Shown: piece after piece, positions 1 to 64,000 of the stretch
Numbering within the stretch: position 1 is the first letter of the stretch
Layout of the letters: each line of letters opens with the position of its first letter
Source of the DNA: Nitrososphaerota archaeon
GTDB lineage: Archaea > Thermoproteota > Nitrososphaeria > Nitrososphaerales > Nitrosopumilaceae
Length of the DNA stretch: 64,000 bases
Reading direction: 5' to 3'
Assembly: GCA_028867275.1 (NCBI GenBank)
Contig: JAGWGU010000001.1
Location: 1 to 64,000 of the forward strand
The notes under the pieces: generated by a model
Seen by the model: the letters and a program-made list of their open reading frames with translations, nothing else
The model's database searches: none
Told to the model about the DNA's origin: nothing
Made by a program: the position numbers and the translations under genes

Positions 1-375
1 TCTCCATCCTTTCATGGACCAATCCCTTATTTTTGGCTCATTTAGTATGTCATAGAAAACAAGGTTTGCTTGTGTTTGGTTTCCATATTTTAAAAGTAGA
101 TTACCTAATGGATTTTCTGACCATCCTCTAAGTACAAGTTTTGGTACAGTATCAGGATCTATACATGCTGGCTGATGTCCTTGTTTTTTTATTGCAAGTA
201 TGAATCCCTCCTTGCATGCTATGTTTTGTGTGACAACACCTGACTTGAATTGTGTTAGGGGCGAAGGTGGATATGGTGCTTTATCAATTGATACACTACT
301 AAGAGCAAATGTAGTACTAGAGTTAACTATGAAAACTAGGAGAATTGCAATTATTACTATTAGTAGTTTTTTCAT
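1..375 (-). CDS. Secreted thaumarchaeal protein, 3' end beyond window
   Basis: The start codon is the ATG whose complement lies at 373-375. The frame stays open to the window edge, giving the first 125 residues. Residues 1-25 form a signal peptide (a lysine pair, then a long Ile/Leu/Val stretch ending near TTFA). The mature part contains PSPLTQFKSGV, then a Cys, then PACIDP and LRGW. The same order of motifs occurs in the protein at 1221-2336, so the two are paralogues, and even the DNA just upstream of both starts is alike (AAAAACTGGTGTAG then ATTCTTCTAG). I recognise a recurrent extracytoplasmic thaumarchaeal domain but no function. Confidence 0.75.
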   Translation of the reverse strand, partial: MKKLLIVIIAILLVFIVNSSTTFALSSVSIDKAPYPPSPLTQFKSGVVTQNIACKEGFILAIKKQGHQPACIDPDTVPKLVLRGWSENPLGNLLLKYGNQTQANLVFYDILNEPKIRDWSMKGWR

Positions 376-458
376 ATTTTACAAGTACTGGACACGTATG
401 CTTTAAAAAACTGGTGTAGGATTCTTCTAGTTTTTAGCACGGATTTTGAATCTTGCAT

Positions 459-643
459 GACCCACTGGGGGAATTATTCAATCAGTTCAATTCTCTTCCA
501 TAATTCCGTCAAAAAAGTATTAGACGGGCGTGTCTGGCCTGTCTATGAATAGATATTAAACTAATTTAATCAAACCCGCCCAGTTTAGTTTTGTGAGGGA
601 ACTAAACTAAGTGAATAAAACCCTTCAAGGGCCACTGTACAGT
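459..643. repeat. Composite repeat element E1 with invertible core
   Basis: The left arm (about 462-500, CCACTGGGGGAATTATTCAA...) and the right arm (about 594-632, read on the minus strand) are imperfect copies of one repeat in inverted orientation, as in a small non-autonomous mobile element. Between 526 and 633 lies a core of about 105 bp. The same core is found at 13227-13328 in the opposite orientation, yet with the same outer flanks: AAAAAAGTATTAGACG on the left and ACTGTAYAGT on the right. No ORF is inside. The element sits directly upstream of the hicBA pair. Confidence 0.75.
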
Positions 644-756
644 TCACTTGATTATTTCGGATACATGGTATTTTGTGCAAAACCTATCTTCTATCTTAAA
701 ATGATAATGTGAGGATAAAGAAACTTAAAATAATTAAAAACAATTTTGAATGTTAC

Positions 757-951
757 ATGTCTGTCAAGATAAAAGATGTCAAGGCCAAAGTTATAAGAGA
801 AGACGATGGGTCTTATTCTATTGCATGCTCTGCATTGGGCGTGTATAGCACGGGCAAGAATCTACAAGTTGCCAAAAAGAACTATCTTAAAGCCATCAAG
901 CTTCATTTGTCAGTATTAAGAGATAAAGCCACTGAATCCATTGCAGTTTGA
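757..951 (+). CDS. hicB: HicB-like antitoxin
   Basis: A 64-residue protein with the small HicB fold: an N-terminal beta strand, EDDGSYSIACSALGVYSTGK, and then a helix containing AKKNYLKAIKLHL, matching the usual substrate-mimic core of HicB. The ATG at 757 is preferred over an upstream GTG at 709 because an AT-rich TATA-like stretch at about 722-735 would place transcription right at it. The stop codon overlaps the start of the downstream toxin gene. In this family HicB binds and neutralises HicA and usually represses the operon. It lacks an obvious extra DNA-binding domain, so any autoregulation would need dimer or complex formation. Confidence 0.7.
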   Translation: MSVKIKDVKAKVIREDDGSYSIACSALGVYSTGKNLQVAKKNYLKAIKLHLSVLRDKATESIAV

Positions 952-1163
952 AGAAGCTTTCTCCCGTACAAGGAAAAGAACTTGTCAAGATTCTTTGTAA
1001 CAAGTTTGGTTTTCATGCAGTAAGGCAAAAAGGAAGTCATGTTACCATAACCAATGATACCATATACGTTACGGTTCCACTAAAAGAGATTCGCATAGGA
1101 TTACTTGGAGTCATTTTAAGAGATTGTAATATAACAAGAGAAGAATTTTTGAAAGAGGTTTGA
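948..1163 (+). CDS. hicA: HicA-like mRNA interferase toxin
   Basis: A 71-residue protein with the HicA double-stranded-RNA-binding-like fold. It shows VRQKGSHVTI with His31 in the position of the catalytic histidine, then a VTVPLKE strand and LLGVILRDCNITREEFL. It starts at TTG (948-950), overlapping the TGA of hicB as TTGA, so translation is probably coupled. HicA toxins cleave mRNA and are held inactive by HicB. The gene order antitoxin-toxin is the reverse of the commonest bacterial order but is known. Whether this pair is active cannot be told from sequence; all expected core residues are present. Confidence 0.75.
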   Translation: MKKLSPVQGKELVKILCNKFGFHAVRQKGSHVTITNDTIYVTVPLKEIRIGLLGVILRDCNITREEFLKEV

Positions 1164-1220
1164 TAAACTTTAGATCTGATGAATCGTTTTATTCCAAGGT
1201 ATAGAGTTTTCATTTCAATC

Positions 1221-2336
1221 TCAAGGATACGGAATGTATTTTATTCCCATATTCTTTGTTGCCAAAACTTTGAACTGAAAATCCATCATGGGACAGAAAG
1301 ATGTCTGCCGTTTTTCCCATGGAAAATCACTTATCGACATGTTCAAATTATTGTCATATCCAACAGCAAAAGGCATTCCTACACAGAACACCGTCATCCC
1401 ATAGAAACCAGTTTGATTTCCTGTCTTTATCGTATAAGTTACAGTACTATTTCCTACAGGTATAAGGTCAGGTTCTGCCCATGTTGTGATGCTTTTTTCC
1501 ACATGGTATGATTTGGCATCAAAAATTGTCAAGCTTGCATTTTTTGGATGATTCGGATTCCAATAGTTGACACAGATTTTTCCATCTGAATTTGTAGGCA
1601 TGTATAGTACTGGAATGAAACCTTGTTTGTATTCATAAGGCGTGTCACAGACCACAAATGAATCGGGCACTTTTGCATTTGCTGAATGCTCTTTGGCAGA
1701 AGTTCCACTTGTAGAGGATATCCAAACATTCTCAGTAAAGTTAAACGGAGTCTTGTTTGCAATTCCACTGATTGTAAGCAGATGTGCAAGCTTGGTATCA
1801 AATCCTGCGCCAATTAAGATCTTAGAATCAGATGCTAAATTTCCAATTGTAAGAGGTTTTGATTGTGTTACGTTTGCAAAGTCAAAGACGTATTCATTAT
1901 TGAGATGAAGTGTAGCTTTGAGACTGGTTATGGGTGCAACTCCATCATTCTTTAGCGTTATCTTAACTGGAGGTCCACCAGGATTGGCTGGAGATGAATC
2001 TGAAAGAATTGAGATTACATCTACAGGTTGATTGGGATTACTGTTATGGAGATTGACACTTAATACTAATGCCCATCCACGTTCATATAGTATCTTTGCG
2101 GTTTCTGGTTTCACACAGGCTGGAGAGCCATCCTTTGCCTTGAATGTAAGTAGAAGATTATCATGACATTTTACATCTTTAGATGCAATGCCAGATTTGA
2201 ATTGCATTAGAGGAGATTTGAAATATAATAAATTGAATTCAGGATCTCGATTTGCTGCAATACTCGATTGCGCAAAGGTAGTACTAGTTCCCATCATTAT
2301 CAGTACGATTACACTTAGTAGACTCAGAATTCTCAT
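1221..2336 (-). CDS. Secreted thaumarchaeal protein, paralogue of the left-edge gene
   Basis: A 371-residue protein with a signal peptide (residues 1-23, ending TTFAQ). A segment around residues 42-90 carries SPLMQFKSGI, a Cys, PACVKPETA and YERGW, shared with the partial gene at the window start. The middle region (about 105-200) reads like an Ig-type beta domain (NDGVAPITSLKATLHLNNEY). The C-terminal part has several cysteines (CVNYWNP, CVGMPF, CPMM). There is no PEFG tail and no membrane anchor, so it is probably exported. Function unknown; related proteins recur in ammonia-oxidising archaea. Confidence 0.8.
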   Translation of the reverse strand: MRILSLLSVIVLIMMGTSTTFAQSSIAANRDPEFNLLYFKSPLMQFKSGIASKDVKCHDNLLLTFKAKDGSPACVKPETAKILYERGWALVLSVNLHNSNPNQPVDVISILSDSSPANPGGPPVKITLKNDGVAPITSLKATLHLNNEYVFDFANVTQSKPLTIGNLASDSKILIGAGFDTKLAHLLTISGIANKTPFNFTENVWISSTSGTSAKEHSANAKVPDSFVVCDTPYEYKQGFIPVLYMPTNSDGKICVNYWNPNHPKNASLTIFDAKSYHVEKSITTWAEPDLIPVGNSTVTYTIKTGNQTGFYGMTVFCVGMPFAVGYDNNLNMSISDFPWEKRQTSFCPMMDFQFKVLATKNMGIKYIPYP

Positions 2337-2399
2337 GCTGCATATGTACTGGATATCAATGGTTTAAAAAACTGGTGTAGAATTCTTCTAGTAATTACT

Positions 2400-2436
2400 G
2401 TACCTTTGATGGGTATTACAATTTTAGTTGAAAACC
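2400..2436. repeat. Dispersed 37-bp repeat R2, copy a
   Basis: The stretch GTACCTTTGATGGGTATTACAATTTTAGTTGAAAACC recurs almost unchanged at 11493-11530 and with several substitutions at 6014-6051. At the other two sites it is followed closely by the R1 repeat; here it stands alone. It lies between the upstream end of a secreted-protein gene and a small cysteine-rich gene. Role unknown. Confidence 0.7.
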
Positions 2437-2449
2437 TTGTATATGCAGA

Positions 2450-2578
2450 TTATTTTACCTTGTTAATTACCGCCCAGCAACAACACTCCTTCAATGTACA
2501 ATGTATGCAATTCTTCGGGGACATACTCTTTTCACATTCTTCTGGAAGACAGCCGCAATCAGAACATTTTATTTTCAT
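2450..2578 (-). CDS. Cysteine-rich 42-residue protein
   Basis: A 42-codon ORF with nine cysteines: C5, C8, C10, C15, C24, C27 and a C32-C33-C34 run, plus His26. The spacing (CxxCxC, CxHC, CCC) suggests a metal-binding mini-protein for zinc or copper. It lies 40 bp downstream of, and on the same strand as, the methionine-rich membrane protein at 2619-3269, so the two are probably co-transcribed. I do not recognise the family. The very high cysteine density in an otherwise lysine/glutamate-rich peptide argues that it is a real coding sequence. Confidence 0.55.
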   Translation of the reverse strand: MKIKCSDCGCLPEECEKSMSPKNCIHCTLKECCCWAVINKVK

Positions 2579-2618
2579 ATTATGATGCCTATCAAAAATA
2601 AAGGGAGGAGAAGCAAAT

Positions 2619-3269
2619 TTATCTTCCTGATTTTTCAGCCGATCTTTTTACGATGGGTGTAACTACCAAGCCCAATGCTGCACCAAATGCAATATGTGAG
2701 ACAAATGCTCCAACCAAGATCATTGGAAACATCTTTTGAGTTTGTTCCATGATCATATTGTTCATTTCCTCCATCTTCATTTTTTCATCCATTGCTGGTT
2801 TGCCTTGCATCTGTGAACCTGCACTTGATGCACCTTGCATGTTATTTTCTGGCATTGCAGTATTTTCCATGGGCATCATCTTCATCAAATCCATCATGTG
2901 TGTAGGAAGTACGGTCATGGCTATTGGTACAAAGATTACTGCAAAAGCAATAACTCCTGTTGCAACTCCTAATCCTATTCCCCTACCAAATCCTCGTATC
3001 TGTAGTCTTTTGATATTAATTATTGCACCAAATGCCACACCTATTGCAATACTAGTAAGAAAATGTGCAGTTATTCCAGGGTATAGTGCATTTTCATAGG
3101 ATTGACCGGTTATCAATCCCATTATAATGGCAAAACAATTTGCACCCAGACCTATCTGTGTCATCAGAGTGCTCATTACTACATACATTACTGCACCTCC
3201 TGCAATTCCGCCAACTATTCCTGCTCCAAGTGCAACTTTTTTTGGATACAAAATAGGTTCCATTGTCAT
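2619..3269 (-). CDS. Membrane protein with methionine-rich loop
   Basis: A 216-residue protein with glycine-rich membrane segments at about 10-35, 40-60, 65-85 and 95-118, and a final one near 180-205. Between residues 122 and 178 is a hydrophilic loop very rich in methionine (MMDLMKMMPMENT, MKMEEMNNMIME). Methionine-rich loops often bind Cu(I), so a role in copper handling is a reasonable guess but not shown. The next gene downstream encodes a cysteine-rich mini-protein, which fits the same idea. No known transporter signature (such as a CPx ATPase motif) is visible. Confidence 0.7.
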   Translation of the reverse strand: MTMEPILYPKKVALGAGIVGGIAGGAVMYVVMSTLMTQIGLGANCFAIIMGLITGQSYENALYPGITAHFLTSIAIGVAFGAIINIKRLQIRGFGRGIGLGVATGVIAFAVIFVPIAMTVLPTHMMDLMKMMPMENTAMPENNMQGASSAGSQMQGKPAMDEKMKMEEMNNMIMEQTQKMFPMILVGAFVSHIAFGAALGLVVTPIVKRSAEKSGR

Positions 3270-3378
3270 AGTTTTGCTAAATCGGATTAATCGCTTAAGA
3301 AGATTTTTCCAAATCTACAAATGAAAAATGCAACTGTTCAAGGATTTACTTTTATCCTTAGTATTATATCTGTAAATC

Positions 3379-3558
3379 ATGGCAAATTTAGAAAAAGACT
3401 CCAAGAACAGGTGTATTGAATGTAATGCAGAGTTTGAATCAAAAGAAAAATTGGAAGAGCACAAAGCAGATCATTCTGCATATTGCGAAACATGTCCCAT
3501 AGACATGGCAATACGAGGCATCTTGAAATTATTTCGTAGAAATAAGCATCTTACCTAG
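3379..3558 (+). CDS. Small C2H2-type zinc-finger protein
   Basis: A 59-residue ORF beginning ATG at 3379. It contains one C2H2-like finger (C12-x2-C15 then H29-x3-H33, with the aromatic and leucine core CNAEFESKEKLEEH), followed by a second Cys pair CETC. Single-finger proteins of this kind are common in archaea and usually bind nucleic acid or protein partners. Its last 30 bases overlap tail-to-tail with the CARF-like regulator gene on the other strand. A similar finger of 32 residues is encoded at 60781-60879. Specific function unknown. Confidence 0.65.
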   Translation: MANLEKDSKNRCIECNAEFESKEKLEEHKADHSAYCETCPIDMAIRGILKLFRRNKHLT

Positions 3559-4182
3559 AGTGTTCAAGGTGATCTTTGTCCTTCCACGCTCTAATCTCTC
3601 GACATCCACCAGTCCTAACTGAACCAAACCTTTTGATTCAGAACTTCCATGTATGTGGTAACTAAGCAGTGGTTTTCCAAATTCGCAGTGTTTTGACAAC
3701 TGGTCAAGACTTTCTACGATTCCTCCAATGTTGTCTATTGCTTGTAAGATCTTGATCTTTGCATCCGATATTATCTCGTTGTAGCTTAGCTTCAATATTG
3801 GTAAAAGCATTGGTTCTCCTTTCATATCAGTACCAAATGCCTTTATTCCATTTACAAATGCACAGGAAAGTGCTGCACATCCTATCATTTTATCTCCCGC
3901 ACTCACGTTGATCAAAATTTGTTCATAGTTTGAACCCTCATCTTTTATTATTTGGGAAACATGCTCCATTGCACTTCTGATGATATCAGGCTGTTCAATT
4001 AATCTCAAAGAAACTGGAATGCCAAGTGTAGAACGTAAGCCACTAGAAAACTCTTCAACGGGTTTTGTATCGTCCTTGTAATGAAGCAAAATTAGTTTAT
4101 GGATGGGAAAATTACGCAATCCTGCCAATATGCCCTCTTTGTCTTGTCCAAAAGTAGCTATTTGCAAAGTTTTTTGAGTCAT
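3529..4182 (-). CDS. CARF-like sensor with winged-helix DNA-binding domain
   Basis: A 217-residue protein. Residues 1-130 look like a Rossmann-type CARF/DUF6293 domain: an initial strand LQIATFGQ, the pattern KLILLHYKDD, and a conserved INVSAGDKMIGCAAL segment with a helix after it. Residues 140-217 form a winged helix (LDQLSKHCEFGKPLLSYHIHG, then LVDVERLERGRTKITLN). Such proteins (Csa3 and the haloarchaeal HFX_2341 type) are transcription regulators thought to sense a nucleotide ligand. There is no cas gene or CRISPR array in the window, so the CRISPR-independent DUF6293 branch is more likely. Neighbours give no obvious target. Confidence 0.65.
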   Translation of the reverse strand: MTQKTLQIATFGQDKEGILAGLRNFPIHKLILLHYKDDTKPVEEFSSGLRSTLGIPVSLRLIEQPDIIRSAMEHVSQIIKDEGSNYEQILINVSAGDKMIGCAALSCAFVNGIKAFGTDMKGEPMLLPILKLSYNEIISDAKIKILQAIDNIGGIVESLDQLSKHCEFGKPLLSYHIHGSSESKGLVQLGLVDVERLERGRTKITLNTLGKMLISTK

Positions 4183-4251
4183 AAGGGTTCTACCTTCAAA
4201 TAGATACTAAAGTATTGATTTGAACAGTTCAAGATTATGTTAAACATTCCA

Positions 4252-4734
4252 TCATTTTGTGATTTTACACTGTGCTGTTATTCCCTTGACAGTAACGTAA
4301 TACGTGTATGCCAAAATTGCTATTGAACCTAGACGTAATGGAATCTCATAGTTTGTAAGAAAGGCAGTAGCCATTCCACCTACTGCACCAAATGCGGATA
4401 TTATTGCAAATCCAATTGAACCACAACTGCAAGCTCCTGCTCCTGCACCAATTATAGAGCCTAATAATCCAGAACCAGACTTTCTAACACCAGTTCCCAT
4501 CATGCGAATGCGATATATGCTAAGACTGATTACAATACCTGATAGGATAGACACTATTACAATCAGGGCAAAACTGATGCTTGCAGACAATGGTACATAA
4601 AATATGAATTTGGGTGAAAAGAAAATAAATTCAGAAATTATTGAAAGTGTAAACAGCAGAAAGAAAAAAACGGATGCTGACAAGGCAAGATATTTTTTAT
4701 TTGAAAAAGCTAAACCTAGTGCTTGTCTTTGCAA
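4252..4734 (-). CDS. Membrane protein with CxCG motif
   Basis: A 160-residue protein with four predicted membrane segments (about 15-37, 43-72, 85-115, 128-150). The third contains GAGAGACSCGSIGFAI, a pair of cysteines inside a glycine-rich helix. The larger protein at 23624-24460 has a similar GCPTCAGTIF segment, so the two may share a redox or metal-related role. The gene lies upstream of, and divergent from, a secreted thiol oxidoreductase, which would fit a thiol theme. No named family is certain. Confidence 0.6.
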   Translation of the reverse strand: MQRQALGLAFSNKKYLALSASVFFFLLFTLSIISEFIFFSPKFIFYVPLSASISFALIVIVSILSGIVISLSIYRIRMMGTGVRKSGSGLLGSIIGAGAGACSCGSIGFAIISAFGAVGGMATAFLTNYEIPLRLGSIAILAYTYYVTVKGITAQCKITK

Positions 4735-4830
4735 TCTGACCAGATGTGGGCTGTAAATTATTTAACGATATTTCCAAATCCTACAAAACCTTTTGAACGT
4801 TCAAGACTTTTTTGAATAATCTGGAAAAAA

Positions 4831-4840
4831 CCTTAAATCA
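4831..4840 (+). promoter_or_regulatory. TATA-like promoter of the DsbA-like gene
   Basis: CCTTAAATCA lies about 25-30 bp upstream of the ATG at 4865, the spacing expected for an archaeal TATA box driving a leaderless or nearly leaderless transcript. No ribosome-binding site is visible in front of the ATG. Confidence 0.5.
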
Positions 4841-4864
4841 CAAAGCGAGATCTGCGTTGCAGAA

Positions 4865-5725
4865 ATGAAAATTATTTTAATTTTGATGGTGTTTTCGGTT
4901 TTTGTAATTGCAGGTACTTCATACGCTTTTGCTCAAACTATGCAAGGTTCAATGCCTGCAAATGAAAACAATGTGGTAAACAATAACATGAAAAATGATT
5001 CCATGAGTGGCAACATGTCTAATTGGGAAAATGGAACTATGGCGAATGGAGGTTCTGTGATGGCAAGTGGAAACATTGATCTTTCAAAGGCTTCCCCAGT
5101 TCTTGGTTCACCGAGTGCCCCTGTTACAATAATTGAATTTGGTGACTATCAGTGTCCAAAATGTGATGCTTGGTTCAGGAATGAAGAACCGACAATCAAG
5201 GCAGACTATGTTGATACAAACAAGGCAAAATTGTACTTTGTTGACTTTCCATTTTTAGGTGCAGATTCACCCATAGCAGCACAAGCTGCGTACTGTGCAG
5301 GAGATCAGGGCAAGTACTGGAAATATCATGATTATCTATATTTCAATCAAGGTCCAATACAGAGCGGATGGGCAAGTGCAGATAGTCTCAAATCATATGC
5401 TGTAACCCTAGGTCTTGATACGAGTAAATTCAACTCTTGTCTTGATTCTGGCAAGTATGCTGGTACAGTAGCACATAACAAAGACATTGGCTTATCAAAG
5501 GGAATAGATGGAACTCCTGCATTTTTCATCGTTAGTCCATCTGGCTCTGTGCAAGAGATACTTGGACCGCAACCAGCATCTGTATTTTCTTCAACGATTG
5601 ATCAAATCAGTACCCAATCAGTGCCAGAATTTGGCTCCATTGCAGCTTTGATACTTGTTGTTTCTCTGGCGTCAATTATTGCAGTATCTGCAAAGACCAG
5701 ACTGAGATTCATTCCAGGACTGTAA
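4865..5725 (+). CDS. Secreted DsbA-like thiol oxidoreductase with PEFG tail
   Basis: A 286-residue protein. Residues 1-24 are a signal peptide; 25-70 form an Asn/Met-rich linker; 80-250 form a DsbA/DsbG-like thioredoxin fold. The active site is Cys97-Pro-Lys-Cys100 in GDYQCPKC, and the cis-proline loop GIDGTPAFFIV is present. PEFG at 254-257, a hydrophobic helix and basic residues (KTRLR) make a PEFG C-terminal sorting signal, so it is likely displayed on the cell surface. It should form or reshuffle disulfides in exported proteins. A small membrane protein follows after 7 bp, probably in the same operon. Confidence 0.85.
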   Translation: MKIILILMVFSVFVIAGTSYAFAQTMQGSMPANENNVVNNNMKNDSMSGNMSNWENGTMANGGSVMASGNIDLSKASPVLGSPSAPVTIIEFGDYQCPKCDAWFRNEEPTIKADYVDTNKAKLYFVDFPFLGADSPIAAQAAYCAGDQGKYWKYHDYLYFNQGPIQSGWASADSLKSYAVTLGLDTSKFNSCLDSGKYAGTVAHNKDIGLSKGIDGTPAFFIVSPSGSVQEILGPQPASVFSSTIDQISTQSVPEFGSIAALILVVSLASIIAVSAKTRLRFIPGL

Positions 5726-5732
5726 AGAAGAA

Positions 5733-5981
5733 TTGCTGAATACCCGAGTTGCCTTAATTGCAGGTGTAATTTTGATAGTGATAGGTGGTGCATCATACTT
5801 TCTTGTGCAACAACCTTTTACAGATTGCCCATCATTTATGGGACTTGCAGTAGGGGCAATACCACAAAATATCTTAGATAGGTGTCAGATATCGGGAGAT
5901 TTACAGATTATAGGATCAGCGTTATTTGTTGTGGGCATGGGTCTTACAATTTACGGAGCTGTAACAAAGTATTCGTCATAA
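5733..5981 (+). CDS. Small two-helix membrane protein
   Basis: An 82-residue protein starting at TTG (5733), 7 bp after the thiol oxidoreductase, with AAAGAAG just upstream as a possible ribosome-binding site. Membrane helices span about 5-27 and 58-78. The loop between them holds Cys32 and Cys51, which could form a disulfide on the outer face. Co-transcription with the DsbA-like gene suggests it is a partner or a substrate, perhaps akin to a quinone-linked reoxidant, although it is too short for DsbB or VKOR. Family not recognised. Confidence 0.6.
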   Translation: MLNTRVALIAGVILIVIGGASYFLVQQPFTDCPSFMGLAVGAIPQNILDRCQISGDLQIIGSALFVVGMGLTIYGAVTKYSS

Positions 5982-6013
5982 CAAATCTCTGTTACTACAA
6001 ATGAACTGGATCA

Positions 6014-6109
6014 CACTTTTGATATGTATTACAATATTAGTTGAAAACCCATTGAAGTTTAAAAAATCCGGGAGTGGGGGGTTGGTCAAATGGTTCAGTA
6101 CCCTTTGAC
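6014..6109. repeat. R2 copy b followed by R1 copy 3
   Basis: R2-like sequence (6014-6051, ACACTTTTGATATGTATT...) is followed 20 bp later by an R1-like arm (6071-6109, GGAGTGGGGGGTTGGTCAAA...). The same order, R2 then R1, occurs at 11493-11590. This copy is the most diverged. It lies in the gap between the two-helix membrane protein and the cyclase gene. Confidence 0.55.
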
Positions 6110-6145
6110 AGAAAGAAGTTTTATCCCTGACAAGAAATGCCACTA

Positions 6146-6155
6146 GTTATATATT
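6146..6155 (+). promoter_or_regulatory. TATA box of the cyclase operon
   Basis: GTTATATATT is centred about 30 bp upstream of ATG 6181. This supports 6181 as the true start with a leaderless mRNA, rather than the TTG at 6154. Confidence 0.55.
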
Positions 6156-6180
6156 GAAACTTGAGTTGATTTGGTTTGAG

Positions 6181-7068
6181 ATGTTAGATGATCAAATTGT
6201 GTTTCCATTTGATGTAACAGAGGATAGAGTGAGATTTCAGCCGTCTGTGATAGATGGTGAAAGCGGTTATTACGATACTGTAGTAAGGAAATTTGTGTCC
6301 CGGAGGGTTCTTGATTCACTAATGGATAATTTGGCACCTGAAAATAATTATCACATCACTCCAAACCATGAAAGAGTTACTCAATCGATAAATAGAATTC
6401 GAAGGAACATATCAGCATATCAAAGAAATCTCAGTGATTCTTATGCCCAAACCTTTCTCAAGTATTTATCAAATAGATATCTTAGTTCCAAGCTAGAGAT
6501 TGACCTTGAGGCATCTATTTTATACGTCGACATTGTAGGATCTACAAAGATTTCAGAAAAACTATCATCTGAAGAATTATCTTCACTGATAGGTACCTTT
6601 TCCCAAGAAATGGCTGCTGTAATTTCCAAGAGTGGTGGATTTATACTCAAATATGCTGGTGATGCAGTAATTGCCTATTTTCCTCATCTGGAGGGAAAAG
6701 GAAATATGATTGAAAATGCCATAAGATGCGGTCGTTCCATGAATGTCATTACAGGGTTTGCAATAAATCCTGCTATTCATGACTTTGCCATCCCGCCAAT
6801 ACAAATCAGAGTAGCAATAGACCATGGAAAAAACAAGATTGTGTTTCTCGGATCAGAACCTGACCTGATTGGCCATTCTATTACTATTGCAGCAAAGATG
6901 ATGCCATTTGCAGAACCTGGACAGATAGTCATTGGAGATTCCGCTTACCAAGTAATATCTAAAGAGTTTGCCGTTGAATTTGTAAAATATAGTAACGAAC
7001 CAGATTGGAATTATATTAATCCAGAAACCGGAAAAATATATCCTATTTATACCACCAAAAGTATTTAG
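6181..7068 (+). CDS. Class III nucleotidyl cyclase, catalytic residues partly replaced
   Basis: A 295-residue protein with a cyclase homology domain from about residue 110. The metal-binding aspartates are Asp117 (LYVDIVGST) and Asp161 (YAGDAVIAYF). Lys157 is where adenylyl cyclases select adenine. The transition-state Asn and Arg, expected in a VNxAAR pattern, are replaced (GHSITIAAKM has Thr and Lys). Residues 1-105 have no recognisable domain. The enzyme would make cAMP or a related cyclic nucleotide, but the substitutions may lower or abolish activity. It is followed after 6 bp by a RecA-type ATPase gene in the same operon. Confidence 0.75.
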   Translation: MLDDQIVFPFDVTEDRVRFQPSVIDGESGYYDTVVRKFVSRRVLDSLMDNLAPENNYHITPNHERVTQSINRIRRNISAYQRNLSDSYAQTFLKYLSNRYLSSKLEIDLEASILYVDIVGSTKISEKLSSEELSSLIGTFSQEMAAVISKSGGFILKYAGDAVIAYFPHLEGKGNMIENAIRCGRSMNVITGFAINPAIHDFAIPPIQIRVAIDHGKNKIVFLGSEPDLIGHSITIAAKMMPFAEPGQIVIGDSAYQVISKEFAVEFVKYSNEPDWNYINPETGKIYPIYTTKSI

Positions 7069-7074
7069 CTGATT

Positions 7075-8484
7075 GTGTCACAAAATAATAAGAAATTCGG
7101 CTTGCCAGATCTTGAACAGTTTGTTAGAATAGGCAATAGATCGCTTCTGGTCAAAGGACGTTCTGGAACGGGTAAAGAGACTCTTTGCTTTGAGCTTGTA
7201 GGAAATAATGTAAAAGAGTATAGTGTCGTATTCATCACTCGTAATCAGACTGATAAAATCCTATACAGGAGATTTCCTTGGATTAAGGATTTTGTTTCAT
7301 CTGGTAACATATTTGAGATAGTCATGCAAGATGCTGTAATGAATGAGCCTTCCTATGCTCTATCTGCAATTGTAAACACCATATCTAATTCATCAAAGAA
7401 AGTATCCGATCCTTTCCTTTCATCAGAAGACCAAAAGAAGCCTTTCATAATACTGGATGTTTGGGATTCAGTTTCAAGGGAAATGAATCCAATAGATAGA
7501 ATGAGAGCAGAAAAATTACTTACCTCCTTAGCCGAAAAATATGATGGTTTCATAATCTTCCTTACTGAGCAAACAGATACTGCGTCTTTGGAATATCTTG
7601 TTGATGGAGTCATAGAGACTTCGCAACAATACTATAAGACATACAGAATTAGAGAAATTAGTTTAGAAAAATTAAAAGGAGTTCCTATCATACGGCCTAA
7701 GGTTCCGTTCACACTTCAGAATGGAAGGTTTCTGGCATTTTCTCGTCTTAATCATGAAATACAAAAAAAATCCAAGTATGTTCCCATCAAAAACTTGGAA
7801 AATAGGTTTTCAACGGGAAACGCTAATCTTGATTTAAAACTTTTTGGAGGTTTTAAGAAGGGAGCAGTTATTGGTATAGAAATTGACAGGGAAGTGGATA
7901 GATTCGCTCTTGTCCCTTTCCTATCTCCGTTAACATTGAATTTTATTGCACAAGATAATCCAGTCCTAATTTCTTCCTCTGCCGATCAGGATGTTGATGC
8001 AATTGTAAATTACTTGTCTCCCTATGTAGAACCCGAAAAATTGAAAAACTTGAAAATATTTGGCCATGGTTTTGGTGAGAACTTGGAGTATTTAGTGGAG
8101 AGACAAGAAATGGATTTTGAATCTTCTTACAGCAAGTGGATCAAGACCTATAGCTTGCTAAAGTCCCACAAAAAACCACTATTGATGACAATTGATTACA
8201 GTTTTGCAGAGTTGGCATACCCTTCCCAAGAAAAACTTGTTCTAAAATCCATGATAGAAAATTCAAGGAATGTCAGACACAACAAGGATTTGATGATAAT
8301 TGTTTCAAGACCAGGATTTGAATCTCTTGAGATAATGAAAAGTGTGTGTGATTTACATTTTAGAATTTTTGATCACGAAGGAACCACATTTATGGCTGCT
8401 ATAAAACCACAGATATTTTTGTGTAATGTGCAATCAAGCTTTCAGGAAGGGTATCCGCAATTAATTTTGGAAGATTCTGTCTAG
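7075..8484 (+). CDS. KaiC/GvpD-like double RecA-fold ATPase
   Basis: A 469-residue protein starting at GTG. Residues 1-200 form a RecA/KaiC-like domain with Walker A GRSGTGKETL (about 29-38) and a Walker B strand KPFIILDVWDS. Residues 240-460 begin like a second KaiC unit (RFSTGNANLDLKLFGGF), but the expected P-loop is replaced by GAVIGIEIDREVD, so this half is degenerate. Relatives are KaiC-like signalling ATPases and the gas-vesicle regulator GvpD. Tight linkage to a class III cyclase suggests the two proteins act in one signalling pathway. The output is unknown; no DNA-binding domain was seen. Confidence 0.7.
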   Translation: MSQNNKKFGLPDLEQFVRIGNRSLLVKGRSGTGKETLCFELVGNNVKEYSVVFITRNQTDKILYRRFPWIKDFVSSGNIFEIVMQDAVMNEPSYALSAIVNTISNSSKKVSDPFLSSEDQKKPFIILDVWDSVSREMNPIDRMRAEKLLTSLAEKYDGFIIFLTEQTDTASLEYLVDGVIETSQQYYKTYRIREISLEKLKGVPIIRPKVPFTLQNGRFLAFSRLNHEIQKKSKYVPIKNLENRFSTGNANLDLKLFGGFKKGAVIGIEIDREVDRFALVPFLSPLTLNFIAQDNPVLISSSADQDVDAIVNYLSPYVEPEKLKNLKIFGHGFGENLEYLVERQEMDFESSYSKWIKTYSLLKSHKKPLLMTIDYSFAELAYPSQEKLVLKSMIENSRNVRHNKDLMIIVSRPGFESLEIMKSVCDLHFRIFDHEGTTFMAAIKPQIFLCNVQSSFQEGYPQLILEDSV

Positions 8485-8545
8485 GCAGTTTTTTTGAAAA
8501 TTAGAATATTTGTATAAAAATTCCCAAAACCAGAAAAAATCCGAG

Positions 8546-8586
8546 GGCCCTTGAGGGGTTTTATTCACTTAGTTTAGTTCCCCCCT
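8546..8586. repeat. Dispersed repeat R1, copy 4
   Basis: GGCCCTTGAGGGGTTTTATTCACTTAGTTTAGTTCC matches the right arm of element E1 (594-632) read on the opposite strand, and the arm at 13228-13262. It lies between the 3' ends of the convergent ATPase and ribbon-helix-helix genes. The preceding AAAAAATCCG also precedes copy 3. Confidence 0.7.
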
Positions 8587-8618
8587 TTAAAACACGATAA
8601 ACAAAATACTGTCTATCT

Positions 8619-9146
8619 CTAGTCTTGAAAACTCAATACTATGGAATTTTCTGTCACAGTTGAATTGCAAGATTTTCCAAGTGTTGATTTTATCAATGTC
8701 TCCAAGAATGTCTTGAGAAATAATGAGCCTTTTTTGCCTAAATCATGGTGTATGCTAAAAGTAACCTTGCCTTCAGTTTTGGTTTGATCATGTGTTCCAT
8801 AGCCACAATGATCAAAATACATCTTGATGAATTTAATTACATTGTCTGTGGCAATGCCTTTCCATTTAAACAAGATAAACTCCTTGGGAGCTTTCTCCCC
8901 AATATCTATTGCCAAGTTTAGGAGATTTTTTTCATCAAGGGAGTCAAGTACAATTTTGAAGGCATCCCTGCTTAGAGCTATTGTTCCAAACCTTTCCATA
9001 TATCGCTGCCATTCTACATAGTCACCAAAAATTTGGTTTGCAAGAGTATTTACAGTAATTTTTTTAGCTTGTGCTTCTTCACGTAAGATCTTTTCATATT
9101 CTTTGTCTATTCTAAATGTGAATGTACTTGTTTTTTTGCTACTCAT
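8619..9146 (-). CDS. Ribbon-helix-helix protein, paralogue A
   Basis: A 175-residue protein, taking the ATG at 9146 (MSSKKTSTF) as start. An in-frame extension to 9230 would run over the neighbour's promoter. Residues 5-45 fit a ribbon-helix-helix DNA-binding fold (STFTFRIDKEYEKILREEA, then ITVNTLANQIF). The C-terminal domain of about 110 residues contains FSIHHDLGKKGSLFLKTFLE. Three other proteins here (22307-22864, 59075-59626, 59699-60244) share this architecture and the H-x-hydrophobic/Tyr-G-K-x-x-S signature. It is probably a transcription regulator with a ligand- or partner-binding C-terminus. The gene is divergent from the rhodanese/MBL gene. Confidence 0.7.
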   Translation of the reverse strand: MSSKKTSTFTFRIDKEYEKILREEAQAKKITVNTLANQIFGDYVEWQRYMERFGTIALSRDAFKIVLDSLDEKNLLNLAIDIGEKAPKEFILFKWKGIATDNVIKFIKMYFDHCGYGTHDQTKTEGKVTFSIHHDLGKKGSLFLKTFLETLIKSTLGKSCNSTVTENSIVLSFQD

Positions 9147-9215
9147 GGAAATCAGAACACAGTTGATTACAGTGGAGACACATTCGCTAAATACTTTTTT
9201 GTGCTCTATATCATC

Positions 9216-10637
9216 ATGAATACAAATCAAGAATTAGAAAAATTGGCAGTTACAGCAGAAGATCTTCACGCAGATCTCAAAAGTGAAAAACCCCTCCTAG
9301 TATTTGACCTTAGACTGAAAGAATATTTCACACATGAACACATAGAAGGTTCAGTTCACGCAGTTTGCGATTCACGTGCAAAAGAGACCATAATGCCAAG
9401 AATCCCAAAAGGAGTAAAAATCGTATTAATTGATGAAGATGGAACCATGTCTGCTGAAACAGCAGGTATGATGGTATCATACGGATTGGATGCACATTTT
9501 CTAAGAGGTGGAATCAAAAGCTGGAACAAAAACCTTGTCAGAAAAGACACTCATACAATAATTTCTCCTGAAGAACTATGGTCCAAGATAAAGAAAAAAG
9601 AGGGTGATCTGGTTCTAGTGGATGTAAGACAACCTGATGAATTTTCAGATTTTAAAATTCAAGGCAGCATAAACATCCCACTTTCAGAATTATTCAACAA
9701 AGAATCTCTTAACAAGATACCCAAAGGCAAACAGGTAGTTACTATCTGTCCCCATGGAAATAGATCAATGGTGGCTGCATTTGCCTTGGCAAGAAACGGA
9801 ATAGATGCATTGTCTCTTGCAGGAGGTCTTGCAGGTTGGGGGCAAGTTCTAAACCCACGGATCATAACAAGAGAAAAAGTCACTATTTTACAAGTAGAGA
9901 AAATTGGAAAGGGTTGTCTTTCATATATCGTAGGCTCAAATGGAGAAGCTATAGTAATTGATCCAGTATATCCAGCAGAGAAATATGTAGAGTTTGCAAG
10001 AGACGAAGGATTACATATTGTCAAAGTCATTGATACCCACCAACATGCAGATCATGTTTCTGCAGCACGTGATCTTGCCAAACTTACAAACTCTAAACTT
10101 TACATGAGCAGATACGAGCAATACGATTTTGAAAGCAATAGGATTGGAGATGGAGATATCATCAATGTAAGCAATTCAAAGATAAGAACAATCCATACTC
10201 CTGGGCATACGGGAGGAAGTTTGTCTTATCTCTTGGATGAAAAGTATGTCTTCACTGGGGATGTTCTATTTGTGGAAGGAATAGGAAGACCTGATTTGAG
10301 AAATAAAGCAAAAGAGTTTGCAAATGACCTGTATGAGACACTTCACAACAAACTGCTTACTTTACCAAGTGAGACAATGGTCCTTCCTGCTCATCACGAC
10401 GAGCGAACCCTCTCTAAAAATGGTACCTATTACACTAGTATCAAAGAGGCAAAGAATCTGTCGATATTGGGATTATTGCATGATGCCTTTGTGGAGAAAG
10501 TGGTTGATACGACACTTCCAAAACCGATGAATTACGAAAAAATTATTCAAATAAACAAGTCGTCTCAGCCAGTTCCGACCTCCGATGTTGCAAATTTGGA
10601 GATAGGTCCAAACAGGTGTGCAGTATCTTCTGCCTAA
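9216..10637 (+). CDS. Rhodanese-rhodanese-MBL protein, persulfide dioxygenase-like
   Basis: A 473-residue protein with three domains. The first rhodanese domain (about 10-110) has no cysteine in its active loop (DEDGTMSAETAG), so it is probably inactive. The second (about 115-215) has the catalytic Cys in TICPHGNRSM. Residues 220-430 form a metallo-beta-lactamase domain with DTHQHADHVSAA, HTPGHTGGS, TGDVLFVEGIGRPDL and LPAHHDERT, the ETHE1-like set. It likely handles persulfide or glutathione-like sulfane sulfur, moving or oxidising it. The TauE-type exporter 17 bp downstream would remove the sulfite product. Confidence 0.85.
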   Translation: MNTNQELEKLAVTAEDLHADLKSEKPLLVFDLRLKEYFTHEHIEGSVHAVCDSRAKETIMPRIPKGVKIVLIDEDGTMSAETAGMMVSYGLDAHFLRGGIKSWNKNLVRKDTHTIISPEELWSKIKKKEGDLVLVDVRQPDEFSDFKIQGSINIPLSELFNKESLNKIPKGKQVVTICPHGNRSMVAAFALARNGIDALSLAGGLAGWGQVLNPRIITREKVTILQVEKIGKGCLSYIVGSNGEAIVIDPVYPAEKYVEFARDEGLHIVKVIDTHQHADHVSAARDLAKLTNSKLYMSRYEQYDFESNRIGDGDIINVSNSKIRTIHTPGHTGGSLSYLLDEKYVFTGDVLFVEGIGRPDLRNKAKEFANDLYETLHNKLLTLPSETMVLPAHHDERTLSKNGTYYTSIKEAKNLSILGLLHDAFVEKVVDTTLPKPMNYEKIIQINKSSQPVPTSDVANLEIGPNRCAVSSA

Positions 10638-10654
10638 ATTCTGGCGAAAAGTAA

Positions 10655-11491
10655 ATGGAACCAGTATTATTTTTCTCTCTCAATTTTCTAGACATATCGC
10701 AAATTCCAGCTAGTCTTCATCTTGCACCACTGATGATCTTTCTTTCTCTGGTATCTGGCATTGTAGTAGGATTCAGTCTTGGCTTGATTGGAGGTGGAGG
10801 TTCAATACTTGCTGTTCCACTTCTAGTTTATGTTATTGGTGTTGAACCACATGTTGCACTTGGAACATCAGCACTTTCTGTAGCTACAAATGCTTTGACT
10901 AGTTTAATACACCATAAGAAAGTTGGACATGTGAAAATCAAGGAAGGTTTGATATTTGCACTTCCTGGAGTTGTTGGTGCATTAATTGGGGTCCAAATTG
11001 GTTTACTTACTCCATCAAAACATCTTCTATTCTTGTTTGGTTTATTCATAATAGTCGTGGCAATTATGATGTTGAGAAGAAAACCTATGACTCTATCAAA
11101 TGAAACACATCATAACCACGGAACATCTCTTATACACAAGAATAGACTAATCATCACAGGTTTTGCAGTAGGGGCAACAGCTGGATATTTTGGCATAGGA
11201 GGAGGATTTTTGATTGCCCCTGCATTGATGTACGCTGCAAGTCTAAACATAATAGATGCCATTGGGACTTCCCTATTGCCTGTAAGTGCATTTGGTCTTA
11301 CTACTGCAATAAGATATTCCATTGAAGGACAGATTCAATGGCTTGTTTCAATTCTTTTCATTATTGGTGGCATAGGTGGAGGATTTGTTGGGACCAAATT
11401 ATCGACAAAGATTCATAGAGAGAAACTTGTCAAAATATTCTCAATTCTTTTAATTTTTGTAGCGTTGTTTATTATTGTGAAAACCATATGA
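10655..11491 (+). CDS. TauE/SafE-type sulfite/anion exporter
   Basis: A 278-residue membrane protein with about eight helices. It carries the two family repeats: LGLIGGGGSILAVPLLVYVIG near residue 45 and GYFGIGGGFLIAPALMY near 180, with HVALGTSA and IDAIGTS matching between halves. A His-rich cytoplasmic loop (THHNHGT) links the halves. The family exports sulfite, sulfoacetate or similar anions. It starts 17 bp after the rhodanese/MBL gene and is surely its operon partner, which supports a sulfite substrate. N-terminal residues 1-25 are an extra, mildly hydrophobic stretch. Confidence 0.85.
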   Translation: MEPVLFFSLNFLDISQIPASLHLAPLMIFLSLVSGIVVGFSLGLIGGGGSILAVPLLVYVIGVEPHVALGTSALSVATNALTSLIHHKKVGHVKIKEGLIFALPGVVGALIGVQIGLLTPSKHLLFLFGLFIIVVAIMMLRRKPMTLSNETHHNHGTSLIHKNRLIITGFAVGATAGYFGIGGGFLIAPALMYAASLNIIDAIGTSLLPVSAFGLTTAIRYSIEGQIQWLVSILFIIGGIGGGFVGTKLSTKIHREKLVKIFSILLIFVALFIIVKTI

Positions 11492-11492
11492 T

Positions 11493-11590
11493 GTACCTTT
11501 GATGGGTATTACAATTTTAGTTCAAAACCCACTAATGGTTTGTTCTACAAGACTCACTGGGGGAATTGTTTAGCTAGTTTAGTTCTCTCT
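11493..11590. repeat. R2 copy c followed by R1 copy 5
   Basis: R2 (11493-11530, GTACCTTTGATGGGTATTAC...) begins at the end of the exporter gene. R1 (11551-11590, GACTCACTGGGGGAATTGTT...) follows 20 bp later, ending just before the HNH gene. The order and spacing match the pair at 6014-6109, which suggests that R2 plus R1 is one element. Confidence 0.65.
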
Positions 11591-11618
11591 AAAATCAATT
11601 AATACCTCAGATGTATTA

Positions 11619-12128
11619 TTGGTTTTATTGCCTCCAAAAAATATCAAGACTGCCCGTGATCTCATTTATTGGGAATATGCCAAGCTCATAGCAGGGAGTG
11701 CAGTAGGAGACAGGAAAAATTATGGTTTTGTTATGCATACTTACGAAAAACTAAAGGAGCAGAGAATTCATCCATCTGCAATCCTAAGGGAGAACAAGAA
11801 ACTGGTAGAGGAATCCAACAAGTGTGCATATTGCGGTTCTGAAGGAGATTTACATTGGGAGCACATCATTCCAAAATCAAGAGGTGGAGATGACGCCATA
11901 GACAACATGGTACAGGCATGCCCCAAATGTAATCTGACAAAAAGTGACAAAGATTTGTATGAATGGTACGGAAAAGAAAAACAGTATGACATACCAAGAT
12001 TGCCACTTGGAAAATACCTCAAAATAGTTTATGACGCATTTGAAAAGAAAGGAACTTTAGATTCTGAAGATTCTAAAATAGAATTTTATAAAAACTTGTT
12101 TGAAGATTACGAAGACTGGATTAATTGA
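11619..12128 (+). CDS. HNH endonuclease
   Basis: A 169-residue protein. The core has Cys69 and Cys72 (CAYC), the WEHIIPKSRGG motif with His82 and a following Asn96 (DNMVQ), and Cys101/Cys104 (CPKC): a complete zinc-supported HNH (beta-beta-alpha metal) nuclease site. Residues 1-60 are helical and unassigned. Start is TTG at 11619 or 11628; no in-frame ATG is nearby. HNH proteins of this size occur in mobile elements, restriction and repair. The R1 repeat directly upstream and the accessory setting favour a mobile or defence-related role, but no partner methylase is present. Confidence 0.8.
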   Translation: MVLLPPKNIKTARDLIYWEYAKLIAGSAVGDRKNYGFVMHTYEKLKEQRIHPSAILRENKKLVEESNKCAYCGSEGDLHWEHIIPKSRGGDDAIDNMVQACPKCNLTKSDKDLYEWYGKEKQYDIPRLPLGKYLKIVYDAFEKKGTLDSEDSKIEFYKNLFEDYEDWIN

Positions 12129-12195
12129 TCATCTCATTGTTTCGGTTTTTAGAACTAGCCCACAAAAGACATCATTTGTAACTTGTGGCATAATA

Positions 12196-12591
12196 TCAAG
12201 AAGATATTAGAATTAGATAGACAAGCACTATGACTCCAAATATGGCAAGACCAATACTTGCTACATACATTATAGAATGCCTTGGTAGATATTTGCCTGC
12301 TTCGATATCCTTCTGAGCTTTGAGATAATTTATCAATGCGTAAATTATCAACAAAATTCCAAGGCCAATCATGCTCATACCAAGCATGGTTGATGAGGAC
12401 TGTTCTGGCAAGTTGGGTGGAATTGTCTGATTTTTTGTTATGATGCTAAATTCTCTAAGAAATAGACTGAATCTTGCAACTACAAAACCCAATCCCATGA
12501 GGGCTATGCAAGTACGTATCCATGCAAGAAAGGTACGTTCGTTTGCAAGGTGTTGTGTAGAACGTTCCGGTTTTCTATCTTCAGACAACAT
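12196..12591 (-). CDS. DUF202 membrane protein
   Basis: A 131-residue protein with the DUF202 signature QHLANERTFLAWIRTCIALM, followed by GFVVARF and three membrane helices (about 25-47, 72-92, 108-130). The loop between the first two helices is longer than usual. Proteins of this family (YidH-like) are widespread small membrane proteins without an established function. It is a single gene with no tight operon partner. Confidence 0.85.
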   Translation of the reverse strand: MLSEDRKPERSTQHLANERTFLAWIRTCIALMGLGFVVARFSLFLREFSIITKNQTIPPNLPEQSSSTMLGMSMIGLGILLIIYALINYLKAQKDIEAGKYLPRHSIMYVASIGLAIFGVIVLVYLILISS

Positions 12592-12954
12592 CTGAAGCTA
12601 ATATTTTAGACCTATAAGGTTTGGTTTTTCATTTACAATATTCTTGAAAGCCAACTAGTGTGATACAAACAATGTGAATTTCAAACGTGCTAAGTGGGCC
12701 AAACAATTTTCATTCCATTTCCGATTCATAGATGACGTCAATCTGCCTCTTGCAGGATGAAATTCTCATGATTGCATATTTGGTTAGATTTGTTTCTTCA
12801 ATATGACGTCAGATACTCTTGTTCTAAATATGTGGAGAGAATAATAGGATCTTGTTAAATTTTAGGTCCAATGATTAGTATTAAACAAATTTGACCAAAC
12901 CCACCCCCGGTCTTCTACAAAATCAAGATTAGTTACTATGGATTATAGAATACA
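12592..12954. other. Intergenic stretch with a core-repeat fragment
   Basis: No credible ORF was found. At 12873-12908, ATTAGTATTAAACAAATTTGACCAAACCCACC... matches the middle of the E1/E2 core (ATATTAAACTAATTTAATCAAACCCGCC) with several differences, so it looks like a decayed third copy. The 9-bp palindrome-like ATGACGTCA occurs near 12732 and 12812 in the same stretch. Confidence 0.5.
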
Positions 12955-13098
12955 ATGATGTATTTGACAGATTTTCTAACACAAAAATCCGGTAAAGAAG
13001 GAAATCATTGGATGAAGTATCACATGATAATGGAGCATGTACGAAAATACGAAAAGGAATACGGAGTTAAGATACTACTAGTAGTAGATGACAAATAA
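12955..13098 (+). CDS. Small unknown protein, 47 residues
   Basis: The ORF runs from ATG 12955 (or 12958) to TAA 13098. It is basic and helical (GNHWMKYHMIMEHVRKYEKEYG), ending in a strand-like KILLVVDDK. It sits between two pieces of the repeat element, so it may be cargo of that element or a remnant of a longer gene. I do not recognise it. Confidence 0.4.
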   Translation: MMYLTDFLTQKSGKEGNHWMKYHMIMEHVRKYEKEYGVKILLVVDDK

Positions 13099-13160
13099 TG
13101 ATTAATCCTGGAGGATTTCTTTATTTTCAAGATTATTTTGAAGACCTAATCAAATTCAAG

Positions 13161-13339
13161 ACTCACTGGGGGAATTATTCAATCAGTTCAATTCTCTTCC
13201 ATAATTCCATCAAAAAAGTATTAGACGAGCCCTTGAAGGGGTTTTATTCACTTAGTTCCCTCACAAAACTAAACTGGGCGGTTTGATTAAATTAGTTTAA
13301 TGTCTACTCATAGACCGGCCAGACACGCTACTGTATAGT
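13161..13339. repeat. Composite repeat element E2, core inverted relative to E1
   Basis: Left arm 13161-13200 (GACTCACTGGGGGAATTATT...) and the following CCATAATTCC then AAAAAAGTATTAGACG are the same as in E1, in the same orientation. From 13227 to 13328 the core is the reverse complement of E1 positions 526-633, apart from a 7-bp deletion (TTAGTTT) and a few substitutions. The right flank ACTGTATAGT again matches E1. Both R1 arms therefore point the same way here, whereas in E1 they face each other. Confidence 0.75.
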
Positions 13340-13362
13340 GCATTTTTTGCACTGTTGACTTG

Positions 13363-13533
13363 TTATGCCGAGACTAGGCGTGGTTTTGATTTGATAAAGT
13401 AATCTATTATGCATGCTTCATGGGTATAACCATAATCATTGCAGTGGTTTTGACAAAACCAACAAATGCCTTTGTGATATTCCCGAGGTTTCTTTTCAGG
13501 TGTTTTTTGATTTAAACGAGATTCCGTTCTCAG
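13363..13533 (-). CDS. Zinc-ribbon-like mini-protein, non-standard start
   Basis: An open frame of 56 codons with Cys24, Cys27, Cys31 and Cys41 plus histidines (GICWFCQNHC, then HEAC), a likely zinc site. No ATG, GTG or TTG exists in frame after the preceding stop. The first codon is CTG, which overlaps the TGA of the upstream ORF as CTGA, like a coupled ATGA junction with a mutated start. It could be read by coupled initiation at CTG, or be the frameshifted remainder of the upstream gene. Function unknown. Confidence 0.4.
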   Translation of the reverse strand: MRTESRLNQKTPEKKPREYHKGICWFCQNHCNDYGYTHEACIIDYFIKSKPRLVSA

Positions 13534-13688
13534 TCACCTCCTCCAGTATCGCATCCACACAGCCCAAACTCGTCAATTTTTCTCCCACATATTCCGCATT
13601 CTTCAATAAATTGTACTTCCCATGGTTCTTTTGAATACAGACGAAGGTGTTCATTGATCTCTTTTGGGACAAAGCTTTTGAGGGACAT
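13530..13688 (-). CDS. Small cysteine-motif protein, 52 residues
   Basis: ATG at 13688, 2 bp after the previous ORF's stop. It contains PKEINEHLRLYSKEPWEVQF, then CGIC and LCGCDTGGGD, that is, paired cysteines C31/C34 and C44/C46 typical of a zinc or Fe-S knuckle. Short spacing to its neighbours on both sides supports an operon. The family is not known to me. Its composition (charged, few rare codons) is that of a real protein. Confidence 0.5.
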   Translation of the reverse strand: MSLKSFVPKEINEHLRLYSKEPWEVQFIEECGICGRKIDEFGLCGCDTGGGD

Positions 13689-13690
13689 GT

Positions 13691-13795
13691 CTACTCCCAG
13701 TTATCCAGCAACTTGAGGCAATAGTTGCATACAGGATAACCATTTTCTTCATCAAATTCTGTCTTACATCTTTTACAGGTTTTTGATTTTTTCAA
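13691..13795 (-). CDS. Zinc-ribbon mini-protein, 34 residues
   Basis: Starts at TTG 13795 (or TTG 13810). It has a clean double-knuckle zinc ribbon: Cys7-Lys-Arg-Cys10 and Cys23-Asn-Tyr-Cys26, with DEENGYP between. Such ribbons bind one zinc and often contact RNA or DNA. It is the second of four tandem short ORFs on this strand. Confidence 0.5.
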   Translation of the reverse strand: MKKSKTCKRCKTEFDEENGYPVCNYCLKLLDNWE

Positions 13796-13800
13796 TGTAA

Positions 13801-13917
13801 TTATTTGCAAATCGCATCACTGCCAATCTTGACATGGCATCTGTCAATAATTTCAACAAAATCTACTCTAAATCCTGAGGCATAATTCGGAAAACACTTA
13901 GCCATACCATATGTCAT
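13801..13917 (-). CDS. Small unknown protein, 38 residues, first of a mini-ORF run
   Basis: ATG at 13917, TAA at 13801. The peptide has an amphipathic centre (FRVDFVEIIDRCHVKIG) and three cysteines. TAATAAT at about 13936-13942 could be its TATA box. It precedes the zinc-ribbon ORF by 5 bp. Weak support on its own; its place in the run is the main argument. Confidence 0.35.
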   Translation of the reverse strand: MTYGMAKCFPNYASGFRVDFVEIIDRCHVKIGSDAICK

Positions 13918-14103
13918 ATGCTAATTCCCTGAGTATTATTACGTCATCATTATATTTCAAAGATCTTATTTCCAGAACCAATCATGTTCCACTAGTTCCG
14001 AGATTTGAGATTAGCATAACACCTTAGATTCCATCATGTGTGTTTGTGATGTTATTTTCCCTCATCAGAATAAATTTACTGAATTTGCAAAAACGACAAA
14101 ACT

Positions 14104-14235
14104 ATGTGGCAAACCAAATTCCTTCTTTTTCGAATCCTTACAGTGACTATATTTTCAATTATTTCCTTTATGATGTATTATATTGAGAATCATGGTAAAA
14201 TAGAGACCTACGAACAACTAATCAAGTTCAATTAA
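14104..14235 (+). CDS. Small single-helix membrane protein, 43 residues
   Basis: ATG 14104 to TAA 14235. The first 27 residues form one hydrophobic helix (FRILTVTIFSIISFMMYYI), followed by a short charged tail (ENHGKIETYEQLIKF). It overlaps the end of the CBS-domain gene on the other strand by 18 bp. Possibly a real microprotein; no family recognised. Confidence 0.4.
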   Translation: MWQTKFLLFRILTVTIFSIISFMMYYIENHGKIETYEQLIKFN

Positions 14236-14766
14236 CTTTTTAATCATATTTTTCTGAATTTTGATGTCACGGACTGAATAATTTTTACAAAATCCGATTT
14301 CTGGCATGGATGAGAACATGGCAAGATCTCTAGCAGTAACTAAACCGACAACCTTGTCTGCCTCTACTACTGGAAGATGACGTATATTGTATTTTCTCAT
14401 GATGTATTCTGCTTCTTCAACAGTTTGATGTGGGTTGATACTTATCAATGGTCTTGATGCCAGAAAACTGAGAATTAGATTTCTAAGCGGTATGTTAAGA
14501 CCAACAACCGAACATACAATATCCCTCTCGGTGATCATGCCAAAGAGTTTGCCATATGCTGTTATTATGACGCATTCCACTCCTTTTTTTATCATAAGCA
14601 TAGCCGCATCATACGCAGTTTTGGCATGATCTAGACTCACTACATCTCTTTTCATGATGCATTCTACTGGCATAGTGTCTTGTCCATATGGATCTTCAAG
14701 CATGCTATCTTTCATGAAATCATCTGATATTTCCAGTATGATCTTTGGACTTTCTTGCATCATCAT
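14218..14766 (-). CDS. Two-CBS-domain protein
   Basis: A 182-residue protein with two CBS motifs: VECIMKRDVVSLDHAKTA to GMITERDIV (about 33-92) and LISINPHQTVEEA to VGLVTARDLA (about 103-160). The pair should form one Bateman module that binds an adenine nucleotide. There is no attached enzyme or channel domain, so it probably acts as a free-standing regulator. N-terminal residues 1-30 are acidic. Compare the four-CBS protein at 56473-57333. No operon partner is evident. Confidence 0.85.
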   Translation of the reverse strand: MMMQESPKIILEISDDFMKDSMLEDPYGQDTMPVECIMKRDVVSLDHAKTAYDAAMLMIKKGVECVIITAYGKLFGMITERDIVCSVVGLNIPLRNLILSFLASRPLISINPHQTVEEAEYIMRKYNIRHLPVVEADKVVGLVTARDLAMFSSMPEIGFCKNYSVRDIKIQKNMIKKLIELD

Positions 14767-14797
14767 ATACTATAATACGGCATCCTGCCCAATAAGT

Positions 14798-14950
14798 TTA
14801 GTCCTGTTTAGGTTTTTCTTGTAATTCAATTTCTAACATGTTGCCATGTACAACTTCAAAGCTATTGATTGTAATGTGATTTCGATTTTAGACTTTTACC
14901 CTGATCACTATGCCGACTGCGTTATCATGTGTATCTTTTAATATTAATTG
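14798..14950 (-). pseudogene. Possible broken small gene with one in-frame stop
   Basis: One minus-strand frame reads LKDTHDNAVGIVIRVKV, a stop codon, then NRNHITINSFEVVHGNMLEI and a further KPKQD before TAA at 14798. Both halves look protein-like and together would make a small beta-rich protein, but no standard start precedes the first half. It could be a decayed gene or chance; confidence is low. Confidence 0.25.
14938..14945 (+). promoter_or_regulatory. TATA box of the H-NOX gene
   Basis: TTTAATAT lies about 25 bp before the GTG at 14967, indicating a leaderless transcript and supporting GTG as start. It overlaps the upstream edge of the possible broken ORF on the other strand. Confidence 0.5.
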
Positions 14951-14966
14951 ATTGAAGATATGATCT

Positions 14967-15494
14967 GTGCATAAACTAATTTTTGTTAATTTGCAACAAT
15001 TTGCAGGATCAGAAGAAAAATGGCAGGAATGGCTCTCAAAAGCAAATCTTTCAGATGTCAGTGTTTATGTGGATACACCTACAGATTTGCAAGCAAAGCA
15101 ACTTCTCTTAACCGCTGCCAAATTGAGTCATTTATCTCTGAACCAATTTCTCCGAAATTTTGGAATGTTTGTAGCACCTCGCCTTATCTCGCAATTCAGT
15201 CATTATATCGATAAAACCTGGGATGTGTTGGACTTTTTGGAGCATACTGAAGAATATATTCACAAAGAGGTTCGAAACCAAATTCGTGGTGCCAATCCTC
15301 CCACTCTACGAGTGTCACGGCTTGACAAAGACAACGTTATGATTCGCTATAGTTCTTCTTTAAAGATGTGTCACTTTGCAGAAGGGCTGGTAGAGTCTGC
15401 AGCCACTTTTTACAAGCAAAAAGTACTCATAACTCAACCAAAGTGTATGCTCAATGGAAATGCCGAATGTGAGATATTGGTGACAAGAGTATGA
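14967..15494 (+). CDS. H-NOX (haem-NO/O2-binding) domain protein
   Basis: A 175-residue stand-alone protein aligning along its whole length with H-NOX domains: LIFVNLQQFAGSEEKWQEWL at the start, FLRNFGMFVAPRLI in the helical part, then the proximal haem ligand His99 (YIHKEVRNQ), followed after 12 residues by Pro112, as in soluble guanylate cyclase. The haem-propionate motif YxSxR is changed: Tyr128 and Ser130 are kept but Arg132 is Leu. In bacteria H-NOX senses NO or O2 and controls kinases or cyclases. Starts at GTG after a TATA box. Candidate partners are the cyclase at 6181 and a redox membrane protein at 18853. A V4R-like ending (CMLNGNAECEI) is also present. Confidence 0.75.
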   Translation: MHKLIFVNLQQFAGSEEKWQEWLSKANLSDVSVYVDTPTDLQAKQLLLTAAKLSHLSLNQFLRNFGMFVAPRLISQFSHYIDKTWDVLDFLEHTEEYIHKEVRNQIRGANPPTLRVSRLDKDNVMIRYSSSLKMCHFAEGLVESAATFYKQKVLITQPKCMLNGNAECEILVTRV

Positions 15495-15636
15495 ATTATT
15501 GGTTTTTTCATAGATTTTATTGATATTAAAATAATGAATATTTGAATTATCAAGTTGATAGAAAAGGCTTGAGTGGTTTTGTGGTAATTTCGATAAACAT
15601 TTGATCAAACTTCTATCTTAAATAATTCCTTGACGT

Positions 15637-16263
15637 ATGGATGATATGCAAGGTCATGCGGTGTTGCTTGCATTGATTTTATTGATTACTCCATTATTAA
15701 TGATGTCAAGCCAGATTGCTGTATTTGGAGACACCGGTGGTCAACTCAAGGGAAATAATATTGATCTTACCATCTCCCCCTTTCCTATTGATGTGAGCAA
15801 ATCAAACAACGTCACGCTTTCTTTCACGCCCCATGCTGACCAAAAGGCATTTCTTGGCAGTTCAATCACTCCAAACAAGATTGACCATCTTGACTATCTA
15901 GTTATAATTTCACAAAATGGCAAAGAAGTGTTTAACAAGCAAATGCATACACATAGTGGAAATCTGATACTGGAATTTACTGGTGGGTCGGGCTCGGTTG
16001 GTGTCACTGGAGGTCAGTCAGATCCAAATAACACCACTACTGGACCATATTATGTCAGCGGGCCAGTATTTACTGGATCTGGAAATTATGAAATATCTGC
16101 ATCGGTAGTAGGAATTGAATTCAATCCACTTCCTAATCCTTTGGGGGACAAGTTTACTGTACAGGCTGTTCCAGAATTTGGCAGTATGGCAACTATTGTC
16201 CTTGTAACATCGATTTTTGGAATACTGGTCATCACATCTAAAGCAAGATTTGGAACGCTCTGA
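15637..16263 (+). CDS. Secreted PEFG-tailed protein
   Basis: A 208-residue protein with a signal peptide (about 1-31), a beta-rich body and a PEFG tail at 179-182, followed by a hydrophobic helix (MATIVLVTSIFGILVI) and SKAR. The body has KSNNVTLSFTP, DHLDYLVIISQNGKEVFNKQ and HTHSGN. This resembles extracellular beta-sandwich domains with conserved histidines that may bind a metal. Such proteins are anchored or processed at the archaeal cell surface. No enzymatic signature was seen. It is transcribed towards the DoxX-like gene on the other strand. Confidence 0.7.
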   Translation: MDDMQGHAVLLALILLITPLLMMSSQIAVFGDTGGQLKGNNIDLTISPFPIDVSKSNNVTLSFTPHADQKAFLGSSITPNKIDHLDYLVIISQNGKEVFNKQMHTHSGNLILEFTGGSGSVGVTGGQSDPNNTTTGPYYVSGPVFTGSGNYEISASVVGIEFNPLPNPLGDKFTVQAVPEFGSMATIVLVTSIFGILVITSKARFGTL

Positions 16264-16312
16264 GTGCACGTGTATTGTTGTCTTTGTACTGAACTGACAA
16301 TGTCTACAATAT

Positions 16313-17080
16313 TCAATTAATTTGCGACATGTTGTTAGCACAATAACGATACCCTAACCAAAAGGACGCGATTGCAAGACCGATGGTTTGGTGATTGTTT
16401 ATCGGAGGATCAAGCGTAATGGCAGCAAAGATGAGAAACACCACTGTTGCAACAAAAGGATACTTGTTCTTGATGCGCTCCCCTATTATCAAAAATATCG
16501 CAAGTAGAACTTCTAAAACTCCTACAATGACAATAAGATAAAGTGCCTCATTTGTCCCAAGATTTGAAAAAATTGGACTGAACAGATGGATCCAGCCTGC
16601 ATGTCTTTCATAATTTAGGAAATAATCTGCAGCCCAGAGAACAAGTACAAGAGAAATGGAATAAGTAACAATGCGTGAATATCTGAAGCGATTTTCTTGT
16701 CTTTTGTTTTTGTTAGATATATAAGACATTACAAGCATGAGCGCGATGCCTATAAGGCCAATATCTTGGGGAAAGCTTGATGGGTATTTGGCTGTGATTA
16801 GTATTGTGGCAAGAAATGCCATGACAACTAAAGCGACAACCCGAATTCTAATTCCTAAAAACAATAATGCAGACAAAGATATCTCTACAATCCCGATTGA
16901 ATAAACGGACATGCTAATGTCTTGAAAAGGTAAAAGTATCATGATGCTTTTTGTTGCCGAGAACCATGACACATAGTATTGGTGTATCAGAAACTTGTCA
17001 ATACCAAACCATGCAAAAACTACTGCAAGTCCATACCTTGGGAGTTCATTTGCATAATGTCTGTAATTCAATAACGCCAT
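16313..17080 (-). CDS. DoxX-like membrane protein (tandem)
   Basis: A 255-residue protein with two similar four-helix halves. Each half starts with a helix bearing charged or aromatic residues (RYGLAVVFAWFGIDKFL, near 15; ALYLIVIVGVLEVLLAIFLI, near 180). The pattern FGIDKF and GIVEISLSALLFLGIR fits the DoxX/DoxD family, small membrane proteins linked with thiosulfate:quinone oxidoreductase or thiol redox stress. The exact substrate is unknown. It neighbours the degenerate cupredoxin on the opposite strand. Confidence 0.6.
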   Translation of the reverse strand: MALLNYRHYANELPRYGLAVVFAWFGIDKFLIHQYYVSWFSATKSIMILLPFQDISMSVYSIGIVEISLSALLFLGIRIRVVALVVMAFLATILITAKYPSSFPQDIGLIGIALMLVMSYISNKNKRQENRFRYSRIVTYSISLVLVLWAADYFLNYERHAGWIHLFSPIFSNLGTNEALYLIVIVGVLEVLLAIFLIIGERIKNKYPFVATVVFLIFAAITLDPPINNHQTIGLAIASFWLGYRYCANNMSQIN

Positions 17081-17272
17081 ATTTCTTCAGGACCCTGTAA
17101 ATTGTGATATGCAAATCCTAACATCCTTGATACAAGATGCGTGATTCAAGAATATAATGATACTCGATATTATGAATGAAATATCTGATGCAATGTCCTT
17201 TGGGTCACTTGCTGCCTTCTAATCTGAACAATTGGTCTTAATGTTAATAATACGTGTCTGATTTATCTAGTC

Positions 17273-17719
17273 ATGCAAATTGAGAAATTGGGAATTGTAG
17301 TTTTCTCATGTCTGCTAGTTGTCCTTATTGCAGATATTCCTATATCTTCTGCTTATGCTGAAAAACAAAAATCAAGTGGAACAAACCAAGTTTACATTCT
17401 AGGATGTGAAAAGGGAGCTTGTTTTAGTCCTTGTCAGACAGTGATATTGAAAGGAGATACTATGACTTGGGCAAACCAAGATAGTATTATTCACATGATA
17501 GTAAGTGGAAGTGGTCAGAATGGACCGGATGGATGGTTTTCAAGTTCGTTTATTCCACCACATGGAACATTCTCACACAAATTTGAAAGAACAGGTGCGT
17601 TTGTTTACTATGATATACTTCATCCTTCTGCACAAGGAGTGATAATTGTTAGTTCTTCAATGAATTCTTCCTATGTTTATCTAGAGCAATCATTTTTCTC
17701 AGATTGGTGCAGCCGTTAG
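17273..17719 (+). CDS. Cupredoxin-fold secreted protein lacking type 1 Cu ligands
   Basis: A 148-residue protein with a signal peptide (about 1-29) and a plastocyanin-like fold: GDTMTWANQDSIIHMIVSG with the first His ligand at 74, and YYDILHPSAQGVIIV at the C-terminal loop. In normal blue copper proteins this loop reads YxCxxHPxM. Here the Cys is Asp114, His117 is kept and the Met position is Ala120. So a type 1 blue site is unlikely; a type 2 copper or another metal with His/His/Asp could bind. Extra cysteines 45, 50 and 54 may form disulfides. The copper proteins encoded at 61291-62406 keep all ligands. Confidence 0.7.
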   Translation: MQIEKLGIVVFSCLLVVLIADIPISSAYAEKQKSSGTNQVYILGCEKGACFSPCQTVILKGDTMTWANQDSIIHMIVSGSGQNGPDGWFSSSFIPPHGTFSHKFERTGAFVYYDILHPSAQGVIIVSSSMNSSYVYLEQSFFSDWCSR

Positions 17720-17831
17720 GCATCTTTCACATCTTTACCTGGGCTGAACCCACTGAAGGTCCAGTCCTGTGAGACTCTGATTAATAGCTAGTCCGAAAAT
17801 GCTCTGTTATGAACTAATTTGCTAATTTCCG

Positions 17832-18224
17832 CTAATTGGAATTAATCGTGGTAGATTTTATCTTGTTGAGGTAGATGTAGCCAAGTGCAATTGAGAGTAT
17901 GGATATCACTCCAATCCCTACACCCATGTTTTCATAGAGAACAATCCATCCAATGCCAACTGCAAGCATTATTCCAGCCCAAGTAAAATGGTAACTATAC
18001 TCTTGTGTTATGTGAGGTTCATGTTTATTCTTGAGACCAATCACAGTAGTATAGATTGAGACTGGAATCAAGAAAAGAGGTGCTGACAGAACAAGTGGTA
18101 TTACATGTAATTGCAACAAGGCTGCCACTGCAATGATGGTAAGCATTACCACAGTCACAGTTGTTATAGTACTTGATGTACGCTGAGTCTGAATCTTACT
18201 CAACAATACTAGTAGTGCTCTCAT
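17832..18224 (-). CDS. Four-helix membrane protein of unknown function
   Basis: A 130-residue protein with four hydrophobic helices (about 18-40, 44-62, 80-98, 100-120). A loop (LKNKHEPHITQEYSYHFTW) holds three histidines between the second and third helices. No family recognised. It is the same strand as the next gene upstream (18333-18686), but a gap of about 100 bp separates them. Confidence 0.55.
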   Translation of the reverse strand: MRALLVLLSKIQTQRTSSTITTVTVVMLTIIAVAALLQLHVIPLVLSAPLFLIPVSIYTTVIGLKNKHEPHITQEYSYHFTWAGIMLAVGIGWIVLYENMGVGIGVISILSIALGYIYLNKIKSTTINSN

Positions 18225-18332
18225 TGATATAAGTAGTTACTTTCGATCCATGTTTTTTATTTCGAGTCTGAATTCCCAAAAGATGTTTACCCATTACTGT
18301 TGTTATTGTGGTAAATTGCGTATTTGAATAAA

Positions 18333-18686
18333 TTATTCGCCCAAACCCGAATCAGCTCTGCCTGTAATTTTTGCAATGTCTCGATCTCGGGCAATCTCAG
18401 TGATTTTGTCTACCTTTATACGACTTGTCACATGGAGAACATTTTGTTTACCGCCATGCTCTACTTCCAAAGAGTATTTTCCTCTAAGACCATTTACTTT
18501 ATTGTCAACATCAGTGCCAGGCTTGTATTCTATGATTGCACTCACTTCAGGCTCTGAAACGTCTTCATTGGCAAGTTTTCTTTCCAGATATATTATTCGA
18601 TGGATAAAATTAGGATCAACATTAGGCAGAGCTTGTTTCAATTTTGACATGTATTCGTCGTATATTGATTCAACATCTTGTGACAT
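18333..18686 (-). CDS. Conserved hypothetical protein, 117 residues
   Basis: A soluble acidic protein with an N-terminal helical half (SIYDEYMSKLKQALPNVDP, then HRIIYLERKLANEDV) and a C-terminal beta half (VSAIIEYKPGTDVDNKVNG, LEVEHGGKQNVLHVTSRIKV). Ends GRADSGLGE. It reads as a small alpha/beta regulator-like fold but no motif identifies it. Divergent from the histidine-bearing membrane protein gene, with which it may share a promoter region. Confidence 0.6.
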   Translation of the reverse strand: MSQDVESIYDEYMSKLKQALPNVDPNFIHRIIYLERKLANEDVSEPEVSAIIEYKPGTDVDNKVNGLRGKYSLEVEHGGKQNVLHVTSRIKVDKITEIARDRDIAKITGRADSGLGE

Positions 18687-18852
18687 GATTATATCACAAG
18701 TAAAATATTATTTAAGAAATATCGAGAATCTCAACTTTGATAACCATCATTTCATGTTAATTGAAACACTAGTCTAGTTTTTTTGAACAAATGTTTCTAA
18801 CTTGGAATGTGACCCCTCTAAAATCACCAATACTCCCATCAAGGAACAAGCG

Positions 18853-20325
18853 ATGGATGGAGTATTGCAAACAATGAAAATTAACTTGAAAGATATCACG
18901 CTTCGATACTTTAACGCAAGATTCCTGTGTTATTGGAGTATTGTATGGGCAGTAGGAGTTATGGCAATTTCTCCTGTTGTAAACTATGTGACACCTTTGC
19001 TCAACTCTGGTTACAATAGCCAGTGGACGCCAGACATATTGTACAGACTTAACATGTATTGGCATGGCGGAATTTTCCTGCCATGGGTAATCGTACTTCT
19101 TACTGTAGTGTATGTTGTAATTGGTTTAGATTCGATGAAGGGAGTCTTGGGGAGGCTTGTCAGAATATTTTTGTTTGGTTTTGGTTTTTTTGCAGTACCA
19201 CTTGCAGGAATAGGCGGAATCTTTAACGTAACTGACAAATTTGCATGGGGGATTCCGCACTTGCTTGAATATCCTGGCTTTGCAGTGCTTGATCTGGCAT
19301 CTGTGGCTATAATGATATCATTGATAGTGTATCCCCGTCTTTCAGGCAAGGGTTATCGCAAGATGGGCTTGCCTTTTTACGTTCTTTTGCTTTGTGTAAT
19401 AGGATCTTTCATAGCTGCAATGCTGGGATATGTTGCAGCATACATAACGGTAAGTGGGCCTTCTCCTCCAATTGTTTCTCATTATATCAATTCTACAATG
19501 TATCCAGTGCTTGGTTACTATAACTCGACTGCAGTCATAACATTTGCACAGAATGTGGTTGGTTCCCACTCGCATGCAATGTTGCCAATACTGATGGCAG
19601 GCATTGTAGTTCTTGTTGCAATTGTTTGTGGGTATGATGTCTGGTCCAAAGGACAAAAAATTATTTCATCTATAGGTTTTCTGACAATGTTTGGTTCTGT
19701 AATTGCAGTACTAGGGATTTATCTGGCATCAGGCATTGGAAATTACCAAGTTCCAACACTGTTTGCCTCCGGGCCTAATGGAGTTGCACAAGATGATATC
19801 ATAACAGGTGTTGTGGGGCTTGGAGCCTTGTTTGTTTTGGTGGCATTGCTTTTAGCATCAGGAAAAAAGGGTGGAAATGGCCATACCATCAAGGACCCCC
19901 TTTTTGCATCTGTTGTAATCGCTTGGATAATTATCTACCTTGTCATACCAGTTAACGGGTTTTACATAAACTTCAACGAGGCATTTTACAGTGGCGCCGG
20001 CTCTGCATTTGATGACGCGTATACGAGGTTTCACCAAGACTATGCATTCTTTTTGCTACCCATACTTGTGACAACATTTCTCATTTTTGAGATGTTTGAA
20101 ATATCAGGCATTAAAAGGAAACGAGTAGGTTATCTCTACATTTCAGGTGAGATCATAATCTTTGTCTTGGGCGAGATCTATTCGATGGTAACACTGAATC
20201 CTTATGTATTGTATGGCGCTGGCTTTGGAGGGGCACTCGTTGCTGTTGGAGCCTTGATGGGCGCAAGGGCTCTGAACAAAACAGGATTTGAAAATAACCA
20301 ACTTGGTTCTGAAAGATCACAATAA
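18853..20325 (+). CDS. Polytopic membrane protein, possible distant haem-copper oxidase/NOR relative
   Basis: A 490-residue protein taking ATG 18853 as start (a TTG 17 codons upstream gives 507). About twelve membrane helices. Histidines fall inside or at the edges of helices: His71 in LYRLNMYWHGGIF (like the low-spin haem ligand in helix 2 of oxidase subunit I), His239/His241 in VVGSHSHAMLP, His394 in RFHQDYAFFLLP, and His136 in a loop (GIPHLLEYP). This is reminiscent of haem-copper oxidases or NorB, but the classical HPEVYI and tandem HH motifs are not found, so assignment is tentative. It could reduce NO or act as another haem membrane protein. No operon partner follows directly. Confidence 0.45.
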   Translation: MDGVLQTMKINLKDITLRYFNARFLCYWSIVWAVGVMAISPVVNYVTPLLNSGYNSQWTPDILYRLNMYWHGGIFLPWVIVLLTVVYVVIGLDSMKGVLGRLVRIFLFGFGFFAVPLAGIGGIFNVTDKFAWGIPHLLEYPGFAVLDLASVAIMISLIVYPRLSGKGYRKMGLPFYVLLLCVIGSFIAAMLGYVAAYITVSGPSPPIVSHYINSTMYPVLGYYNSTAVITFAQNVVGSHSHAMLPILMAGIVVLVAIVCGYDVWSKGQKIISSIGFLTMFGSVIAVLGIYLASGIGNYQVPTLFASGPNGVAQDDIITGVVGLGALFVLVALLLASGKKGGNGHTIKDPLFASVVIAWIIIYLVIPVNGFYINFNEAFYSGAGSAFDDAYTRFHQDYAFFLLPILVTTFLIFEMFEISGIKRKRVGYLYISGEIIIFVLGEIYSMVTLNPYVLYGAGFGGALVAVGALMGARALNKTGFENNQLGSERSQ

Positions 20326-20534
20326 AAAACAATTGAATGGCAGGAATATCGTAAATGGTAAATCATATTGATACAACGACTGATGCATTGTTAAAAGATT
20401 GGACTAGAAGTTGATTATACTGGATTATTCTCACTTGCAAGAATCTTCGTTTTCATTAAATATACAAAACATGTTGCCATGGTATTAAACAAAATACAAA
20501 GATTGCAATCATTCTAATTTCAGCACTTGCCATA

Positions 20535-21476
20535 ATGCCAATTTTAATACATCCTGTGGTTGCAGATGAAACCTATGCCATGCCTGCATGGATAACACAT
20601 CTTAAAAATTGGCAATCTCACGGCAGCATCACAAACTCGGAATACACTCATGCGGTTGAATATCTTTTCAGTCAAGGAATATTGCAGAGACAGGCTGTTG
20701 AGGAACTTCTTGAGGTATTACACCCAGAAAGTCCAGACATAGAGGAAAAGTGTGCAGATAGGGATTTTCCATGGGTTGATTGGTCGTACTGTGATTTCTC
20801 AGGAGCAAATCTGAATCATGCAGATTTGACTGGAGCAAACTTGACTGGAACTAATCTCAATCATGCAGATCTTCGCAAAGCATACTTGTTTCGTACCAAT
20901 CTCGCAGGGGCAAATCTCCAAAATGCTGACATTACAAATGCAGATTTTCCGGAAGCAATACTAAAAGGTGCCAACATGATTAACGCAAGTGGCACATACA
21001 TCAACCTGCTTGCGGCAGACCTGACTAATGCTAATCTCTCAGGAGGTAATTTTTTTAATGGTGCAATTGATGGAGCCCATTTCAAGAATGCTACATTGAC
21101 TGGGGCCAGTTTTAATCTGTCACAAATCAAGGATGTTGATTTCACTGGTGCGAACCTTTCAGGCGCAAACTTTCAAGATTCTGACCTTTCAAATGCTATC
21201 ATGATAGGCGTTAACTTGACTAATGCTAATCTTAAAAGTGCAGACCTTAACAATGCTGTATTTACTGGCGCAAACCTCTCAGGCGCCAATTTACAAAATA
21301 CTGGTCTTGGGTTTGCAATGTTTGAGAATGCAACTCTGAATGGTGCAAACTTGAATCATGCCGATTTAGGTAGTGCGGATCTCAAGGGTGCGGACTTGAC
21401 TAACGCAGACCTTACAGGCGCTGATTTATCTGGAGCAGACCTGCATTGTATTGGAAATCCTATCTGTATTCGCTAA
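20535..21476 (+). CDS. Secreted pentapeptide-repeat protein
   Basis: The C-terminal two-thirds (from about residue 85) consists of tandem A(N/D)LxxA(N/D)L pentapeptides (GANLNHADLTGANLTGTNL), which fold into a right-handed beta-helix. About 45 repeats are seen. Residues 10-75 form a helical domain (MPAWITHLKNWQSHGSITNS). The sequence in front of ATG 20535 is in frame and codes for a good signal peptide (KIAIILISALAIMPILI, from 20499), but no ATG, GTG or TTG precedes it; an ATT at 20484 is possible. Likely exported. Function of such proteins is varied; none can be assigned. Confidence 0.75.
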   Translation: MPILIHPVVADETYAMPAWITHLKNWQSHGSITNSEYTHAVEYLFSQGILQRQAVEELLEVLHPESPDIEEKCADRDFPWVDWSYCDFSGANLNHADLTGANLTGTNLNHADLRKAYLFRTNLAGANLQNADITNADFPEAILKGANMINASGTYINLLAADLTNANLSGGNFFNGAIDGAHFKNATLTGASFNLSQIKDVDFTGANLSGANFQDSDLSNAIMIGVNLTNANLKSADLNNAVFTGANLSGANLQNTGLGFAMFENATLNGANLNHADLGSADLKGADLTNADLTGADLSGADLHCIGNPICIR

Positions 21477-21667
21477 AGATTTAGTTCGTAAAGTTAGCCG
21501 AGTCCTGTAAGACCTGTATTGATTGTGGATTAGATGTTAAAACGAATTAGCATTGGATTTTGAATATGGATTTCGCTTTTGCTGATTTTCATCATTTGTC
21601 CTCTTTTAGGTTTGGAATCCTAAAAAGGACATTATTGTATCGTACCCGGTTGTTCTCTTGCTGACAG

Positions 21668-21889
21668 TCAGTACGAGTCCGGGACATTTTGTGAGTAAAA
21701 ATTGACAGAAAAAGTGCCATCCGATGGTGTGACCTGTGCTTTTTTTGGAGACATGGTATCTGGATTTGGCATGAACTTGCCCCATTGTATAAAAGGCGTA
21801 AATGCCAGGGCCACTCCTCCAGCTGTAAGCAACTTGAGAAAATCACGTTTTGATACCCCATTCTTGTCCACAACACACTGCTCGGACAT
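21668..21889 (-). pseudogene. Truncated Rieske Fe-S protein, Tat signal only
   Basis: MSEQCVVDKNGVSKRDFLKL and LLTAGGVALAFTPFIQWGKF are the Tat-type signal and first residues of the thaumarchaeal Rieske subunit of a bc1-like complex. The Rieske domain with its CxH and CxxH ligands should follow but the frame ends after about 73 residues (DGTFSVNFYSQNVPDSY). No Rieske motif is found in any frame downstream to 21477. An AT-rich promoter still precedes it. Best read as a 5' remnant of a duplicated gene; an exported short peptide is an alternative. Confidence 0.6.
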
Positions 21890-22005
21890 AATATCCAGTA
21901 CATTCAAAAAAATTTAAGGGTTGATTAACAATGGCCTATATTTCTTAAATATGCTGAAATCGCATAGATGTGAAAAAGTGATGAAACTATTAACAAAAAT
22001 AATTT

Positions 22006-22113
22006 TTAATGTCTAATTCTGAAACTTATCACAAATGTCACAGCTGCAAGAATTGCACCAACGATAACCATCGATATTCCTAGATACACATCCCCAGTTG
22101 GATCAGTAACCAT
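22006..22113 (-). CDS. 35-residue single-helix membrane microprotein (copy 1)
   Basis: ATG 22113 to TAA 22006. A short polar N-terminus (VTDPTGDVYLG) leads into one membrane helix (ISMVIVGAILAAVTFVISF) and a basic end RIRH. A close paralogue of equal length is encoded at 39345-39452 (shared pattern G-x-(V/I)-Y-hydrophobic-G-hydrophobic-AAVTF-(V/M)-ISFRI). The promoter sequence is also shared: GTTAAGGC and TTTAAAA at matching distances. Two independent copies with the same length and promoter make this a real gene. It could be an accessory subunit of a membrane complex; partner unknown. Confidence 0.7.
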   Translation of the reverse strand: MVTDPTGDVYLGISMVIVGAILAAVTFVISFRIRH

Positions 22114-22134
22114 TTACAAATTATGTCATTTATA

Positions 22135-22157
22135 CAATATTTTTAAAGTGCCTTAAC
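22135..22157 (-). promoter_or_regulatory. Promoter of microprotein copy 1
   Basis: Reading on the minus strand, GTTAAGGCACTTTAAAAATATTG places a TATA-like TTTAAAAA about 28 bp from the ATG. The same GTTAAGGC then TTTAAAA block precedes copy 2 near 39302-39320. Confidence 0.55.
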
Positions 22158-22306
22158 ATTGTTACTCCAAATTTGTTAATATTACATACAAAAAATTAAA
22201 TTGTTTTACCATGTATGTGAGATAATATTTTTTCAAGATATAGTTATGCTGTGATTTGGTTCACGATAAAGAAACAAAGCCGATCAAATATGCAATCATG
22301 AAAATT

Positions 22307-22864
22307 TTATTCTACAAGATGTCGATTGACGTTATCCCTGAATTGGAAATGGAATAAAAATTTATCACATTTTACATGAATCTTTTTACTAAATAGTTCC
22401 TCAAAGATGATCTCCAATATGGTTTTGTAATACAACGACCAGTTTTTTCCAAGCTCATGTTTGAAAACGTATGTATGTGCATCATCATCAACGGAGTGAC
22501 TTACTTGTACAGAAGAGTTTACCATCTGCATCACAAACCAGGACATGAAGGAAACAACATCAATCTCACCTTTCATGAAAAGGGACACACTGTAGACCTC
22601 GTCTTTACCAATCCTTGATGCCATTTTAATGACCTCTTGCTCCTTCAAATTTCCAAAGATCTTGACAAAAACAATTTTGTTAATGCTGACTAGTCCCATT
22701 TGTGGCTGGAATACATCCCAATCTAGGAATTTCTTAAGGGCTTGGTTTACAAGTGTGTTGGTGCTTATGTCTTTATTCTTAGATTCGTTGCGTAATTTTG
22801 TGATGATGTTATCATCTAATCTGAAGGTAATGGTAGATGTTTTCTTTGTTCCACTTATTGCCAT
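22307..22864 (-). CDS. Ribbon-helix-helix protein, paralogue B
   Basis: A 185-residue protein. Residues 6-45 form the ribbon-helix-helix (STITFRLDDNIITKLRNES, then ISTNTLVNQALKKFLDW). The C-terminal domain contains YVFKHELGKNWSLYYKTILE, the same H-x-L/Y-G-K-x-x-S signature as in paralogues A, C and D. DNA binding is expected as a dimer. A long AT-rich untranslated gap lies upstream. No target is evident from neighbours, a microprotein and a small unknown gene. Confidence 0.7.
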   Translation of the reverse strand: MAISGTKKTSTITFRLDDNIITKLRNESKNKDISTNTLVNQALKKFLDWDVFQPQMGLVSINKIVFVKIFGNLKEQEVIKMASRIGKDEVYSVSLFMKGEIDVVSFMSWFVMQMVNSSVQVSHSVDDDAHTYVFKHELGKNWSLYYKTILEIIFEELFSKKIHVKCDKFLFHFQFRDNVNRHLVE

Positions 22865-23376
22865 GTGGTGTTATCTCATGTCAAGGTATTTAGGAGATAA
22901 TGAACATTGTCAGTTGATTTTGTTACGGAATGTTTTTCTTCTATCAGTGTATTCTGTGATTGTACCACAAGTTTTAAAAAATACTCAAGTGAAAATATAT
23001 GCTTGTTTATTATTGCATGACAACAAACTAAGACATCGTATTATTGATTTCTCAACAAATTCCATAAGAATTTGACGTCAAAGTATTTTTCTTCAAGGGC
23101 AAATGGATAAAAAATTGGATTTTAACCCAATACGTGCTTAAAGTTTGTCACTAAAGTGTCCAGCGTATATATCCGCATTATCGTGGGTAGACATATGATT
23201 TATCAGCATGATCTAAATACTATTACTGAAAAATCCCATCAGTTGGGGCTGTCATCAAACTCTGAATCCTGTAAGATCTGGACTAACTGTTAGTTCAAAT
23301 CCTGTAAGATGTGAACTTGCACAGCTCCTATTTGTGAAATACCTGATCTTTTTATTTGACTTGAAATAATTTGCAT
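22865..23376. other. Gene-free stretch with short palindromic motifs
   Basis: No convincing ORF or RNA gene was found in these 512 bp. GAATCCTGTAAGATCTGG (from 23264) and CAAATCCTGTAAGATGTG (from 23296) repeat the TCCTGTAAGA motif also seen near 17764, 21501 and 60490. A TATA-like run near 22977 has no gene in range. Confidence 0.45.
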
Positions 23377-23631
23377 ATGATGGAAAAATGCGACTCGCGG
23401 ACAAGGGCATACAAAAATGGCAAGACATTTGATCAGTGCAGAGAGATTGCAAAGACAGTATCCACTAAACTGGAAGAGGAGATAAACCAAACAGGACAGG
23501 TTGGGTGGGATAAAATCTTGGAGGCTGCGGAGCATGACGAATTGGTGTACAAGCTTACTCTGAAATATCTCAGACAGGCCGGTTATGACATTGGGGACTG
23601 GAAAAGGCCGCGCGTAACTAAGGCTATCTAG
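23377..23631 (+). CDS. Small conserved hypothetical protein, 84 residues
   Basis: ATG 23377 or 23380 (a TTG at 23371 is less likely). A helical, charged protein: MEKCDSRTRAYKNGKTFDQC, VSTKLEEEINQTGQVGWDKI, and a C-terminal LTLKYLRQAGYDIGDWKRPR, which looks like a DNA- or RNA-binding helical tail. Its end overlaps the 3' end of the membrane protein gene on the other strand by 8 bp. Function unknown. Confidence 0.5.
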   Translation: MMEKCDSRTRAYKNGKTFDQCREIAKTVSTKLEEEINQTGQVGWDKILEAAEHDELVYKLTLKYLRQAGYDIGDWKRPRVTKAI

Positions 23632-24460
23632 GCTCTACTGCACAGCTTTCGTTTTGTGAATTTATCTTCTTAGCCATTATGATTGGAGTTACAAGAAGAA
23701 CCGGAATAGATATTGCGATAAATATTGTCTGAATTTGAGCCTCAAAACTTGTTAGAAACAACGTAAATGTTGTAGCGCCTGCCCCAAAGCCAAAAAGCAT
23801 GGTAAAGATGGTACCTGCACATGTGGGGCACCCTACAAAGAGTCCTGTCACTGCTCCAAATGCGCCTAGTTTTCCTCCGCTCTTTGCAATGGAAAATACT
23901 GTTGACGATATTGCAAAATTCAAGCCAACCAAGAATGATACTGTGACAAGCAGCAGTAAATTCAACGGAATTATCTGCAGCCCGATGTGTTCTGTGAAAA
24001 ATGCAAAGATCATTGGCATGTATCCTGGAAGGTCACAGCATGGTGAGAGTTCGATATGGGGAGGTTTTGGAAATCCGTAATCTGTGGCATTGATGTCGGG
24101 TTTGTAAATTATTATTCCTGATGTGAATGCAAAAAATAATCCATATCCTATTGCACTGATGATGAAAATCTGTTTTGATCTTTTATTGTGTATGGCATTT
24201 GCAATGATTGATGATATGGTAGAGTCTACTGATGCAATCTTTGACTTGTACATTTTGTACAATCCCCAGCCAATTGCTGCAAATGATGCAAACAGGACAA
24301 GATATGTTGCAATTGCAAGCCTCTGCAAGGCAGGCATTGCTGCAGGAGTGATTATCAGGTTGTCATTTTTTGCATATGCCAAAAACGATACTGCGATAGC
24401 CAAAAAGCCAACTAGTATGAGCGCAAGGTGTGAACGGCCTTTTGTCTTTTGTCTTTCCAC
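23624..24460 (-). CDS. Multi-pass membrane protein with CPxC-type motif
   Basis: A 278-residue protein with about seven helices. A loop near residue 145 has PPHIELSPCCDLPGY (two adjacent cysteines and a histidine). A later helix has LFVGCPTCAGTIFTMLFGFG, so there are four well-placed cysteines. The CPTC pair recalls thioredoxin-like or copper-handling membrane proteins. The CxCG protein at 4252-4734 shows a similar placement. Possibly a thiol or metal transporter; family name uncertain. Confidence 0.6.
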   Translation of the reverse strand: MERQKTKGRSHLALILVGFLAIAVSFLAYAKNDNLIITPAAMPALQRLAIATYLVLFASFAAIGWGLYKMYKSKIASVDSTISSIIANAIHNKRSKQIFIISAIGYGLFFAFTSGIIIYKPDINATDYGFPKPPHIELSPCCDLPGYMPMIFAFFTEHIGLQIIPLNLLLLVTVSFLVGLNFAISSTVFSIAKSGGKLGAFGAVTGLFVGCPTCAGTIFTMLFGFGAGATTFTLFLTSFEAQIQTIFIAISIPVLLVTPIIMAKKINSQNESCAVEPR

Positions 24461-24531
24461 CTGTAAAAAATCCTGGCCCTGACATTAAATTCTATCTCAT
24501 ATTTTCTCCAAAGTGTTTATCTTGGGTAATC

Positions 24532-24975
24532 ATGTATCTTGATCTAGTCGTGAAGATCGACGAGCCTCAGGATTCTGATTATGCAGAGACCAAGATAACC
24601 TATGTGGGTTTTGTAGACCCGTACGGAGTTGAAGGACTTTTAATATTGAGGTCAAGTGACGGCAAGGAGTTCCACATGCGCGCCTTTTCAGGCGAGGTTG
24701 CAAGGCACATCTCTAATTTCATTGAGGGACAAAGGGGTGCAATTCCAACTATTTACAACATGGTAGAAGAGATTGCAGAGCTCAATGAGCTTATCCTTGT
24801 AAAGATCAAGGTGTATGAAAGCGGCAGCGTCCTTCGCGCCAATGTCTATTTTACTGGAAAGCATGATCTGGTCATGCGTAACTATCGCGCGTCTGACTCC
24901 ATAGCTCTTGCAACATTTTACAATATTCCTATTCTGGTCAGAAAGAATCTCTTGAAAGAGAAGATGGAAGCCTAG
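24532..24975 (+). CDS. DUF151 / bifunctional nuclease-like protein
   Basis: A 147-residue protein starting at ATG 24532 (an upstream extension to 24430 is antisense to the membrane-protein start and unlikely). It has the DUF151 pattern: GLLILRSSDGKEFHMRAFSG near residue 35, then HISNFIEGQRGAIPTIYNMV, and a C-terminal SDSIALATFYNIPILV. Relatives include plant bifunctional nuclease; archaeal members are uncharacterised. It overlaps by 4 bp the end of purP on the opposite strand. Confidence 0.75.
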   Translation: MYLDLVVKIDEPQDSDYAETKITYVGFVDPYGVEGLLILRSSDGKEFHMRAFSGEVARHISNFIEGQRGAIPTIYNMVEEIAELNELILVKIKVYESGSVLRANVYFTGKHDLVMRNYRASDSIALATFYNIPILVRKNLLKEKMEA

Positions 24976-26063
24976 GTCAGCACTTGGTCTAATTTTCCTT
25001 CCTGTTGTGCAGTTCTAATCTCCATGGCAATTCTGCGCCCCACTCCAAAAGTCTCGCCATACTTGTATTTTGTATACGGGCTGGTTGTTGCAAGAATTGG
25101 GTTTCCTGGGACTCGCAATGATACGTCATATACGACAATGTCCAAGTCGCGAGTTATTACACTCTGCAAAGAAAATGGGCCAATGATTCCTGGCGCATAT
25201 TCTTTTTTCACTGCGTTTACAAACTTGTCTCCAATGTCAATCACTTTTTCAAGCAGAGACTCTCTAATGCTTGCAGGTGTGTGACCCACCTCGATATTTT
25301 GTAACTCGATGTTTGTCTCAAGCTGTTGTCTTGCGGGAAGTGAAACAAAGTCATGAAGATTTGTCTGCAGTCTTCTTTCTATTCCAAGAAAATCTACTTC
25401 TTTTGATATTGGTGTATGAAAATAATTAAAGTTAAAGTAAGTTCCTATGACAAACTCTTCGATACTTGCAGTCCTGAGTGCATCTCTTGAGATCAATCCT
25501 TGCCTTATCTTGGTCTCTGTCTTGTCCTTGTATTCTGCATATGATGATACGTTGAAAAAGGCTCGCTCTAGCTTGCGCTTTTTTTCCTGGACTTTGACTA
25601 TGACTGGTCTGTCGATCTCTTTTGGATTCTTGAACAGTCTTGGGAATCGTATCTTTGCTTTTTGTAGTAAATAGTATTGGTTTTTCTTGTTTGCACGCTC
25701 TTCTGCCTGGAACAAGGCCCTATTTCCAAACAGTGGTACCTTGAACTTGTTCTCAACACCGTCGTATCCAAGATATGCAGTGAGTGCGCGGTGTGGAACA
25801 ACTATGGTGCTGGCATCTCTCAGTCTTGCTTGAATCTTGGGAGACAGCATGTCTTGGAATTTTTTTACTATGATAATTTCATCGGCTAGCCTTGAAAATC
25901 TCTTGTAAGGAACCTCTCTTCCCTTTTGGCAAACCACTATTGTCTTAAAGTTTTCATCTTTTGCACCATCCATTACTTCAAGTGCGGAATGACTTCCAAG
26001 TACACCAATAGTCGGTTCAGAATACTTGCTGACAATATCTATAATTTCAGATTTTTTTATCAC
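24972..26063 (-). CDS. purP: Formate-dependent AICAR ligase (PurP)
   Basis: A 363-residue protein of the ATP-grasp family. It makes FAICAR from AICAR, formate and ATP, step 9 of archaeal IMP synthesis, replacing the folate-dependent PurH activity. Signatures seen: TIGVLGSHSALEVMDGAK (N-terminal AICAR-binding), VVCQKGREVPYKRF, VKVQEKKRKLERAFF in the ATP-grasp part, HTPASIRESLLEKV, and PFSLQSVITRDLDIVVYD with GNPILATTSPY near the C-terminus. Length agrees with the family. No other pur genes are adjacent. Confidence 0.9.
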   Translation of the reverse strand: MIKKSEIIDIVSKYSEPTIGVLGSHSALEVMDGAKDENFKTIVVCQKGREVPYKRFSRLADEIIIVKKFQDMLSPKIQARLRDASTIVVPHRALTAYLGYDGVENKFKVPLFGNRALFQAEERANKKNQYYLLQKAKIRFPRLFKNPKEIDRPVIVKVQEKKRKLERAFFNVSSYAEYKDKTETKIRQGLISRDALRTASIEEFVIGTYFNFNYFHTPISKEVDFLGIERRLQTNLHDFVSLPARQQLETNIELQNIEVGHTPASIRESLLEKVIDIGDKFVNAVKKEYAPGIIGPFSLQSVITRDLDIVVYDVSLRVPGNPILATTSPYTKYKYGETFGVGRRIAMEIRTAQQEGKLDQVLT

Positions 26064-26105
26064 GCGGTATCTATTTTACTTGGGTAAAAAAGCGTTATCT
26101 AACTT

Positions 26106-26855
26106 TTATCTTGAATTTGGCTGGACATAGACTGTCTTTACTACTGAATCAGAAAGATAACCAGATTTTGTGGCATTAAAGATCACGTGGTATGTGACAC
26201 TTGGCAGGTAGTTTACTATTCTTTCAGAATCAGAATAATATCCTTGATTGTCAGTGACACCGTTGAATGTTTTTAGTATCTTGTTGTTCTTGTCCTTGAT
26301 TACAACTGATATGTTCACACCTGCAAGTTTTCCAACTTTTTGGTCGTAACTTCCTGTAGGGTTTAATTTTTTATCAAATGCCTTTACTGAAAACCCGTAA
26401 CTATATCCAACTATGACCTTGTCAAAACTTTTTACAACAAGTTCTATTTGATTTGTCTGGACAGTCTTTTGAATTGGACTTGATGTAGCTTTGGGGTTTG
26501 CACCTATTATGTAAAGAACAATCTTGACATACTCCGTACCGCTTTTTCCTATGACAAAACCTGTAAACTCGTATGTTATGTCCTTTATCTTGGTTCCACT
26601 TAGGGAAAGTTTTGATTTTTCAGTTCCAACAAATATGTCTCCCGAAATTTTAACAATTTTTCCCATTTCTATTGCAAGGTTTGGTGCTTGATATGTGACA
26701 GAATTTATGCTCAATACTCCGTGGCCAGTCTTACCGTCAGTTTGTATGCTTGTACCTGTGCCTAGGATGGTATCTGAATAGGCGCTCTTGACAGGTGCCA
26801 GTAAGATGGAGCAACAGACAAAAATCAACAATATTTTTAGAACATGCTTTGGCAT
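26106..26855 (-). CDS. Secreted beta-sandwich protein of unknown function
   Basis: A 249-residue protein with a signal peptide (1-27, CCSILLAPVKSAYS). The body looks like two Ig- or CARDB-like beta domains: SYGFSVKAFDKKLNPTGSYD (about 150-175) and VNISVVIKDKNNKILKTFNG with GVTDNQGYYSD (180-225), typical of carboxypeptidase-regulatory or peptidase-associated Ig-like folds. There is no PEFG tail or anchor. It probably acts outside the cell, either soluble or as part of the envelope. Confidence 0.65.
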   Translation of the reverse strand: MPKHVLKILLIFVCCSILLAPVKSAYSDTILGTGTSIQTDGKTGHGVLSINSVTYQAPNLAIEMGKIVKISGDIFVGTEKSKLSLSGTKIKDITYEFTGFVIGKSGTEYVKIVLYIIGANPKATSSPIQKTVQTNQIELVVKSFDKVIVGYSYGFSVKAFDKKLNPTGSYDQKVGKLAGVNISVVIKDKNNKILKTFNGVTDNQGYYSDSERIVNYLPSVTYHVIFNATKSGYLSDSVVKTVYVQPNSR

Positions 26856-26989
26856 GCCTTATTTTCACTTCTAATCTATTATGTTTTTAATATGATTCTC
26901 AAGTGTGGTAAGGATGTGTTTGCTTGATTTCATGCCAACTGATTAGATAGTTTGGACTTATCGATTTTGAAGCAGAGATTTTGAAAAAA

Positions 26990-27166
26990 TTACTTGAGGT
27001 CTTCCTTGTCTTTGAAATCTTTGAGTTCTTTTTCTGATTCTATTCTGCCTTTCTCAAACTCGCCTTTTGCCTTTCCAAATGTTCTTGCAAGTTCTGGGAT
27101 CTTTTTTGCGCCAAATATCAAAACCCCGATTATCACTACTGCGATTATTACATTCTCGTATGCCAT
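26990..27166 (-). CDS. tatA: Twin-arginine translocase subunit TatA
   Basis: A 58-residue protein: a short membrane helix (VIIAVVIIGVLIFGAKKIPEL), the FGAKKIPELARTFG hinge and amphipathic helix, and a charged tail. All are diagnostic of TatA/TatE. It forms the pore part of the Tat export machine for folded proteins, such as the Rieske-type protein whose signal remnant is seen at 21668. It lies 21 bp downstream of tatC, hence in one operon. Confidence 0.88.
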   Translation of the reverse strand: MAYENVIIAVVIIGVLIFGAKKIPELARTFGKAKGEFEKGRIESEKELKDFKDKEDLK

Positions 27167-27187
27167 TAGTGCCTTAAATGCGGCAGA

Positions 27188-27985
27188 TCAAGATTTAAGT
27201 GTTGCAATATTTTTTGACTGCTTTTCTGATAATGCCATGCCTATTAGATACAGTACGATCATTGGGCCTGCAACAAACCACATGGTGACCCCGCTACCGT
27301 CAGGAGTTATTGCTGCACCAAGTATGACCATTGCAATTATTGCATACCTTATGTTGTTTCTCCAGAATTTTGGATCAATCAACCCGGATGCAGTAAATGC
27401 ATACATTATCAATGGCAACTGGAACGAGACTCCAAATGCAAGGATGAACTGGAGTACAAATGTGATAAAGTCAATTATGTTCAAAAATGTTAGCAAGTCT
27501 GCAGACTGGCCATACTTGTAAAGAAAGTCAAGTATGTATGGAGTGACAAAAAAGTATGAAAACAGGCCGCCTATGATGAAAAGGACAATGGCTGGAATTG
27601 TTATGTTTCTAATTATTTGGATCTCTTTTCTGTGCAATGCCGGCGCTAAAAATCCGACAAACTCTTTGACTATGATTGGCATTGCAAATACCATCCCAAG
27701 CAATATTGCAATATAGAACTGGGAAAAAAATGCCTGGCCTGGTGCTGTCTGGATAAGTTGTACGGTTGATGGCAACAGATGGTGTTTCATTGATATTGTT
27801 GCCTGTGCTGCCATGTTGTTAAACGGACTAAATGTTGGATAGTACAGCTTGATGCCATTGTACATGAACGGTGTAAGGTGAAAACTTAGGATGAAAAACG
27901 AGATTGCCCCCACTGCAATGACTGACCTGAATACTCTTTTTCTCAAGTCATCTAGATGCTGGCTAATGGTCATGTGCTTATCCAT
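27188..27985 (-). CDS. tatC: Twin-arginine translocase subunit TatC
   Basis: A 265-residue protein with six membrane helices and the TatC hallmarks: SQHLDDLRKRVFRS near the N-terminus, and FYIAILLGMVFAMPIIVKEF with FLAPALHRKEI in the first cytoplasmic loop region. Start codon may be the first Met or Met5. TatC recognises the twin-arginine signal and recruits TatA. The operon order is tatC-tatA. No tatB-like gene was seen, which is normal for archaea. Confidence 0.9.
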   Translation of the reverse strand: MDKHMTISQHLDDLRKRVFRSVIAVGAISFFILSFHLTPFMYNGIKLYYPTFSPFNNMAAQATISMKHHLLPSTVQLIQTAPGQAFFSQFYIAILLGMVFAMPIIVKEFVGFLAPALHRKEIQIIRNITIPAIVLFIIGGLFSYFFVTPYILDFLYKYGQSADLLTFLNIIDFITFVLQFILAFGVSFQLPLIMYAFTASGLIDPKFWRNNIRYAIIAMVILGAAITPDGSGVTMWFVAGPMIVLYLIGMALSEKQSKNIATLKS

Positions 27986-28039
27986 TGCAGATTATAAAAT
28001 GACCTGAACTGTATTAATAGTATTTTTTCTAGAACGTGT

Positions 28040-28498
28040 CTACTGTCCTGGAATTGGAAGTATCTTGCTTGAGGGCAGGTTGCTTTTTTCTTGCTCTGGC
28101 ACACTAAAATTTTCTAGTTCTATTGTAAGTTCTGTGCTGACCTCGAAATTGTCACCTAGCTGGACTGCAAGATCCGCAATCTCCTTTGGTGCATAGATCT
28201 CACGCGAACCTTTCAGAAATATCCTTGAGCTCTTTTCTGCAGGTTCTCCGCCAAATTTGTCCTTTAGGAACTTGGTTATTCTGTCTACCTCTTCTTGTTC
28301 TATCATGTTGTGATAAAATACGATTCCCTTGATTGACTCGTAATCCCAGGGGGTTCCGTTTCTATAAGAATATACTCCAAAGACTGCACCCTTGTCGTCT
28401 TTTGGACACTTTATCTCCCAGATCAATACTTTTTTTGGATCATACTCTGCCTTTCTGACGTCGTCCACTGTGAGTTTCCAATATCTCATGCGGCTCAT
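28040..28498 (-). CDS. Conserved hypothetical protein, 152 residues
   Basis: A soluble protein starting MSRMRYWKLTVDDVRKAEYD. It shows an alpha/beta pattern: KKVLIWEIKCPKDDKGAVFG, GIVFYHNMIEQEEVDRITKF, LKDKFGG, KGSREIYAPKEIADLAVQLG. The single Cys is in the first beta strand. The C-terminal 25 residues are proline-rich and probably disordered. The family appears to be thaumarchaeal; no function is known to me. It lies between tatC and a convergent-divergent region. Confidence 0.55.
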   Translation of the reverse strand: MSRMRYWKLTVDDVRKAEYDPKKVLIWEIKCPKDDKGAVFGVYSYRNGTPWDYESIKGIVFYHNMIEQEEVDRITKFLKDKFGGEPAEKSSRIFLKGSREIYAPKEIADLAVQLGDNFEVSTELTIELENFSVPEQEKSNLPSSKILPIPGQ

Positions 28499-28758
28499 AT
28501 TCTAGTCAATCGATGAATATTCACCGTTAATGAGCCTTACTAGACGCAAACTACGGTGTAACGTGTGATTCCATCTGTGTATGATTTTTAATCAAATCTG
28601 CACCATGCTCATAATTTTTTATTTCAGTGCTTGTAGATCATGGATCAAAACTCGGCTCTTTTTTATATTGTATGTATGATCTGAAATGCTAATCTGCGAT
28701 GGATAGAACACTTGACTTTCATGGTAAAGAAAACATGAATCACTGGAAGTAGATTGGC

Positions 28759-30225
28759 TTGAGTGTTACATTACGACAAATAAAACCAGTTTACATTTTG
28801 GCAGCAATACTGGCATTGTCTGGGTTTACCCACTTGTGGAATGTGGTGGGGTTTCCAGATGTTTTCTATGACGAGGGGGTGTATCTGGAAAGGGCAATGC
28901 ATGTACTACACGGTCTTGGGTGGCAAGACAGGTATTTTTATGATCATCCTTATTTTGGGCAAATCTTTCTTGCTGCTTTTTTTGGCCTAGCTGGATTTCC
29001 AAACTCATTGCACACTTCGACAGACCCTGCCTTTATCGCATCACTCTATGTTTTACCGCGAGTATTGATGGGTTTGCTAGCAGTTGTTGACACTCTTCTT
29101 GTTTATCTGATTGCCGATACAAAATATGGGAAAAAGATAGCGCTGGCATCAGCTGTCTTGTTTGCAGTAATGCCGTTTACGTGGGTGATGCGAAGAATTC
29201 TTTTGGATTCTATCTTGTTGCCATTTTTGCTGACATCAATATTGCTTGCACTCCGGGCAAACAATTTCAAAAACAAGTATGTGCTGGTACTTCTTTCAGG
29301 CCTTTGTCTTGGCATTGCCATATTTACAAAGATTCCAGTCTTTACGATGATTCCGTTGATTGCAGGTCTTGTGTATTTTGGTACCGGGAAAAATCCAAAA
29401 TATGTTGTTCTCTGGCTGCTTCCAGTAATTTTGATACCGCTCATTTGGCCACTCCAGGCAGCAAGTGCACACCAGTTTGATATTTGGCTAAAAGATGTAA
29501 TCGGGCAGACGCAAAGGCCAAGTTTTGGTCTGCCGTACATATCACTTGTTTTCCTCAAGCTTGACCCAGTTCTGTTTGTTCTTGGAGTTGCTGGAACTGT
29601 ATTTGCGATACTGAGACGAGATTATTTCATCTTGTTTTGGTCTGTCCCGTTTGTAATATTTTTGCTCATGATTGGTTATAACCAATACTTTTACTGGATT
29701 CCAATACTTCCTGTGTTTTGCATATCTTCTGCAATGTTTGTTGTAACTATGCTGGGAAAGATAAACAAGACAAGATTGCGCAACGCCTTGCCTCTTGTGA
29801 TAATATCTGGTATTGCGATATTTGGATTGGCAAGTACTGTGTTGATTATTGGCGTCAATGTGACAAGTACCCAGTTCGAGGCAACATCATTTGTTTTACA
29901 AAATGTAAATGATTCTGAGACTACGGTTCTTGCAAATCCTGCATACTCGTGGATCTTGCATTATGTGTTTCATAAGGAAAACATACCAAATGACTATTCC
30001 TTCATAATGTTTAATCCGATCAAGACTGACAAAATATTGCTTGTGGCAGATCCTCATTTTTTGATAGACCTGCAAAGAGGGAAAAAACTGCAACAAGTCT
30101 ACAATGATTCAAAAACAATAATGACATTTGATGAGGATCTATCAAAATATGACATGGCTACATATCCATATTCTAACATCAAGATGAATCTTGACGGGCA
30201 GCACATTGAAGTAAAAATGAAATGA
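28759..30225 (+). CDS. GT39-like glycosyltransferase (dolichyl-phosphate sugar user)
   Basis: A 488-residue integral membrane protein starting at TTG 28759. The first outer loop carries the catalytic Asp38-Glu39 pair in FYDEGVYLERAMH, typical of GT39/PMT-type transferases. Then LVYLIADTKYGKKIALASAV and a string of about ten more helices follow. It transfers a sugar from a lipid phosphate carrier to proteins or lipids at the outer membrane face. It has a short C-terminal extracellular domain (about 380-488). Likely part of S-layer or surface glycosylation. Confidence 0.8.
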   Translation: MSVTLRQIKPVYILAAILALSGFTHLWNVVGFPDVFYDEGVYLERAMHVLHGLGWQDRYFYDHPYFGQIFLAAFFGLAGFPNSLHTSTDPAFIASLYVLPRVLMGLLAVVDTLLVYLIADTKYGKKIALASAVLFAVMPFTWVMRRILLDSILLPFLLTSILLALRANNFKNKYVLVLLSGLCLGIAIFTKIPVFTMIPLIAGLVYFGTGKNPKYVVLWLLPVILIPLIWPLQAASAHQFDIWLKDVIGQTQRPSFGLPYISLVFLKLDPVLFVLGVAGTVFAILRRDYFILFWSVPFVIFLLMIGYNQYFYWIPILPVFCISSAMFVVTMLGKINKTRLRNALPLVIISGIAIFGLASTVLIIGVNVTSTQFEATSFVLQNVNDSETTVLANPAYSWILHYVFHKENIPNDYSFIMFNPIKTDKILLVADPHFLIDLQRGKKLQQVYNDSKTIMTFDEDLSKYDMATYPYSNIKMNLDGQHIEVKMK

Positions 30226-30419
30226 GCATAAACTGTCTTGGGGTGTCATTCAAACTAGTAGAAAAGATGCGTCAGTCTTTTAAACAAGTTTGGAACCGTA
30301 CACTCCAAGGGAATGGTCCATGTATGTCTCAATAGGGTATCTGCTTATGCTATAGGTAACATTGTTCCTGAACAAGGTGTAACAATTCTTTATTTGTCCA
30401 ATGTCAGAGATTATGCCAA

Positions 30420-33400
30420 ATGGATCTAAGGGTTTTCCTCTTCCTCTCAGTGGCGGCAGTGATGGTCTTCCCACAATATGCTTTTTCAATTGAACCTACA
30501 AGTGATGCCAATTCTGTAGTATTTGGTTTCTCAAATTCAACCCAATCAAAAACAAGTATGCTTGATTTGACATCAACTTCAATTGTATCAAACCTTGACA
30601 CTGCAAACCAAGGCTCGCATGTATCCTACACTGTCAAAGTCACAGACACATCCAACTTGGCATCTATTCCAGCAGGTTCTGTAACATGGAGCGATGGTAA
30701 CATTGGTGGAACATTCAGTCCATCTTCTTGTACACTTTCATCTGGAAGCTGTGCTGTAACTTACACTCCTCCTTCCAATTATGGCGGCACTGTGACAATA
30801 ACTGGTAGCTATGGTGGGGATGATTCACACTCTGGCAGCTCTGGAACATCTACTCTTACTGTCACTGTACTTCATGGTGTCACAACTACAATAACATCAA
30901 GTGCGTCAACCTTGAATCAAGGGTCTCAGGTACAACTCACAGCAACACTTGCAGACACTACCAACTCTCCACTTACTCCCACAGGTTCTGTAACTTGGAA
31001 TGATGGAAACCTTGGTGGCTCATTCAATCCCACCTCATGTACGTTATCATCGGGTAAGTGTGCAGTAACTTATACTCCGCCTGTTAACTATGGGGGTAGC
31101 ATAGTGGTAAATACCATCTATAACAGCGACTATCCATTTTCCAAAAGTGCGGGAACATTTACTCTGATGGTAAACCTCCTGCCAAATACTAGTACAACCA
31201 TCACACCCAATACTGCGCAGGTAAACCAAGGGTCTCAGGTCCAGTTTACTGCCACAGTTACTGATACTTCAAACTCTCAAAACATCCCTACAGGAACTGT
31301 AACATGGAGTGATGGAAACCTTGGTGGCACATTCAATCCATCTTCTTGTATACTTTCATCTGGAAGCTGTGCTGTAACATACACTCCGTCTACAAAGGCG
31401 TCAAACTCAGTAACGGTTACTGCCACGTTTGCCGCAAACAATGGATATTCTGGCAGTGCTGGCATGTCTTCTCTGACAGTAAACGCATTGCATACCACCA
31501 CTACTACAGTTACGCCAAACACTGTATCTATGGCACAAGGATCCAAGATGCAATTTACCGCAACACTTGCAGATGTTTCCATCTCTTCAATTGTAAGTGG
31601 AGATGTAACATGGAGTGATGGTAATGCAGGTGGCACGTTTGACCAGGCCTCTTGCACACTTTCGTCTAATACGTGTGCTGTATACTATACTGCACCTGCA
31701 TCTTCCACAAATGCGGTAACAATAACTGCTACATATGGAGGGGACAGTTCCCATTCTTCAAGTGTTGGTACTTCAACAGCTACCATGATCGTACTGCCGT
31801 CTTCACTCTTGTTAAGCACTGACCAATCATACTATGCATATGGTGACGTAGTTACACTTTCAGTGAATCTTCCAGGTCAGAGCATGCAAAGCATTGCTGT
31901 AGGTGTATCAAACCCAAGTGGCGACAACATCATATCACGAACAATAACTACTGACGAAAACGGCACTGGCTCTTTGCAATTTAAGATACCAAATACCTAC
32001 CAGACTGGTGTCTACCAAGATATTGTAACTGCAACTGTTTATGGTAAAAGCTATACCAATTCAACCGAGTTTAATGTAATAAGATCACATGGCATTTCTA
32101 TTGACTCGGTACAAATTACAAACCAGCAAGGAAACCCTGTCTCAATTCTGCCAAAGGGTCAGAATGGGTTTGTCAAAGTCTCAATCTCATCTGGCGAGAA
32201 GATGCCTGCACTTTTAACGCTTAACCTCTTTGATGCAAACCAAAGTAGCCTTGGCACGACTTCGATAAAATCAATTGTAAACCCTGGAACATCTCAAATG
32301 ACTCTGTCATTTTTCATTCCATCCAATGTTCAGGTGGGATTGGCAAATGTATTCACTGATGTATATTCGGACTGGCCAACTAATGGTGGAACACCGCTTA
32401 CTGCAGAATCGTGCCTTGCAGCAGACCTGCAGGATACTGCAATACTTCCAGTATCATATGTCCCACCACAACCACACAGTTGCACTACCTCTTCTAGTGG
32501 ACTGCCTGGCATTGGAAGTGTGATATCTACTGCAATGACAAATAACAAAGCCGAGGTCACACTTGGTGTTGTAATCCAAAACGATTCTATGATATTCATG
32601 AGTCCTACACAGGCCCATCTTTTGGCACTTGCATATGAAAACAGCACTGGGCAAAACGCCAAAAACAATTCTGTAGGACTGGTAAATGTAGATCTTGCTA
32701 GCCTTGATGCAAATGTAAATGCTGGAACTGTAAATGCAACAAAAATTGGACCTACCCAATTTACAACCCTTGCAGGTCCTGACCTTCAAAACAATCCTAT
32801 GGCAATGAAGATTTTGCAAGAAATAGAGGCATCAAAGAAACAGGTTGCAAACATAATAGGGAACCAGACTGCTGCAAAACTTGACCAGCAATTGGTTCTG
32901 CAACAAAGACAAGCAGCGGCAAGTCAACTCAAACAAGATCTTACCACACTTGTAGAGGCAAGCGCGTCTACTACGCCAGATGTGGCATATGCCAACTTTC
33001 TTACAACAGTATCTGATAACCGAACTCATTCTGTATTCCAAGATGAATTTAATTTCATGAAACAAAGAATTGCAGTTGCAAATACTGCAATGAGGTCTGT
33101 CATTGATAACGGTGGAAGTATAGGACAAGCAGTTGCAACCTTTAACAAATATGCAACAATAAATCATGTTCAAATGGTCACACTAAACAGTGAGCTAAAT
33201 GTTGCATATGGACTTGCAGACAGCAGAATCCAGTCTTGCTTTGACAACAAGGGACAACTCACTGTAGTAAACGGAGTGAACCAATGTGTTGCAGACATTC
33301 AAAACAATTCTACTGGGCCAACTGGAATTGCAATCATATCTGTTCAGCCAACTGACCAGCAAGGAAATCCCGTATCATTGATCCAGCGAGGACAAATGGG

Positions 33401-33668
33401 ATATGTCAAGGTGGTAATTGACTCTGGTGTGCACACGCAATCTCTTGTGACTGTAAACATCTTTGACTCAGATGTTAGCAGCCTTGGCACTGAATCTGCC
33501 CAGTATACATTAAGCCCGGGACAATCAGAGGTTGTCTTGCCGTATTATGTCCCGTCCCAATCTGGAACTGGACTTGCCAGTGTCTATGCAAATGTATTTA
33601 CTGATTGGCCAAACAAGGGGGGAACATCACAAACTCATGAACAATCATACTTTGTCGGCCTTTCATAG
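30420..33668 (+). CDS. Giant Ig-like-repeat surface protein
   Basis: A 1082-residue protein with a signal peptide (1-23). Residues 45-455 contain four tandem Big3-type Ig repeats of about 100 residues each, with the shared core TWSDGN-GGTF-x-SC-LSSG-CAVTYT. Next is a CARDB-like domain (VVTLSVNLPGQSMQ), and a domain starting SVQITNQQGNPVSI (about 555-660) that recurs near the C-terminus as SVQPTDQQGNPVSL (975-1080). The central part (about 690-960) is Gln/Ala-rich and helical. It probably serves adhesion or surface structure. There is no PEFG tail; the next gene, overlapping by 29 bp, has one. Confidence 0.8.
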   Translation: MDLRVFLFLSVAAVMVFPQYAFSIEPTSDANSVVFGFSNSTQSKTSMLDLTSTSIVSNLDTANQGSHVSYTVKVTDTSNLASIPAGSVTWSDGNIGGTFSPSSCTLSSGSCAVTYTPPSNYGGTVTITGSYGGDDSHSGSSGTSTLTVTVLHGVTTTITSSASTLNQGSQVQLTATLADTTNSPLTPTGSVTWNDGNLGGSFNPTSCTLSSGKCAVTYTPPVNYGGSIVVNTIYNSDYPFSKSAGTFTLMVNLLPNTSTTITPNTAQVNQGSQVQFTATVTDTSNSQNIPTGTVTWSDGNLGGTFNPSSCILSSGSCAVTYTPSTKASNSVTVTATFAANNGYSGSAGMSSLTVNALHTTTTTVTPNTVSMAQGSKMQFTATLADVSISSIVSGDVTWSDGNAGGTFDQASCTLSSNTCAVYYTAPASSTNAVTITATYGGDSSHSSSVGTSTATMIVLPSSLLLSTDQSYYAYGDVVTLSVNLPGQSMQSIAVGVSNPSGDNIISRTITTDENGTGSLQFKIPNTYQTGVYQDIVTATVYGKSYTNSTEFNVIRSHGISIDSVQITNQQGNPVSILPKGQNGFVKVSISSGEKMPALLTLNLFDANQSSLGTTSIKSIVNPGTSQMTLSFFIPSNVQVGLANVFTDVYSDWPTNGGTPLTAESCLAADLQDTAILPVSYVPPQPHSCTTSSSGLPGIGSVISTAMTNNKAEVTLGVVIQNDSMIFMSPTQAHLLALAYENSTGQNAKNNSVGLVNVDLASLDANVNAGTVNATKIGPTQFTTLAGPDLQNNPMAMKILQEIEASKKQVANIIGNQTAAKLDQQLVLQQRQAAASQLKQDLTTLVEASASTTPDVAYANFLTTVSDNRTHSVFQDEFNFMKQRIAVANTAMRSVIDNGGSIGQAVATFNKYATINHVQMVTLNSELNVAYGLADSRIQSCFDNKGQLTVVNGVNQCVADIQNNSTGPTGIAIISVQPTDQQGNPVSLIQRGQMGYVKVVIDSGVHTQSLVTVNIFDSDVSSLGTESAQYTLSPGQSEVVLPYYVPSQSGTGLASVYANVFTDWPNKGGTSQTHEQSYFVGLS

Positions 33669-34131
33669 GAAAAATCTGGGCCGATTCCTGTCTCTTGGTG
33701 CAGTTGTATTGCTTACACTGCCTGGAGTCTTGAATTCGTTTGCCCAAGAAGAGCAGTCAATTGTACTTGCTACAAACAAGGACCACTATCTTCCTGGTGA
33801 CACGGTCCAACTGAGCGGTACTGTAACAGGACAGCCAAGCACACTTGTTGCCTTGCAAATAAGAGACTCGTCTGGGAACTTGATACTCATCAGGACTGTC
33901 CAGTCTGATCAAAATGGCAACTTTGGGTTACAATTCAAGATTCCATCAACTGCAACATCTGGAGATTTTGACATTATTGCCAGTGCAAAAATTAATGGTT
34001 TTATTGTGACACAGACCAAGACCATGACTGCAACAGTTCCTGAATTTGGCCCTGTTGCCATGCCACTGTTTGGAGTATCACTTGTTGTTGGCATTGCAGT
34101 ATTTACTTTTGCAAACAGGTTCAAACTCTGA
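33640..34131 (+). CDS. PEFG-tailed Ig-like secreted protein
   Basis: A 163-residue protein; ATG 33640 lies inside the end of the giant surface-protein gene (29 bp overlap). It has a signal peptide (to about 38, LGAVVLLTLPGVLNSFAQ), one Ig-like domain (ATNKDHYLPGDTVQLSGTVT, FGLQFKIPS, TATSGDFDIIASAK) and PEFG at 134-137 with a hydrophobic helix. Overlap suggests translational coupling with the giant protein, so the PEFG protein may anchor or assist it. Confidence 0.8.
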   Translation, partial: NNHTLSAFHRKNLGRFLSLGAVVLLTLPGVLNSFAQEEQSIVLATNKDHYLPGDTVQLSGTVTGQPSTLVALQIRDSSGNLILIRTVQSDQNGNFGLQFKIPSTATSGDFDIIASAKINGFIVTQTKTMTATVPEFGPVAMPLFGVSLVVGIAVFTFANRFKL

Positions 34132-34169
34132 TGCAAAAAATCTATTACAAACAATGCTGATATCATTGC

Positions 34170-34289
34170 ATGAATTTTGGCCTTTGTTTCATGTGTAACT
34201 TGCATCGAGAACTTGGCGCATATTACTCAAAAAAACATGGCAAGACAGTTGAGATTTGTATTGACTGTCACAAGTCACAACTTGAATAA
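34170..34289 (+). CDS. Small CxxC zinc-ribbon protein, 39 residues
   Basis: ATG 34170 to TAA 34289. Cys6-x2-Cys9 (CFMCN) and Cys32-x2-Cys35 (CIDCHKSQ) frame a basic helix (LHRELGAYYSKKHGKTVEI). This is a complete four-cysteine zinc ribbon with an additional His pair. It follows the PEFG gene by 38 bp. Probably a nucleic-acid-binding or structural mini-protein; family unknown. Confidence 0.6.
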   Translation: MNFGLCFMCNLHRELGAYYSKKHGKTVEICIDCHKSQLE

Positions 34290-34304
34290 AAAAAGTTGGA
34301 AAGT

Positions 34305-34391
34305 CTAGCCGTATGTCTTTCCACATGTATTGCATCGCCAATGGTTTGACGTGACAGACCATTGGTGCTTGTGCTGTGTTTGAGTCGTCAT
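34305..34391 (-). CDS. 28-residue Cys/His zinc-motif protein
   Basis: ATG 34391 to TAG 34305. It ends HWRCNTCGKTYG with HQW and NHW upstream, so a CCHH-type or half-ribbon zinc site is possible. Such half-fingers occur next to HxlR and TFB genes in archaea. Very short; support is limited to the Cys motif. It lies upstream and divergent from the HxlR regulator gene. Confidence 0.45.
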   Translation of the reverse strand: MTTQTQHKHQWSVTSNHWRCNTCGKTYG

Positions 34392-34461
34392 GTTATTTCT
34401 TATATTAGATATACAAAGGTAAGCATATAAATTAGAAAGTGATAGTATAGTTATCAAGTGA

Positions 34462-34881
34462 GTGTATGGTAAGTTGAACGGCGAAGAATGCAAAGTTCTG
34501 CATGATGCTATGAAAGCATGCCCAATTGATAATACTTTTAAAATTATTGGAAAAAAATTTACTGTACATATTCTGCGTAACATGACAAAGCTAGGCCAGA
34601 GTAGGTTCAACCAGTTCCTGGATTCTGTGGAGGGGATAAACCCAAAGACCTTGTCTGCAAGACTGAGGGAGATGGAAAGAAATGGCATAATTGAGAAGCG
34701 AGTCTATGCAGGAACACCAGTTAAGATCGAATATGTCGTTACAAAAAAAGGGCTTGCACTAAACCCAATACTTGAATCCATGGCTGCTTTCTCGATGCAG
34801 TATTGTGCCAAAGACGTATTCAAGGATGGAAAACCTAGAATCCTAAAAGATGTCTATTCCAAGCCCCTAGAAGCTGCATGA
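34462..34881 (+). CDS. HxlR-family winged-helix regulator
   Basis: A 139-residue protein starting at GTG 34462. HxlR signature: CPIDNTFKIIGKKFTVHILR (helix 1), RFNQFLDSVEGINPKTLSAR (recognition helix), LREMERNGIIEKRVYAGTPV (wing) and VEYVVTKKGLALNPILESM. Members often sense electrophiles or metabolites through cysteine and control redox genes. Cys10, Cys20 and a C-terminal Cys are possible sensors. The TFB gene follows on the same strand. Confidence 0.85.
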   Translation: MYGKLNGEECKVLHDAMKACPIDNTFKIIGKKFTVHILRNMTKLGQSRFNQFLDSVEGINPKTLSARLREMERNGIIEKRVYAGTPVKIEYVVTKKGLALNPILESMAAFSMQYCAKDVFKDGKPRILKDVYSKPLEAA

Positions 34882-34959
34882 ATTCTGTCTGGTTATTAAA
34901 TAATGATCTCAAAATGACTTACCTTGGGTTAATCTGCTATACGTAGCATCACTTGCCAT

Positions 34960-34969
34960 TTTAAATACT
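34960..34969 (+). promoter_or_regulatory. TATA box of the TFB gene
   Basis: TTTAAATACT is centred about 30 bp upstream of the ATG at 34994, consistent with a leaderless transcript for TFB. A nearby TAGATATACAAA is also present upstream of the HxlR gene (34408-34420). Confidence 0.55.
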
Positions 34970-34993
34970 ATAAAGTGTATAGTAGATATACAA

Positions 34994-35932
34994 ATGTTAT
35001 CTAATAAAAAACAGGAACTAGTATTTGAAAAAGGCAAGACATGCTTGCACGAAGGTGAATCGCATGGCCCGCTTGTGACTGACAGTATGCGCGGCGAGAT
35101 TCTATGTGCAAGGTGTGGTACAATTCTTGCAGACAAGGTAGAAGATTCTGGTGGAGAGCAGAAATCATTTTCAGCAGAAGATTACAATAACAGCACCAGA
35201 ACTGGGCTTGGTTCTGCATTATCAATTCATGACAAGGGTCTGTCTACCGTAATTGGAAATACAGATCGTGACGCATCAGGAAATTCTATTTCTACATACA
35301 TGAAGTACACATTCAACAGGCTGAGAACCTGGGACAGTAGAAGCAAGTCAAACTCTACTGAAAGAAACCTGCGTTCTGCATTTGTCATCATGGGTGCAAT
35401 CCAGCCAAAGCTTGATGTCTCTGATGCAGTGGTAGAGCGTGCAGCATATCTGTACAGAAAAGCACTGACCAAAAACATAATCCGCGGAAGGACAATCTCG
35501 GGCATGATTTTGTCTGCATTGTATGTTGCATGCAGAGAGTCTGGAGTACCAAGAACTCTGCAAGATGTATCCAGTGCGGGAAATGTATCATTCAAGGAAC
35601 TCTCTAGACACTATAGGGTGTTTGTCAAGACGCTAGAGTTGCAGGTAGGCTCTTTGGATCCATCTGATTTTGTATCAAAGATTGGGGTCTCTGTGGGCCT
35701 CAGCGAAAAGGCGCAAAGAGATGCACTGGATATCATTGAGACTGCCAAGAAAAAGGGCCTTGCAGATGGCAAGAATCCTGTCTCACTTGCGGCCACTGCA
35801 CTATTTTTGTCTGGGCTGATAAATAATGAAAGTGCTACCCAGGACAAGATTGCGAAAGCCTCTGGCATAAGCAGCGTGACAATACGCAACATTGCCAAAG
35901 TATTTCGAAAGAAAATGAGAATGCAAACATAA
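34994..35932 (+). CDS. tfb: Transcription initiation factor TFB
   Basis: A 312-residue protein. The N-terminal zinc ribbon has Cys17, Cys38 and Cys41 (ILCARCG), but the first knuckle is CLHEGESH, so His19 or His24 may replace the second Cys. A B-finger/linker follows (GLGSALSIHDKGLSTVIG). The two cyclin-like repeats are at about 110-205 (NLRSAFVIMGAIQPKLDVSD) and 210-305 (DFVSKIGVSVGLSEKAQRD). TFB recruits RNA polymerase to TBP-bound promoters. Archaea often have several, and the altered ribbon suggests this may be an alternative factor. Overlaps the pirin start as TAATG. Confidence 0.9.
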   Translation: MLSNKKQELVFEKGKTCLHEGESHGPLVTDSMRGEILCARCGTILADKVEDSGGEQKSFSAEDYNNSTRTGLGSALSIHDKGLSTVIGNTDRDASGNSISTYMKYTFNRLRTWDSRSKSNSTERNLRSAFVIMGAIQPKLDVSDAVVERAAYLYRKALTKNIIRGRTISGMILSALYVACRESGVPRTLQDVSSAGNVSFKELSRHYRVFVKTLELQVGSLDPSDFVSKIGVSVGLSEKAQRDALDIIETAKKKGLADGKNPVSLAATALFLSGLINNESATQDKIAKASGISSVTIRNIAKVFRKKMRMQT

Positions 35933-36660
35933 TGGGTGTCAAAATAATACGGGCAGACGAGCACTATCAGAACAAGACCGACTGGCTTAGAACATATCAC
36001 CATTTCTCGTTTGCAGAATATCAAAATCTTGAGAAGATGAACTTTGGACCATTGCGCGTATTCAACGATGATGAAATACAGCCTGGCACTGGATTTGATT
36101 TCCATCATCACAGGGACATGGAAATTGTGACCTATGTCATAGATGGAGAACTAGAACACAAAGACAATCAAGGAAATCATGGGGTGATATACCCAGGAGA
36201 GGTCCAAAGGATGACTGCAGGATCTGGAATAATGCATGCTGAGTCAAATCATTCAAAAGAAAAACCATTGCGGCTGTTGCAAATGTGGGTCTTTGCAAAT
36301 AAGAAAGGACTTGCACCATCTTGGGAGCAAAAAAAGTTTACAAAAAAAGAAAGGACAAACAAACTCGTACCGGTGGTAGTGTCTGAAAACAGCAACAACC
36401 CTGATGCGTTGCACATACACCAAGATGCAGCATTTTACTTGGCAACGCTGACTTCACAGGGTCAGGTGGAACACAAGTTGGGGAAAGAAAGAAAGTCATA
36501 CCTGTTTGTAATAGATGGCAAGATAAAACTGGGCAGTGATACCATGCAGACAAGGGATGCAGCAATGATATCAAAAGAAGATAATCTGACAATTCGGGCA
36601 GAGGCGCCAACAGAACTGATACTAGTTGACCTGCCAGAACAATATGTGGTCAACAAGTAA
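35932..36660 (+). CDS. Pirin-like bicupin
   Basis: A 242-residue pirin family protein. The N-terminal cupin holds the metal site FDFHHHRDMEIVTYVIDGEL (His60-62 region and Glu-containing strand) and PGEVQRMTAGSGIMHAE. The C-terminal cupin (NNPDALHIHQDAAFYLATL) has lost most ligands. Pirins bind iron or another metal; some have quercetinase activity, others act in transcription. The start overlaps the TFB stop by one base, so it is in that operon and may be linked to TFB regulation. Confidence 0.85.
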   Translation: MGVKIIRADEHYQNKTDWLRTYHHFSFAEYQNLEKMNFGPLRVFNDDEIQPGTGFDFHHHRDMEIVTYVIDGELEHKDNQGNHGVIYPGEVQRMTAGSGIMHAESNHSKEKPLRLLQMWVFANKKGLAPSWEQKKFTKKERTNKLVPVVVSENSNNPDALHIHQDAAFYLATLTSQGQVEHKLGKERKSYLFVIDGKIKLGSDTMQTRDAAMISKEDNLTIRAEAPTELILVDLPEQYVVNK

Positions 36661-36955
36661 TAATTTTAAATTTTTTTTCCAAAGAGCAAAAATCCTTTTT
36701 GAAATCAACGTGAGATTTATAGTACTTTTCAAGGCACGCAAGAGGTGCGCTGGTGTTGACGATGTCATTTTGTCTTCTACTCATCGATGCATCTGAATTC
36801 CTTGACATCTAGACCCTATCTCATACAACGCATGGGGAAAATACTGCAAAAAGATACAACAGATGGTAAACGTAGTATATGGAACTACATAATCCCATCT
36901 TCTACAAAGATACATTCGTTATTGTGGGAATGTAGCAATCATTTAACTAGCAACT

Positions 36956-37312
36956 ATGCATAGCTTAGTTATGGGCCAGAAAGCATCAGGAATAGAGAGA
37001 TTTCTTACCCCGTCGTTAAGCAAAATAGAAGAAGAACTGAGGTCTATGCATGCTGATCTTGATACCGTAAAGACAAGAATTGGTGAGACCTACAAGATGT
37101 TAGAAAAGTTGGAAGCAGGACATGTCCATCTTACAACTAGGATGGATAAGGCAAGCAATGGACTTTCAACCGAGGCCCAAGTTTTGATTGACAACATAAG
37201 TGAGATTGGGAATCAAAATAGGGATGAGGTTGATGTTCTAAAACGGGTCATGGATGTAGTACAGAGAAGACTGGTCATTCTTGAAGCAAAAATGAAAGAG
37301 CTTGGCAAGTAA
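36956..37312 (+). CDS. Coiled-coil protein, 118 residues
   Basis: An alternative start is ATG 36971. Residues 20-118 are almost entirely heptad-like helix (IEEELRSMHADLDTVKTRIG, then RRLVILEAKMKEL), a long coiled coil with no cysteines or membrane segments. This suggests a scaffold or chemoreceptor-adaptor type. It could also be a prefoldin-like chaperone, but it is shorter and lacks the beta hairpins. Family not recognised. Confidence 0.55.
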   Translation: MHSLVMGQKASGIERFLTPSLSKIEEELRSMHADLDTVKTRIGETYKMLEKLEAGHVHLTTRMDKASNGLSTEAQVLIDNISEIGNQNRDEVDVLKRVMDVVQRRLVILEAKMKELGK

Positions 37313-37510
37313 TTTAACAAAATTATACTGCAAACCATTTTTTTAGTTTGTATGCATTCCGTTCCAGACAAGGTAAAATCATAAAACGTTAGGTATGGCA
37401 AAGTATCATCTCTTCATAATCTTGCATTACTTTCTGTTTTTAATTAATGTGCCATTCCTAGCAATGAAAATGGTAGCCAGACTCTTATGAGCTAATGAAA
37501 TGAGCATATC

Positions 37511-37726
37511 ATGAACAAAAAGATTGCCATAGGTGCAGGCATTGCAGTAGTTGCTATTGCTATGGCCATAGTAGGCGTCAAGACAATAGCAGGGGACAAG
37601 GCAGCAGAAGTTCCAGGAGAGGAACACATGGAAAGTGCATTGCACGTTCAAGAATCTAATACAGCAAATACAACAGCACCATCAACAGAATCTGGATCTA
37701 CCGAATCAAGTGAATCTGGACCATAA
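37511..37726 (+). CDS. Small signal-anchor protein with Ser/Thr tail
   Basis: A 71-residue protein: MNKKIAIGAGIAVVAIAMAI is a signal anchor (about residues 4-26), and the rest is a low-complexity acidic tail (EEHMESALHVQ, then TAPSTESGSTESSESGP). Perhaps a surface-exposed or linker protein. No family recognised. Confidence 0.5.
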   Translation: MNKKIAIGAGIAVVAIAMAIVGVKTIAGDKAAEVPGEEHMESALHVQESNTANTTAPSTESGSTESSESGP

Positions 37727-37975
37727 TCTAACAACCAACCCTTTTAGTTTTATTTTTTCTCAATTAAGACCAACTTAAAAGATCACACGCATCAACATGT
37801 GTCATACTTGCAATGCACTGACAATCTCTAACCTCTTATGACAGGATATTTTCTATACAAGCGGTAGTGGGGTTCTGGACAGTAGCAGGTTTGTGATGCG
37901 TTTTGTATATCCTATATTGCCAGTTCGTGTCCATTTTTTAAATGGCGGTCAGTCAGGCATTAGACATAAAGAACC

Positions 37976-38458
37976 ATGTTTTTCTTATTGTCTTGGATGC
38001 ACTCAAAAAAGATGGATCTTTTTGAAACAATGACATCGCAGATAGAAAATGAGTTTCCTCAATGTTCTAGAATGCATGCTGATTGGGAGTTTGTTCTAAC
38101 TGACAAGAAAACAGGAGAAATAAAAAATAACAAGAAATTTCGAATACTGGCAATTCAAAACGATGCTGAAAAATATCAGCATGTTGGGATAATCATACCA
38201 GAGTTGAGCAATGAATACGTACAGCTTCCTGACATGGTAGGAAAATTTTTGTCAGAGATGCAAAAAACAGTTGAAGCAAGTGTGGGTCATACTCTGGGAG
38301 ACAAAAAGTCAATTGATGTGTCTGCGTTCAAGTTCACAGGAAATGTCTACTTGTACACTGACAGGTTGCTTGTGTCAGAAGACGTGATACAAAAGCACTT
38401 TAAGAAAAGCAACATGAGTTTACAATCTAGAGTGGAAAAGAAAAACCTCGTTCTGTGA
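37976..38458 (+). CDS. Conserved hypothetical protein, about 148-160 residues
   Basis: Start choices are ATG 37976 or Met13 (ATG 38012, MDLFETMTS), the latter giving a soluble 148-residue protein. The body is mixed alpha/beta (EFPQCSRMHADWEFVLTDKK, FRILAIQNDAEKYQHVGII, VQLPDMVGKFLSEMQKTVEA, FKFTGNVYLYTDRLLVSED). No known motif; it lies alone between large intergenic gaps. Confidence 0.5.
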   Translation: MFFLLSWMHSKKMDLFETMTSQIENEFPQCSRMHADWEFVLTDKKTGEIKNNKKFRILAIQNDAEKYQHVGIIIPELSNEYVQLPDMVGKFLSEMQKTVEASVGHTLGDKKSIDVSAFKFTGNVYLYTDRLLVSEDVIQKHFKKSNMSLQSRVEKKNLVL

Positions 38459-38679
38459 CACTTGTATCAACATGATCATGTTTGTCAAGCCTGAAATTGT
38501 TAATTATTAGAGTACGGGCCTGTGAGAGTCCGGGTTTACATGACTCAAACTTGTACTGATTTGAAATATGTCAAAGACAAAACATGGTGGATATGTGCAA
38601 AAATGGTATTTGAGAAAGATTATCACATTTAAAATAATTTAAAATGACTCTTATATGACAACGCTAGGTACATGATCTG

Positions 38680-38865
38680 ATGCAAATACCATTTGGACTT
38701 TTAATTTTAGTTGGGTGCCTCTTAATTGGAGTCTACGTGATGGCAGATTACCTCATACCAAGCGTGTTTTGCAAAATCATTCCTCGTGGTAATATTAAAT
38801 CACATATGGGACAACAATACAATTCACACGTATTCAGTGATATATGCTCTGGAATCCATGAATGA
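38680..38865 (+). CDS. Small single-helix membrane protein, 61 residues
   Basis: Starts at ATG 38680, with an AT-rich stretch near 38650. One membrane helix (PFGLLILVGCLLIGVYVMAD), then a hydrophilic tail (KIIPRGNIKSHMG) with Cys31 and Cys56. No family recognised. Several very short membrane proteins lie in this stretch (38680-39452). Confidence 0.4.
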   Translation: MQIPFGLLILVGCLLIGVYVMADYLIPSVFCKIIPRGNIKSHMGQQYNSHVFSDICSGIHE

Positions 38866-39066
38866 CTTTTCAATTCAGTAATTTCTTTTCATTCAACATT
38901 TTTGGTGAAGTCAATTCTAAAATTTAAGCATAAAATATAGTCAAGTCAGACTCTACATGTCTGTACCCACTGGATGTTTGAGTCCATCAGAGACTTGCTC
39001 TACTCATTGCTGAACTTTACACGTATCATACCAGTTTTTTGTTCCATCCAGTATAGATTTTCATCT

Positions 39067-39189
39067 ATGCGCCTTGTTCTCATTGTGTTGTTAATTTTTT
39101 CCATTAGTTTCTTTTCAATATTTGACTATTTAGAGACTGATGAACCTTGTTATGTTACCTTGTTACAGAAGACTTATCTTCTCCCCTGA
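39067..39189 (+). CDS. Possible 40-residue membrane microprotein
   Basis: ATG 39067 (an in-frame start at 38974 gives 71 residues). One strong helix (RLVLIVLLIFSISFFSIFDY) and a short acidic tail with one Cys. Evidence is only its hydrophobic pattern, so it is tentative. Confidence 0.3.
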   Translation: MRLVLIVLLIFSISFFSIFDYLETDEPCYVTLLQKTYLLP

Positions 39190-39344
39190 ATTGGTTCTTA
39201 AAATAAAACTGCCAAGTGTTTTTGATGGCTTATTCAGTCATTTCTTTTCATTTGAAATTTTTTACATTTTCATAAATTATTAATAAATTTGACGTAACCA
39301 TGTTAAGGCGTTTTTAAAAGTATTGCATATCATACAATATACAA

Positions 39345-39452
39345 TTGGCTGCTGATACAACTGGAAAAATATACGTCGAGATCATGATGTTCATCGTGGG
39401 TATAATTATCGCAGCTGTGACATTTATGATAAGTTTTAGAATAAAACGCTAA
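39345..39452 (+). CDS. 35-residue single-helix membrane microprotein (copy 2)
   Basis: Starts at TTG 39345 and ends at TAA 39452. A polar start (ADTTGKIYVE) and one helix (IMMFIVGIIIAAVTFMISF) with basic RIKR. A paralogue of the ORF at 22006-22113; the same 35-residue length and the same upstream block (GTTAAGGC, TTTTAAAA) are kept. The TTG start and a TATA-like TTTTTAAAAG at 39311-39320 suit a leaderless transcript. Likely a small accessory subunit of a membrane complex, partner unknown. Confidence 0.7.
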   Translation: MAADTTGKIYVEIMMFIVGIIIAAVTFMISFRIKR

Positions 39453-39568
39453 AAACTATCATAACTACAGTATGGGATTTTTCAAATAAAAAATTAAGGA
39501 AGGGTTTTGAATTATTTTTCCATTAAGGGTTATTACTTGTGAGAAACGTCAATAACGACTAAATATCG

Positions 39569-40075
39569 ATGACAAAAACCGAGTGCATGGAAGTCATACC
39601 AACAGGACGTCTTGAACTCTTGTCTGAGATGGAAGAAAAATATGAAAAAAAAGACAAGGGCTATTTTGTTGGGCTGTTAAATGACAAAGATTTTGTGATA
39701 AGATGCAGGGCAGTCTGCATTCTTGTGGACATGGGCGGCGAAGATGTTGTCCCGCATGTTGCAAGTGTGCTAAAAAATGATCCAAATGAATTGGTACGAC
39801 ACGAGGCGGCATTCTCTCTAGGACAGATGTGCCTCCGAAGTGGCATAAAACCACTGGAAGATGCAACCCGAAATGACCCTAGCCTGTTTGTAAGACATGA
39901 GGCTGCTGTTGCACTTGGGGTAATTGGGTCTCAGGATGCAAAAGAGACTCTGCAAAAAGCCCTTGAAGACTCGAGTGAGCAAGTAAGGGATTCAGCTGTA
40001 GTGGCACTGTCTAACTTGAAATTCATGGAGAACCTCTGCAAGAATGAAAAATTTGCCAAGCTTACTGGCGGCTAG
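39569..40075 (+). CDS. HEAT-repeat protein
   Basis: A 168-residue protein with four to five helical HEAT/PBS-lyase-type repeats, e.g. FVIRCRAVCILVDMGGEDVV, LVRHEAAFSLGQM and LFVRHEAAVALGVIGSQDA. It resembles deoxyhypusine hydroxylase and phycocyanobilin-lyase HEAT repeats but lacks the four His-Glu pairs of the hydroxylase, so it is probably a protein-binding scaffold. It overlaps tail-to-tail with rad50 by 4 bp. Confidence 0.8.
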   Translation: MTKTECMEVIPTGRLELLSEMEEKYEKKDKGYFVGLLNDKDFVIRCRAVCILVDMGGEDVVPHVASVLKNDPNELVRHEAAFSLGQMCLRSGIKPLEDATRNDPSLFVRHEAAVALGVIGSQDAKETLQKALEDSSEQVRDSAVVALSNLKFMENLCKNEKFAKLTGG

Positions 40076-42147
40076 ATTGGCGTAACTACAGTTCCTTCTG
40101 GAGTTGCCTTGAAATCGTAGATTGCATCAATGTTAGAGTTTTCAAATATTTCCGAGTCATGTGTAATTATGATGAACTGGGAGATTGCATCAATGTTTGA
40201 TTCAAATGCTTGCGATAGTACGTTTACAAGTGATTTTCTCCTCTCCTGGTCCAAGTGAGTAGTTGGCTCGTCCAAAATTATGAAATTCAAGTTTGATGTT
40301 CCCATGAAATGCGCCATGCCAAGACGCAATGCAAGTGCAACACTTACCTTCTCTCCTCCGCTCAATGATTCTAGATCAAGCTCCAAGTTACCGGCATGGC
40401 ATGTAATACCGATATCTCTTGACTTGTCTTCAAGTGAGATTCTCTGAATTTTTACATTAAATGTTGAAAGATATTCCGAGGCCTTTTGTGATATCATGCC
40501 AAGGGCCCAGGAGCGAAGGCTTGTGGCAACAGGGCCGTCCCTGTTGTAGATTTGGCTTCGTATCATTTCAAGGCTTGAAACATACTGTTTTACTTCTTGC
40601 AGTTCTAGTAATATCTGGGAAATTTTTTCCGAGTCATCCTGATGCATTTTCAATTTTGTATTTACTGCAACAATTTCTTGATCTAGTGTTCCAAGAACCC
40701 TTCTTTGCTGTTCTAGCTTTGATTTCAAGTCTCTGAAACTGTTGATGTTAAAATCTCTTGTCTCATCGACTAGATTGGAAATTGTTTTTATCATGTCTGT
40801 CGAGTACTCGTCAATAGCATACTGCATTAGGTTTGAGGTGCTGATATCATGAGGCACCTCTCTTGTATTTACCTGCAATTTTGACACTTCTTCTTCAAGT
40901 TTGGCCAAATCATCCTGGCTTTTGATGTTGTTTGAAGACAGGATTCCTTCTGCCTTTATGACTTGCTGCAGTTTTAGATCAAGGTCTCTCTTCCTAGTCT
41001 GGATTGCAGCGCCCTCCTTTGTGAAAAATTCTGTCTTTTTCTTTAATGCCTCAAGCTCTGCTGTGATGTATTTTTCATCAAACAAGGGATTTAGCTTGTC
41101 CACACTAGAGTCACAAACTGGACACTTGCCGTCAACCAGGTGCAATCTGTTTGCAATGTCTTGCTGGCTCTGAATGACTGCTATTTTTTCTCCCACTTGT
41201 TTTAGTTCCGTACTGATTCGGTCAATGTCTGACTGGGCCTGTTTTGCGTCTGTTTCAACTTGTATCTTGACTGATGCAATTGACAAGCTGTTAGAGCACT
41301 CGGCAAGTTTTTTCTCCTTTTCTACCAAGTCGCGTTTCATCTTGACGATAGAATCTCGTATGTATCTGAGAAGGTCCTCTTTCTTGGTCTCTATCTCCTT
41401 TATCTTGATCTCTTTTGGCATCTCTGCTTCTACATTTTGTTGCATCTTTGCAAATTCTTGTTCTTGCAATACCTTGTCTGCTTCAAGTTTCTTTTTTTGT
41501 GGCTCTAGTGTTGCTATCTCTTTTAACAATGCGTCAACTCTGTTTTGAAGAACGTCGATATTGGTGTCATCATAATTTAGTTTGGCCCTTATCGTATTTC
41601 TAAAACTGTCAATTGTTTTTTTCATGGACTCGTATGCGATGTCCAGTTTGTCTATTCCGATTATTGCGTTTACTAGCTCTTTGAATTTCTTGGGGTCTGC
41701 TTCAATTATTGCCTGGAGTTCTCCCTGTTGTACAATTGATGCAACCTTGAGCTTCTCAAAATCCAGTCCAATCAGAGACTCTATTGTCTTTGTCATGGAT
41801 TCTCCAAACTGTTTTCTCTCTCCTGCTGCAAGCGGAACCAGTTCGCCATTGACCTTTTCCTGAAGCACGGCTCCTACTGTTCCCTTGGAATCTATCTTGC
41901 GTACTGCCTCAAACTGCCTATTTCCTATGGAAAACTCTACCTTGGCATAGGCTTGGTTGTTTCCCCTTCGCAAGAGCCCTTTTGTAGATTTTCTTAGGTG
42001 CTCGCCAAACAGTGCAAATGTTATTGCATCAATGATGCTTGATTTTCCAGCCCCGTTTTGCCCGACAAATACTGTAACGCCCCTGTCAAACGTTAATTTT
42101 GTATTCTTGTGGGACAGGAAATTTTCAAGCTCAACTGACTGTAACAT
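40072..42147 (-). CDS. rad50: DNA repair ATPase Rad50
   Basis: A 691-residue SMC-like ATPase. Walker A GQNGAGKSS at 29-37, a Q-loop, coiled coil, zinc hook CPVC at 342-345, coiled coil, then the ABC signature LSGGEK and Walker B NFIILDEP near the C-terminus. With Mre11 it processes double-strand breaks. The coils are much shorter than in the well-known archaeal Rad50 proteins (about 860-880 residues). It overlaps the mre11 end by 17 bp and ends a four-gene operon nurA-herA-mre11-rad50. Confidence 0.95.
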   Translation of the reverse strand: MLQSVELENFLSHKNTKLTFDRGVTVFVGQNGAGKSSIIDAITFALFGEHLRKSTKGLLRRGNNQAYAKVEFSIGNRQFEAVRKIDSKGTVGAVLQEKVNGELVPLAAGERKQFGESMTKTIESLIGLDFEKLKVASIVQQGELQAIIEADPKKFKELVNAIIGIDKLDIAYESMKKTIDSFRNTIRAKLNYDDTNIDVLQNRVDALLKEIATLEPQKKKLEADKVLQEQEFAKMQQNVEAEMPKEIKIKEIETKKEDLLRYIRDSIVKMKRDLVEKEKKLAECSNSLSIASVKIQVETDAKQAQSDIDRISTELKQVGEKIAVIQSQQDIANRLHLVDGKCPVCDSSVDKLNPLFDEKYITAELEALKKKTEFFTKEGAAIQTRKRDLDLKLQQVIKAEGILSSNNIKSQDDLAKLEEEVSKLQVNTREVPHDISTSNLMQYAIDEYSTDMIKTISNLVDETRDFNINSFRDLKSKLEQQRRVLGTLDQEIVAVNTKLKMHQDDSEKISQILLELQEVKQYVSSLEMIRSQIYNRDGPVATSLRSWALGMISQKASEYLSTFNVKIQRISLEDKSRDIGITCHAGNLELDLESLSGGEKVSVALALRLGMAHFMGTSNLNFIILDEPTTHLDQERRKSLVNVLSQAFESNIDAISQFIIITHDSEIFENSNIDAIYDFKATPEGTVVTPI

Positions 42148-43282
42148 TTTTCACTCCTTTTTTGAATTTCTCATAGTTGTCAACTATTGCCTGGCTTGCA
42201 TCGTCTGTATTTCCTTTTGATAATAACGGTAATAGTTCGTTTATTGCAAAATTTGCCATCTCTGTGGAACCAAGTATCTCTGTTGCAATTCGATGCATCT
42301 CGTCTTCTATCTTTAGTGGCTTGTTGACAAATACAGAACCACTCTGTTCCTTTGAAATACTCTTCCAAAAGCAGCGCAATGTCAGATCTGATAATTTGGC
42401 AATCTGGGCCTGCACTAGTCCTGGTTCAGAAATCTCGCCTGTTATTTTTAATTCGATTATTGGTTTTCTTGCAAGTGATTTTATCTTGTCTGCTATTGCA
42501 TTTACTTCGTTTGAAATGTCATCGATGGAAGTCTTGATGGAAAATTGTGGCCTTGTGTCAAGCTTTATCCATGTTGGGATGGGCTCTGGTTTTGAAATGT
42601 CTACTTGGTAAAATCCCTTTTGCGTTTCTTTTATTCCCTCACTTGATGTAAGTTCGATGGAACCTGGATATGCCAGTGGGCCTCCAAGGTGGGAAAATTG
42701 CTTCAACGCTTGTTCATGGAGATGACCCATTGCATAATACGTGAAACTCTTTGGAAGATCCGTAGAGTTTAGTTCTCCTGCAAACTTGTTGATCTCAGTG
42801 ATGCCTTGGTGCAGGACCAGTATCTTGTGTCCCTGGTGTTTTTTTGCCTCTGCATCCACTTGGGCAAAGTCATTTTCAAATGACTCAATCTCTGACTTTC
42901 TGCGCTTGTCAAACCCTGCAATGAAAATATCCTTGTAAAAAAATGGCTTGCCGTTTCCGATATACTTTGAGAACTCTAAATTGTGATATACCCATGGAAC
43001 CGGTGTTGCCCTGATTCTGCTGATGTCATGGTCTCCTAGGATGAAAAATGAATCAATGTTGCTTTTCTTCAAGCGCTTCAAGGCATTTGCAAGAACTACA
43101 ATTGCCTTTCCGCTTGGATTTGGAACGTGAAATATGTCTCCTGCCAGTATGACAAAGTCAACATGGTCTTTTATCGACGTGTCAATTGCTTCATCAAATG
43201 CGGTGTATATGTCATTTTCACGCTCTTCTGAATGGTATTGCACAAAACCCAAGTGTGTGTCAGAGATATGTGAAAAGATCAT
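42131..43282 (-). CDS. mre11: DNA repair nuclease Mre11
   Basis: A 383-residue phosphoesterase. Its metal-binding motifs are all present: SDTHLG (Asp8, His10), LAGDIFH, LGDHDISR (His where the family has GNHD), VLHQG and MGHLHEQ. It acts as a Mn-dependent 3'-5' exonuclease/endonuclease in the Mre11-Rad50 complex. The C-terminal cap region (about 235-370) is present. It starts 1 bp after herA ends and overlaps rad50. Confidence 0.95.
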   Translation of the reverse strand: MIFSHISDTHLGFVQYHSEERENDIYTAFDEAIDTSIKDHVDFVILAGDIFHVPNPSGKAIVVLANALKRLKKSNIDSFFILGDHDISRIRATPVPWVYHNLEFSKYIGNGKPFFYKDIFIAGFDKRRKSEIESFENDFAQVDAEAKKHQGHKILVLHQGITEINKFAGELNSTDLPKSFTYYAMGHLHEQALKQFSHLGGPLAYPGSIELTSSEGIKETQKGFYQVDISKPEPIPTWIKLDTRPQFSIKTSIDDISNEVNAIADKIKSLARKPIIELKITGEISEPGLVQAQIAKLSDLTLRCFWKSISKEQSGSVFVNKPLKIEDEMHRIATEILGSTEMANFAINELLPLLSKGNTDDASQAIVDNYEKFKKGVKNVTVS

Positions 43283-43283
43283 C

Positions 43284-44804
43284 TCAATCTAGTAGCAGGT
43301 CTTTTTGAATCATTGACTTGGTGGATTCATTTGCAACTTGCTTGAACTTGTCAGTCTGGTTCCACTCTGATACTGCGTTCAGGTCAGAACCTGATTTCTT
43401 GCTCTTGACCTCGTCCACGTGTACTATTGATGGCAAGTTCACCCACTGTCCAATCAATACTGCATCTCCAATGTTCAAAGATGAAAGCTGTGATAACAGA
43501 TCCTTGCTTAATGATTCTGCAGCTGATGCAATCTGTTGTTGATCGTCGTCTTGAACTATCTTCATTATTGCAAGTGAACCCATCTGACTTAGTACATTTG
43601 GATCAATGTTTCTTGGTCTCTGTGATACAACTCCAAGACCTATTCCAAATTTGCGGCCCTCTCTTGCTACCTTTGATGCCCAGTATTTTGTATCGGTGTG
43701 TTCGCCTTTTGGAATGAATACGTGGGCTTCCTCTATTATGACAAATATTGGAGCAAGAAACCTGTTGCCTCTTTTGTTAGACGACTTGCCCTTTCTCTCC
43801 CAGACTGCATCTTTTCTGTGTTGCAACAATTCTTGTAAATAGTATGACAATCCTGCATTTGCCTGTCTCTCGCTAAGCTCTGATATGTTCAATACGTTGA
43901 CCCTGCCTTCCTTGATGAGGTCCACTGGGTCTCCGCAATCTGGGTCTAGTATGTCTGAGAATCTGTGCTTTGCATCATCTATCTTATCAAGAACCCTGCT
44001 TGCACTGTCTGCATAACCCTTGGTGGTGCGGCCAAATGATGCTGCGCTCTCTTCGAGTGCTTGCCAGAAATCCTTTGATTGTTTTACAGATTCTGTAAAT
44101 GACTCGCGCAATGCTCTTTGCTGCTTGTCGGCATTTTCCCGCAGTTCTATTACTTCGGCTAGCTTGTCTGCAGGTAACAGTCTTGGATTTATCTTTGCCA
44201 GCATGTAGTTCATCTTTGGGACATCGAGATTTTCGTAATCATTGTGATAATCAAAAATAATCAGGGTGCCGTTTAGCGATGCAACATGTCTTGCAATCAA
44301 TGATACCAGGTTGCTTTTTCCCATGCCTGTCATTGCAAGTATGGCCAGGTGTCGTGATACTATCTTGTTGATGTTTATCTTGGCCTCTATGCTTGAATTT
44401 CTCAAAAGAGAGCCGATTCTTACCCATTCTTCTGTTATTGGGCCAAATATTACTCCAAGGTCTTTTTGTGTAGCTTCAAGAATTGAAGTGCCTGGCAGGG
44501 GGGGAACAGCTGGCAAGATCATCTGGCCTTTTTGCAATTTGTCTAAGAAACCAAGTATCCCTATCTTTACCTTGTAATTTTTATCCCGTGAATTAATATC
44601 TGCAACCTCTTTGCTTTCTACAGCTTCGTCAAAATTTCTAACATCTGTCAATGCCTCACTTGATATGATTGATTTTTCAACAAGGCCCAAGATCTGCCCA
44701 TCTTGGGAATCAATGATTACATACTCTCCAACTGAAAGTGGCTTGGATGATTGTGCCGTAACATCAGTAGGCCTTGATTCTCCAATTACTACACCTATTG
44801 TCAA
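43284..44804 (-). CDS. herA: DNA translocase/helicase HerA
   Basis: A 506-residue FtsK/HerA ATPase. An N-terminal HAS barrel is at about 1-110, Walker A AMTGMGKSN at about 158-165, and Walker B FVIIEEAHVFIP. It ends with the arginine-finger region SQRPRNIDPNVLSQMG and a C-terminal brace (VNLPSIVHVDEVK). HerA forms a hexamer that works with NurA to generate 3' overhangs for recombination. It overlaps nurA by 4 bp and precedes mre11 by 1 bp, which implies strong co-expression. Confidence 0.95.
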   Translation of the reverse strand: MTIGVVIGESRPTDVTAQSSKPLSVGEYVIIDSQDGQILGLVEKSIISSEALTDVRNFDEAVESKEVADINSRDKNYKVKIGILGFLDKLQKGQMILPAVPPLPGTSILEATQKDLGVIFGPITEEWVRIGSLLRNSSIEAKININKIVSRHLAILAMTGMGKSNLVSLIARHVASLNGTLIIFDYHNDYENLDVPKMNYMLAKINPRLLPADKLAEVIELRENADKQQRALRESFTESVKQSKDFWQALEESAASFGRTTKGYADSASRVLDKIDDAKHRFSDILDPDCGDPVDLIKEGRVNVLNISELSERQANAGLSYYLQELLQHRKDAVWERKGKSSNKRGNRFLAPIFVIIEEAHVFIPKGEHTDTKYWASKVAREGRKFGIGLGVVSQRPRNIDPNVLSQMGSLAIMKIVQDDDQQQIASAAESLSKDLLSQLSSLNIGDAVLIGQWVNLPSIVHVDEVKSKKSGSDLNAVSEWNQTDKFKQVANESTKSMIQKDLLLD

Positions 44805-45640
44805 CTCAATACCTCTCTTGAACCAATCTCGTTTCCTAGCCCATATAGACTAACAAGTCTTGCAAGATCTGAATTAGATATTTTACAGTTTTCATGTGCA
44901 AGCTTTAGTGAATATGGATATCCACCTACACTGTTTTTTGTTATCATGTCTAAAAGTAATTTTATCTCCTCTTCTGTGTGGTTTGCACCTAAAAGTTCTA
45001 CCTTGATCAACGGAGTAGAATCTCGTAGTCTTGCATAGACATATGACACCACCTTGCCAGGTCCAAGACTGTTATCAACAAATATCTTGCTAAAGCCTGG
45101 TGTCTTGACTGCGTGGTTGTAATAGAAAATATCTCCTGCCATGGAGCCTAGTCTTTCAAATTGTTTTCTTGCCGATGATGTCTTTGATATGAAAATTACA
45201 TTGTTTCTTTTTTTTATTGCAGACGTGATGGAATTTCCAAGCGATGTCTGCCTTGTAAGAAACTGTGAATATAGCGAGCCGTCCAGTATTACCAAGTCTG
45301 CCTTGTCAACAGAGTTGATGCATGCGTCTACCTCCATCTTGCTTGCCTGTGTCTCAAGCTCAGGTGTTGGCTGGCCCAGTCCTTGGTTGTGGCTCTCAGT
45401 TATTATCTTGCCGTCTGATTTTATTGATACCCCGGTTACTACCCATAGTTCCAGTCCCTGGAACTTGGTACTGTTGTAACTACTGTCTATTCCTGCAATC
45501 TCGGCATCCTTTTTCTTGGGGGTGTAATCTATCCAGTTCTCCCTGGCCGTCTTGATTATCTGGTCAAACTTTTCGCCCTTGAAGATGGACCGTGCCTCAT
45601 CACGTTTCTTTATTGCGTCGCGATATACAGTATTGAGCAT
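44801..45640 (-). CDS. nurA: 5'-3' nuclease NurA
   Basis: A 279-residue nuclease, first gene of the repair operon. It carries the NurA aspartates: Asp52 in AGIDSSYNST and the Asp in LVILDGSLYSQFL near residue 130, along with SKTSSARKQFERLG and a C-terminal YPYSLKLAHENCKISNSDL. It partners with HerA in DNA end resection. Length is near that of short archaeal NurA proteins. Confidence 0.9.
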   Translation of the reverse strand: MLNTVYRDAIKKRDEARSIFKGEKFDQIIKTARENWIDYTPKKKDAEIAGIDSSYNSTKFQGLELWVVTGVSIKSDGKIITESHNQGLGQPTPELETQASKMEVDACINSVDKADLVILDGSLYSQFLTRQTSLGNSITSAIKKRNNVIFISKTSSARKQFERLGSMAGDIFYYNHAVKTPGFSKIFVDNSLGPGKVVSYVYARLRDSTPLIKVELLGANHTEEEIKLLLDMITKNSVGGYPYSLKLAHENCKISNSDLARLVSLYGLGNEIGSREVLS

Positions 45641-45761
45641 AAAACACCTTTGCCTGCAGAGATAAAATGTTTCTCGTTTGAAACGAGTTTGCCTTGGGGT
45701 TAATGCAAAATCAACACAATCTATAGCTAATTAATTAATGGTGGTTTGCTATGGTAGTAAC

Positions 45762-47327
45762 ATGTTTGAAAATGAAAAGACCTGGGGAAGATTTGTAGAA
45801 AACAATTCAACTGATGACTTTCATAAAAAATTTGATGATGCTGTAGATAAAGTGCAAAAAGACTTTGGAAAGAGATATCCAATGGTTATTGGCGGAAAAG
45901 AGATCTTTTCTAGTGATTCCTTCCAAGTCAGATCTCCTGCTGACAAGAACTTGATACTAGGCAGCTTTCCTCTTGGTACCAAGGAAGATGTTTTGCATGC
46001 AATTGAGACTGCCAAGGAATCGTTTCACACATGGTCCCTTGTACCATATCAAAAAAGGGTGCAGATATTTCGAGAGATTGCAGATATTTTTTCACGTGAT
46101 AAATTTAGCCTAGCTGCAATTCTTTGCTTTGAAAACGGAAAGAACAGACTGGAGGCAATGGGGGACCTGGACGAGGCAATAGACTTTATGAGATTTTATG
46201 CTGAACAACTTGAGGTAAACGAGGGATTCTCAAAGGAGACAAAGAGTGCCTCCCCAAACGAGAGAACAAAAAGTGTTCTAAAACCATATGGGGTATGGGG
46301 AATAATCTCTCCGTTCAACTTTCCATCTGCAATTGCAATAGGGATGACCTCTGGTGCATTGATAACAGGAAATGCTGTGGTTCTAAAGCCGTCAAGTGAT
46401 GCACCAATATCTGCATTCAAGTTTGTCGAAGCAATTTACCACAAGTTGCCACCAGCTGCAATAAACTTTGTAACCGGTGCAGGAAGTATCGTTGGAAAGA
46501 CAATACTTGAAAGTAACCTGGTTGACGGCATTGCATTTACTGGCTCAAAAGAGGTTGGGATGACTGGATTCTCGACATTTGCAATGAACAAGCCCAGGCC
46601 ATTTATCTCAGAGATGGGAGGGAAGAACCCTGCTATAATTTCCTCGTCAGCTGACATTGAAAAAGCAACAGATGGCGTGATGCGGGCAGCGTTTGGCTAT
46701 AGCGGACAAAAGTGTAGTGCATGCTCTCGGGTCTATGTACAAAAATCAGTTGCAACCAAGTTTTTGGAAAGACTTGTGGCAAAGACTAGCTCACTAAAGA
46801 TTGGCAAGCCCTGGGAAAAAGATGCATACATTGGGCCGGTCATAAATGAAGCAGCTGTAAAAAAATTCCAAAAGGCAACAGAGCTTGCAAAAAAAGATGG
46901 CAAGATGCTGTGCGGAGGCTTTATTGTCTCTGATGAATCTCATAAGAATGGAAACTTTGTCACACCTACAATTGTGGCAGGCCTTCCAAAAGATCATGAA
47001 TTGATACGGGAAGAATTGTTCTTGCCGTTTCTATGTATTGAAGAATTTGAAAACTTTGATGACGCAATTGCCATGGCAAACAAGAGTAACTATGGCCTGA
47101 CAGCAGGGGTCTTTAGCCAAGATAAAAATGAGATTGAAAAGTTTTTTGAAAAAATAGAGTCTGGAGTTACCTATGCCAATAGGGCAGCCAGTGCAACTAC
47201 TGGTGCAATGGTTGGAGCGCAGCCGTTTGTGGGCTGGAAGGATTCTGGAATATCTGGAAAAGGTGCCGGAGGGGCATACTATCTCTTACAATTCCTGCGA
47301 GAGCAGACTCAGACCCGATGTGAGTGA
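45762..47327 (+). CDS. 1-pyrroline-5-carboxylate dehydrogenase
   Basis: A 521-residue aldehyde dehydrogenase. Catalytic Glu284 in SEMGGKNPAII and Cys318 in GYSGQKCSACSRVYV; the P5CDH-like KPSSDAPIS and GAGGAYYLLQF features are present. It oxidises P5C (glutamate semialdehyde) to glutamate with NAD+. ATG 45762 is chosen because TTAATTAATG at 45731-45740 could be its TATA element; ATG 45738 is the alternative. Its 3' end overlaps by 19 bp the proline dehydrogenase gene on the other strand, the two completing the pathway. Confidence 0.85.
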   Translation: MFENEKTWGRFVENNSTDDFHKKFDDAVDKVQKDFGKRYPMVIGGKEIFSSDSFQVRSPADKNLILGSFPLGTKEDVLHAIETAKESFHTWSLVPYQKRVQIFREIADIFSRDKFSLAAILCFENGKNRLEAMGDLDEAIDFMRFYAEQLEVNEGFSKETKSASPNERTKSVLKPYGVWGIISPFNFPSAIAIGMTSGALITGNAVVLKPSSDAPISAFKFVEAIYHKLPPAAINFVTGAGSIVGKTILESNLVDGIAFTGSKEVGMTGFSTFAMNKPRPFISEMGGKNPAIISSSADIEKATDGVMRAAFGYSGQKCSACSRVYVQKSVATKFLERLVAKTSSLKIGKPWEKDAYIGPVINEAAVKKFQKATELAKKDGKMLCGGFIVSDESHKNGNFVTPTIVAGLPKDHELIREELFLPFLCIEEFENFDDAIAMANKSNYGLTAGVFSQDKNEIEKFFEKIESGVTYANRAASATTGAMVGAQPFVGWKDSGISGKGAGGAYYLLQFLREQTQTRCE

Positions 47328-48184
47328 ATAAAGGAGCTTCCAAGAAGAAGTATGTTGCGTTTTCTCTCCTTTAGTCTTCTTATTGAATATGGGAGCCAGT
47401 TGGTTCCATATGGTATATACTCTGAAACCTCAAACCCGCTTTTTACTAAAATAGGTTTTAGCTCGTCACGTATTCCCTTTAGCAATTGAAACTCAAATTT
47501 TTTCTCGTGTTTTTTTGATAGATCCATTGCAAGGTCGATTAGCTTGGAATCATGTGTTGCTATTGCAAACTCGTTTGCCCGCTCAAATAAGACAGTCATT
47601 AATTTTTTATAGTTTTCATCTACATCATGTCTTGTCCTGTATGCGTTCTTTGAGTTTTCGTGGTATGCTCCCTTGACAAGGCGAATCTTGGCGCCATTTT
47701 TTAAAAGCATGTCAAGATCGTTTAAAGTGCGTTTTAGGTTTGCCTGTATCACTATGCCAAGCCTTTCATATTTTTCAAACAAGTTCAGGTAAATCTTGAA
47801 TGTGTCATCGGTATACTCTGATGACTCCATGTCTATCCAGACAAAGGACTGGAACTGGAGTGCTTTTTCTATTATATTATCAAGGTTTGCAAGACACTCT
47901 TTTGTGCTGATTGCAAGTCCGACCTGGGTTGGTTTGATTGACAGCCCTCCAGTTATCTTTGATTTCCGCAAGTTTGAGACTAGTGTGAGATAGTCTGAGA
48001 CTGTCTGGCTGACCTGGGCCTTTGATGTCACGTGCTCTCCAAGCTTGTTGAGTATTGCATTCATGCCGTTTGCATTTGCCTGGCGTGCTGACTTTAATGC
48101 CTCTTCCATTGTATCTCCAGCTATCCACTGTTTTGCAATCTTGAACAGGACTTTCTCAATTAGTGTAGACTCGTGTTTTTCCAA
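47309..48184 (-). CDS. Proline dehydrogenase
   Basis: A 291-residue FAD enzyme with a TIM-barrel: TGGLSIKPTQVGLAIS, FVWIDMESSEYTDDT, IVIQANLKRT, RLVKGAYHE, FAIATHDSKLIDLA, FQLLKGIR and the C-terminal IPYGTNWLPYSIRRLKER. It oxidises proline to P5C. The family's bacterial monofunctional form is about 300 residues, so this is full length. Together with P5CDH it allows proline to be used for carbon, nitrogen or electrons. Confidence 0.9.
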   Translation of the reverse strand: MEKHESTLIEKVLFKIAKQWIAGDTMEEALKSARQANANGMNAILNKLGEHVTSKAQVSQTVSDYLTLVSNLRKSKITGGLSIKPTQVGLAISTKECLANLDNIIEKALQFQSFVWIDMESSEYTDDTFKIYLNLFEKYERLGIVIQANLKRTLNDLDMLLKNGAKIRLVKGAYHENSKNAYRTRHDVDENYKKLMTVLFERANEFAIATHDSKLIDLAMDLSKKHEKKFEFQLLKGIRDELKPILVKSGFEVSEYIPYGTNWLPYSIRRLKERKRNILLLGSSFIHSHRV

Positions 48185-48275
48185 CTCTGTTGATTCTAGG
48201 GTTGCGTTAGATAATTCAATATTTTGTTAGAAACCTGATAACAGATTTAACAAGGATGAATTTAAGAAATTTTGA

Positions 48276-49094
48276 TTGAAACGCGTTGGATTACTTGGAT
48301 GTGGGGCAATAGGATCAGAGATTGCACTTGCAATAGATTCTGGAAAAATTTCTGCAAAACTTACACACATCTATGATTTCTCAAAAGACAATTCGGAAAA
48401 ACTTGTAAGCAAGTTGCAAAATAAACCTGTCATAACAGAAAATGTAGGCCTTCTTGCAGCATCTCCTGTTGACATGATAATCGAGGCAGCATCACAAGAT
48501 GCAGTAAGAGATGACGTATTGAGCATACTGCAAAACAGAAAAGATGTCATGATAATGAGCGTGGGTGCACTGCTTGATGAATCAATATTTGATATAGTCA
48601 TGGACGGCTGCAGGGATTTTAACAAGCGAGTCTATCTGCCATCTGGTGCAATCATTGGCCTTGATGGAATAAGAGCAGTACAAGACGAGCTTGATACCGT
48701 AACACTTGTGACAACAAAAAATCCAAAAGCACTGAAGGGTGCAAAATTCTTTGAGACATCAACTATTGACCCTGATGGAATAACACAAGCTATGACAATC
48801 TATGAGGGAAGTGCACAAGAGGCAGTAAGGTTGTTTCCTGCAAACATCAACGTTGCAGCACTTCTCAGCCTTGCAGGAATTGGCAGCGAAAAGACCCGGG
48901 TAAAAATAGTTGCAGACCCGCATACTGACAAGAACACTCATGAAATAAACGCTGAAGGAAAATTTGGCAAATTTTCAGTAAAGGTGGAAAATGTGCCAAG
49001 CCCCAGCAACCCAAAAACAAGCAGGCTTGCAATCCTTGCTGCAATTGAATGCCTCAAAAAGATTTGTGGCACTCCTCTGAACATAGGTACCTGA
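48276..49094 (+). CDS. nadX: L-aspartate dehydrogenase
   Basis: A 272-residue enzyme starting at TTG 48276. Rossmann signature GLLGCGAIGSEIALAI, then IIEAASQDAV, MSVGALLDE and YLPSGAIIGLDG, with ANINVAALLSLAGIG in the C-terminal part. It makes iminoaspartate from aspartate for NAD synthesis, replacing aspartate oxidase. The neighbours nadA and nadC finish the pathway. Confidence 0.9.
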   Translation: MKRVGLLGCGAIGSEIALAIDSGKISAKLTHIYDFSKDNSEKLVSKLQNKPVITENVGLLAASPVDMIIEAASQDAVRDDVLSILQNRKDVMIMSVGALLDESIFDIVMDGCRDFNKRVYLPSGAIIGLDGIRAVQDELDTVTLVTTKNPKALKGAKFFETSTIDPDGITQAMTIYEGSAQEAVRLFPANINVAALLSLAGIGSEKTRVKIVADPHTDKNTHEINAEGKFGKFSVKVENVPSPSNPKTSRLAILAAIECLKKICGTPLNIGT

Positions 49095-49186
49095 TTGGTA
49101 AATCTTGCCATCTGGATCGATTATTGCCAATAAATTTGTCAAGATCATGACGCTTTAAAGATGAATCAACACTACTTATCTTGGAT

Positions 49187-50125
49187 ATGGATATCAAGTC
49201 GGAGATTCTAAAACTCAAAAAAGAAAAAGACGTTCTAATACTTGCTCACAATTACCAGCTTCCTGCTGTACAAGATATTGCAGATTATGTAGGGGACTCG
49301 CTAGGGCTCTCAAGGCAAGCTGCCAAGACCAAGCAAAAGACAATTCTTTTCTGCGGTGTCCACTTTATGGCAGAGACTGCGGCAATAACATGTCCTGATA
49401 AAACTGTACTAATTCCAGACCTTGGTGCCGGGTGCTCGCTTGCTGACACCATCAATGCTGAGGAATTGAAAAAATGGAAGTCAGAGCATCCAAGTGCAAT
49501 CACAGTGGGATATGTCAACACGTCTGCTGAAGTAAAGGCAGAGCTTGATTATTGCTGCACCTCATCTAATGCTGTAAATGTTGTAAAGTCTATTCCAGAA
49601 GACAGGGAGGTTCTCTTCCTGCCAGACATGTTCCTTGGTTCCTATGTTGCCAAGATGACAAACAGAAACAACATGTTCATCTGGGCAGGCGAGTGCCATG
49701 TCCATGCAGGCATACGATCTCAGGATGTGCAAGAAAAGCTACGAGAGCATGCAAGTGCAGAATTCCTAGTCCATCCCGAATGCAGCTGCACATCTTCAGT
49801 AATGTATGATATCGCATCAGGTGATTATGGTTCAAGACAGGTCCAAGTCTTGTCAACAGAAGGAATGATGAACCATGCCAAAGCTTCTCCAGCAAAGGAA
49901 TTTGTTGTAGCAACAGAGACTGGCATACTATACAGGATGCAAAAACAAAATCCAGACAAAAAATTCATCCCCATGTCTGAGAATGCCATATGCAAGTACA
50001 TGAAGATGATTACACTTGAGAAGGTGTATGCATCTTTGCAGGAAAACAAGTACCAAGTCAAGGTTCCAAAAAATATTGCAGACAAGGCTCATCTTGCAAT
50101 AGAGCGCATGCTTGCAATCAACTAA
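49187..50125 (+). CDS. nadA: Quinolinate synthase NadA
   Basis: A 312-residue Fe4S4 enzyme. Conserved Cys residues are in YCCTSSNA, HPECSCTSS and SENAICKYMK; the DYVGDSLGLSRQA, LPDMFLGSY and AGECHVHAG motifs are seen. It condenses iminoaspartate with DHAP to quinolinate. The preferred ATG at 49187 (or the TTG at 49181) follows a CTTTAAAG element near 49153. Convergent overlap of 8 bp with nadC. Confidence 0.92.
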   Translation: MDIKSEILKLKKEKDVLILAHNYQLPAVQDIADYVGDSLGLSRQAAKTKQKTILFCGVHFMAETAAITCPDKTVLIPDLGAGCSLADTINAEELKKWKSEHPSAITVGYVNTSAEVKAELDYCCTSSNAVNVVKSIPEDREVLFLPDMFLGSYVAKMTNRNNMFIWAGECHVHAGIRSQDVQEKLREHASAEFLVHPECSCTSSVMYDIASGDYGSRQVQVLSTEGMMNHAKASPAKEFVVATETGILYRMQKQNPDKKFIPMSENAICKYMKMITLEKVYASLQENKYQVKVPKNIADKAHLAIERMLAIN

Positions 50126-50945
50126 CTTCTAAGCTAAGGTCAATTCCTTCAACTGAGCTTGTCAGCCTTCCAATGGATATCATGTCTACACCTGATCTTG
50201 CATATTGTACCACGTTTGATTGATTTATCCCCCCTGATGCTTCTATCCTTACTTTATTTCTCAGGTTGAGGCGCCCAAGCTCGGCAATTATTTTTTTAAT
50301 CTTTGGCGGTGGCATGTTGTCAAGCATGATTATTTCTGCACCTTCTCTTGCAGCAATGATTGCATCTTCTAGGCTTTCAACTTCAACCTCGATCTTCTTG
50401 TGTTTTTGTTTTGCTTTTTTTATCAAGCCCAAAAGAGAGTCTGCTGCAGCAATGTGGTTGTCCTTTATCATGACCATCTGGTCAAGTGACATTCTGTGCC
50501 TGTGTCCTCCACCGATTGCCACTGCATCCTTGTCAAAGATTCTCAAGCCAGGTGCTGTCTTTCTTGTGGAATAGAGTCCCACCTTGGGGTTTGCAGCACG
50601 GATTTTTTTTACATAGAAACTTGTCTGTGTTGCAATACCGCACATTCTTGACATCAAGTTCAGTGCCGTCCTCTCACGCGACAAAATTGGATATGCGTCC
50701 CCTGTGATTGTCATTATCTTTTGGTTTGGCGATATGGTCTGACCGTCTCTTCTGTATACTGTGACCTTGCAATTTTTTGATGCAAAAATTTCTTTGGCAT
50801 ATGATACCCCTGCCACAATGCCGTTTTCACGAGAAATTATAGTTGCAGTAATTTTTTTTCCTGCAAGTAACTTGCTTGTAATGTCTCCACTTTTGATATC
50901 TTCGGCAAGAAATAGTTCTAGCTGTTTTTTTGCACTTGGTTGCAA
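50118..50945 (-). CDS. nadC: Quinolinate phosphoribosyltransferase NadC
   Basis: A 275-residue enzyme with family motifs LFLAEDIKSGDITSKLL, RTALNLMSRMCGIAT, STRKTAPGLR, GGGHRHRMSLDQMVMIKDNH, EVEVESLEDA, IMLDNMPP and EASGGINQSNV. It turns quinolinate and PRPP into nicotinate mononucleotide. It ends against nadA from the opposite strand and starts 1 bp after spt4. Confidence 0.93.
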   Translation of the reverse strand: MQPSAKKQLELFLAEDIKSGDITSKLLAGKKITATIISRENGIVAGVSYAKEIFASKNCKVTVYRRDGQTISPNQKIMTITGDAYPILSRERTALNLMSRMCGIATQTSFYVKKIRAANPKVGLYSTRKTAPGLRIFDKDAVAIGGGHRHRMSLDQMVMIKDNHIAAADSLLGLIKKAKQKHKKIEVEVESLEDAIIAAREGAEIIMLDNMPPPKIKKIIAELGRLNLRNKVRIEASGGINQSNVVQYARSGVDMISIGRLTSSVEGIDLSLEVS

Positions 50946-50946
50946 C

Positions 50947-51135
50947 CTATGTTACCTTGAGTGCATACTTGCCTTTCTCTTTTATTCCTAGAGATTTGGC
51001 AACAACAGAATTTGTTGGGTCTACAACGAGTACTGAGCTACTCCAGTCTGGACTAAGGTCAGATGACTTGCATATTGGACAAACTTTACCTACTGTGACA
51101 AACTTGCATTTGCGACAAGCCAATTCTCTTACCAT
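50947..51135 (-). CDS. spt4: Transcription elongation factor Spt4 (RpoE'')
   Basis: A 62-residue zinc-ribbon protein with Cys7, Cys10, Cys19 and Cys22 (ACRKC and CPIC) and the conserved LGIKEKGKYALKV ending. Spt4 pairs with Spt5 to increase polymerase processivity. It lies 6 bp after rpo7 and 1 bp before nadC, hence in one operon. Confidence 0.93.
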   Translation of the reverse strand: MVRELACRKCKFVTVGKVCPICKSSDLSPDWSSSVLVVDPTNSVVAKSLGIKEKGKYALKVT

Positions 51136-51141
51136 GCCTTA

Positions 51142-51741
51142 TCACTTGGACTCCGCTGGTTTCTTTTTCTCTGAAGAAGCTGCAGCAGCTGGACTTTTAG
51201 ATTTTTTAATTTCTTCTTCAATCCACTCGTCTGCACCCAAGAATGGTTGTCTGCAAGTGATTCCTACTTTCATGGCAGCTGTCTTGCCAATTGATACTGC
51301 GGTGATTCTTGCACGGAGTGTTGTTCCAATCTTCATTGTTCTTCCACTCTGGTTTGCAAGTATCATGCCAGACTTGACATCGCTCTTGAGATAATCATCC
51401 ATGATTTGTGACAAGTGTAACAATGCATCTGTTGCGCCGATTCTGACAAATGCTCCAAAGTCTGTAATCTCGACAATTTCTCCGCGGACAATCTCCTGGA
51501 GTTTTGGTGAAAATGTTAATGCTGTGAATTCTACCCTGTGGTATGTTCCTCCATCGCCTGCAATTACCTTGCCCATCTTTTCGACCTTGGTCTCTAGTAT
51601 CATGATGACATAGCCAAGCTCTGGGTTTATCATGCTCTCATACTTTTCACGAAGAATTGTAATTGCTGCCTTTTTGAGAGATTCTCCAAATAGTTTAGGA
51701 GGTATTCTAACTACATCAGTAAGGGTAGATATAGAAAACAA
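51142..51741 (-). CDS. rpo7: RNA polymerase subunit Rpo7 (RpoE1)
   Basis: A 199-residue protein starting at TTG 51741. N-terminal tip domain (TDVVRIPPKLFGESLKKA, LREKYESMINPELGYVIMI) and S1 domain (RGEIVEITDFGAFVRIGATD, DALLHLSQIMDD). The C-terminal 25 residues are a Lys/Ala/Ser-rich tail (PAAAASSEKKKPAES) beyond the usual length. It forms the Rpo4/7 stalk that binds RNA. The upstream 100 bp holds divergent promoters with the Mrp gene. Confidence 0.92.
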   Translation of the reverse strand: MFSISTLTDVVRIPPKLFGESLKKAAITILREKYESMINPELGYVIMILETKVEKMGKVIAGDGGTYHRVEFTALTFSPKLQEIVRGEIVEITDFGAFVRIGATDALLHLSQIMDDYLKSDVKSGMILANQSGRTMKIGTTLRARITAVSIGKTAAMKVGITCRQPFLGADEWIEEEIKKSKSPAAAASSEKKKPAESK

Positions 51742-51807
51742 TCAAAAAATGACATAAAATCTGAATTTATGAATCTTTGGATGCCTAGAATATTATTCCA
51801 GCCTATG

Positions 51808-51815
51808 TTTAAATA
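51808..51815 (+). promoter_or_regulatory. TATA box of the Mrp-like gene
   Basis: GTTTAAAT (51808-51815) lies about 27 bp upstream of the ATG at 51839, an ideal archaeal TATA box for a leaderless transcript. Confidence 0.55.
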
Positions 51816-51838
51816 TCGTATTCGGGGTTTTTTACTTT

Positions 51839-52927
51839 ATGGTATCAGTTGATCAAGTGCTTTCTACTCTTTCTACAGTAATTGATCCCGATCTAAAAAA
51901 AGACATTGTCTCAATGGGGATGATAAAAGACATTGAGATAAACGGAAACGATTTGAAGTTTACACTAGAGCTTACTACTCCTGCTTGTCCGTTCAATGAC
52001 GAGATAGAGCAAGATGTGAGAAACGCAATTTCTACAATAAAGGAGGTATCAAAATTTGATCTCAAGGTTACTGCAAAAGTCATGGAGGGAAGATCCCTTA
52101 GCATGGACGAGATGTTGCCAACTGTAAAAAACATCATCGGTGTTGCAAGCGGAAAAGGCGGAGTTGGAAAAACTACGGTCTCTGTCAACCTGGCACTAGC
52201 ACTGGCACAGACTGGAGCAAAGGTTGGATTGCTTGATGCAGACATTTACGGCCCAAGTGTTCCTTTGATGCTTGGAATGGGAAAATCTGCAATGGAAGTT
52301 GACAATAGTAAATTACAGCCAGCCGAGTCCCATGGACTAAAGGTTGTATCATTTGGATTCTTTGCAGAGCAAGCTCACCAGGCAGCAATATATCGAGGAC
52401 CGATAATTTCTGGAATACTAAAACAATTTCTTGTTGATACCAACTGGTCAGATCTTGATTATCTTATTGTGGACCTCCCACCAGGGACTGGAGACATTCC
52501 CTTGACACTTGCACAGACCATACCGATCACTGGTATAGTTGTAGTTACTACTCCGCAAGAAGTTGCAAGCAACATTGCAGTCAAGGCATTTGGAATGTTC
52601 CAAAAACTGAACATACCAATCATGGGAGTGATTGAAAACATGAGCTACTTTATCTGTCCTAATTGTACTACCAAGCACTATATTTTTGGAAAAGAGGGTG
52701 CAAAAAGAATGAGTGAAAAACATGAACTTGCATTTTTGGGAGAGATTCCGCTCAATCCTGGTATAATGGAGGGCTCTGATACTGGAAGGCCAGTGCTTGT
52801 CACGGATCCAAATTCTCCACTCTCTCAAGCATTTATGGTTGTGGCAAAGAATGTTGCAGCAAGATGCAGTGTGCTTGCATCTCAGCTAGGTGAAGAAATG
52901 AAAGCTGAGGTCGCAACTCAAAAATAG
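51839..52927 (+). CDS. Mrp/NBP35-type Fe-S cluster carrier ATPase
   Basis: A 362-residue protein. Residues 1-85 form a MIP18/DUF59 domain with Cys50 (TPACPF); then a P-loop SGKGGVGKTTVSVNLALA at about 104-121, DADIYGPSVPLMLG, and a C-terminal CPNC pair (about residues 279-282) for the bridging Fe-S cluster. It delivers Fe-S clusters to target enzymes, such as NadA. The divergent arrangement with rpo7 suggests constitutive expression. Confidence 0.9.
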   Translation: MVSVDQVLSTLSTVIDPDLKKDIVSMGMIKDIEINGNDLKFTLELTTPACPFNDEIEQDVRNAISTIKEVSKFDLKVTAKVMEGRSLSMDEMLPTVKNIIGVASGKGGVGKTTVSVNLALALAQTGAKVGLLDADIYGPSVPLMLGMGKSAMEVDNSKLQPAESHGLKVVSFGFFAEQAHQAAIYRGPIISGILKQFLVDTNWSDLDYLIVDLPPGTGDIPLTLAQTIPITGIVVVTTPQEVASNIAVKAFGMFQKLNIPIMGVIENMSYFICPNCTTKHYIFGKEGAKRMSEKHELAFLGEIPLNPGIMEGSDTGRPVLVTDPNSPLSQAFMVVAKNVAARCSVLASQLGEEMKAEVATQK

Positions 52928-52946
52928 TTCAAAACAAAGGTAAGTT

Positions 52947-53441
52947 GTGCGCCTTCCTGAGAACCTGCGTTCTGGATTAAAAAAACCTCTGGGCGTTTTG
53001 ATACCTGATTATGAAGTAACTAGGTCTGGTGTCTCAAGCAAGATTCCAAAGGATGCATTTGTAATTACTGTGGGCGATGCCACTACTGACAAGATGATAT
53101 CTTTTGGCCTCAGCCCTTCACTTTCTATTGTAGATTCTCTTGAAAAAAGAACCAAGCGGGACCTGCCAGGGGGTTATGTAAAGACAATACTAGAATGTAC
53201 AAACCCTCCTGCAGAGATAACAGAGCAGAGCATTGGTACCATTCAACAAGCATTGAAGATGGCTGCACCTGTGAGGATTATCGTAACTGGGGAAGAGGAC
53301 TTGCTTGTTCTGCCAGTTGCAGTTTATGCACCTGATAATTCTGTAATCTTGTATGGCCAGCCAAATGAAGGACTGGTATTGGTACAGGTGACAGAGGAGG
53401 TAAGAAATAAGGCTAAATCCATAATGGGTTTAATGGTTTGA
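52947..53441 (+). CDS. GTP-dependent dephospho-CoA kinase
   Basis: A 164-residue protein of the DUF359 family, the archaeal enzyme for the last step of CoA synthesis. GTG start at 52947. Signatures: LRSGLKKPLGVLIP, VGDATTDKMISFGLSPSLSI and RIIVTGEEDLLVLPV with PNEGLVLV. Family size matches. It is 19 bp after the Mrp gene and so probably co-transcribed. Confidence 0.88.
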   Translation: MRLPENLRSGLKKPLGVLIPDYEVTRSGVSSKIPKDAFVITVGDATTDKMISFGLSPSLSIVDSLEKRTKRDLPGGYVKTILECTNPPAEITEQSIGTIQQALKMAAPVRIIVTGEEDLLVLPVAVYAPDNSVILYGQPNEGLVLVQVTEEVRNKAKSIMGLMV

Positions 53442-53579
53442 GTGGGGAATGAGGAGACGGTGGCTGTATGATTTGTGATTAAACTAAATAATGTCCGACC
53501 CTACTTACAACTTTAGTGGTTAAAACAAAAAAATCCACCAATGTCAATACGAATTTTGACAAGATGAATTAAACTTGGA

Positions 53580-53960
53580 ATGCTAGTCTTTGATTCTGTG
53601 AAGCTTGACTCTGATCTGCGATTTAAGATACTGGAAAAAGTTGGCATCTACTCTGCAAGATTTAGTATTTCAGAGCCAAAGATACTCTTGACAACAAAAG
53701 AGGTTCTTGACATGCCAAAGGAAGTTACTGAGGGAAGGAGGACGTCTGCTTACAAGTATCTTGGGGTGTCATACATCCAGGATAACGTGGTCTTTATCAA
53801 TGTCAGAAAAATACCTGACGAGAAGACACTTGAAAATACCATTGTACATGAACTCATCCACATGCGCTTTCCATATCTGAGTCATGGCAGGAGATTTAAC
53901 AAGATGGTAAGACGTGGGCTTGCGGGATGGACATTCAAACCGTATGCAAAGAGACGCTAG
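53580..53960 (+). CDS. SprT/WLM-like zinc metallopeptidase
   Basis: A 126-residue protein with zinc site His90-Glu91-Leu-Ile-His94 (IVHELIHMRFP) and a third ligand His102 (SHGRRFNKMV). This is the compact SprT-like or WLM form, related to DNA-protein crosslink repair proteases and to small M48-like peptidases. N-terminal residues 1-70 provide the beta sheet. No partner is near, apart from the hypothetical gene convergent to it. Confidence 0.7.
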   Translation: MLVFDSVKLDSDLRFKILEKVGIYSARFSISEPKILLTTKEVLDMPKEVTEGRRTSAYKYLGVSYIQDNVVFINVRKIPDEKTLENTIVHELIHMRFPYLSHGRRFNKMVRRGLAGWTFKPYAKRR

Positions 53961-53966
53961 TAGTTT

Positions 53967-54158
53967 TTAGGGTTGTTTTTCTTCGACGATTGTTGTCATG
54001 TCAAGCTTGTCTATCTGAGCTTCTATGGTCTGCTTCATTGACTCGCTGTGCTGTGAGCAAAACTTGAAAAAGCCATCTACTGTCTCAAAACAGCCGCATA
54101 TCCATTTTGTCTGTATGTCGCCCTCTATTGTCAGTCTGCTATAGTTCTTCTTTGTCAT
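53967..54158 (-). CDS. Small Cys/His protein, 63 residues
   Basis: ATG at 54158 preferred (54173 possible). It contains CGC (Cys21, Cys23), Cys34 and His37 in WICGCFETVDGFFKFCSQHS, a possible zinc site, and an amphipathic C-terminal helix. Convergent with the SprT-like gene. Family unknown. Confidence 0.5.
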   Translation of the reverse strand: MTKKNYSRLTIEGDIQTKWICGCFETVDGFFKFCSQHSESMKQTIEAQIDKLDMTTIVEEKQP

Positions 54159-54235
54159 GGAATAATACCACATGCATCACGCTAAAAAAAGTTTGTAAAA
54201 ATAATGATTGAATTAAAAAAATTGAGACGCCGTAT

Positions 54236-54493
54236 TTATGGACAGCCTTCCATCTTTTGGATGAAGTAGCCTTTCTTTTGGATCTCGTTGGCTATGGGTT
54301 CTGGTGCACCTTGTGAGTGACAGAACTGGCATTCCTCGGTTGAAACCTTTGACTCTGCCTCTCCGATGGTCTTGAGCCATTCTTTTGCATACTGGATTGC
54401 CTTTTGGTGATCCTTCTGGCTTGTAATGACGTCAAAATGCATCGTATGGCCGTCCTTTGCCTCTACGTATGTATCGTACACGTGAATTTCCAT
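54236..54493 (-). CDS. DUF2024 protein
   Basis: An 85-residue protein beginning MEIHVYDTYVEAKDGHTMHF and continuing DVITSQKDHQKAIQYAKEWL; it ends with ECQFCHSQGAPE and a Tyr/Phe/Gln tail. This is a clear DUF2024 sequence (small alpha/beta protein found in bacteria and archaea, function unknown). The CxxC-His segment could bind a metal. Confidence 0.85.
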   Translation of the reverse strand: MEIHVYDTYVEAKDGHTMHFDVITSQKDHQKAIQYAKEWLKTIGEAESKVSTEECQFCHSQGAPEPIANEIQKKGYFIQKMEGCP

Positions 54494-54717
54494 AATTCCA
54501 GTTTGAAAATGGTTCTATTTAGAGGTTCAAGATTGGATTGTGTATACAAGCGATGAAATCCATACTCGTGTGGAAGGAGCGATCAGGTGTATTTGAGTAC
54601 GGTACTGAAGGATACTGTGGGTAGTGGAGTTCTTTTGACTAGGATTTGGAAATAAAAAATGGCCTGGTTTGGGACATTTTATTCATAAACTTTGGCCGTT
54701 TTGGCTACTAAATAATA

Positions 54718-55695
54718 TCAGGAAGAATATTTTCCCTTTCCTGGAATCAAGTTTCGAATTCCTCCTTCAGGTTCTGAAACATCTCCCTTTCTTCTAGGTA
54801 TGAGATGAATGTGGCAATGACTGATTGTTTGCCCCGAGTCAACACCATCATTAATTCCTACATTAAATCCTGTTACCGTAGAATCCTTTTTTGATATGGC
54901 CTTTTTCATTTCAACAAGTAATGCTATACATGCTTTGTATTCCGCAGTTCCAAGATCAAAGAAAGAATGTACATGTCTTTTTGGACAGACAAGTGTGTGA
55001 TATTTTGTTACAGGATACTTGTCTTCTATTGTGAATGCCAGATCACTACTCTTTTTAGACAAAGAGATTTTGCAGAACATGCATTTCTTATCGTTATTTT
55101 CATAAAGATTTTTCCACGGTCTAAAGTCGGTGTCATCAAGATCTCTTTTCTGAGAATTGCATGTATAGCACAAGGCTTGCAGGTTTTCAGGAATTGTCTT
55201 TCCTCCCTTGTTTCGTGGGGTTATGTGATCAACATCCAGTGCTTTCTCATCAGCTGAAATTCCACACAGTTCACACCGAAATTTTGCCTTGGACAATACC
55301 TGATATCGTAGAGATCCTGGAACTTCCCTCGAGTCTAGTGCTCTATGAGCCCATATCTTTTTTCCACGTTCTATTTCGTATTTTTTGATTTTATCATTAC
55401 AGAGTTTGATTAACTCTGATCTTTGCTCACTAGTGATATCGGTAACATTCAAGACAAAGGCGTTGTCAGCATAGTCTACTATTCCATGCTTTTGTAGTAC
55501 TTTGCCTGGCATTGATTTTGTAATTTGTTCATAGTATTCAATTTGGCTTTCATCTTTGGCAAGAAATGTTTCTGCTATTGTTCTGACAGATGCTAGACCT
55601 TCATGTTCAAGAAGTGTCTTGATCATCAATGGCTGGTAAATGTGCTGCATGCGCATCTTTTTTTCAATAAAATCCCGTAATTGCTTAAAATCCAT
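54718..55695 (-). CDS. HNH nuclease fused to HIT hydrolase
   Basis: A 325-residue protein of three parts: an N-terminal helical/winged-helix-like region (1-125); an HNH zinc nuclease with Cys141, Cys144, DHITPRN around His157 and Cys176/Cys179; and a HIT domain (205-325) with Cys205/Cys208, VCPKRHVHSF and the catalytic His293-x-His295-x-His297. HIT enzymes cleave nucleotide conjugates. The fusion joins a DNA or RNA cutter to nucleotidyl hydrolysis, suggesting a role in repair (aprataxin-like end cleaning) or defence. Single gene, no partner. Confidence 0.8.
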   Translation of the reverse strand: MDFKQLRDFIEKKMRMQHIYQPLMIKTLLEHEGLASVRTIAETFLAKDESQIEYYEQITKSMPGKVLQKHGIVDYADNAFVLNVTDITSEQRSELIKLCNDKIKKYEIERGKKIWAHRALDSREVPGSLRYQVLSKAKFRCELCGISADEKALDVDHITPRNKGGKTIPENLQALCYTCNSQKRDLDDTDFRPWKNLYENNDKKCMFCKISLSKKSSDLAFTIEDKYPVTKYHTLVCPKRHVHSFFDLGTAEYKACIALLVEMKKAISKKDSTVTGFNVGINDGVDSGQTISHCHIHLIPRRKGDVSEPEGGIRNLIPGKGKYSS

Positions 55696-55770
55696 AATCT
55701 GTCCTTAAGATATTACAAATACAAAAAGATCTGCATTTAGGTCCTGATTGTGATTTTGTGCTGTTGATTG

Positions 55771-56013
55771 TTAGATCTTGCCAGCTTTTCTCAAGTAATC
55801 CTCCAAAAATCCCAGAAACGCACTACCATTTTCGAGTCCTTTCCCATAAGATGCCTTCTCCATGTTGTAAAGATGCCTCAAAAAGTCCAAGTCTGCTTTC
55901 TCAAACCACTCTGCCATCTCCATGAAATACAGGACTGCCTTCTCATCACTAGTGGCACGTTTCTCATCACAAGTAGAATCTGTACCCATATTTTCTCTCC
56001 CGCATGTATTCAA
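55771..56013 (-). CDS. Small hypothetical protein, 80 residues
   Basis: An acidic helical protein: NTCGRENMGTDSTCDEKRAT, then VLYFMEMAEWFEKADLDFLR and SAFLGFLEDYLRKAG. Two cysteines lie in the disordered N-terminus. Starts at ATG 56013 (or Met9). No family; 34 bp downstream of the next small gene, so probably an operon. Confidence 0.45.
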   Translation of the reverse strand: MNTCGRENMGTDSTCDEKRATSDEKAVLYFMEMAEWFEKADLDFLRHLYNMEKASYGKGLENGSAFLGFLEDYLRKAGKI

Positions 56014-56047
56014 TGCACCAGTTTCACCGTTCTAGTTACTAGATTGC

Positions 56048-56293
56048 TCAAATCCACTCGTTACCAAACCGCTTTCCAGACAAGTCATGTCGCAAAAACC
56101 TTTCAGTATGATTCCCAAAATCTACTGTAACAATAAAAAATCCCTTGCTAGGCATGCCGTCTTTCCAAATAACCAAGTCGTTCTCCCAGGTATATCCAAG
56201 CACTGTACCTTGCCTTCCGTCTCTAGTTCTTACCGTATCTCCCTCCCAGTGGACCACTGGAACACCTGCAATGGATGGAAAATGCTGTTTCAC
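56048..56293 (-). CDS. Small hypothetical protein, 81 residues
   Basis: A beta-rich basic protein (PVVHWEGDTVRTRDGRQGTV, LGYTWENDLVIWKDG, FFIVTVDFGNHTERFLRHDL), similar in style to KOW or SH3-like small beta-barrels. ATG at 56293. It probably shares a transcript with the 80-residue protein gene. No function known. Confidence 0.5.
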   Translation of the reverse strand: MKQHFPSIAGVPVVHWEGDTVRTRDGRQGTVLGYTWENDLVIWKDGMPSKGFFIVTVDFGNHTERFLRHDLSGKRFGNEWI

Positions 56294-56472
56294 GTATTAT
56301 GGTATATTTAGTGTAACTTAAGATTCTCTATTATAAAATTCAGTTATACTAAATTATATAACTGTGTGTTTGTATGATCTCATTATGAGGTTTCTTCAGA
56401 GTTTTATTTTTCATTATTTCTTTACAACACAAAACCATAATTTCCATGCTTGATAATTAATCCCTAGTTTTT

Positions 56473-57333
56473 ATGGATACAATCCATAGTGGTACCATGT
56501 CTACTGCCAAGGACTTGATGCACAAGCCATTATCCATTGAAGAAAATTCAAGCATCTCACAGGTGATATCAAAACTGCTTGACCTCAACAAGAGCCGTCT
56601 TGTGGTAACCAACAACCAAAAACCAGTTGGCATTGTAACAGAAAAGGACATTGGCTTTTTCCTCTTTGCAGAAAAATCCAATCAAAGCCTTGACAAGATA
56701 CCGTTGTCACATATCATGAAGAGGCTGGTATACACAGACAGCACAGCATCACCAGTTTTGTGTGCAAAGAAGATGATTGAAAATAACATTAGCTCCCTTG
56801 CAGTAGGTGACGAAAACAACCTTGAGGGAATATTTACAAAGACTGACCTTGTAAAATTTTATCTCCAAAACCACGCAAAAAAATATACCGTTGCAGACTA
56901 TATGACTGACCATGTGTTTACAGTGCATGACGCCACATCGCTGACACGAGTCATGTCAAAGATGCTTGAGCACAAAATCTCTAGAATAATCACAAAGGAT
57001 CAAAACGATTACCTGGTTGGCGTCATATCTTTTCGAGACTTCTTTAGGGTATCACTTGAGCTTGGAGTCGAAGACCTGTCCGACGATTACTCTTTATCAG
57101 ATCATGCTAGGAAAGGCTTTGTCTCCTCTGACGGATTTGGAGCCCTGACACTTGCAAGTGAAATCATGACAAGGGGAATATTTTCAATAAAAGGCAACCA
57201 AGACCTTGCAAAAGCAAGCAGATTCATGATCAACCACAACGTAAGCGCACTTGGGGTGCTTGATGAGAACAGCAAGATAACAGGAATAATATCTAAAACT
57301 GATGTCACACGTGCCCTGGCATCACTTGCCTGA
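56473..57333 (+). CDS. Four-CBS-domain regulator
   Basis: A 286-residue protein made of two Bateman modules. CBS segments begin at AKDLMHKPLSIEENSSISQV, PLSHIMKRLVYTDSTASPV, VADYMTDHVFTVHDATSLTR and ASEIMTRGIFSIKGNQDLAK; each is followed by a GIVTEKD or GIISKTD type turn. Binds adenine nucleotides in other families. ATG 56473 is used; Met9 is possible. The next gene begins 1 bp after this gene's stop and is probably coupled. Confidence 0.88.
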   Translation: MDTIHSGTMSTAKDLMHKPLSIEENSSISQVISKLLDLNKSRLVVTNNQKPVGIVTEKDIGFFLFAEKSNQSLDKIPLSHIMKRLVYTDSTASPVLCAKKMIENNISSLAVGDENNLEGIFTKTDLVKFYLQNHAKKYTVADYMTDHVFTVHDATSLTRVMSKMLEHKISRIITKDQNDYLVGVISFRDFFRVSLELGVEDLSDDYSLSDHARKGFVSSDGFGALTLASEIMTRGIFSIKGNQDLAKASRFMINHNVSALGVLDENSKITGIISKTDVTRALASLA

Positions 57334-57334
57334 C

Positions 57335-57721
57335 ATGTTGCATAAAATAACAATTGACATTCCACAAGACAAATTGCTGGAGATGGAACTTGATTGTTCC
57401 ATTGCACCAAAGACAGTAAAAACAATCCTAGATGCATTGCCAATCTCAGTACCCATCCATGTCTGGGGAGAGGAGCTCTACACTGACCCAATTCCTGTCA
57501 AGGTACCAGAAGAGAACACAAAACCGCTAGTGAATATGTTGGATGTTGCATACTGGCCTCCGGGACAGGCCATCTGCCTCTTCTTTGGCCCAACCCCTAT
57601 TGGAAATAAAGGCGAGATCAAGCCATACTCTCCTGTAAATATCATTGGAAGAATAATATCAAAAGATGCAAAAATTCCAACAAAGCTTGATGGAAAAAAG
57701 GTAACCCTCCGACCATCTTGA
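57335..57721 (+). CDS. Cyclophilin-like fold protein
   Basis: A 128-residue protein starting at ATG 57335, 1 bp after the CBS gene's TGA. It has ITIDIPQDKLLEMELDCSI, PIHVWGEELYTDPIPVKVPE and ICLFFGPTPIGNKGEIKPYS, which match the small cyclophilin-like (DUF369/TM1367) family. A damaged copy of its last 45 codons or so is found at 60676-60770. Confidence 0.7.
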   Translation: MLHKITIDIPQDKLLEMELDCSIAPKTVKTILDALPISVPIHVWGEELYTDPIPVKVPEENTKPLVNMLDVAYWPPGQAICLFFGPTPIGNKGEIKPYSPVNIIGRIISKDAKIPTKLDGKKVTLRPS

Positions 57722-58021
57722 AGCCTTAGATTGTGTTGAACCAATGCATGGCATTATTTTTTATCCATGATGGAATATTGTACTTTCCCCACTAACTTGC
57801 AAATTGAATGTGAAACTGCTAGAGATTATGGCAAATCCTATTGGTATTAAGATTGGTGTTTTTAATTAACAAAATTTATTGTATGTCACTAGATTAACTT
57901 TTTACTTAGGTTCTAGACCTGCAGGATGCAACTAATCATGACGTTACTTTAGATCCAATCATGGTTTGAACCCATACTGTTCCGAAATTTGAAACAGAGA
58001 AAGACTTTCATCTTTTGAAGA
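57722..58021. other. Gene-free stretch
   Basis: No ORF, RNA gene or clear repeat is seen in these 300 bp apart from a CCTGCAGG-type short palindrome near 57920. AT-rich sections may hold the terminators of the flanking genes. Confidence 0.4.
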
Positions 58022-58207
58022 CTAGAACCAAGACTTGTGAATTTTTGATTTGATTTGTGATTTTAGATCTTCTGTGATTTCTTCAGGTTTCATTCCATGA
58101 TCCTTTGTAGCGTGTGCCGCACATTGTGAAAGGATCTCTTCTTCTGTCTTGCCCTTTGCAGTAAAACCACATTCAAAGCCTACATCTTTACATTTGAATT
58201 TTAACAT
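58022..58207 (-). CDS. DUF1059 protein
   Basis: A 61-residue protein of the DUF1059 family: MLKFKCKDVGFECGFTAKGK, Cys6 and Cys13, TEEEILSQCAAHATKDHGM and KIHKSWF. A small zinc-ribbon-like fold; no known function. Single gene. Confidence 0.85.
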   Translation of the reverse strand: MLKFKCKDVGFECGFTAKGKTEEEILSQCAAHATKDHGMKPEEITEDLKSQIKSKIHKSWF

Positions 58208-58362
58208 GTATTGATTGTGGAATAATTGTGTATAAAGATATGTGGTGAACTAGTCTAAACCAAATATCATATGACAGATTTCAGTTCCATTCACCTGCAT
58301 TGGAGTGGTTCATATGCCAACGTGGCTGCTAATTTTGGGCCACCTTATTTGTAAAATGTAAC

Positions 58363-58965
58363 TTAAAATTCAGATCTATCCACTGTTTGAGGATGGTAAA
58401 AAACCCCTCCATGGCCTGATTCTGGCACATAAATTATTACGTGATGGTTTTCACGCAGCACATCAAGCCATTGTTTTCTTTTTTTATGTTCAATTTTAGA
58501 AATTTCATAAGGACACATTATGGAACCTCCAAAATCCTCAAATTTATTTTGGGCGAACTGTTCTAATTCCAATTCTGCAGAAATTCCTTCTTCCGTGTCT
58601 ATGTTTGGAACCATTCTTGCTACTATTCTAAACGGCTTTCGTAGATTCATCGTAGACATCGTTATATCCCTTCTACAACTTGATACGATTTCATCGCGAT
58701 TGCCGTACCTGTTACCTATTTGTAAAACTTGAAGTTGTTTATTTTGAAAATATTGAAATGGAATCCCATGTGTTAACATCTTGATGATTATGGACCCTGA
58801 ATCTTCTTCTGTTATGTATAAGCAATCTTCTCCATTTACCAAACCATTTTTTATGAATCTGAACATTATCAGCTGTGCAGCTTCATGATCTTCATATAGT
58901 AACAGCATGTGTTTGTTAGATTTCATATGATCAACGAATTGAATTGGACGGTGAATTTTTTGCAA
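58363..58965 (-). CDS. MEDS-domain sensory protein
   Basis: A 200-residue protein of the MEDS (methanogen/methylotroph DcmR sensory) domain: KHMLLLYEDHEAAQLIMFRF, IKNGLVNGEDCLYITEEDSG, DIVSS-type segment and RMVPNIDTEEGISAELELEQ, with CPYEISKIEH. DcmR-type domains are RecA-like folds that sense small organic ligands. It is a stand-alone module, so a partner regulator such as a ribbon-helix-helix neighbour is possible. Confidence 0.75.
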   Translation of the reverse strand: MQKIHRPIQFVDHMKSNKHMLLLYEDHEAAQLIMFRFIKNGLVNGEDCLYITEEDSGSIIIKMLTHGIPFQYFQNKQLQVLQIGNRYGNRDEIVSSCRRDITMSTMNLRKPFRIVARMVPNIDTEEGISAELELEQFAQNKFEDFGGSIMCPYEISKIEHKKRKQWLDVLRENHHVIIYVPESGHGGVFYHPQTVDRSEF

Positions 58966-59074
58966 TTAACTGGATTTAACACGTCTGAAATATTTAATAC
59001 TCTAACACCAAGTTACACGAATTTACACGATATGTTGCTGTACTGTAATGACTTGAGATGGAGTTAGTTCAGAA

Positions 59075-59626
59075 TTATTTTTTATGTATTTCCATTGTAA
59101 GGGAATTTGCGGAAACTTGTGTGGTGACTTTTACTGGGAATGCTTTCACAAACATATTGGAAAATGAAGTTGCTAGCACTCTAGACCATTTTATTCCATA
59201 TTTATGAACCATCACCAGCTTGTAATTCTCGGCTCCATTCTCGTGAAAGGTGAACTTGTCGAATATTCCTACTCTTGACCCAATATTGCCAAGTAAATAG
59301 CGTACCAAGTTATCTAAAGTAGGTTCCAGATTGTGCATCGCAAATACCTCAGGGGTAACTTCTCCAAGTGCTATTTCCCATGATTTGATCCAGATTTTCT
59401 CGTCCACCTCCCCTAGCAAATAGCTGAATATTTTAGGCGAAATCACGACTGGTATGTGATCTTGAAAATATTTGCCAAACATCACATAGTCCTGTAGTAT
59501 CTTGTTTACAAGTGAGTTAGTACTCAACCCTTGCTTTTCAGCGTATTGTCTTATTTCATCACCAACTTGACCATCAATTGATATTGTTATGTTGGTTTTA
59601 TTGCTAAACTTTGGATCCCCACGCAT
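59075..59626 (-). CDS. Ribbon-helix-helix protein, paralogue C
   Basis: A 183-residue protein; residues 8-47 form the ribbon-helix-helix (KTNITISIDGQVGDEIRQYA, then STNSLVNKILQDYVMFG). The C-terminal part includes LVMVHKYGIKWSRVLATSFS, the family signature, with K-Y-G in place of the H-x-L/Y-G form. Adjacent to paralogue D (73 bp apart), with which it shares the central layout. Confidence 0.7.
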   Translation of the reverse strand: MRGDPKFSNKTNITISIDGQVGDEIRQYAEKQGLSTNSLVNKILQDYVMFGKYFQDHIPVVISPKIFSYLLGEVDEKIWIKSWEIALGEVTPEVFAMHNLEPTLDNLVRYLLGNIGSRVGIFDKFTFHENGAENYKLVMVHKYGIKWSRVLATSFSNMFVKAFPVKVTTQVSANSLTMEIHKK

Positions 59627-59698
59627 ACAGGCTTTAGTTTTATTATGAACTTATAACATTTATCACAAGAGAAGAAAATACGGCTCTATCCATCCAAA

Positions 59699-60244
59699 TT
59701 ATCTTTTGTCCACTTGTAAAATTACAGTGTTTGGAAGGATCTTGTATTCTGATGACAAGTTTAGGGTTTCTTTCATTAGGTTTGAAATTGACTGTGCTAT
59801 TATCTTGGACCATTTAATTCCATATTTGTGTTCAAATATCAAGTTAGTTGAACTCATGTCATTGTAACGTTTGAAAATATTGTATAAACCAGACCATAGA
59901 CCAACGCTTTCAAAATAAAACTTTACCATGCTGTCCATCGTGTAGGAAATGTTGTTATGTGCAAAAATTGATTGAACCATCTCGCTGATTGTTCTGCTTA
60001 CTAGATCAACAAGAGTTTTTTCAGGCAATACATCTATCATGTTGGAATAGATTGTTGGTGGAATGATCATGCATTCATGTTCCAAAACATATCTGTAAAA
60101 GAAAATATTCTTTGTTAAAACTTCATTAATCAACGCATTCATGCTAAGACCCTTCGAATCAGCCCACTTTTTTAACTCGCTCAAAGTCTTGGCATCAGAA
60201 ATGATGGTTATGTTTGGTTTTTTACGCTGAGAAGCTTTAACCAA
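59699..60244 (-). CDS. Ribbon-helix-helix protein, paralogue D
   Basis: A 181-residue protein; residues 9-48 are a ribbon-helix-helix (PNITIISDAKTLSELKKWAD, then LSMNALINEVLTKNIFFYRY). The C-terminal domain contains LIFEHKYGIKWSKIIAQSIS. It is most similar to paralogue C (GIKWS), so the tandem pair arose by local duplication. The ligand and DNA target are unknown. Confidence 0.7.
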   Translation of the reverse strand: MVKASQRKKPNITIISDAKTLSELKKWADSKGLSMNALINEVLTKNIFFYRYVLEHECMIIPPTIYSNMIDVLPEKTLVDLVSRTISEMVQSIFAHNNISYTMDSMVKFYFESVGLWSGLYNIFKRYNDMSSTNLIFEHKYGIKWSKIIAQSISNLMKETLNLSSEYKILPNTVILQVDKR

Positions 60245-60675
60245 TTAGTTCAACTCCCCTTTTGAAAGTAGACATTTGTATCAATTTTATTCGTAACACT
60301 TTGCATATATTTATTTAAATTAATAACCCTAAATTACACAGAAAAACACGAATAAAAAATTCTCAAAAATCCGATTTTGGATCATCATGGAAAATCGTTT
60401 TATCTGAATTTTAATTTATTTATCCAAAAAAGTAAGGTTTGAACCAATACTTTCTTTTCAAGACTCTCCTAGGCTGTCTCAAAAGTTCGAGTCCTGTAGG
60501 ACTTGAATAAAACTATCTTTTACATTGGCTTGGTTTGAAAATTACACCAGTTCAAGAACCTCTTTTTTGTCATACCGCTGATTCAAACTGTTTGACCAAG
60601 ACAAAAGTTGCAAGTCGTGACCTGTTTAAAGCATAGCCCATGGAGAGATTTTATTTTCTTTACTTTTTTGATAAA
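60245..60675. other. Gene-free stretch upstream of a gene remnant
   Basis: AT-rich at 60290-60430, followed by GAGTCCTGTAGGACTTGAAT near 60490, a perfect 6-bp inverted repeat with a 2-bp loop. This is the best example of the TCCTGTARGA motif family. No ORF. Confidence 0.4.
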
Positions 60676-60770
60676 TTAATATCAAAAGATACAAAAATTC
60701 CAACAAATCTTGACGGAAAAAAATAACTATCCGATCATCTTGCTAAAGCCTTTTAGATTAGTTTGAACCA
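60676..60770 (+). pseudogene. Duplicated 3' fragment of the cyclophilin-like gene
   Basis: AATATCAAAAGATACAAAAATTCC and the following TTGAYGGAAAAAA correspond to 57657-57745 of the intact gene, including the sequence past its stop (AAGCC-TTAGATT, TTGAACCAAT). Small changes and an early stop make it non-coding. It lies next to the zinc-finger mini-gene and looks like a dead copy of a duplication that once included the cyclophilin-like gene's 3' end. Confidence 0.65.
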
Positions 60771-60780
60771 ATACTTGACG

Positions 60781-60879
60781 ATGTGGGGCGCCAAGAACCA
60801 ATTCAAGTGTAAAGACTGTGATACTACTTTTACGGACAAGGACCACCTTGAACGACACAAGCACGTTCACAAAAAATAA
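60781..60879 (+). CDS. 32-residue C2H2 zinc finger
   Basis: ATG 60781 to TAA 60879. One complete C2H2 finger: Cys10-Lys-Asp-Cys13, Phe17, Leu23, His26 and His30 (FKCKDCDTTFTDKDHLERHK). The basic C-terminus (HKHVHKK) suits nucleic-acid binding. Its end lies 2 bp from the end of the JAMM protease gene on the other strand. See also 3379-3558. Confidence 0.65.
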   Translation: MWGAKNQFKCKDCDTTFTDKDHLERHKHVHKK

Positions 60880-60880
60880 G

Positions 60881-61294
60881 TTACAAAATCTTTACTGGGA
60901 CCGGGACTAGATCCAAGTCATAGATGTATGCCTTGAACTCGTCATGTATACCTGAAAAGATAATCCACGGTATGGGGTTTATCTCCATGTATTTCTTGTC
61001 AGTTGATGATGGATATGCAACAGACCCTGGATGTGAATGAAATATTCCTATTACTTCAAGGTGCATCTTCTCTGCCTCGCTGTATGCTGTAATCAATTCC
61101 TCGTTTGATATGGTAAAATTTACTGGAGACTTGTCAATGTTTTTTGTAAGAAACATTTCTTTTATGGTAACAATACCATCAACGGTACTGCCAAACAAGA
61201 TGGCACACGACTCGTTTGGTAATTCTCGCTCTGAGTGTTTTTTGAGAACTTGTACTTGATTCTTTGATAAAGTTATTGCCTTGGGTACAGTCAT
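60881..61294 (-). CDS. JAMM/MPN metalloprotease
   Basis: A 137-residue protein starting at ATG 61294, overlapping the TGA of the preceding blue-copper gene (ATGA), so translation is coupled. The JAMM motif is complete: Glu28 (PNESC), His86-Ser-His88-Pro, Ser96 and Asp99 (HSHPGSVAYPSSTD). Such archaeal proteins remove ubiquitin-like (SAMP) modifiers. Linkage to a membrane copper protein hints at a specific substrate or at sulfur-carrier processing, which is inference. Confidence 0.85.
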   Translation of the reverse strand: MTVPKAITLSKNQVQVLKKHSERELPNESCAILFGSTVDGIVTIKEMFLTKNIDKSPVNFTISNEELITAYSEAEKMHLEVIGIFHSHPGSVAYPSSTDKKYMEINPIPWIIFSGIHDEFKAYIYDLDLVPVPVKIL

Positions 61295-62406
61295 CCTACT
61301 GAAACTTTTCCAGTCATCCATGGGTGGACTGAACAGAAGTAATCTTGTGAGCCTGTCTTTGTAAATGTGTACTGGAATGTCTTGCCTGGTTTTATTAGAC
61401 CTGAATCAAACAATGCGCCAGGGTTTGAATCGCTTGGCTCACCGCTGGTTACAGTATGTGAAGCGCTGTCTGCATTTGTCCAGGAGACTGTGGTTCCTGT
61501 CTTTACTGTAATCTCTTGTGGGTCAAAGTATTTCTGGCCCGCCGCCTGCTTTGATGCGCCGCTTGCAATGGTTACATTTACTGGCTTGGCAGGAGCTGTT
61601 ATTGTTATCTTTCCTGTCATGAACGGATGTACAGTACACATGTAATCATATTCTGTTGCATTAAGTTTTGATGTATCCAGCCTGAATGTCTTGCCTGCTG
61701 ATATGATGCCTGAATCAAATATTGCGCCGTCTGGTGCACTGGTTACGGTATGTGGGACCTTGTCATTGTTCTTCCATTCTATGATGTCTCCCTTGGGGAC
61801 TGTTACCGTTGCAGGGTTGAAGCTTGGATTTCCTTGCACTGAGGCATTTGCAGGAATCTCTATTGATATTACTGGTGCACCTGATGCTACTGGTGCTGTG
61901 GCGTTTGTTGCATTCTGGCCTACTGATTGTAGATGGAACTGGGCGCCTGGGCCCATAAAGCCAAATGCAGTAAAAGAGCCGATGCCTACTACCATTGCTG
62001 CCACAAATATTGTTGCTATTGGCTTGAAGTACTTTGGCATCTTCATGGACACAAATGCAAGCACTATAGTTGGAATCAAGATCATTAGGAGCAGGCCTAC
62101 AAATACTGGCAATGATGTTACTATCTTGTTTTGGCCTATTGCATATACTGCAACCGAACCTGCTATGCCAAAGATTACAAGTGTAGTTGCCTTGGCACGT
62201 CCACTGGTGGATACTCCGCCACTTAGAATTCCTGCACCCAAGAAGACCATGCCTACAAACATGGTTAAACCTGAAAGGGCCTGCATTCCTGTAAGGAACG
62301 TGTTTGCAATGCCCAAATATGATAAAATTACTCCCGCAAGACCAATCGCTGTTAATCCCATTCCTGGCATCATGAGGTCCCAGTCACTCATTTGTGGTTG
62401 TTCCAT
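61291..62406 (-). CDS. Membrane-anchored protein with two plastocyanin domains
   Basis: A 371-residue protein: N-terminal part with about five membrane helices (17-165) and two tandem blue-copper domains (about 185-275 and 285-371). Type 1 ligands are complete in both: HTVTSAPDGA and YMCTVHPFMTG in the first; HTVTSGEPSD and YFCSVHPWMTG in the second. It should carry electrons on the outer face, possibly to a terminal oxidase. It lies divergent from haem O synthase (62486) and is coupled to a JAMM protease. Confidence 0.85.
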   Translation of the reverse strand: MEQPQMSDWDLMMPGMGLTAIGLAGVILSYLGIANTFLTGMQALSGLTMFVGMVFLGAGILSGGVSTSGRAKATTLVIFGIAGSVAVYAIGQNKIVTSLPVFVGLLLMILIPTIVLAFVSMKMPKYFKPIATIFVAAMVVGIGSFTAFGFMGPGAQFHLQSVGQNATNATAPVASGAPVISIEIPANASVQGNPSFNPATVTVPKGDIIEWKNNDKVPHTVTSAPDGAIFDSGIISAGKTFRLDTSKLNATEYDYMCTVHPFMTGKITITAPAKPVNVTIASGASKQAAGQKYFDPQEITVKTGTTVSWTNADSASHTVTSGEPSDSNPGALFDSGLIKPGKTFQYTFTKTGSQDYFCSVHPWMTGKVSVG

Positions 62407-62485
62407 GAGGTGACATACTTAATTCTTTTGAACACTGGGACAATCTTCGAAGAAATTAAATTCCCAGCAAATCAGCTATAGGTTT

Positions 62486-63367
62486 GTGGGATTAAAGGAA
62501 GTACTTGAAGTATCAAAACCTAGAATCATAGTTTTACTTGTCATTACAGCAATCACTTCGATGTATGCTGCAAGCATCTTGATCGCACACAAGCCTCTGG
62601 ATGGCACCACACTGTTCCATTTGATAGTGGCAGGAGCATTGTCGTCTGCAGGCTCGAGCGCATTGAATCACTATTATGATAGAGACATCGATCCATTGAT
62701 GAAAAGAACAAGCACAAGACCAATTCCATCTGGAAGAATGTCAGCAAAAAGTGTCTTGATTTATGGACTTGCAGTAAGTTCTGTTTCAGTAATTTATGCA
62801 TGGTTTACTCTAAATCCAGTTTCCACATTTTTCATTGCACTTGGAATATTCTTTTATGTAGTAATCTATACAGTCTGGCTCAAACGAAATAACTGGTCAA
62901 ATATTGTAATTGGCGGATTTGCAGGAAATTGTGCATCAATGGCAGGCTGGTCTGCAGCAACTGGTTCGATGGATATTTTAGGGGTATTGGTTGGCATGCT
63001 GGTCTTTGTGTGGACTCCGTCCCACTTTTGGTGTCTTGCAATGAAGATACGAGATGACTATGCAGAGGCCAAGGTTCCAATGCTTCCAGTACTGATTGGG
63101 ATGCAAAAGACTTCAAAGTATATTCTGCTAAATACTGCAATACTTGTACCATATTCTGTTATGCTTGTTGCGTTCGGACTTGGCTATGTGTACCTTGGGG
63201 TTGCCCTGGTATCAGGTGGCCTAATGTTGCTTTATCACTATAAACTTACAAAGACCCCGACTTCGGACTTTGCATGGAAGGCATACAAGGTGACTGCGCC
63301 ATATCTTACTATCATATTTGTAGGAATTGCACTTGATGCAGCATTTCACTTTCCAGTGATAAAATAA
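62486..63367 (+). CDS. ctaB: Haem O synthase (protohaem IX farnesyltransferase)
   Basis: A 293-residue protein starting at GTG 62486. UbiA-type motifs: NHYYDRDIDPLMKRTSTRP (first Asp-rich loop, around 60-80) and DDYAEAKVPMLPVLIG (second), with SHFWCLAMKIRDD. Nine membrane helices. It attaches farnesyl to haem B to make haem O for haem-copper oxidases. Adjacent to the double blue-copper protein, together pointing to assembly of the terminal oxidase. Confidence 0.92.
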   Translation: MGLKEVLEVSKPRIIVLLVITAITSMYAASILIAHKPLDGTTLFHLIVAGALSSAGSSALNHYYDRDIDPLMKRTSTRPIPSGRMSAKSVLIYGLAVSSVSVIYAWFTLNPVSTFFIALGIFFYVVIYTVWLKRNNWSNIVIGGFAGNCASMAGWSAATGSMDILGVLVGMLVFVWTPSHFWCLAMKIRDDYAEAKVPMLPVLIGMQKTSKYILLNTAILVPYSVMLVAFGLGYVYLGVALVSGGLMLLYHYKLTKTPTSDFAWKAYKVTAPYLTIIFVGIALDAAFHFPVIK

Positions 63368-63463
63368 TTTTTGAATATGCAAAATTATGATAAAACCTAG
63401 AGATGCAAAAACTAGAATTATTTTGAAAAGCCCCTGAATATTGCGCCTTGGAATTGTACTGGA

Positions 63464-63781
63464 CTATTGCTCTTCTATTTCTTCTTCTTGTCCGACACCT
63501 GGAAATCCTGACTCGTACTCTTTTTCCAGGTTCTCCATGTTTTGTCTTTCAATATCGTCTTCGTCCTCTGTTTTTTCAACTATCTCTATTCTGCGGTCGT
63601 CTTTGGTAAGCCATGTGACTTTTATCAAGCCATAGATCTCTAGGTTGAGAAGTGTCTTGTTGAACTCGTCTTCTGGAATTGATATGCCAGCTTTTATGAG
63701 TGCCTTTGACAGTTCCGAGTCGGTAAGGGATCCTGCAATCTTTATTTTTTCATATATTGTATTTCGAAGTGGGATGGCCAT
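63464..63781 (-). CDS. Winged-helix-like protein of the Cdc48 operon
   Basis: A 105-residue protein from ATG 63781, 4 bp after the stop of the upstream AAA ATPase. Residues 1-60 look like a winged helix (LRNTIYEKIKIAGSLTDSEL, TLLNLEIYGLIKVTW); the C-terminus is acidic with Glu/Asp runs. Conserved next to cdc48 in related archaea, as far as I recall. Could be an adaptor for the ATPase. Confidence 0.65.
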   Translation of the reverse strand: MAIPLRNTIYEKIKIAGSLTDSELSKALIKAGISIPEDEFNKTLLNLEIYGLIKVTWLTKDDRRIEIVEKTEDEDDIERQNMENLEKEYESGFPGVGQEEEIEEQ

Positions 63782-63785
63782 GTCT

Positions 63786-64000
63786 CTAACCGTAAAACGC
63801 CTTGTCCATTGGCTTTGGTAGTGCATAAGAGATATTATCTTTAACTGTGCTGTACCAGTCCTCTACAGTTTTTGTAATTGACGGCTTGACATTTTTGAGT
63901 GCGGCAGCAAAGTCTCCACTGCTAACTTTTTGGCTGTTGTTTCTCATGGCATTTACTGCAGATTCTCTGCATACTGCAACAAGGTCTGCTCCACTATATC
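63786..64000 (-). CDS. AAA ATPase, Cdc48/VCP type, C-terminal part
   Basis: The 3' end of a larger gene that enters from the right edge. The readable 70 residues include YSGADLVAVCRESAVNAMRN, the alpha-helical end of the D2 AAA module, followed by a linker and DNISYALPKPMDKAFYG. Cdc48 unfolds proteins for degradation by the proteasome. The 5' part is outside the window. Confidence 0.8.
   Translation of the reverse strand, partial: YSGADLVAVCRESAVNAMRNNSQKVSSGDFAAALKNVKPSITKTVEDWYSTVKDNISYALPKPMDKAFYG

Follow-up and report, generated by a model that had tools for sequence, protein, structure and literature searches.

The window, a stretch of 64,000 nucleotides, comes from a Ca. Nitrosotalea-type thaumarchaeon; Nitrosotalea are ammonia-oxidising archaea of acid soils. 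It carries a gene with a GTG start codon that encodes a protein of 175 amino acids (Table 1), has the same GC content as the window and lies opposite a frame that is interrupted by stops. The protein matches the Pfam family HNOB (PF07700) at 87 bits (E=1.8e-24, residues 14-156), against a curated cut-off of 25.5 bits, and its two orthologues reach 83 bits. Its best sequence match in the PDB, the H-NOX protein of S. oneidensis (E=2.5e-13), aligns over almost the full length and pairs His99 with His103 and Leu132 with the Arg of the YxSxR motif. A profile built from nine relatives matched 29 distinct PDB sequences, each of which is an H-NOX or sGC-beta protein as judged from entry names and fold-search titles. 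For an AlphaFold model made from three input sequences (pLDDT 75, pTM 0.74), every one of the 45 best PDB fold matches was likewise an H-NOX or sGC-beta structure, with TM scores up to 0.77. The HNOB score and the fold matches bear out the original prediction of a stand-alone H-NOX protein. A better match to V4R, which that prediction had named as the competing outcome, did not appear: V4R scored 29.2 bits, below its cut-off of 31 bits and over the C-terminal 41 residues only, and we reject this identity given the HNOB score and the fold. From the sequence and the modelled fold, we conclude that the product is a genuine variant of the H-NOX family that a small number of Nitrosotalea genomes carry.

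Table 1. Features of the window at and around the H-NOX gene (G000, the window's own genome; G003, G014 and G021, other genomes of the genus)
Feature	Position	Strand	Remarks
Class III nucleotidyl cyclase-like protein	6154..7068	+	in G021 the orthologue follows H-NOX after 259 bp on the same strand; weak candidate as partner
KaiC/GvpD-like ATPase	7075..8484	+	paired with the cyclase in six genus genomes; in G014 another ORF intervenes
Double-rhodanese/metallo-beta-lactamase protein, then TauE-like permease	9201..11491	+	
Two-CBS-domain protein	14218..14766	-	divergent from H-NOX; neighbour common to G003 (75% identity)
TATA-like element CTTTTAATATTA	14927..14945	+	~30 bp upstream of the start codon; same place in 3/3 orthologues; putative function
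H-NOX gene	14967..15494	+	
T-run, terminator-like	15495..15508	+	directly after the stop codon; conserved in three species; putative function
PEFG-CTERM-like surface protein	15637..16263	+	downstream of H-NOX; full-length only in G000 and G003
Multi-pass membrane protein, 507 aa	18802..20325	+	four invariant histidines (88, 256, 258, 411)

Among the three orthologues dN/dS is 0.10-0.18, indicating strong purifying selection, and the start codon closely follows the TATA-like element in all of them. Together with the conserved TATA box, start region and T-run, this ratio identifies a live gene, and we therefore reject a pseudogene or a chance ORF. Because the same three signals are shared by all three genomes, the sequence suggests a leaderless, single-gene transcript. 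Phage cargo was also rejected, since no match was found among phages.

A conserved operon with either flanking gene was rejected, as the PEFG-CTERM gene recurs only in G003, the CBS gene is transcribed divergently and the H-NOX gene carries signals of its own. A functional link between the CBS protein and H-NOX is possible. Farther along the window, the 507-residue membrane protein has no match in Pfam, NCBIfam or the PDB; full-length relatives occur in just three other genomes of 61, and a fragment is present in G021. We rejected it as an NO reductase because it lacks a database match, has only four invariant histidines and is missing from G003. The rhodanese/metallo-beta-lactamase protein and its TauE-like neighbour suggest sulfur handling, and G003 has a related pair close to its H-NOX gene.

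The H-NOX gene is single-copy in the window's genome (1.70 Mb, 96% complete). Two orthologues, one 85% and one 79% identical, are encoded by other genomes of the genus, namely G003 and G021; the public contigs that bear them are named Ca. Nitrosotalea sp. Martin2 and Thaumarchaeota archaeon clean277. Searches of 34 further congeners, some with incomplete genomes, gave no orthologue, and a scan of the genome collection with back-translated peptides returned nothing beyond the two close orthologues. Because H-NOX occurs in 3 of the 37 genus genomes searched (G000 included), and HNOB, across the phylum, in 3 of 398 genomes, we regard it as an accessory gene, outside core ammonia oxidation. The host had been described as an ammonia oxidiser, and this description holds in part: amoA and amoC are present in G003 and G021, but both genes and the surrounding 7.4-kb region are missing from G000, a metagenome-assembled genome, at its 96% completeness. 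In G003 this region forms a separate small contig, and a binning gap is therefore the likely reason for its absence from G000.

His99 and Pro112 lie 13 residues apart, the canonical spacing, as had been claimed, and are invariant in all three orthologues, as are Pro111, Tyr128, Ser130 and Leu132. The loss of His99 in orthologues that would have spoken against the original prediction did not occur. His99, Pro112, Tyr128, Ser130, Gly66 and Gly140 are also identical in all 14 outside H-NOX sequences that we aligned, which were drawn from plasmid records and PDB chains. Of 20 haem-pocket positions picked on the basis of H-NOX structures, 19 proved invariant among the three orthologues, versus 73% of all positions.

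A complete YxSxR motif is typical of haem-binding members, and the family profile does not demand it. In the Nitrosotalea protein the motif is incomplete, with Tyr128 and Ser130 present and Leu132 in place of Arg, just as first read; since the Arg is absent, we file the protein as an H-NOX variant. The position is Leu in all three Nitrosotalea proteins, Arg in 13 of the 14 outside sequences and Asn in one, which, on this alignment, marks the Arg-to-Leu change as real, fixed and lineage-specific. The plasmid-borne H-NOX of Pseudooceanicola algae (WP_119840394; L077 1501-2043) resembles it in lacking the Arg (Asn) and in having a basic residue (Arg) directly after. Unlike the Nitrosotalea protein, however, it is alphaproteobacterial, has no zinc cysteines and adjoins an ATP-binding protein, and its loss of Arg is an independent change. 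A second fixed oddity of the Nitrosotalea proteins is Lys3, where all other H-NOX sequences aligned have Gly3. Residue 133, directly past the lost Arg, is basic in all three orthologues (Lys, Arg, Arg), and a basic residue here is also common among H-NOX proteins that retain the Arg. Lys/Arg133 and Lys3 could partly replace the lost charge; modelling of human H-NOX places the N-terminus and residues of the YxSxR motif at the haem propionates (PMC6387030). With no propionate Arg in any orthologue and with Gly3 changed, haem affinity may be low.

On the distal side, the Nitrosotalea proteins have two short loop deletions relative to other H-NOX proteins. The O2-binding triad, Tyr140/Trp9/Asn74 (Tt numbering), is missing; the equivalent residues are Phe137, Leu9 and Val/Thr69, and Phe137 matches the Phe that S. 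woodyi H-NOX has at the position of Tyr140. Selectivity for NO is predicted from the absence of this triad.

The alignment also shows a second candidate input site. Cys135, Cys160, Cys168 and Gln157 are invariant in the three orthologues, which have no other cysteine in common, and align with the zinc ligands Cys139/Cys164/Cys172/His161 of S. oneidensis H-NOX. The protein therefore has the Cys3-His/Gln ligand set of zinc-type H-NOX proteins, the zinc site being predicted from the alignment. In Vibrio H-NOX, too, the fourth zinc ligand is Gln (PMC7108781). The original reading had the family, His99 and the Arg-to-Leu change right but overlooked this Cys3-Gln site, as well as Lys3, the basic residue at 133 and the rarity of the gene. 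S. oneidensis H-NOX (SO2144; PDB 2kii, 4u9b), which is ~24% identical, is likewise a stand-alone protein with the proximal His, Pro and YxS and with its three zinc cysteines at matching positions, but it differs in having the YxSxR Arg, Gly3 and His161 as the fourth zinc ligand, and it works with an H-NOX-associated histidine kinase. The Cys3 plus Gln/His motif signals on oxidation in V. cholerae and Caulobacter crescentus: haem-free V. cholerae H-NOX is switched when the zinc-site cysteines are oxidised (PMC7108781), and Caulobacter H-NOX is activated via cysteine oxidation, not by NO (PMC12329717). By analogy with this cysteine switching, haem-independent or dual input is a serious possibility in the Nitrosotalea protein. 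The V. cholerae and Caulobacter proteins act on a histidine kinase (adjoining in Caulobacter), whereas the Nitrosotalea protein has no such neighbour; neither a histidine kinase nor a cyclic-di-GMP enzyme adjoins the gene among the ORFs scanned.

Taken as a soluble, single-domain sensor that binds haem via His99, responds to NO, receives a second input through a zinc-thiol site and acts on a partner in trans, the protein is accounted for with moderate probability. Haem b would be bound through His99, probably with a looser grip than usual, as the propionate clamp has no Arg and would be offset only in part by Lys/Arg133 and perhaps Lys3. Without the distal Tyr/Trp/Asn triad, the response would be to NO and not to O2, while the zinc-thiol site would serve as a second input responsive to oxidants or NOx. 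Either input would shift the two subdomains and so alter binding to a partner protein encoded by another gene. Such a protein would sense the nitrosative/oxidative state of an acid-soil organism that produces NO and nitrite. Besides the possibly low haem affinity and the haem-free moth domain described below, several observations count against this reading: the usual H-NOX partners are neither fused nor adjacent, neighbourhoods vary by species, and very few genomes of the genus have the gene. A search for the haem b synthase AhbD gave radical-SAM matches only, all below threshold.

We considered three other ways to read the protein. It may be a haem-free zinc/thiol redox sensor, in which haem binding is lost or marginal and only oxidation or nitrosation at Cys135/160/168-Gln157 signals. 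All orthologues have lost the propionate Arg, yet in each of them the three cysteines and Gln157 are kept and no further cysteine is shared, and the oxidation responses of the haem-free V. cholerae protein (PMC7108781) and of Caulobacter H-NOX, which NO does not activate (PMC12329717), support such a mechanism. His99, Pro112, Tyr128, Ser130 and most pocket positions nevertheless are still invariant under purifying selection, which is not expected had haem binding been abandoned and therefore counts against a sensor of redox state alone; we consider it possible but unlikely.

The second alternative concerns the cyclase/KaiC pair. In G021 the gene order, all on one strand, is H-NOX, a 259-bp gap, the class III cyclase and then the KaiC/GvpD-like ATPase; the orthologous cyclase of the window lies 7.9 kb from H-NOX, a distance that uniform placement would give ~1% of the time. 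H-NOX might therefore regulate this cyclase in trans as part of a two-piece archaeal counterpart of soluble guanylate cyclase, a proposal that both linkages favour and that we nonetheless find improbable. The linkage is seen in two related species and is thus non-independent, the pair is present in four congeners where no H-NOX was detected (two of these genomes are 96-97% complete) but absent from G003, which has H-NOX, and H-NOX has promoter-like and terminator-like signals of its own. The functions of the class III cyclase residues (metal Asp, substrate Lys/Asp, transition-state Asn/Arg) are established. This cyclase retains both metal Asp residues and the substrate-recognition Lys and Asp, but belongs to a subfamily in which the usual transition-state Asn and Arg are Thr and Lys, as found in five aligned orthologues; this, too, argues against the proposal. 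Eight matches to the class III cyclase domain occur in the window's genome, although archaeal class III cyclases have been described as few (PMC8646023). An H-NOX/cyclase operon was rejected, as adjacency is found in G021 only and the pair occurs elsewhere without H-NOX. The link between H-NOX and the cyclase is suggestive at most, and we give little credence to a two-piece NO-to-cyclic-nucleotide pathway in which an H-NOX with a relaxed clamp would act in trans on the KaiC/GvpD-paired cyclase of an NO-making archaeon.

Finally, a pseudo-H-NOX whose pocket holds a ligand other than haem, or a purely structural partner domain like sGC alpha, would fit the lost Arg, the changed Gly3, the two distal-loop deletions and the precedent of sGC alpha for haem-free H-NOX domains, but is very improbable given that the pocket, His99 included, is otherwise kept, whereas human sGC alpha lacks the His (PMC8196705). 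The likeness to sGC alpha extends to the fold and, in the moth protein, to an imperfect propionate motif; the differences are that sGC alpha is haem-free, is fused to PAS and cyclase domains and has a pocket-filling N-terminal extension, which the Nitrosotalea protein lacks. The moth alpha H-NOX domain is without YxSxR and haem-free, and its structures blame that extension (PMC8196705).

The best match outside Nitrosotalea in the plasmid collection is an H-NOX protein of Natrinema salinisoli (WP_226007972; 30.7% identity, E=2e-21), encoded on plasmid NZ_CP084470.1 (L052 6001-6597) near PAS-domain histidine kinases. Like the Nitrosotalea proteins it is archaeal and has the three cysteines; unlike them it keeps the Arg and Gly3, has Glu at the fourth zinc position and has PAS histidine kinases nearby. 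In a tree of 17 sequences, the Nitrosotalea proteins group with those of Natrinema, Bacteroidota and Nostoc (97/98 support), apart from the proteobacterial H-NOX proteins; sampling in this tree is thin and its Nostoc branch is long.

Assignment to the family is routine, since the Natrinema protein is already automatically annotated as haem-NO-binding. The novelty lies in the group of organisms, in the fixation of Leu for Arg and in the combination of that change with an intact zinc site. The literature that we searched contained no description of an H-NOX protein from Thaumarchaeota or ammonia-oxidising archaea, none of a haloarchaeal H-NOX and none of an NO-sensing protein of ammonia-oxidising archaea. 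Among archaea, H-NOX proteins are thus seen in two separate groups, represented by Nitrosotalea and by a haloarchaeon. For the family, the Nitrosotalea protein is a natural case in which to ask whether haem retention and NO signalling require the YxSxR Arg, and whether a zinc-thiol site can signal by itself. NO is regarded as an intermediate or a messenger of archaeal ammonia oxidation, and this H-NOX is a concrete, expressible candidate for an NO sensor of ammonia-oxidising archaea that may report NO, oxidative stress or both.
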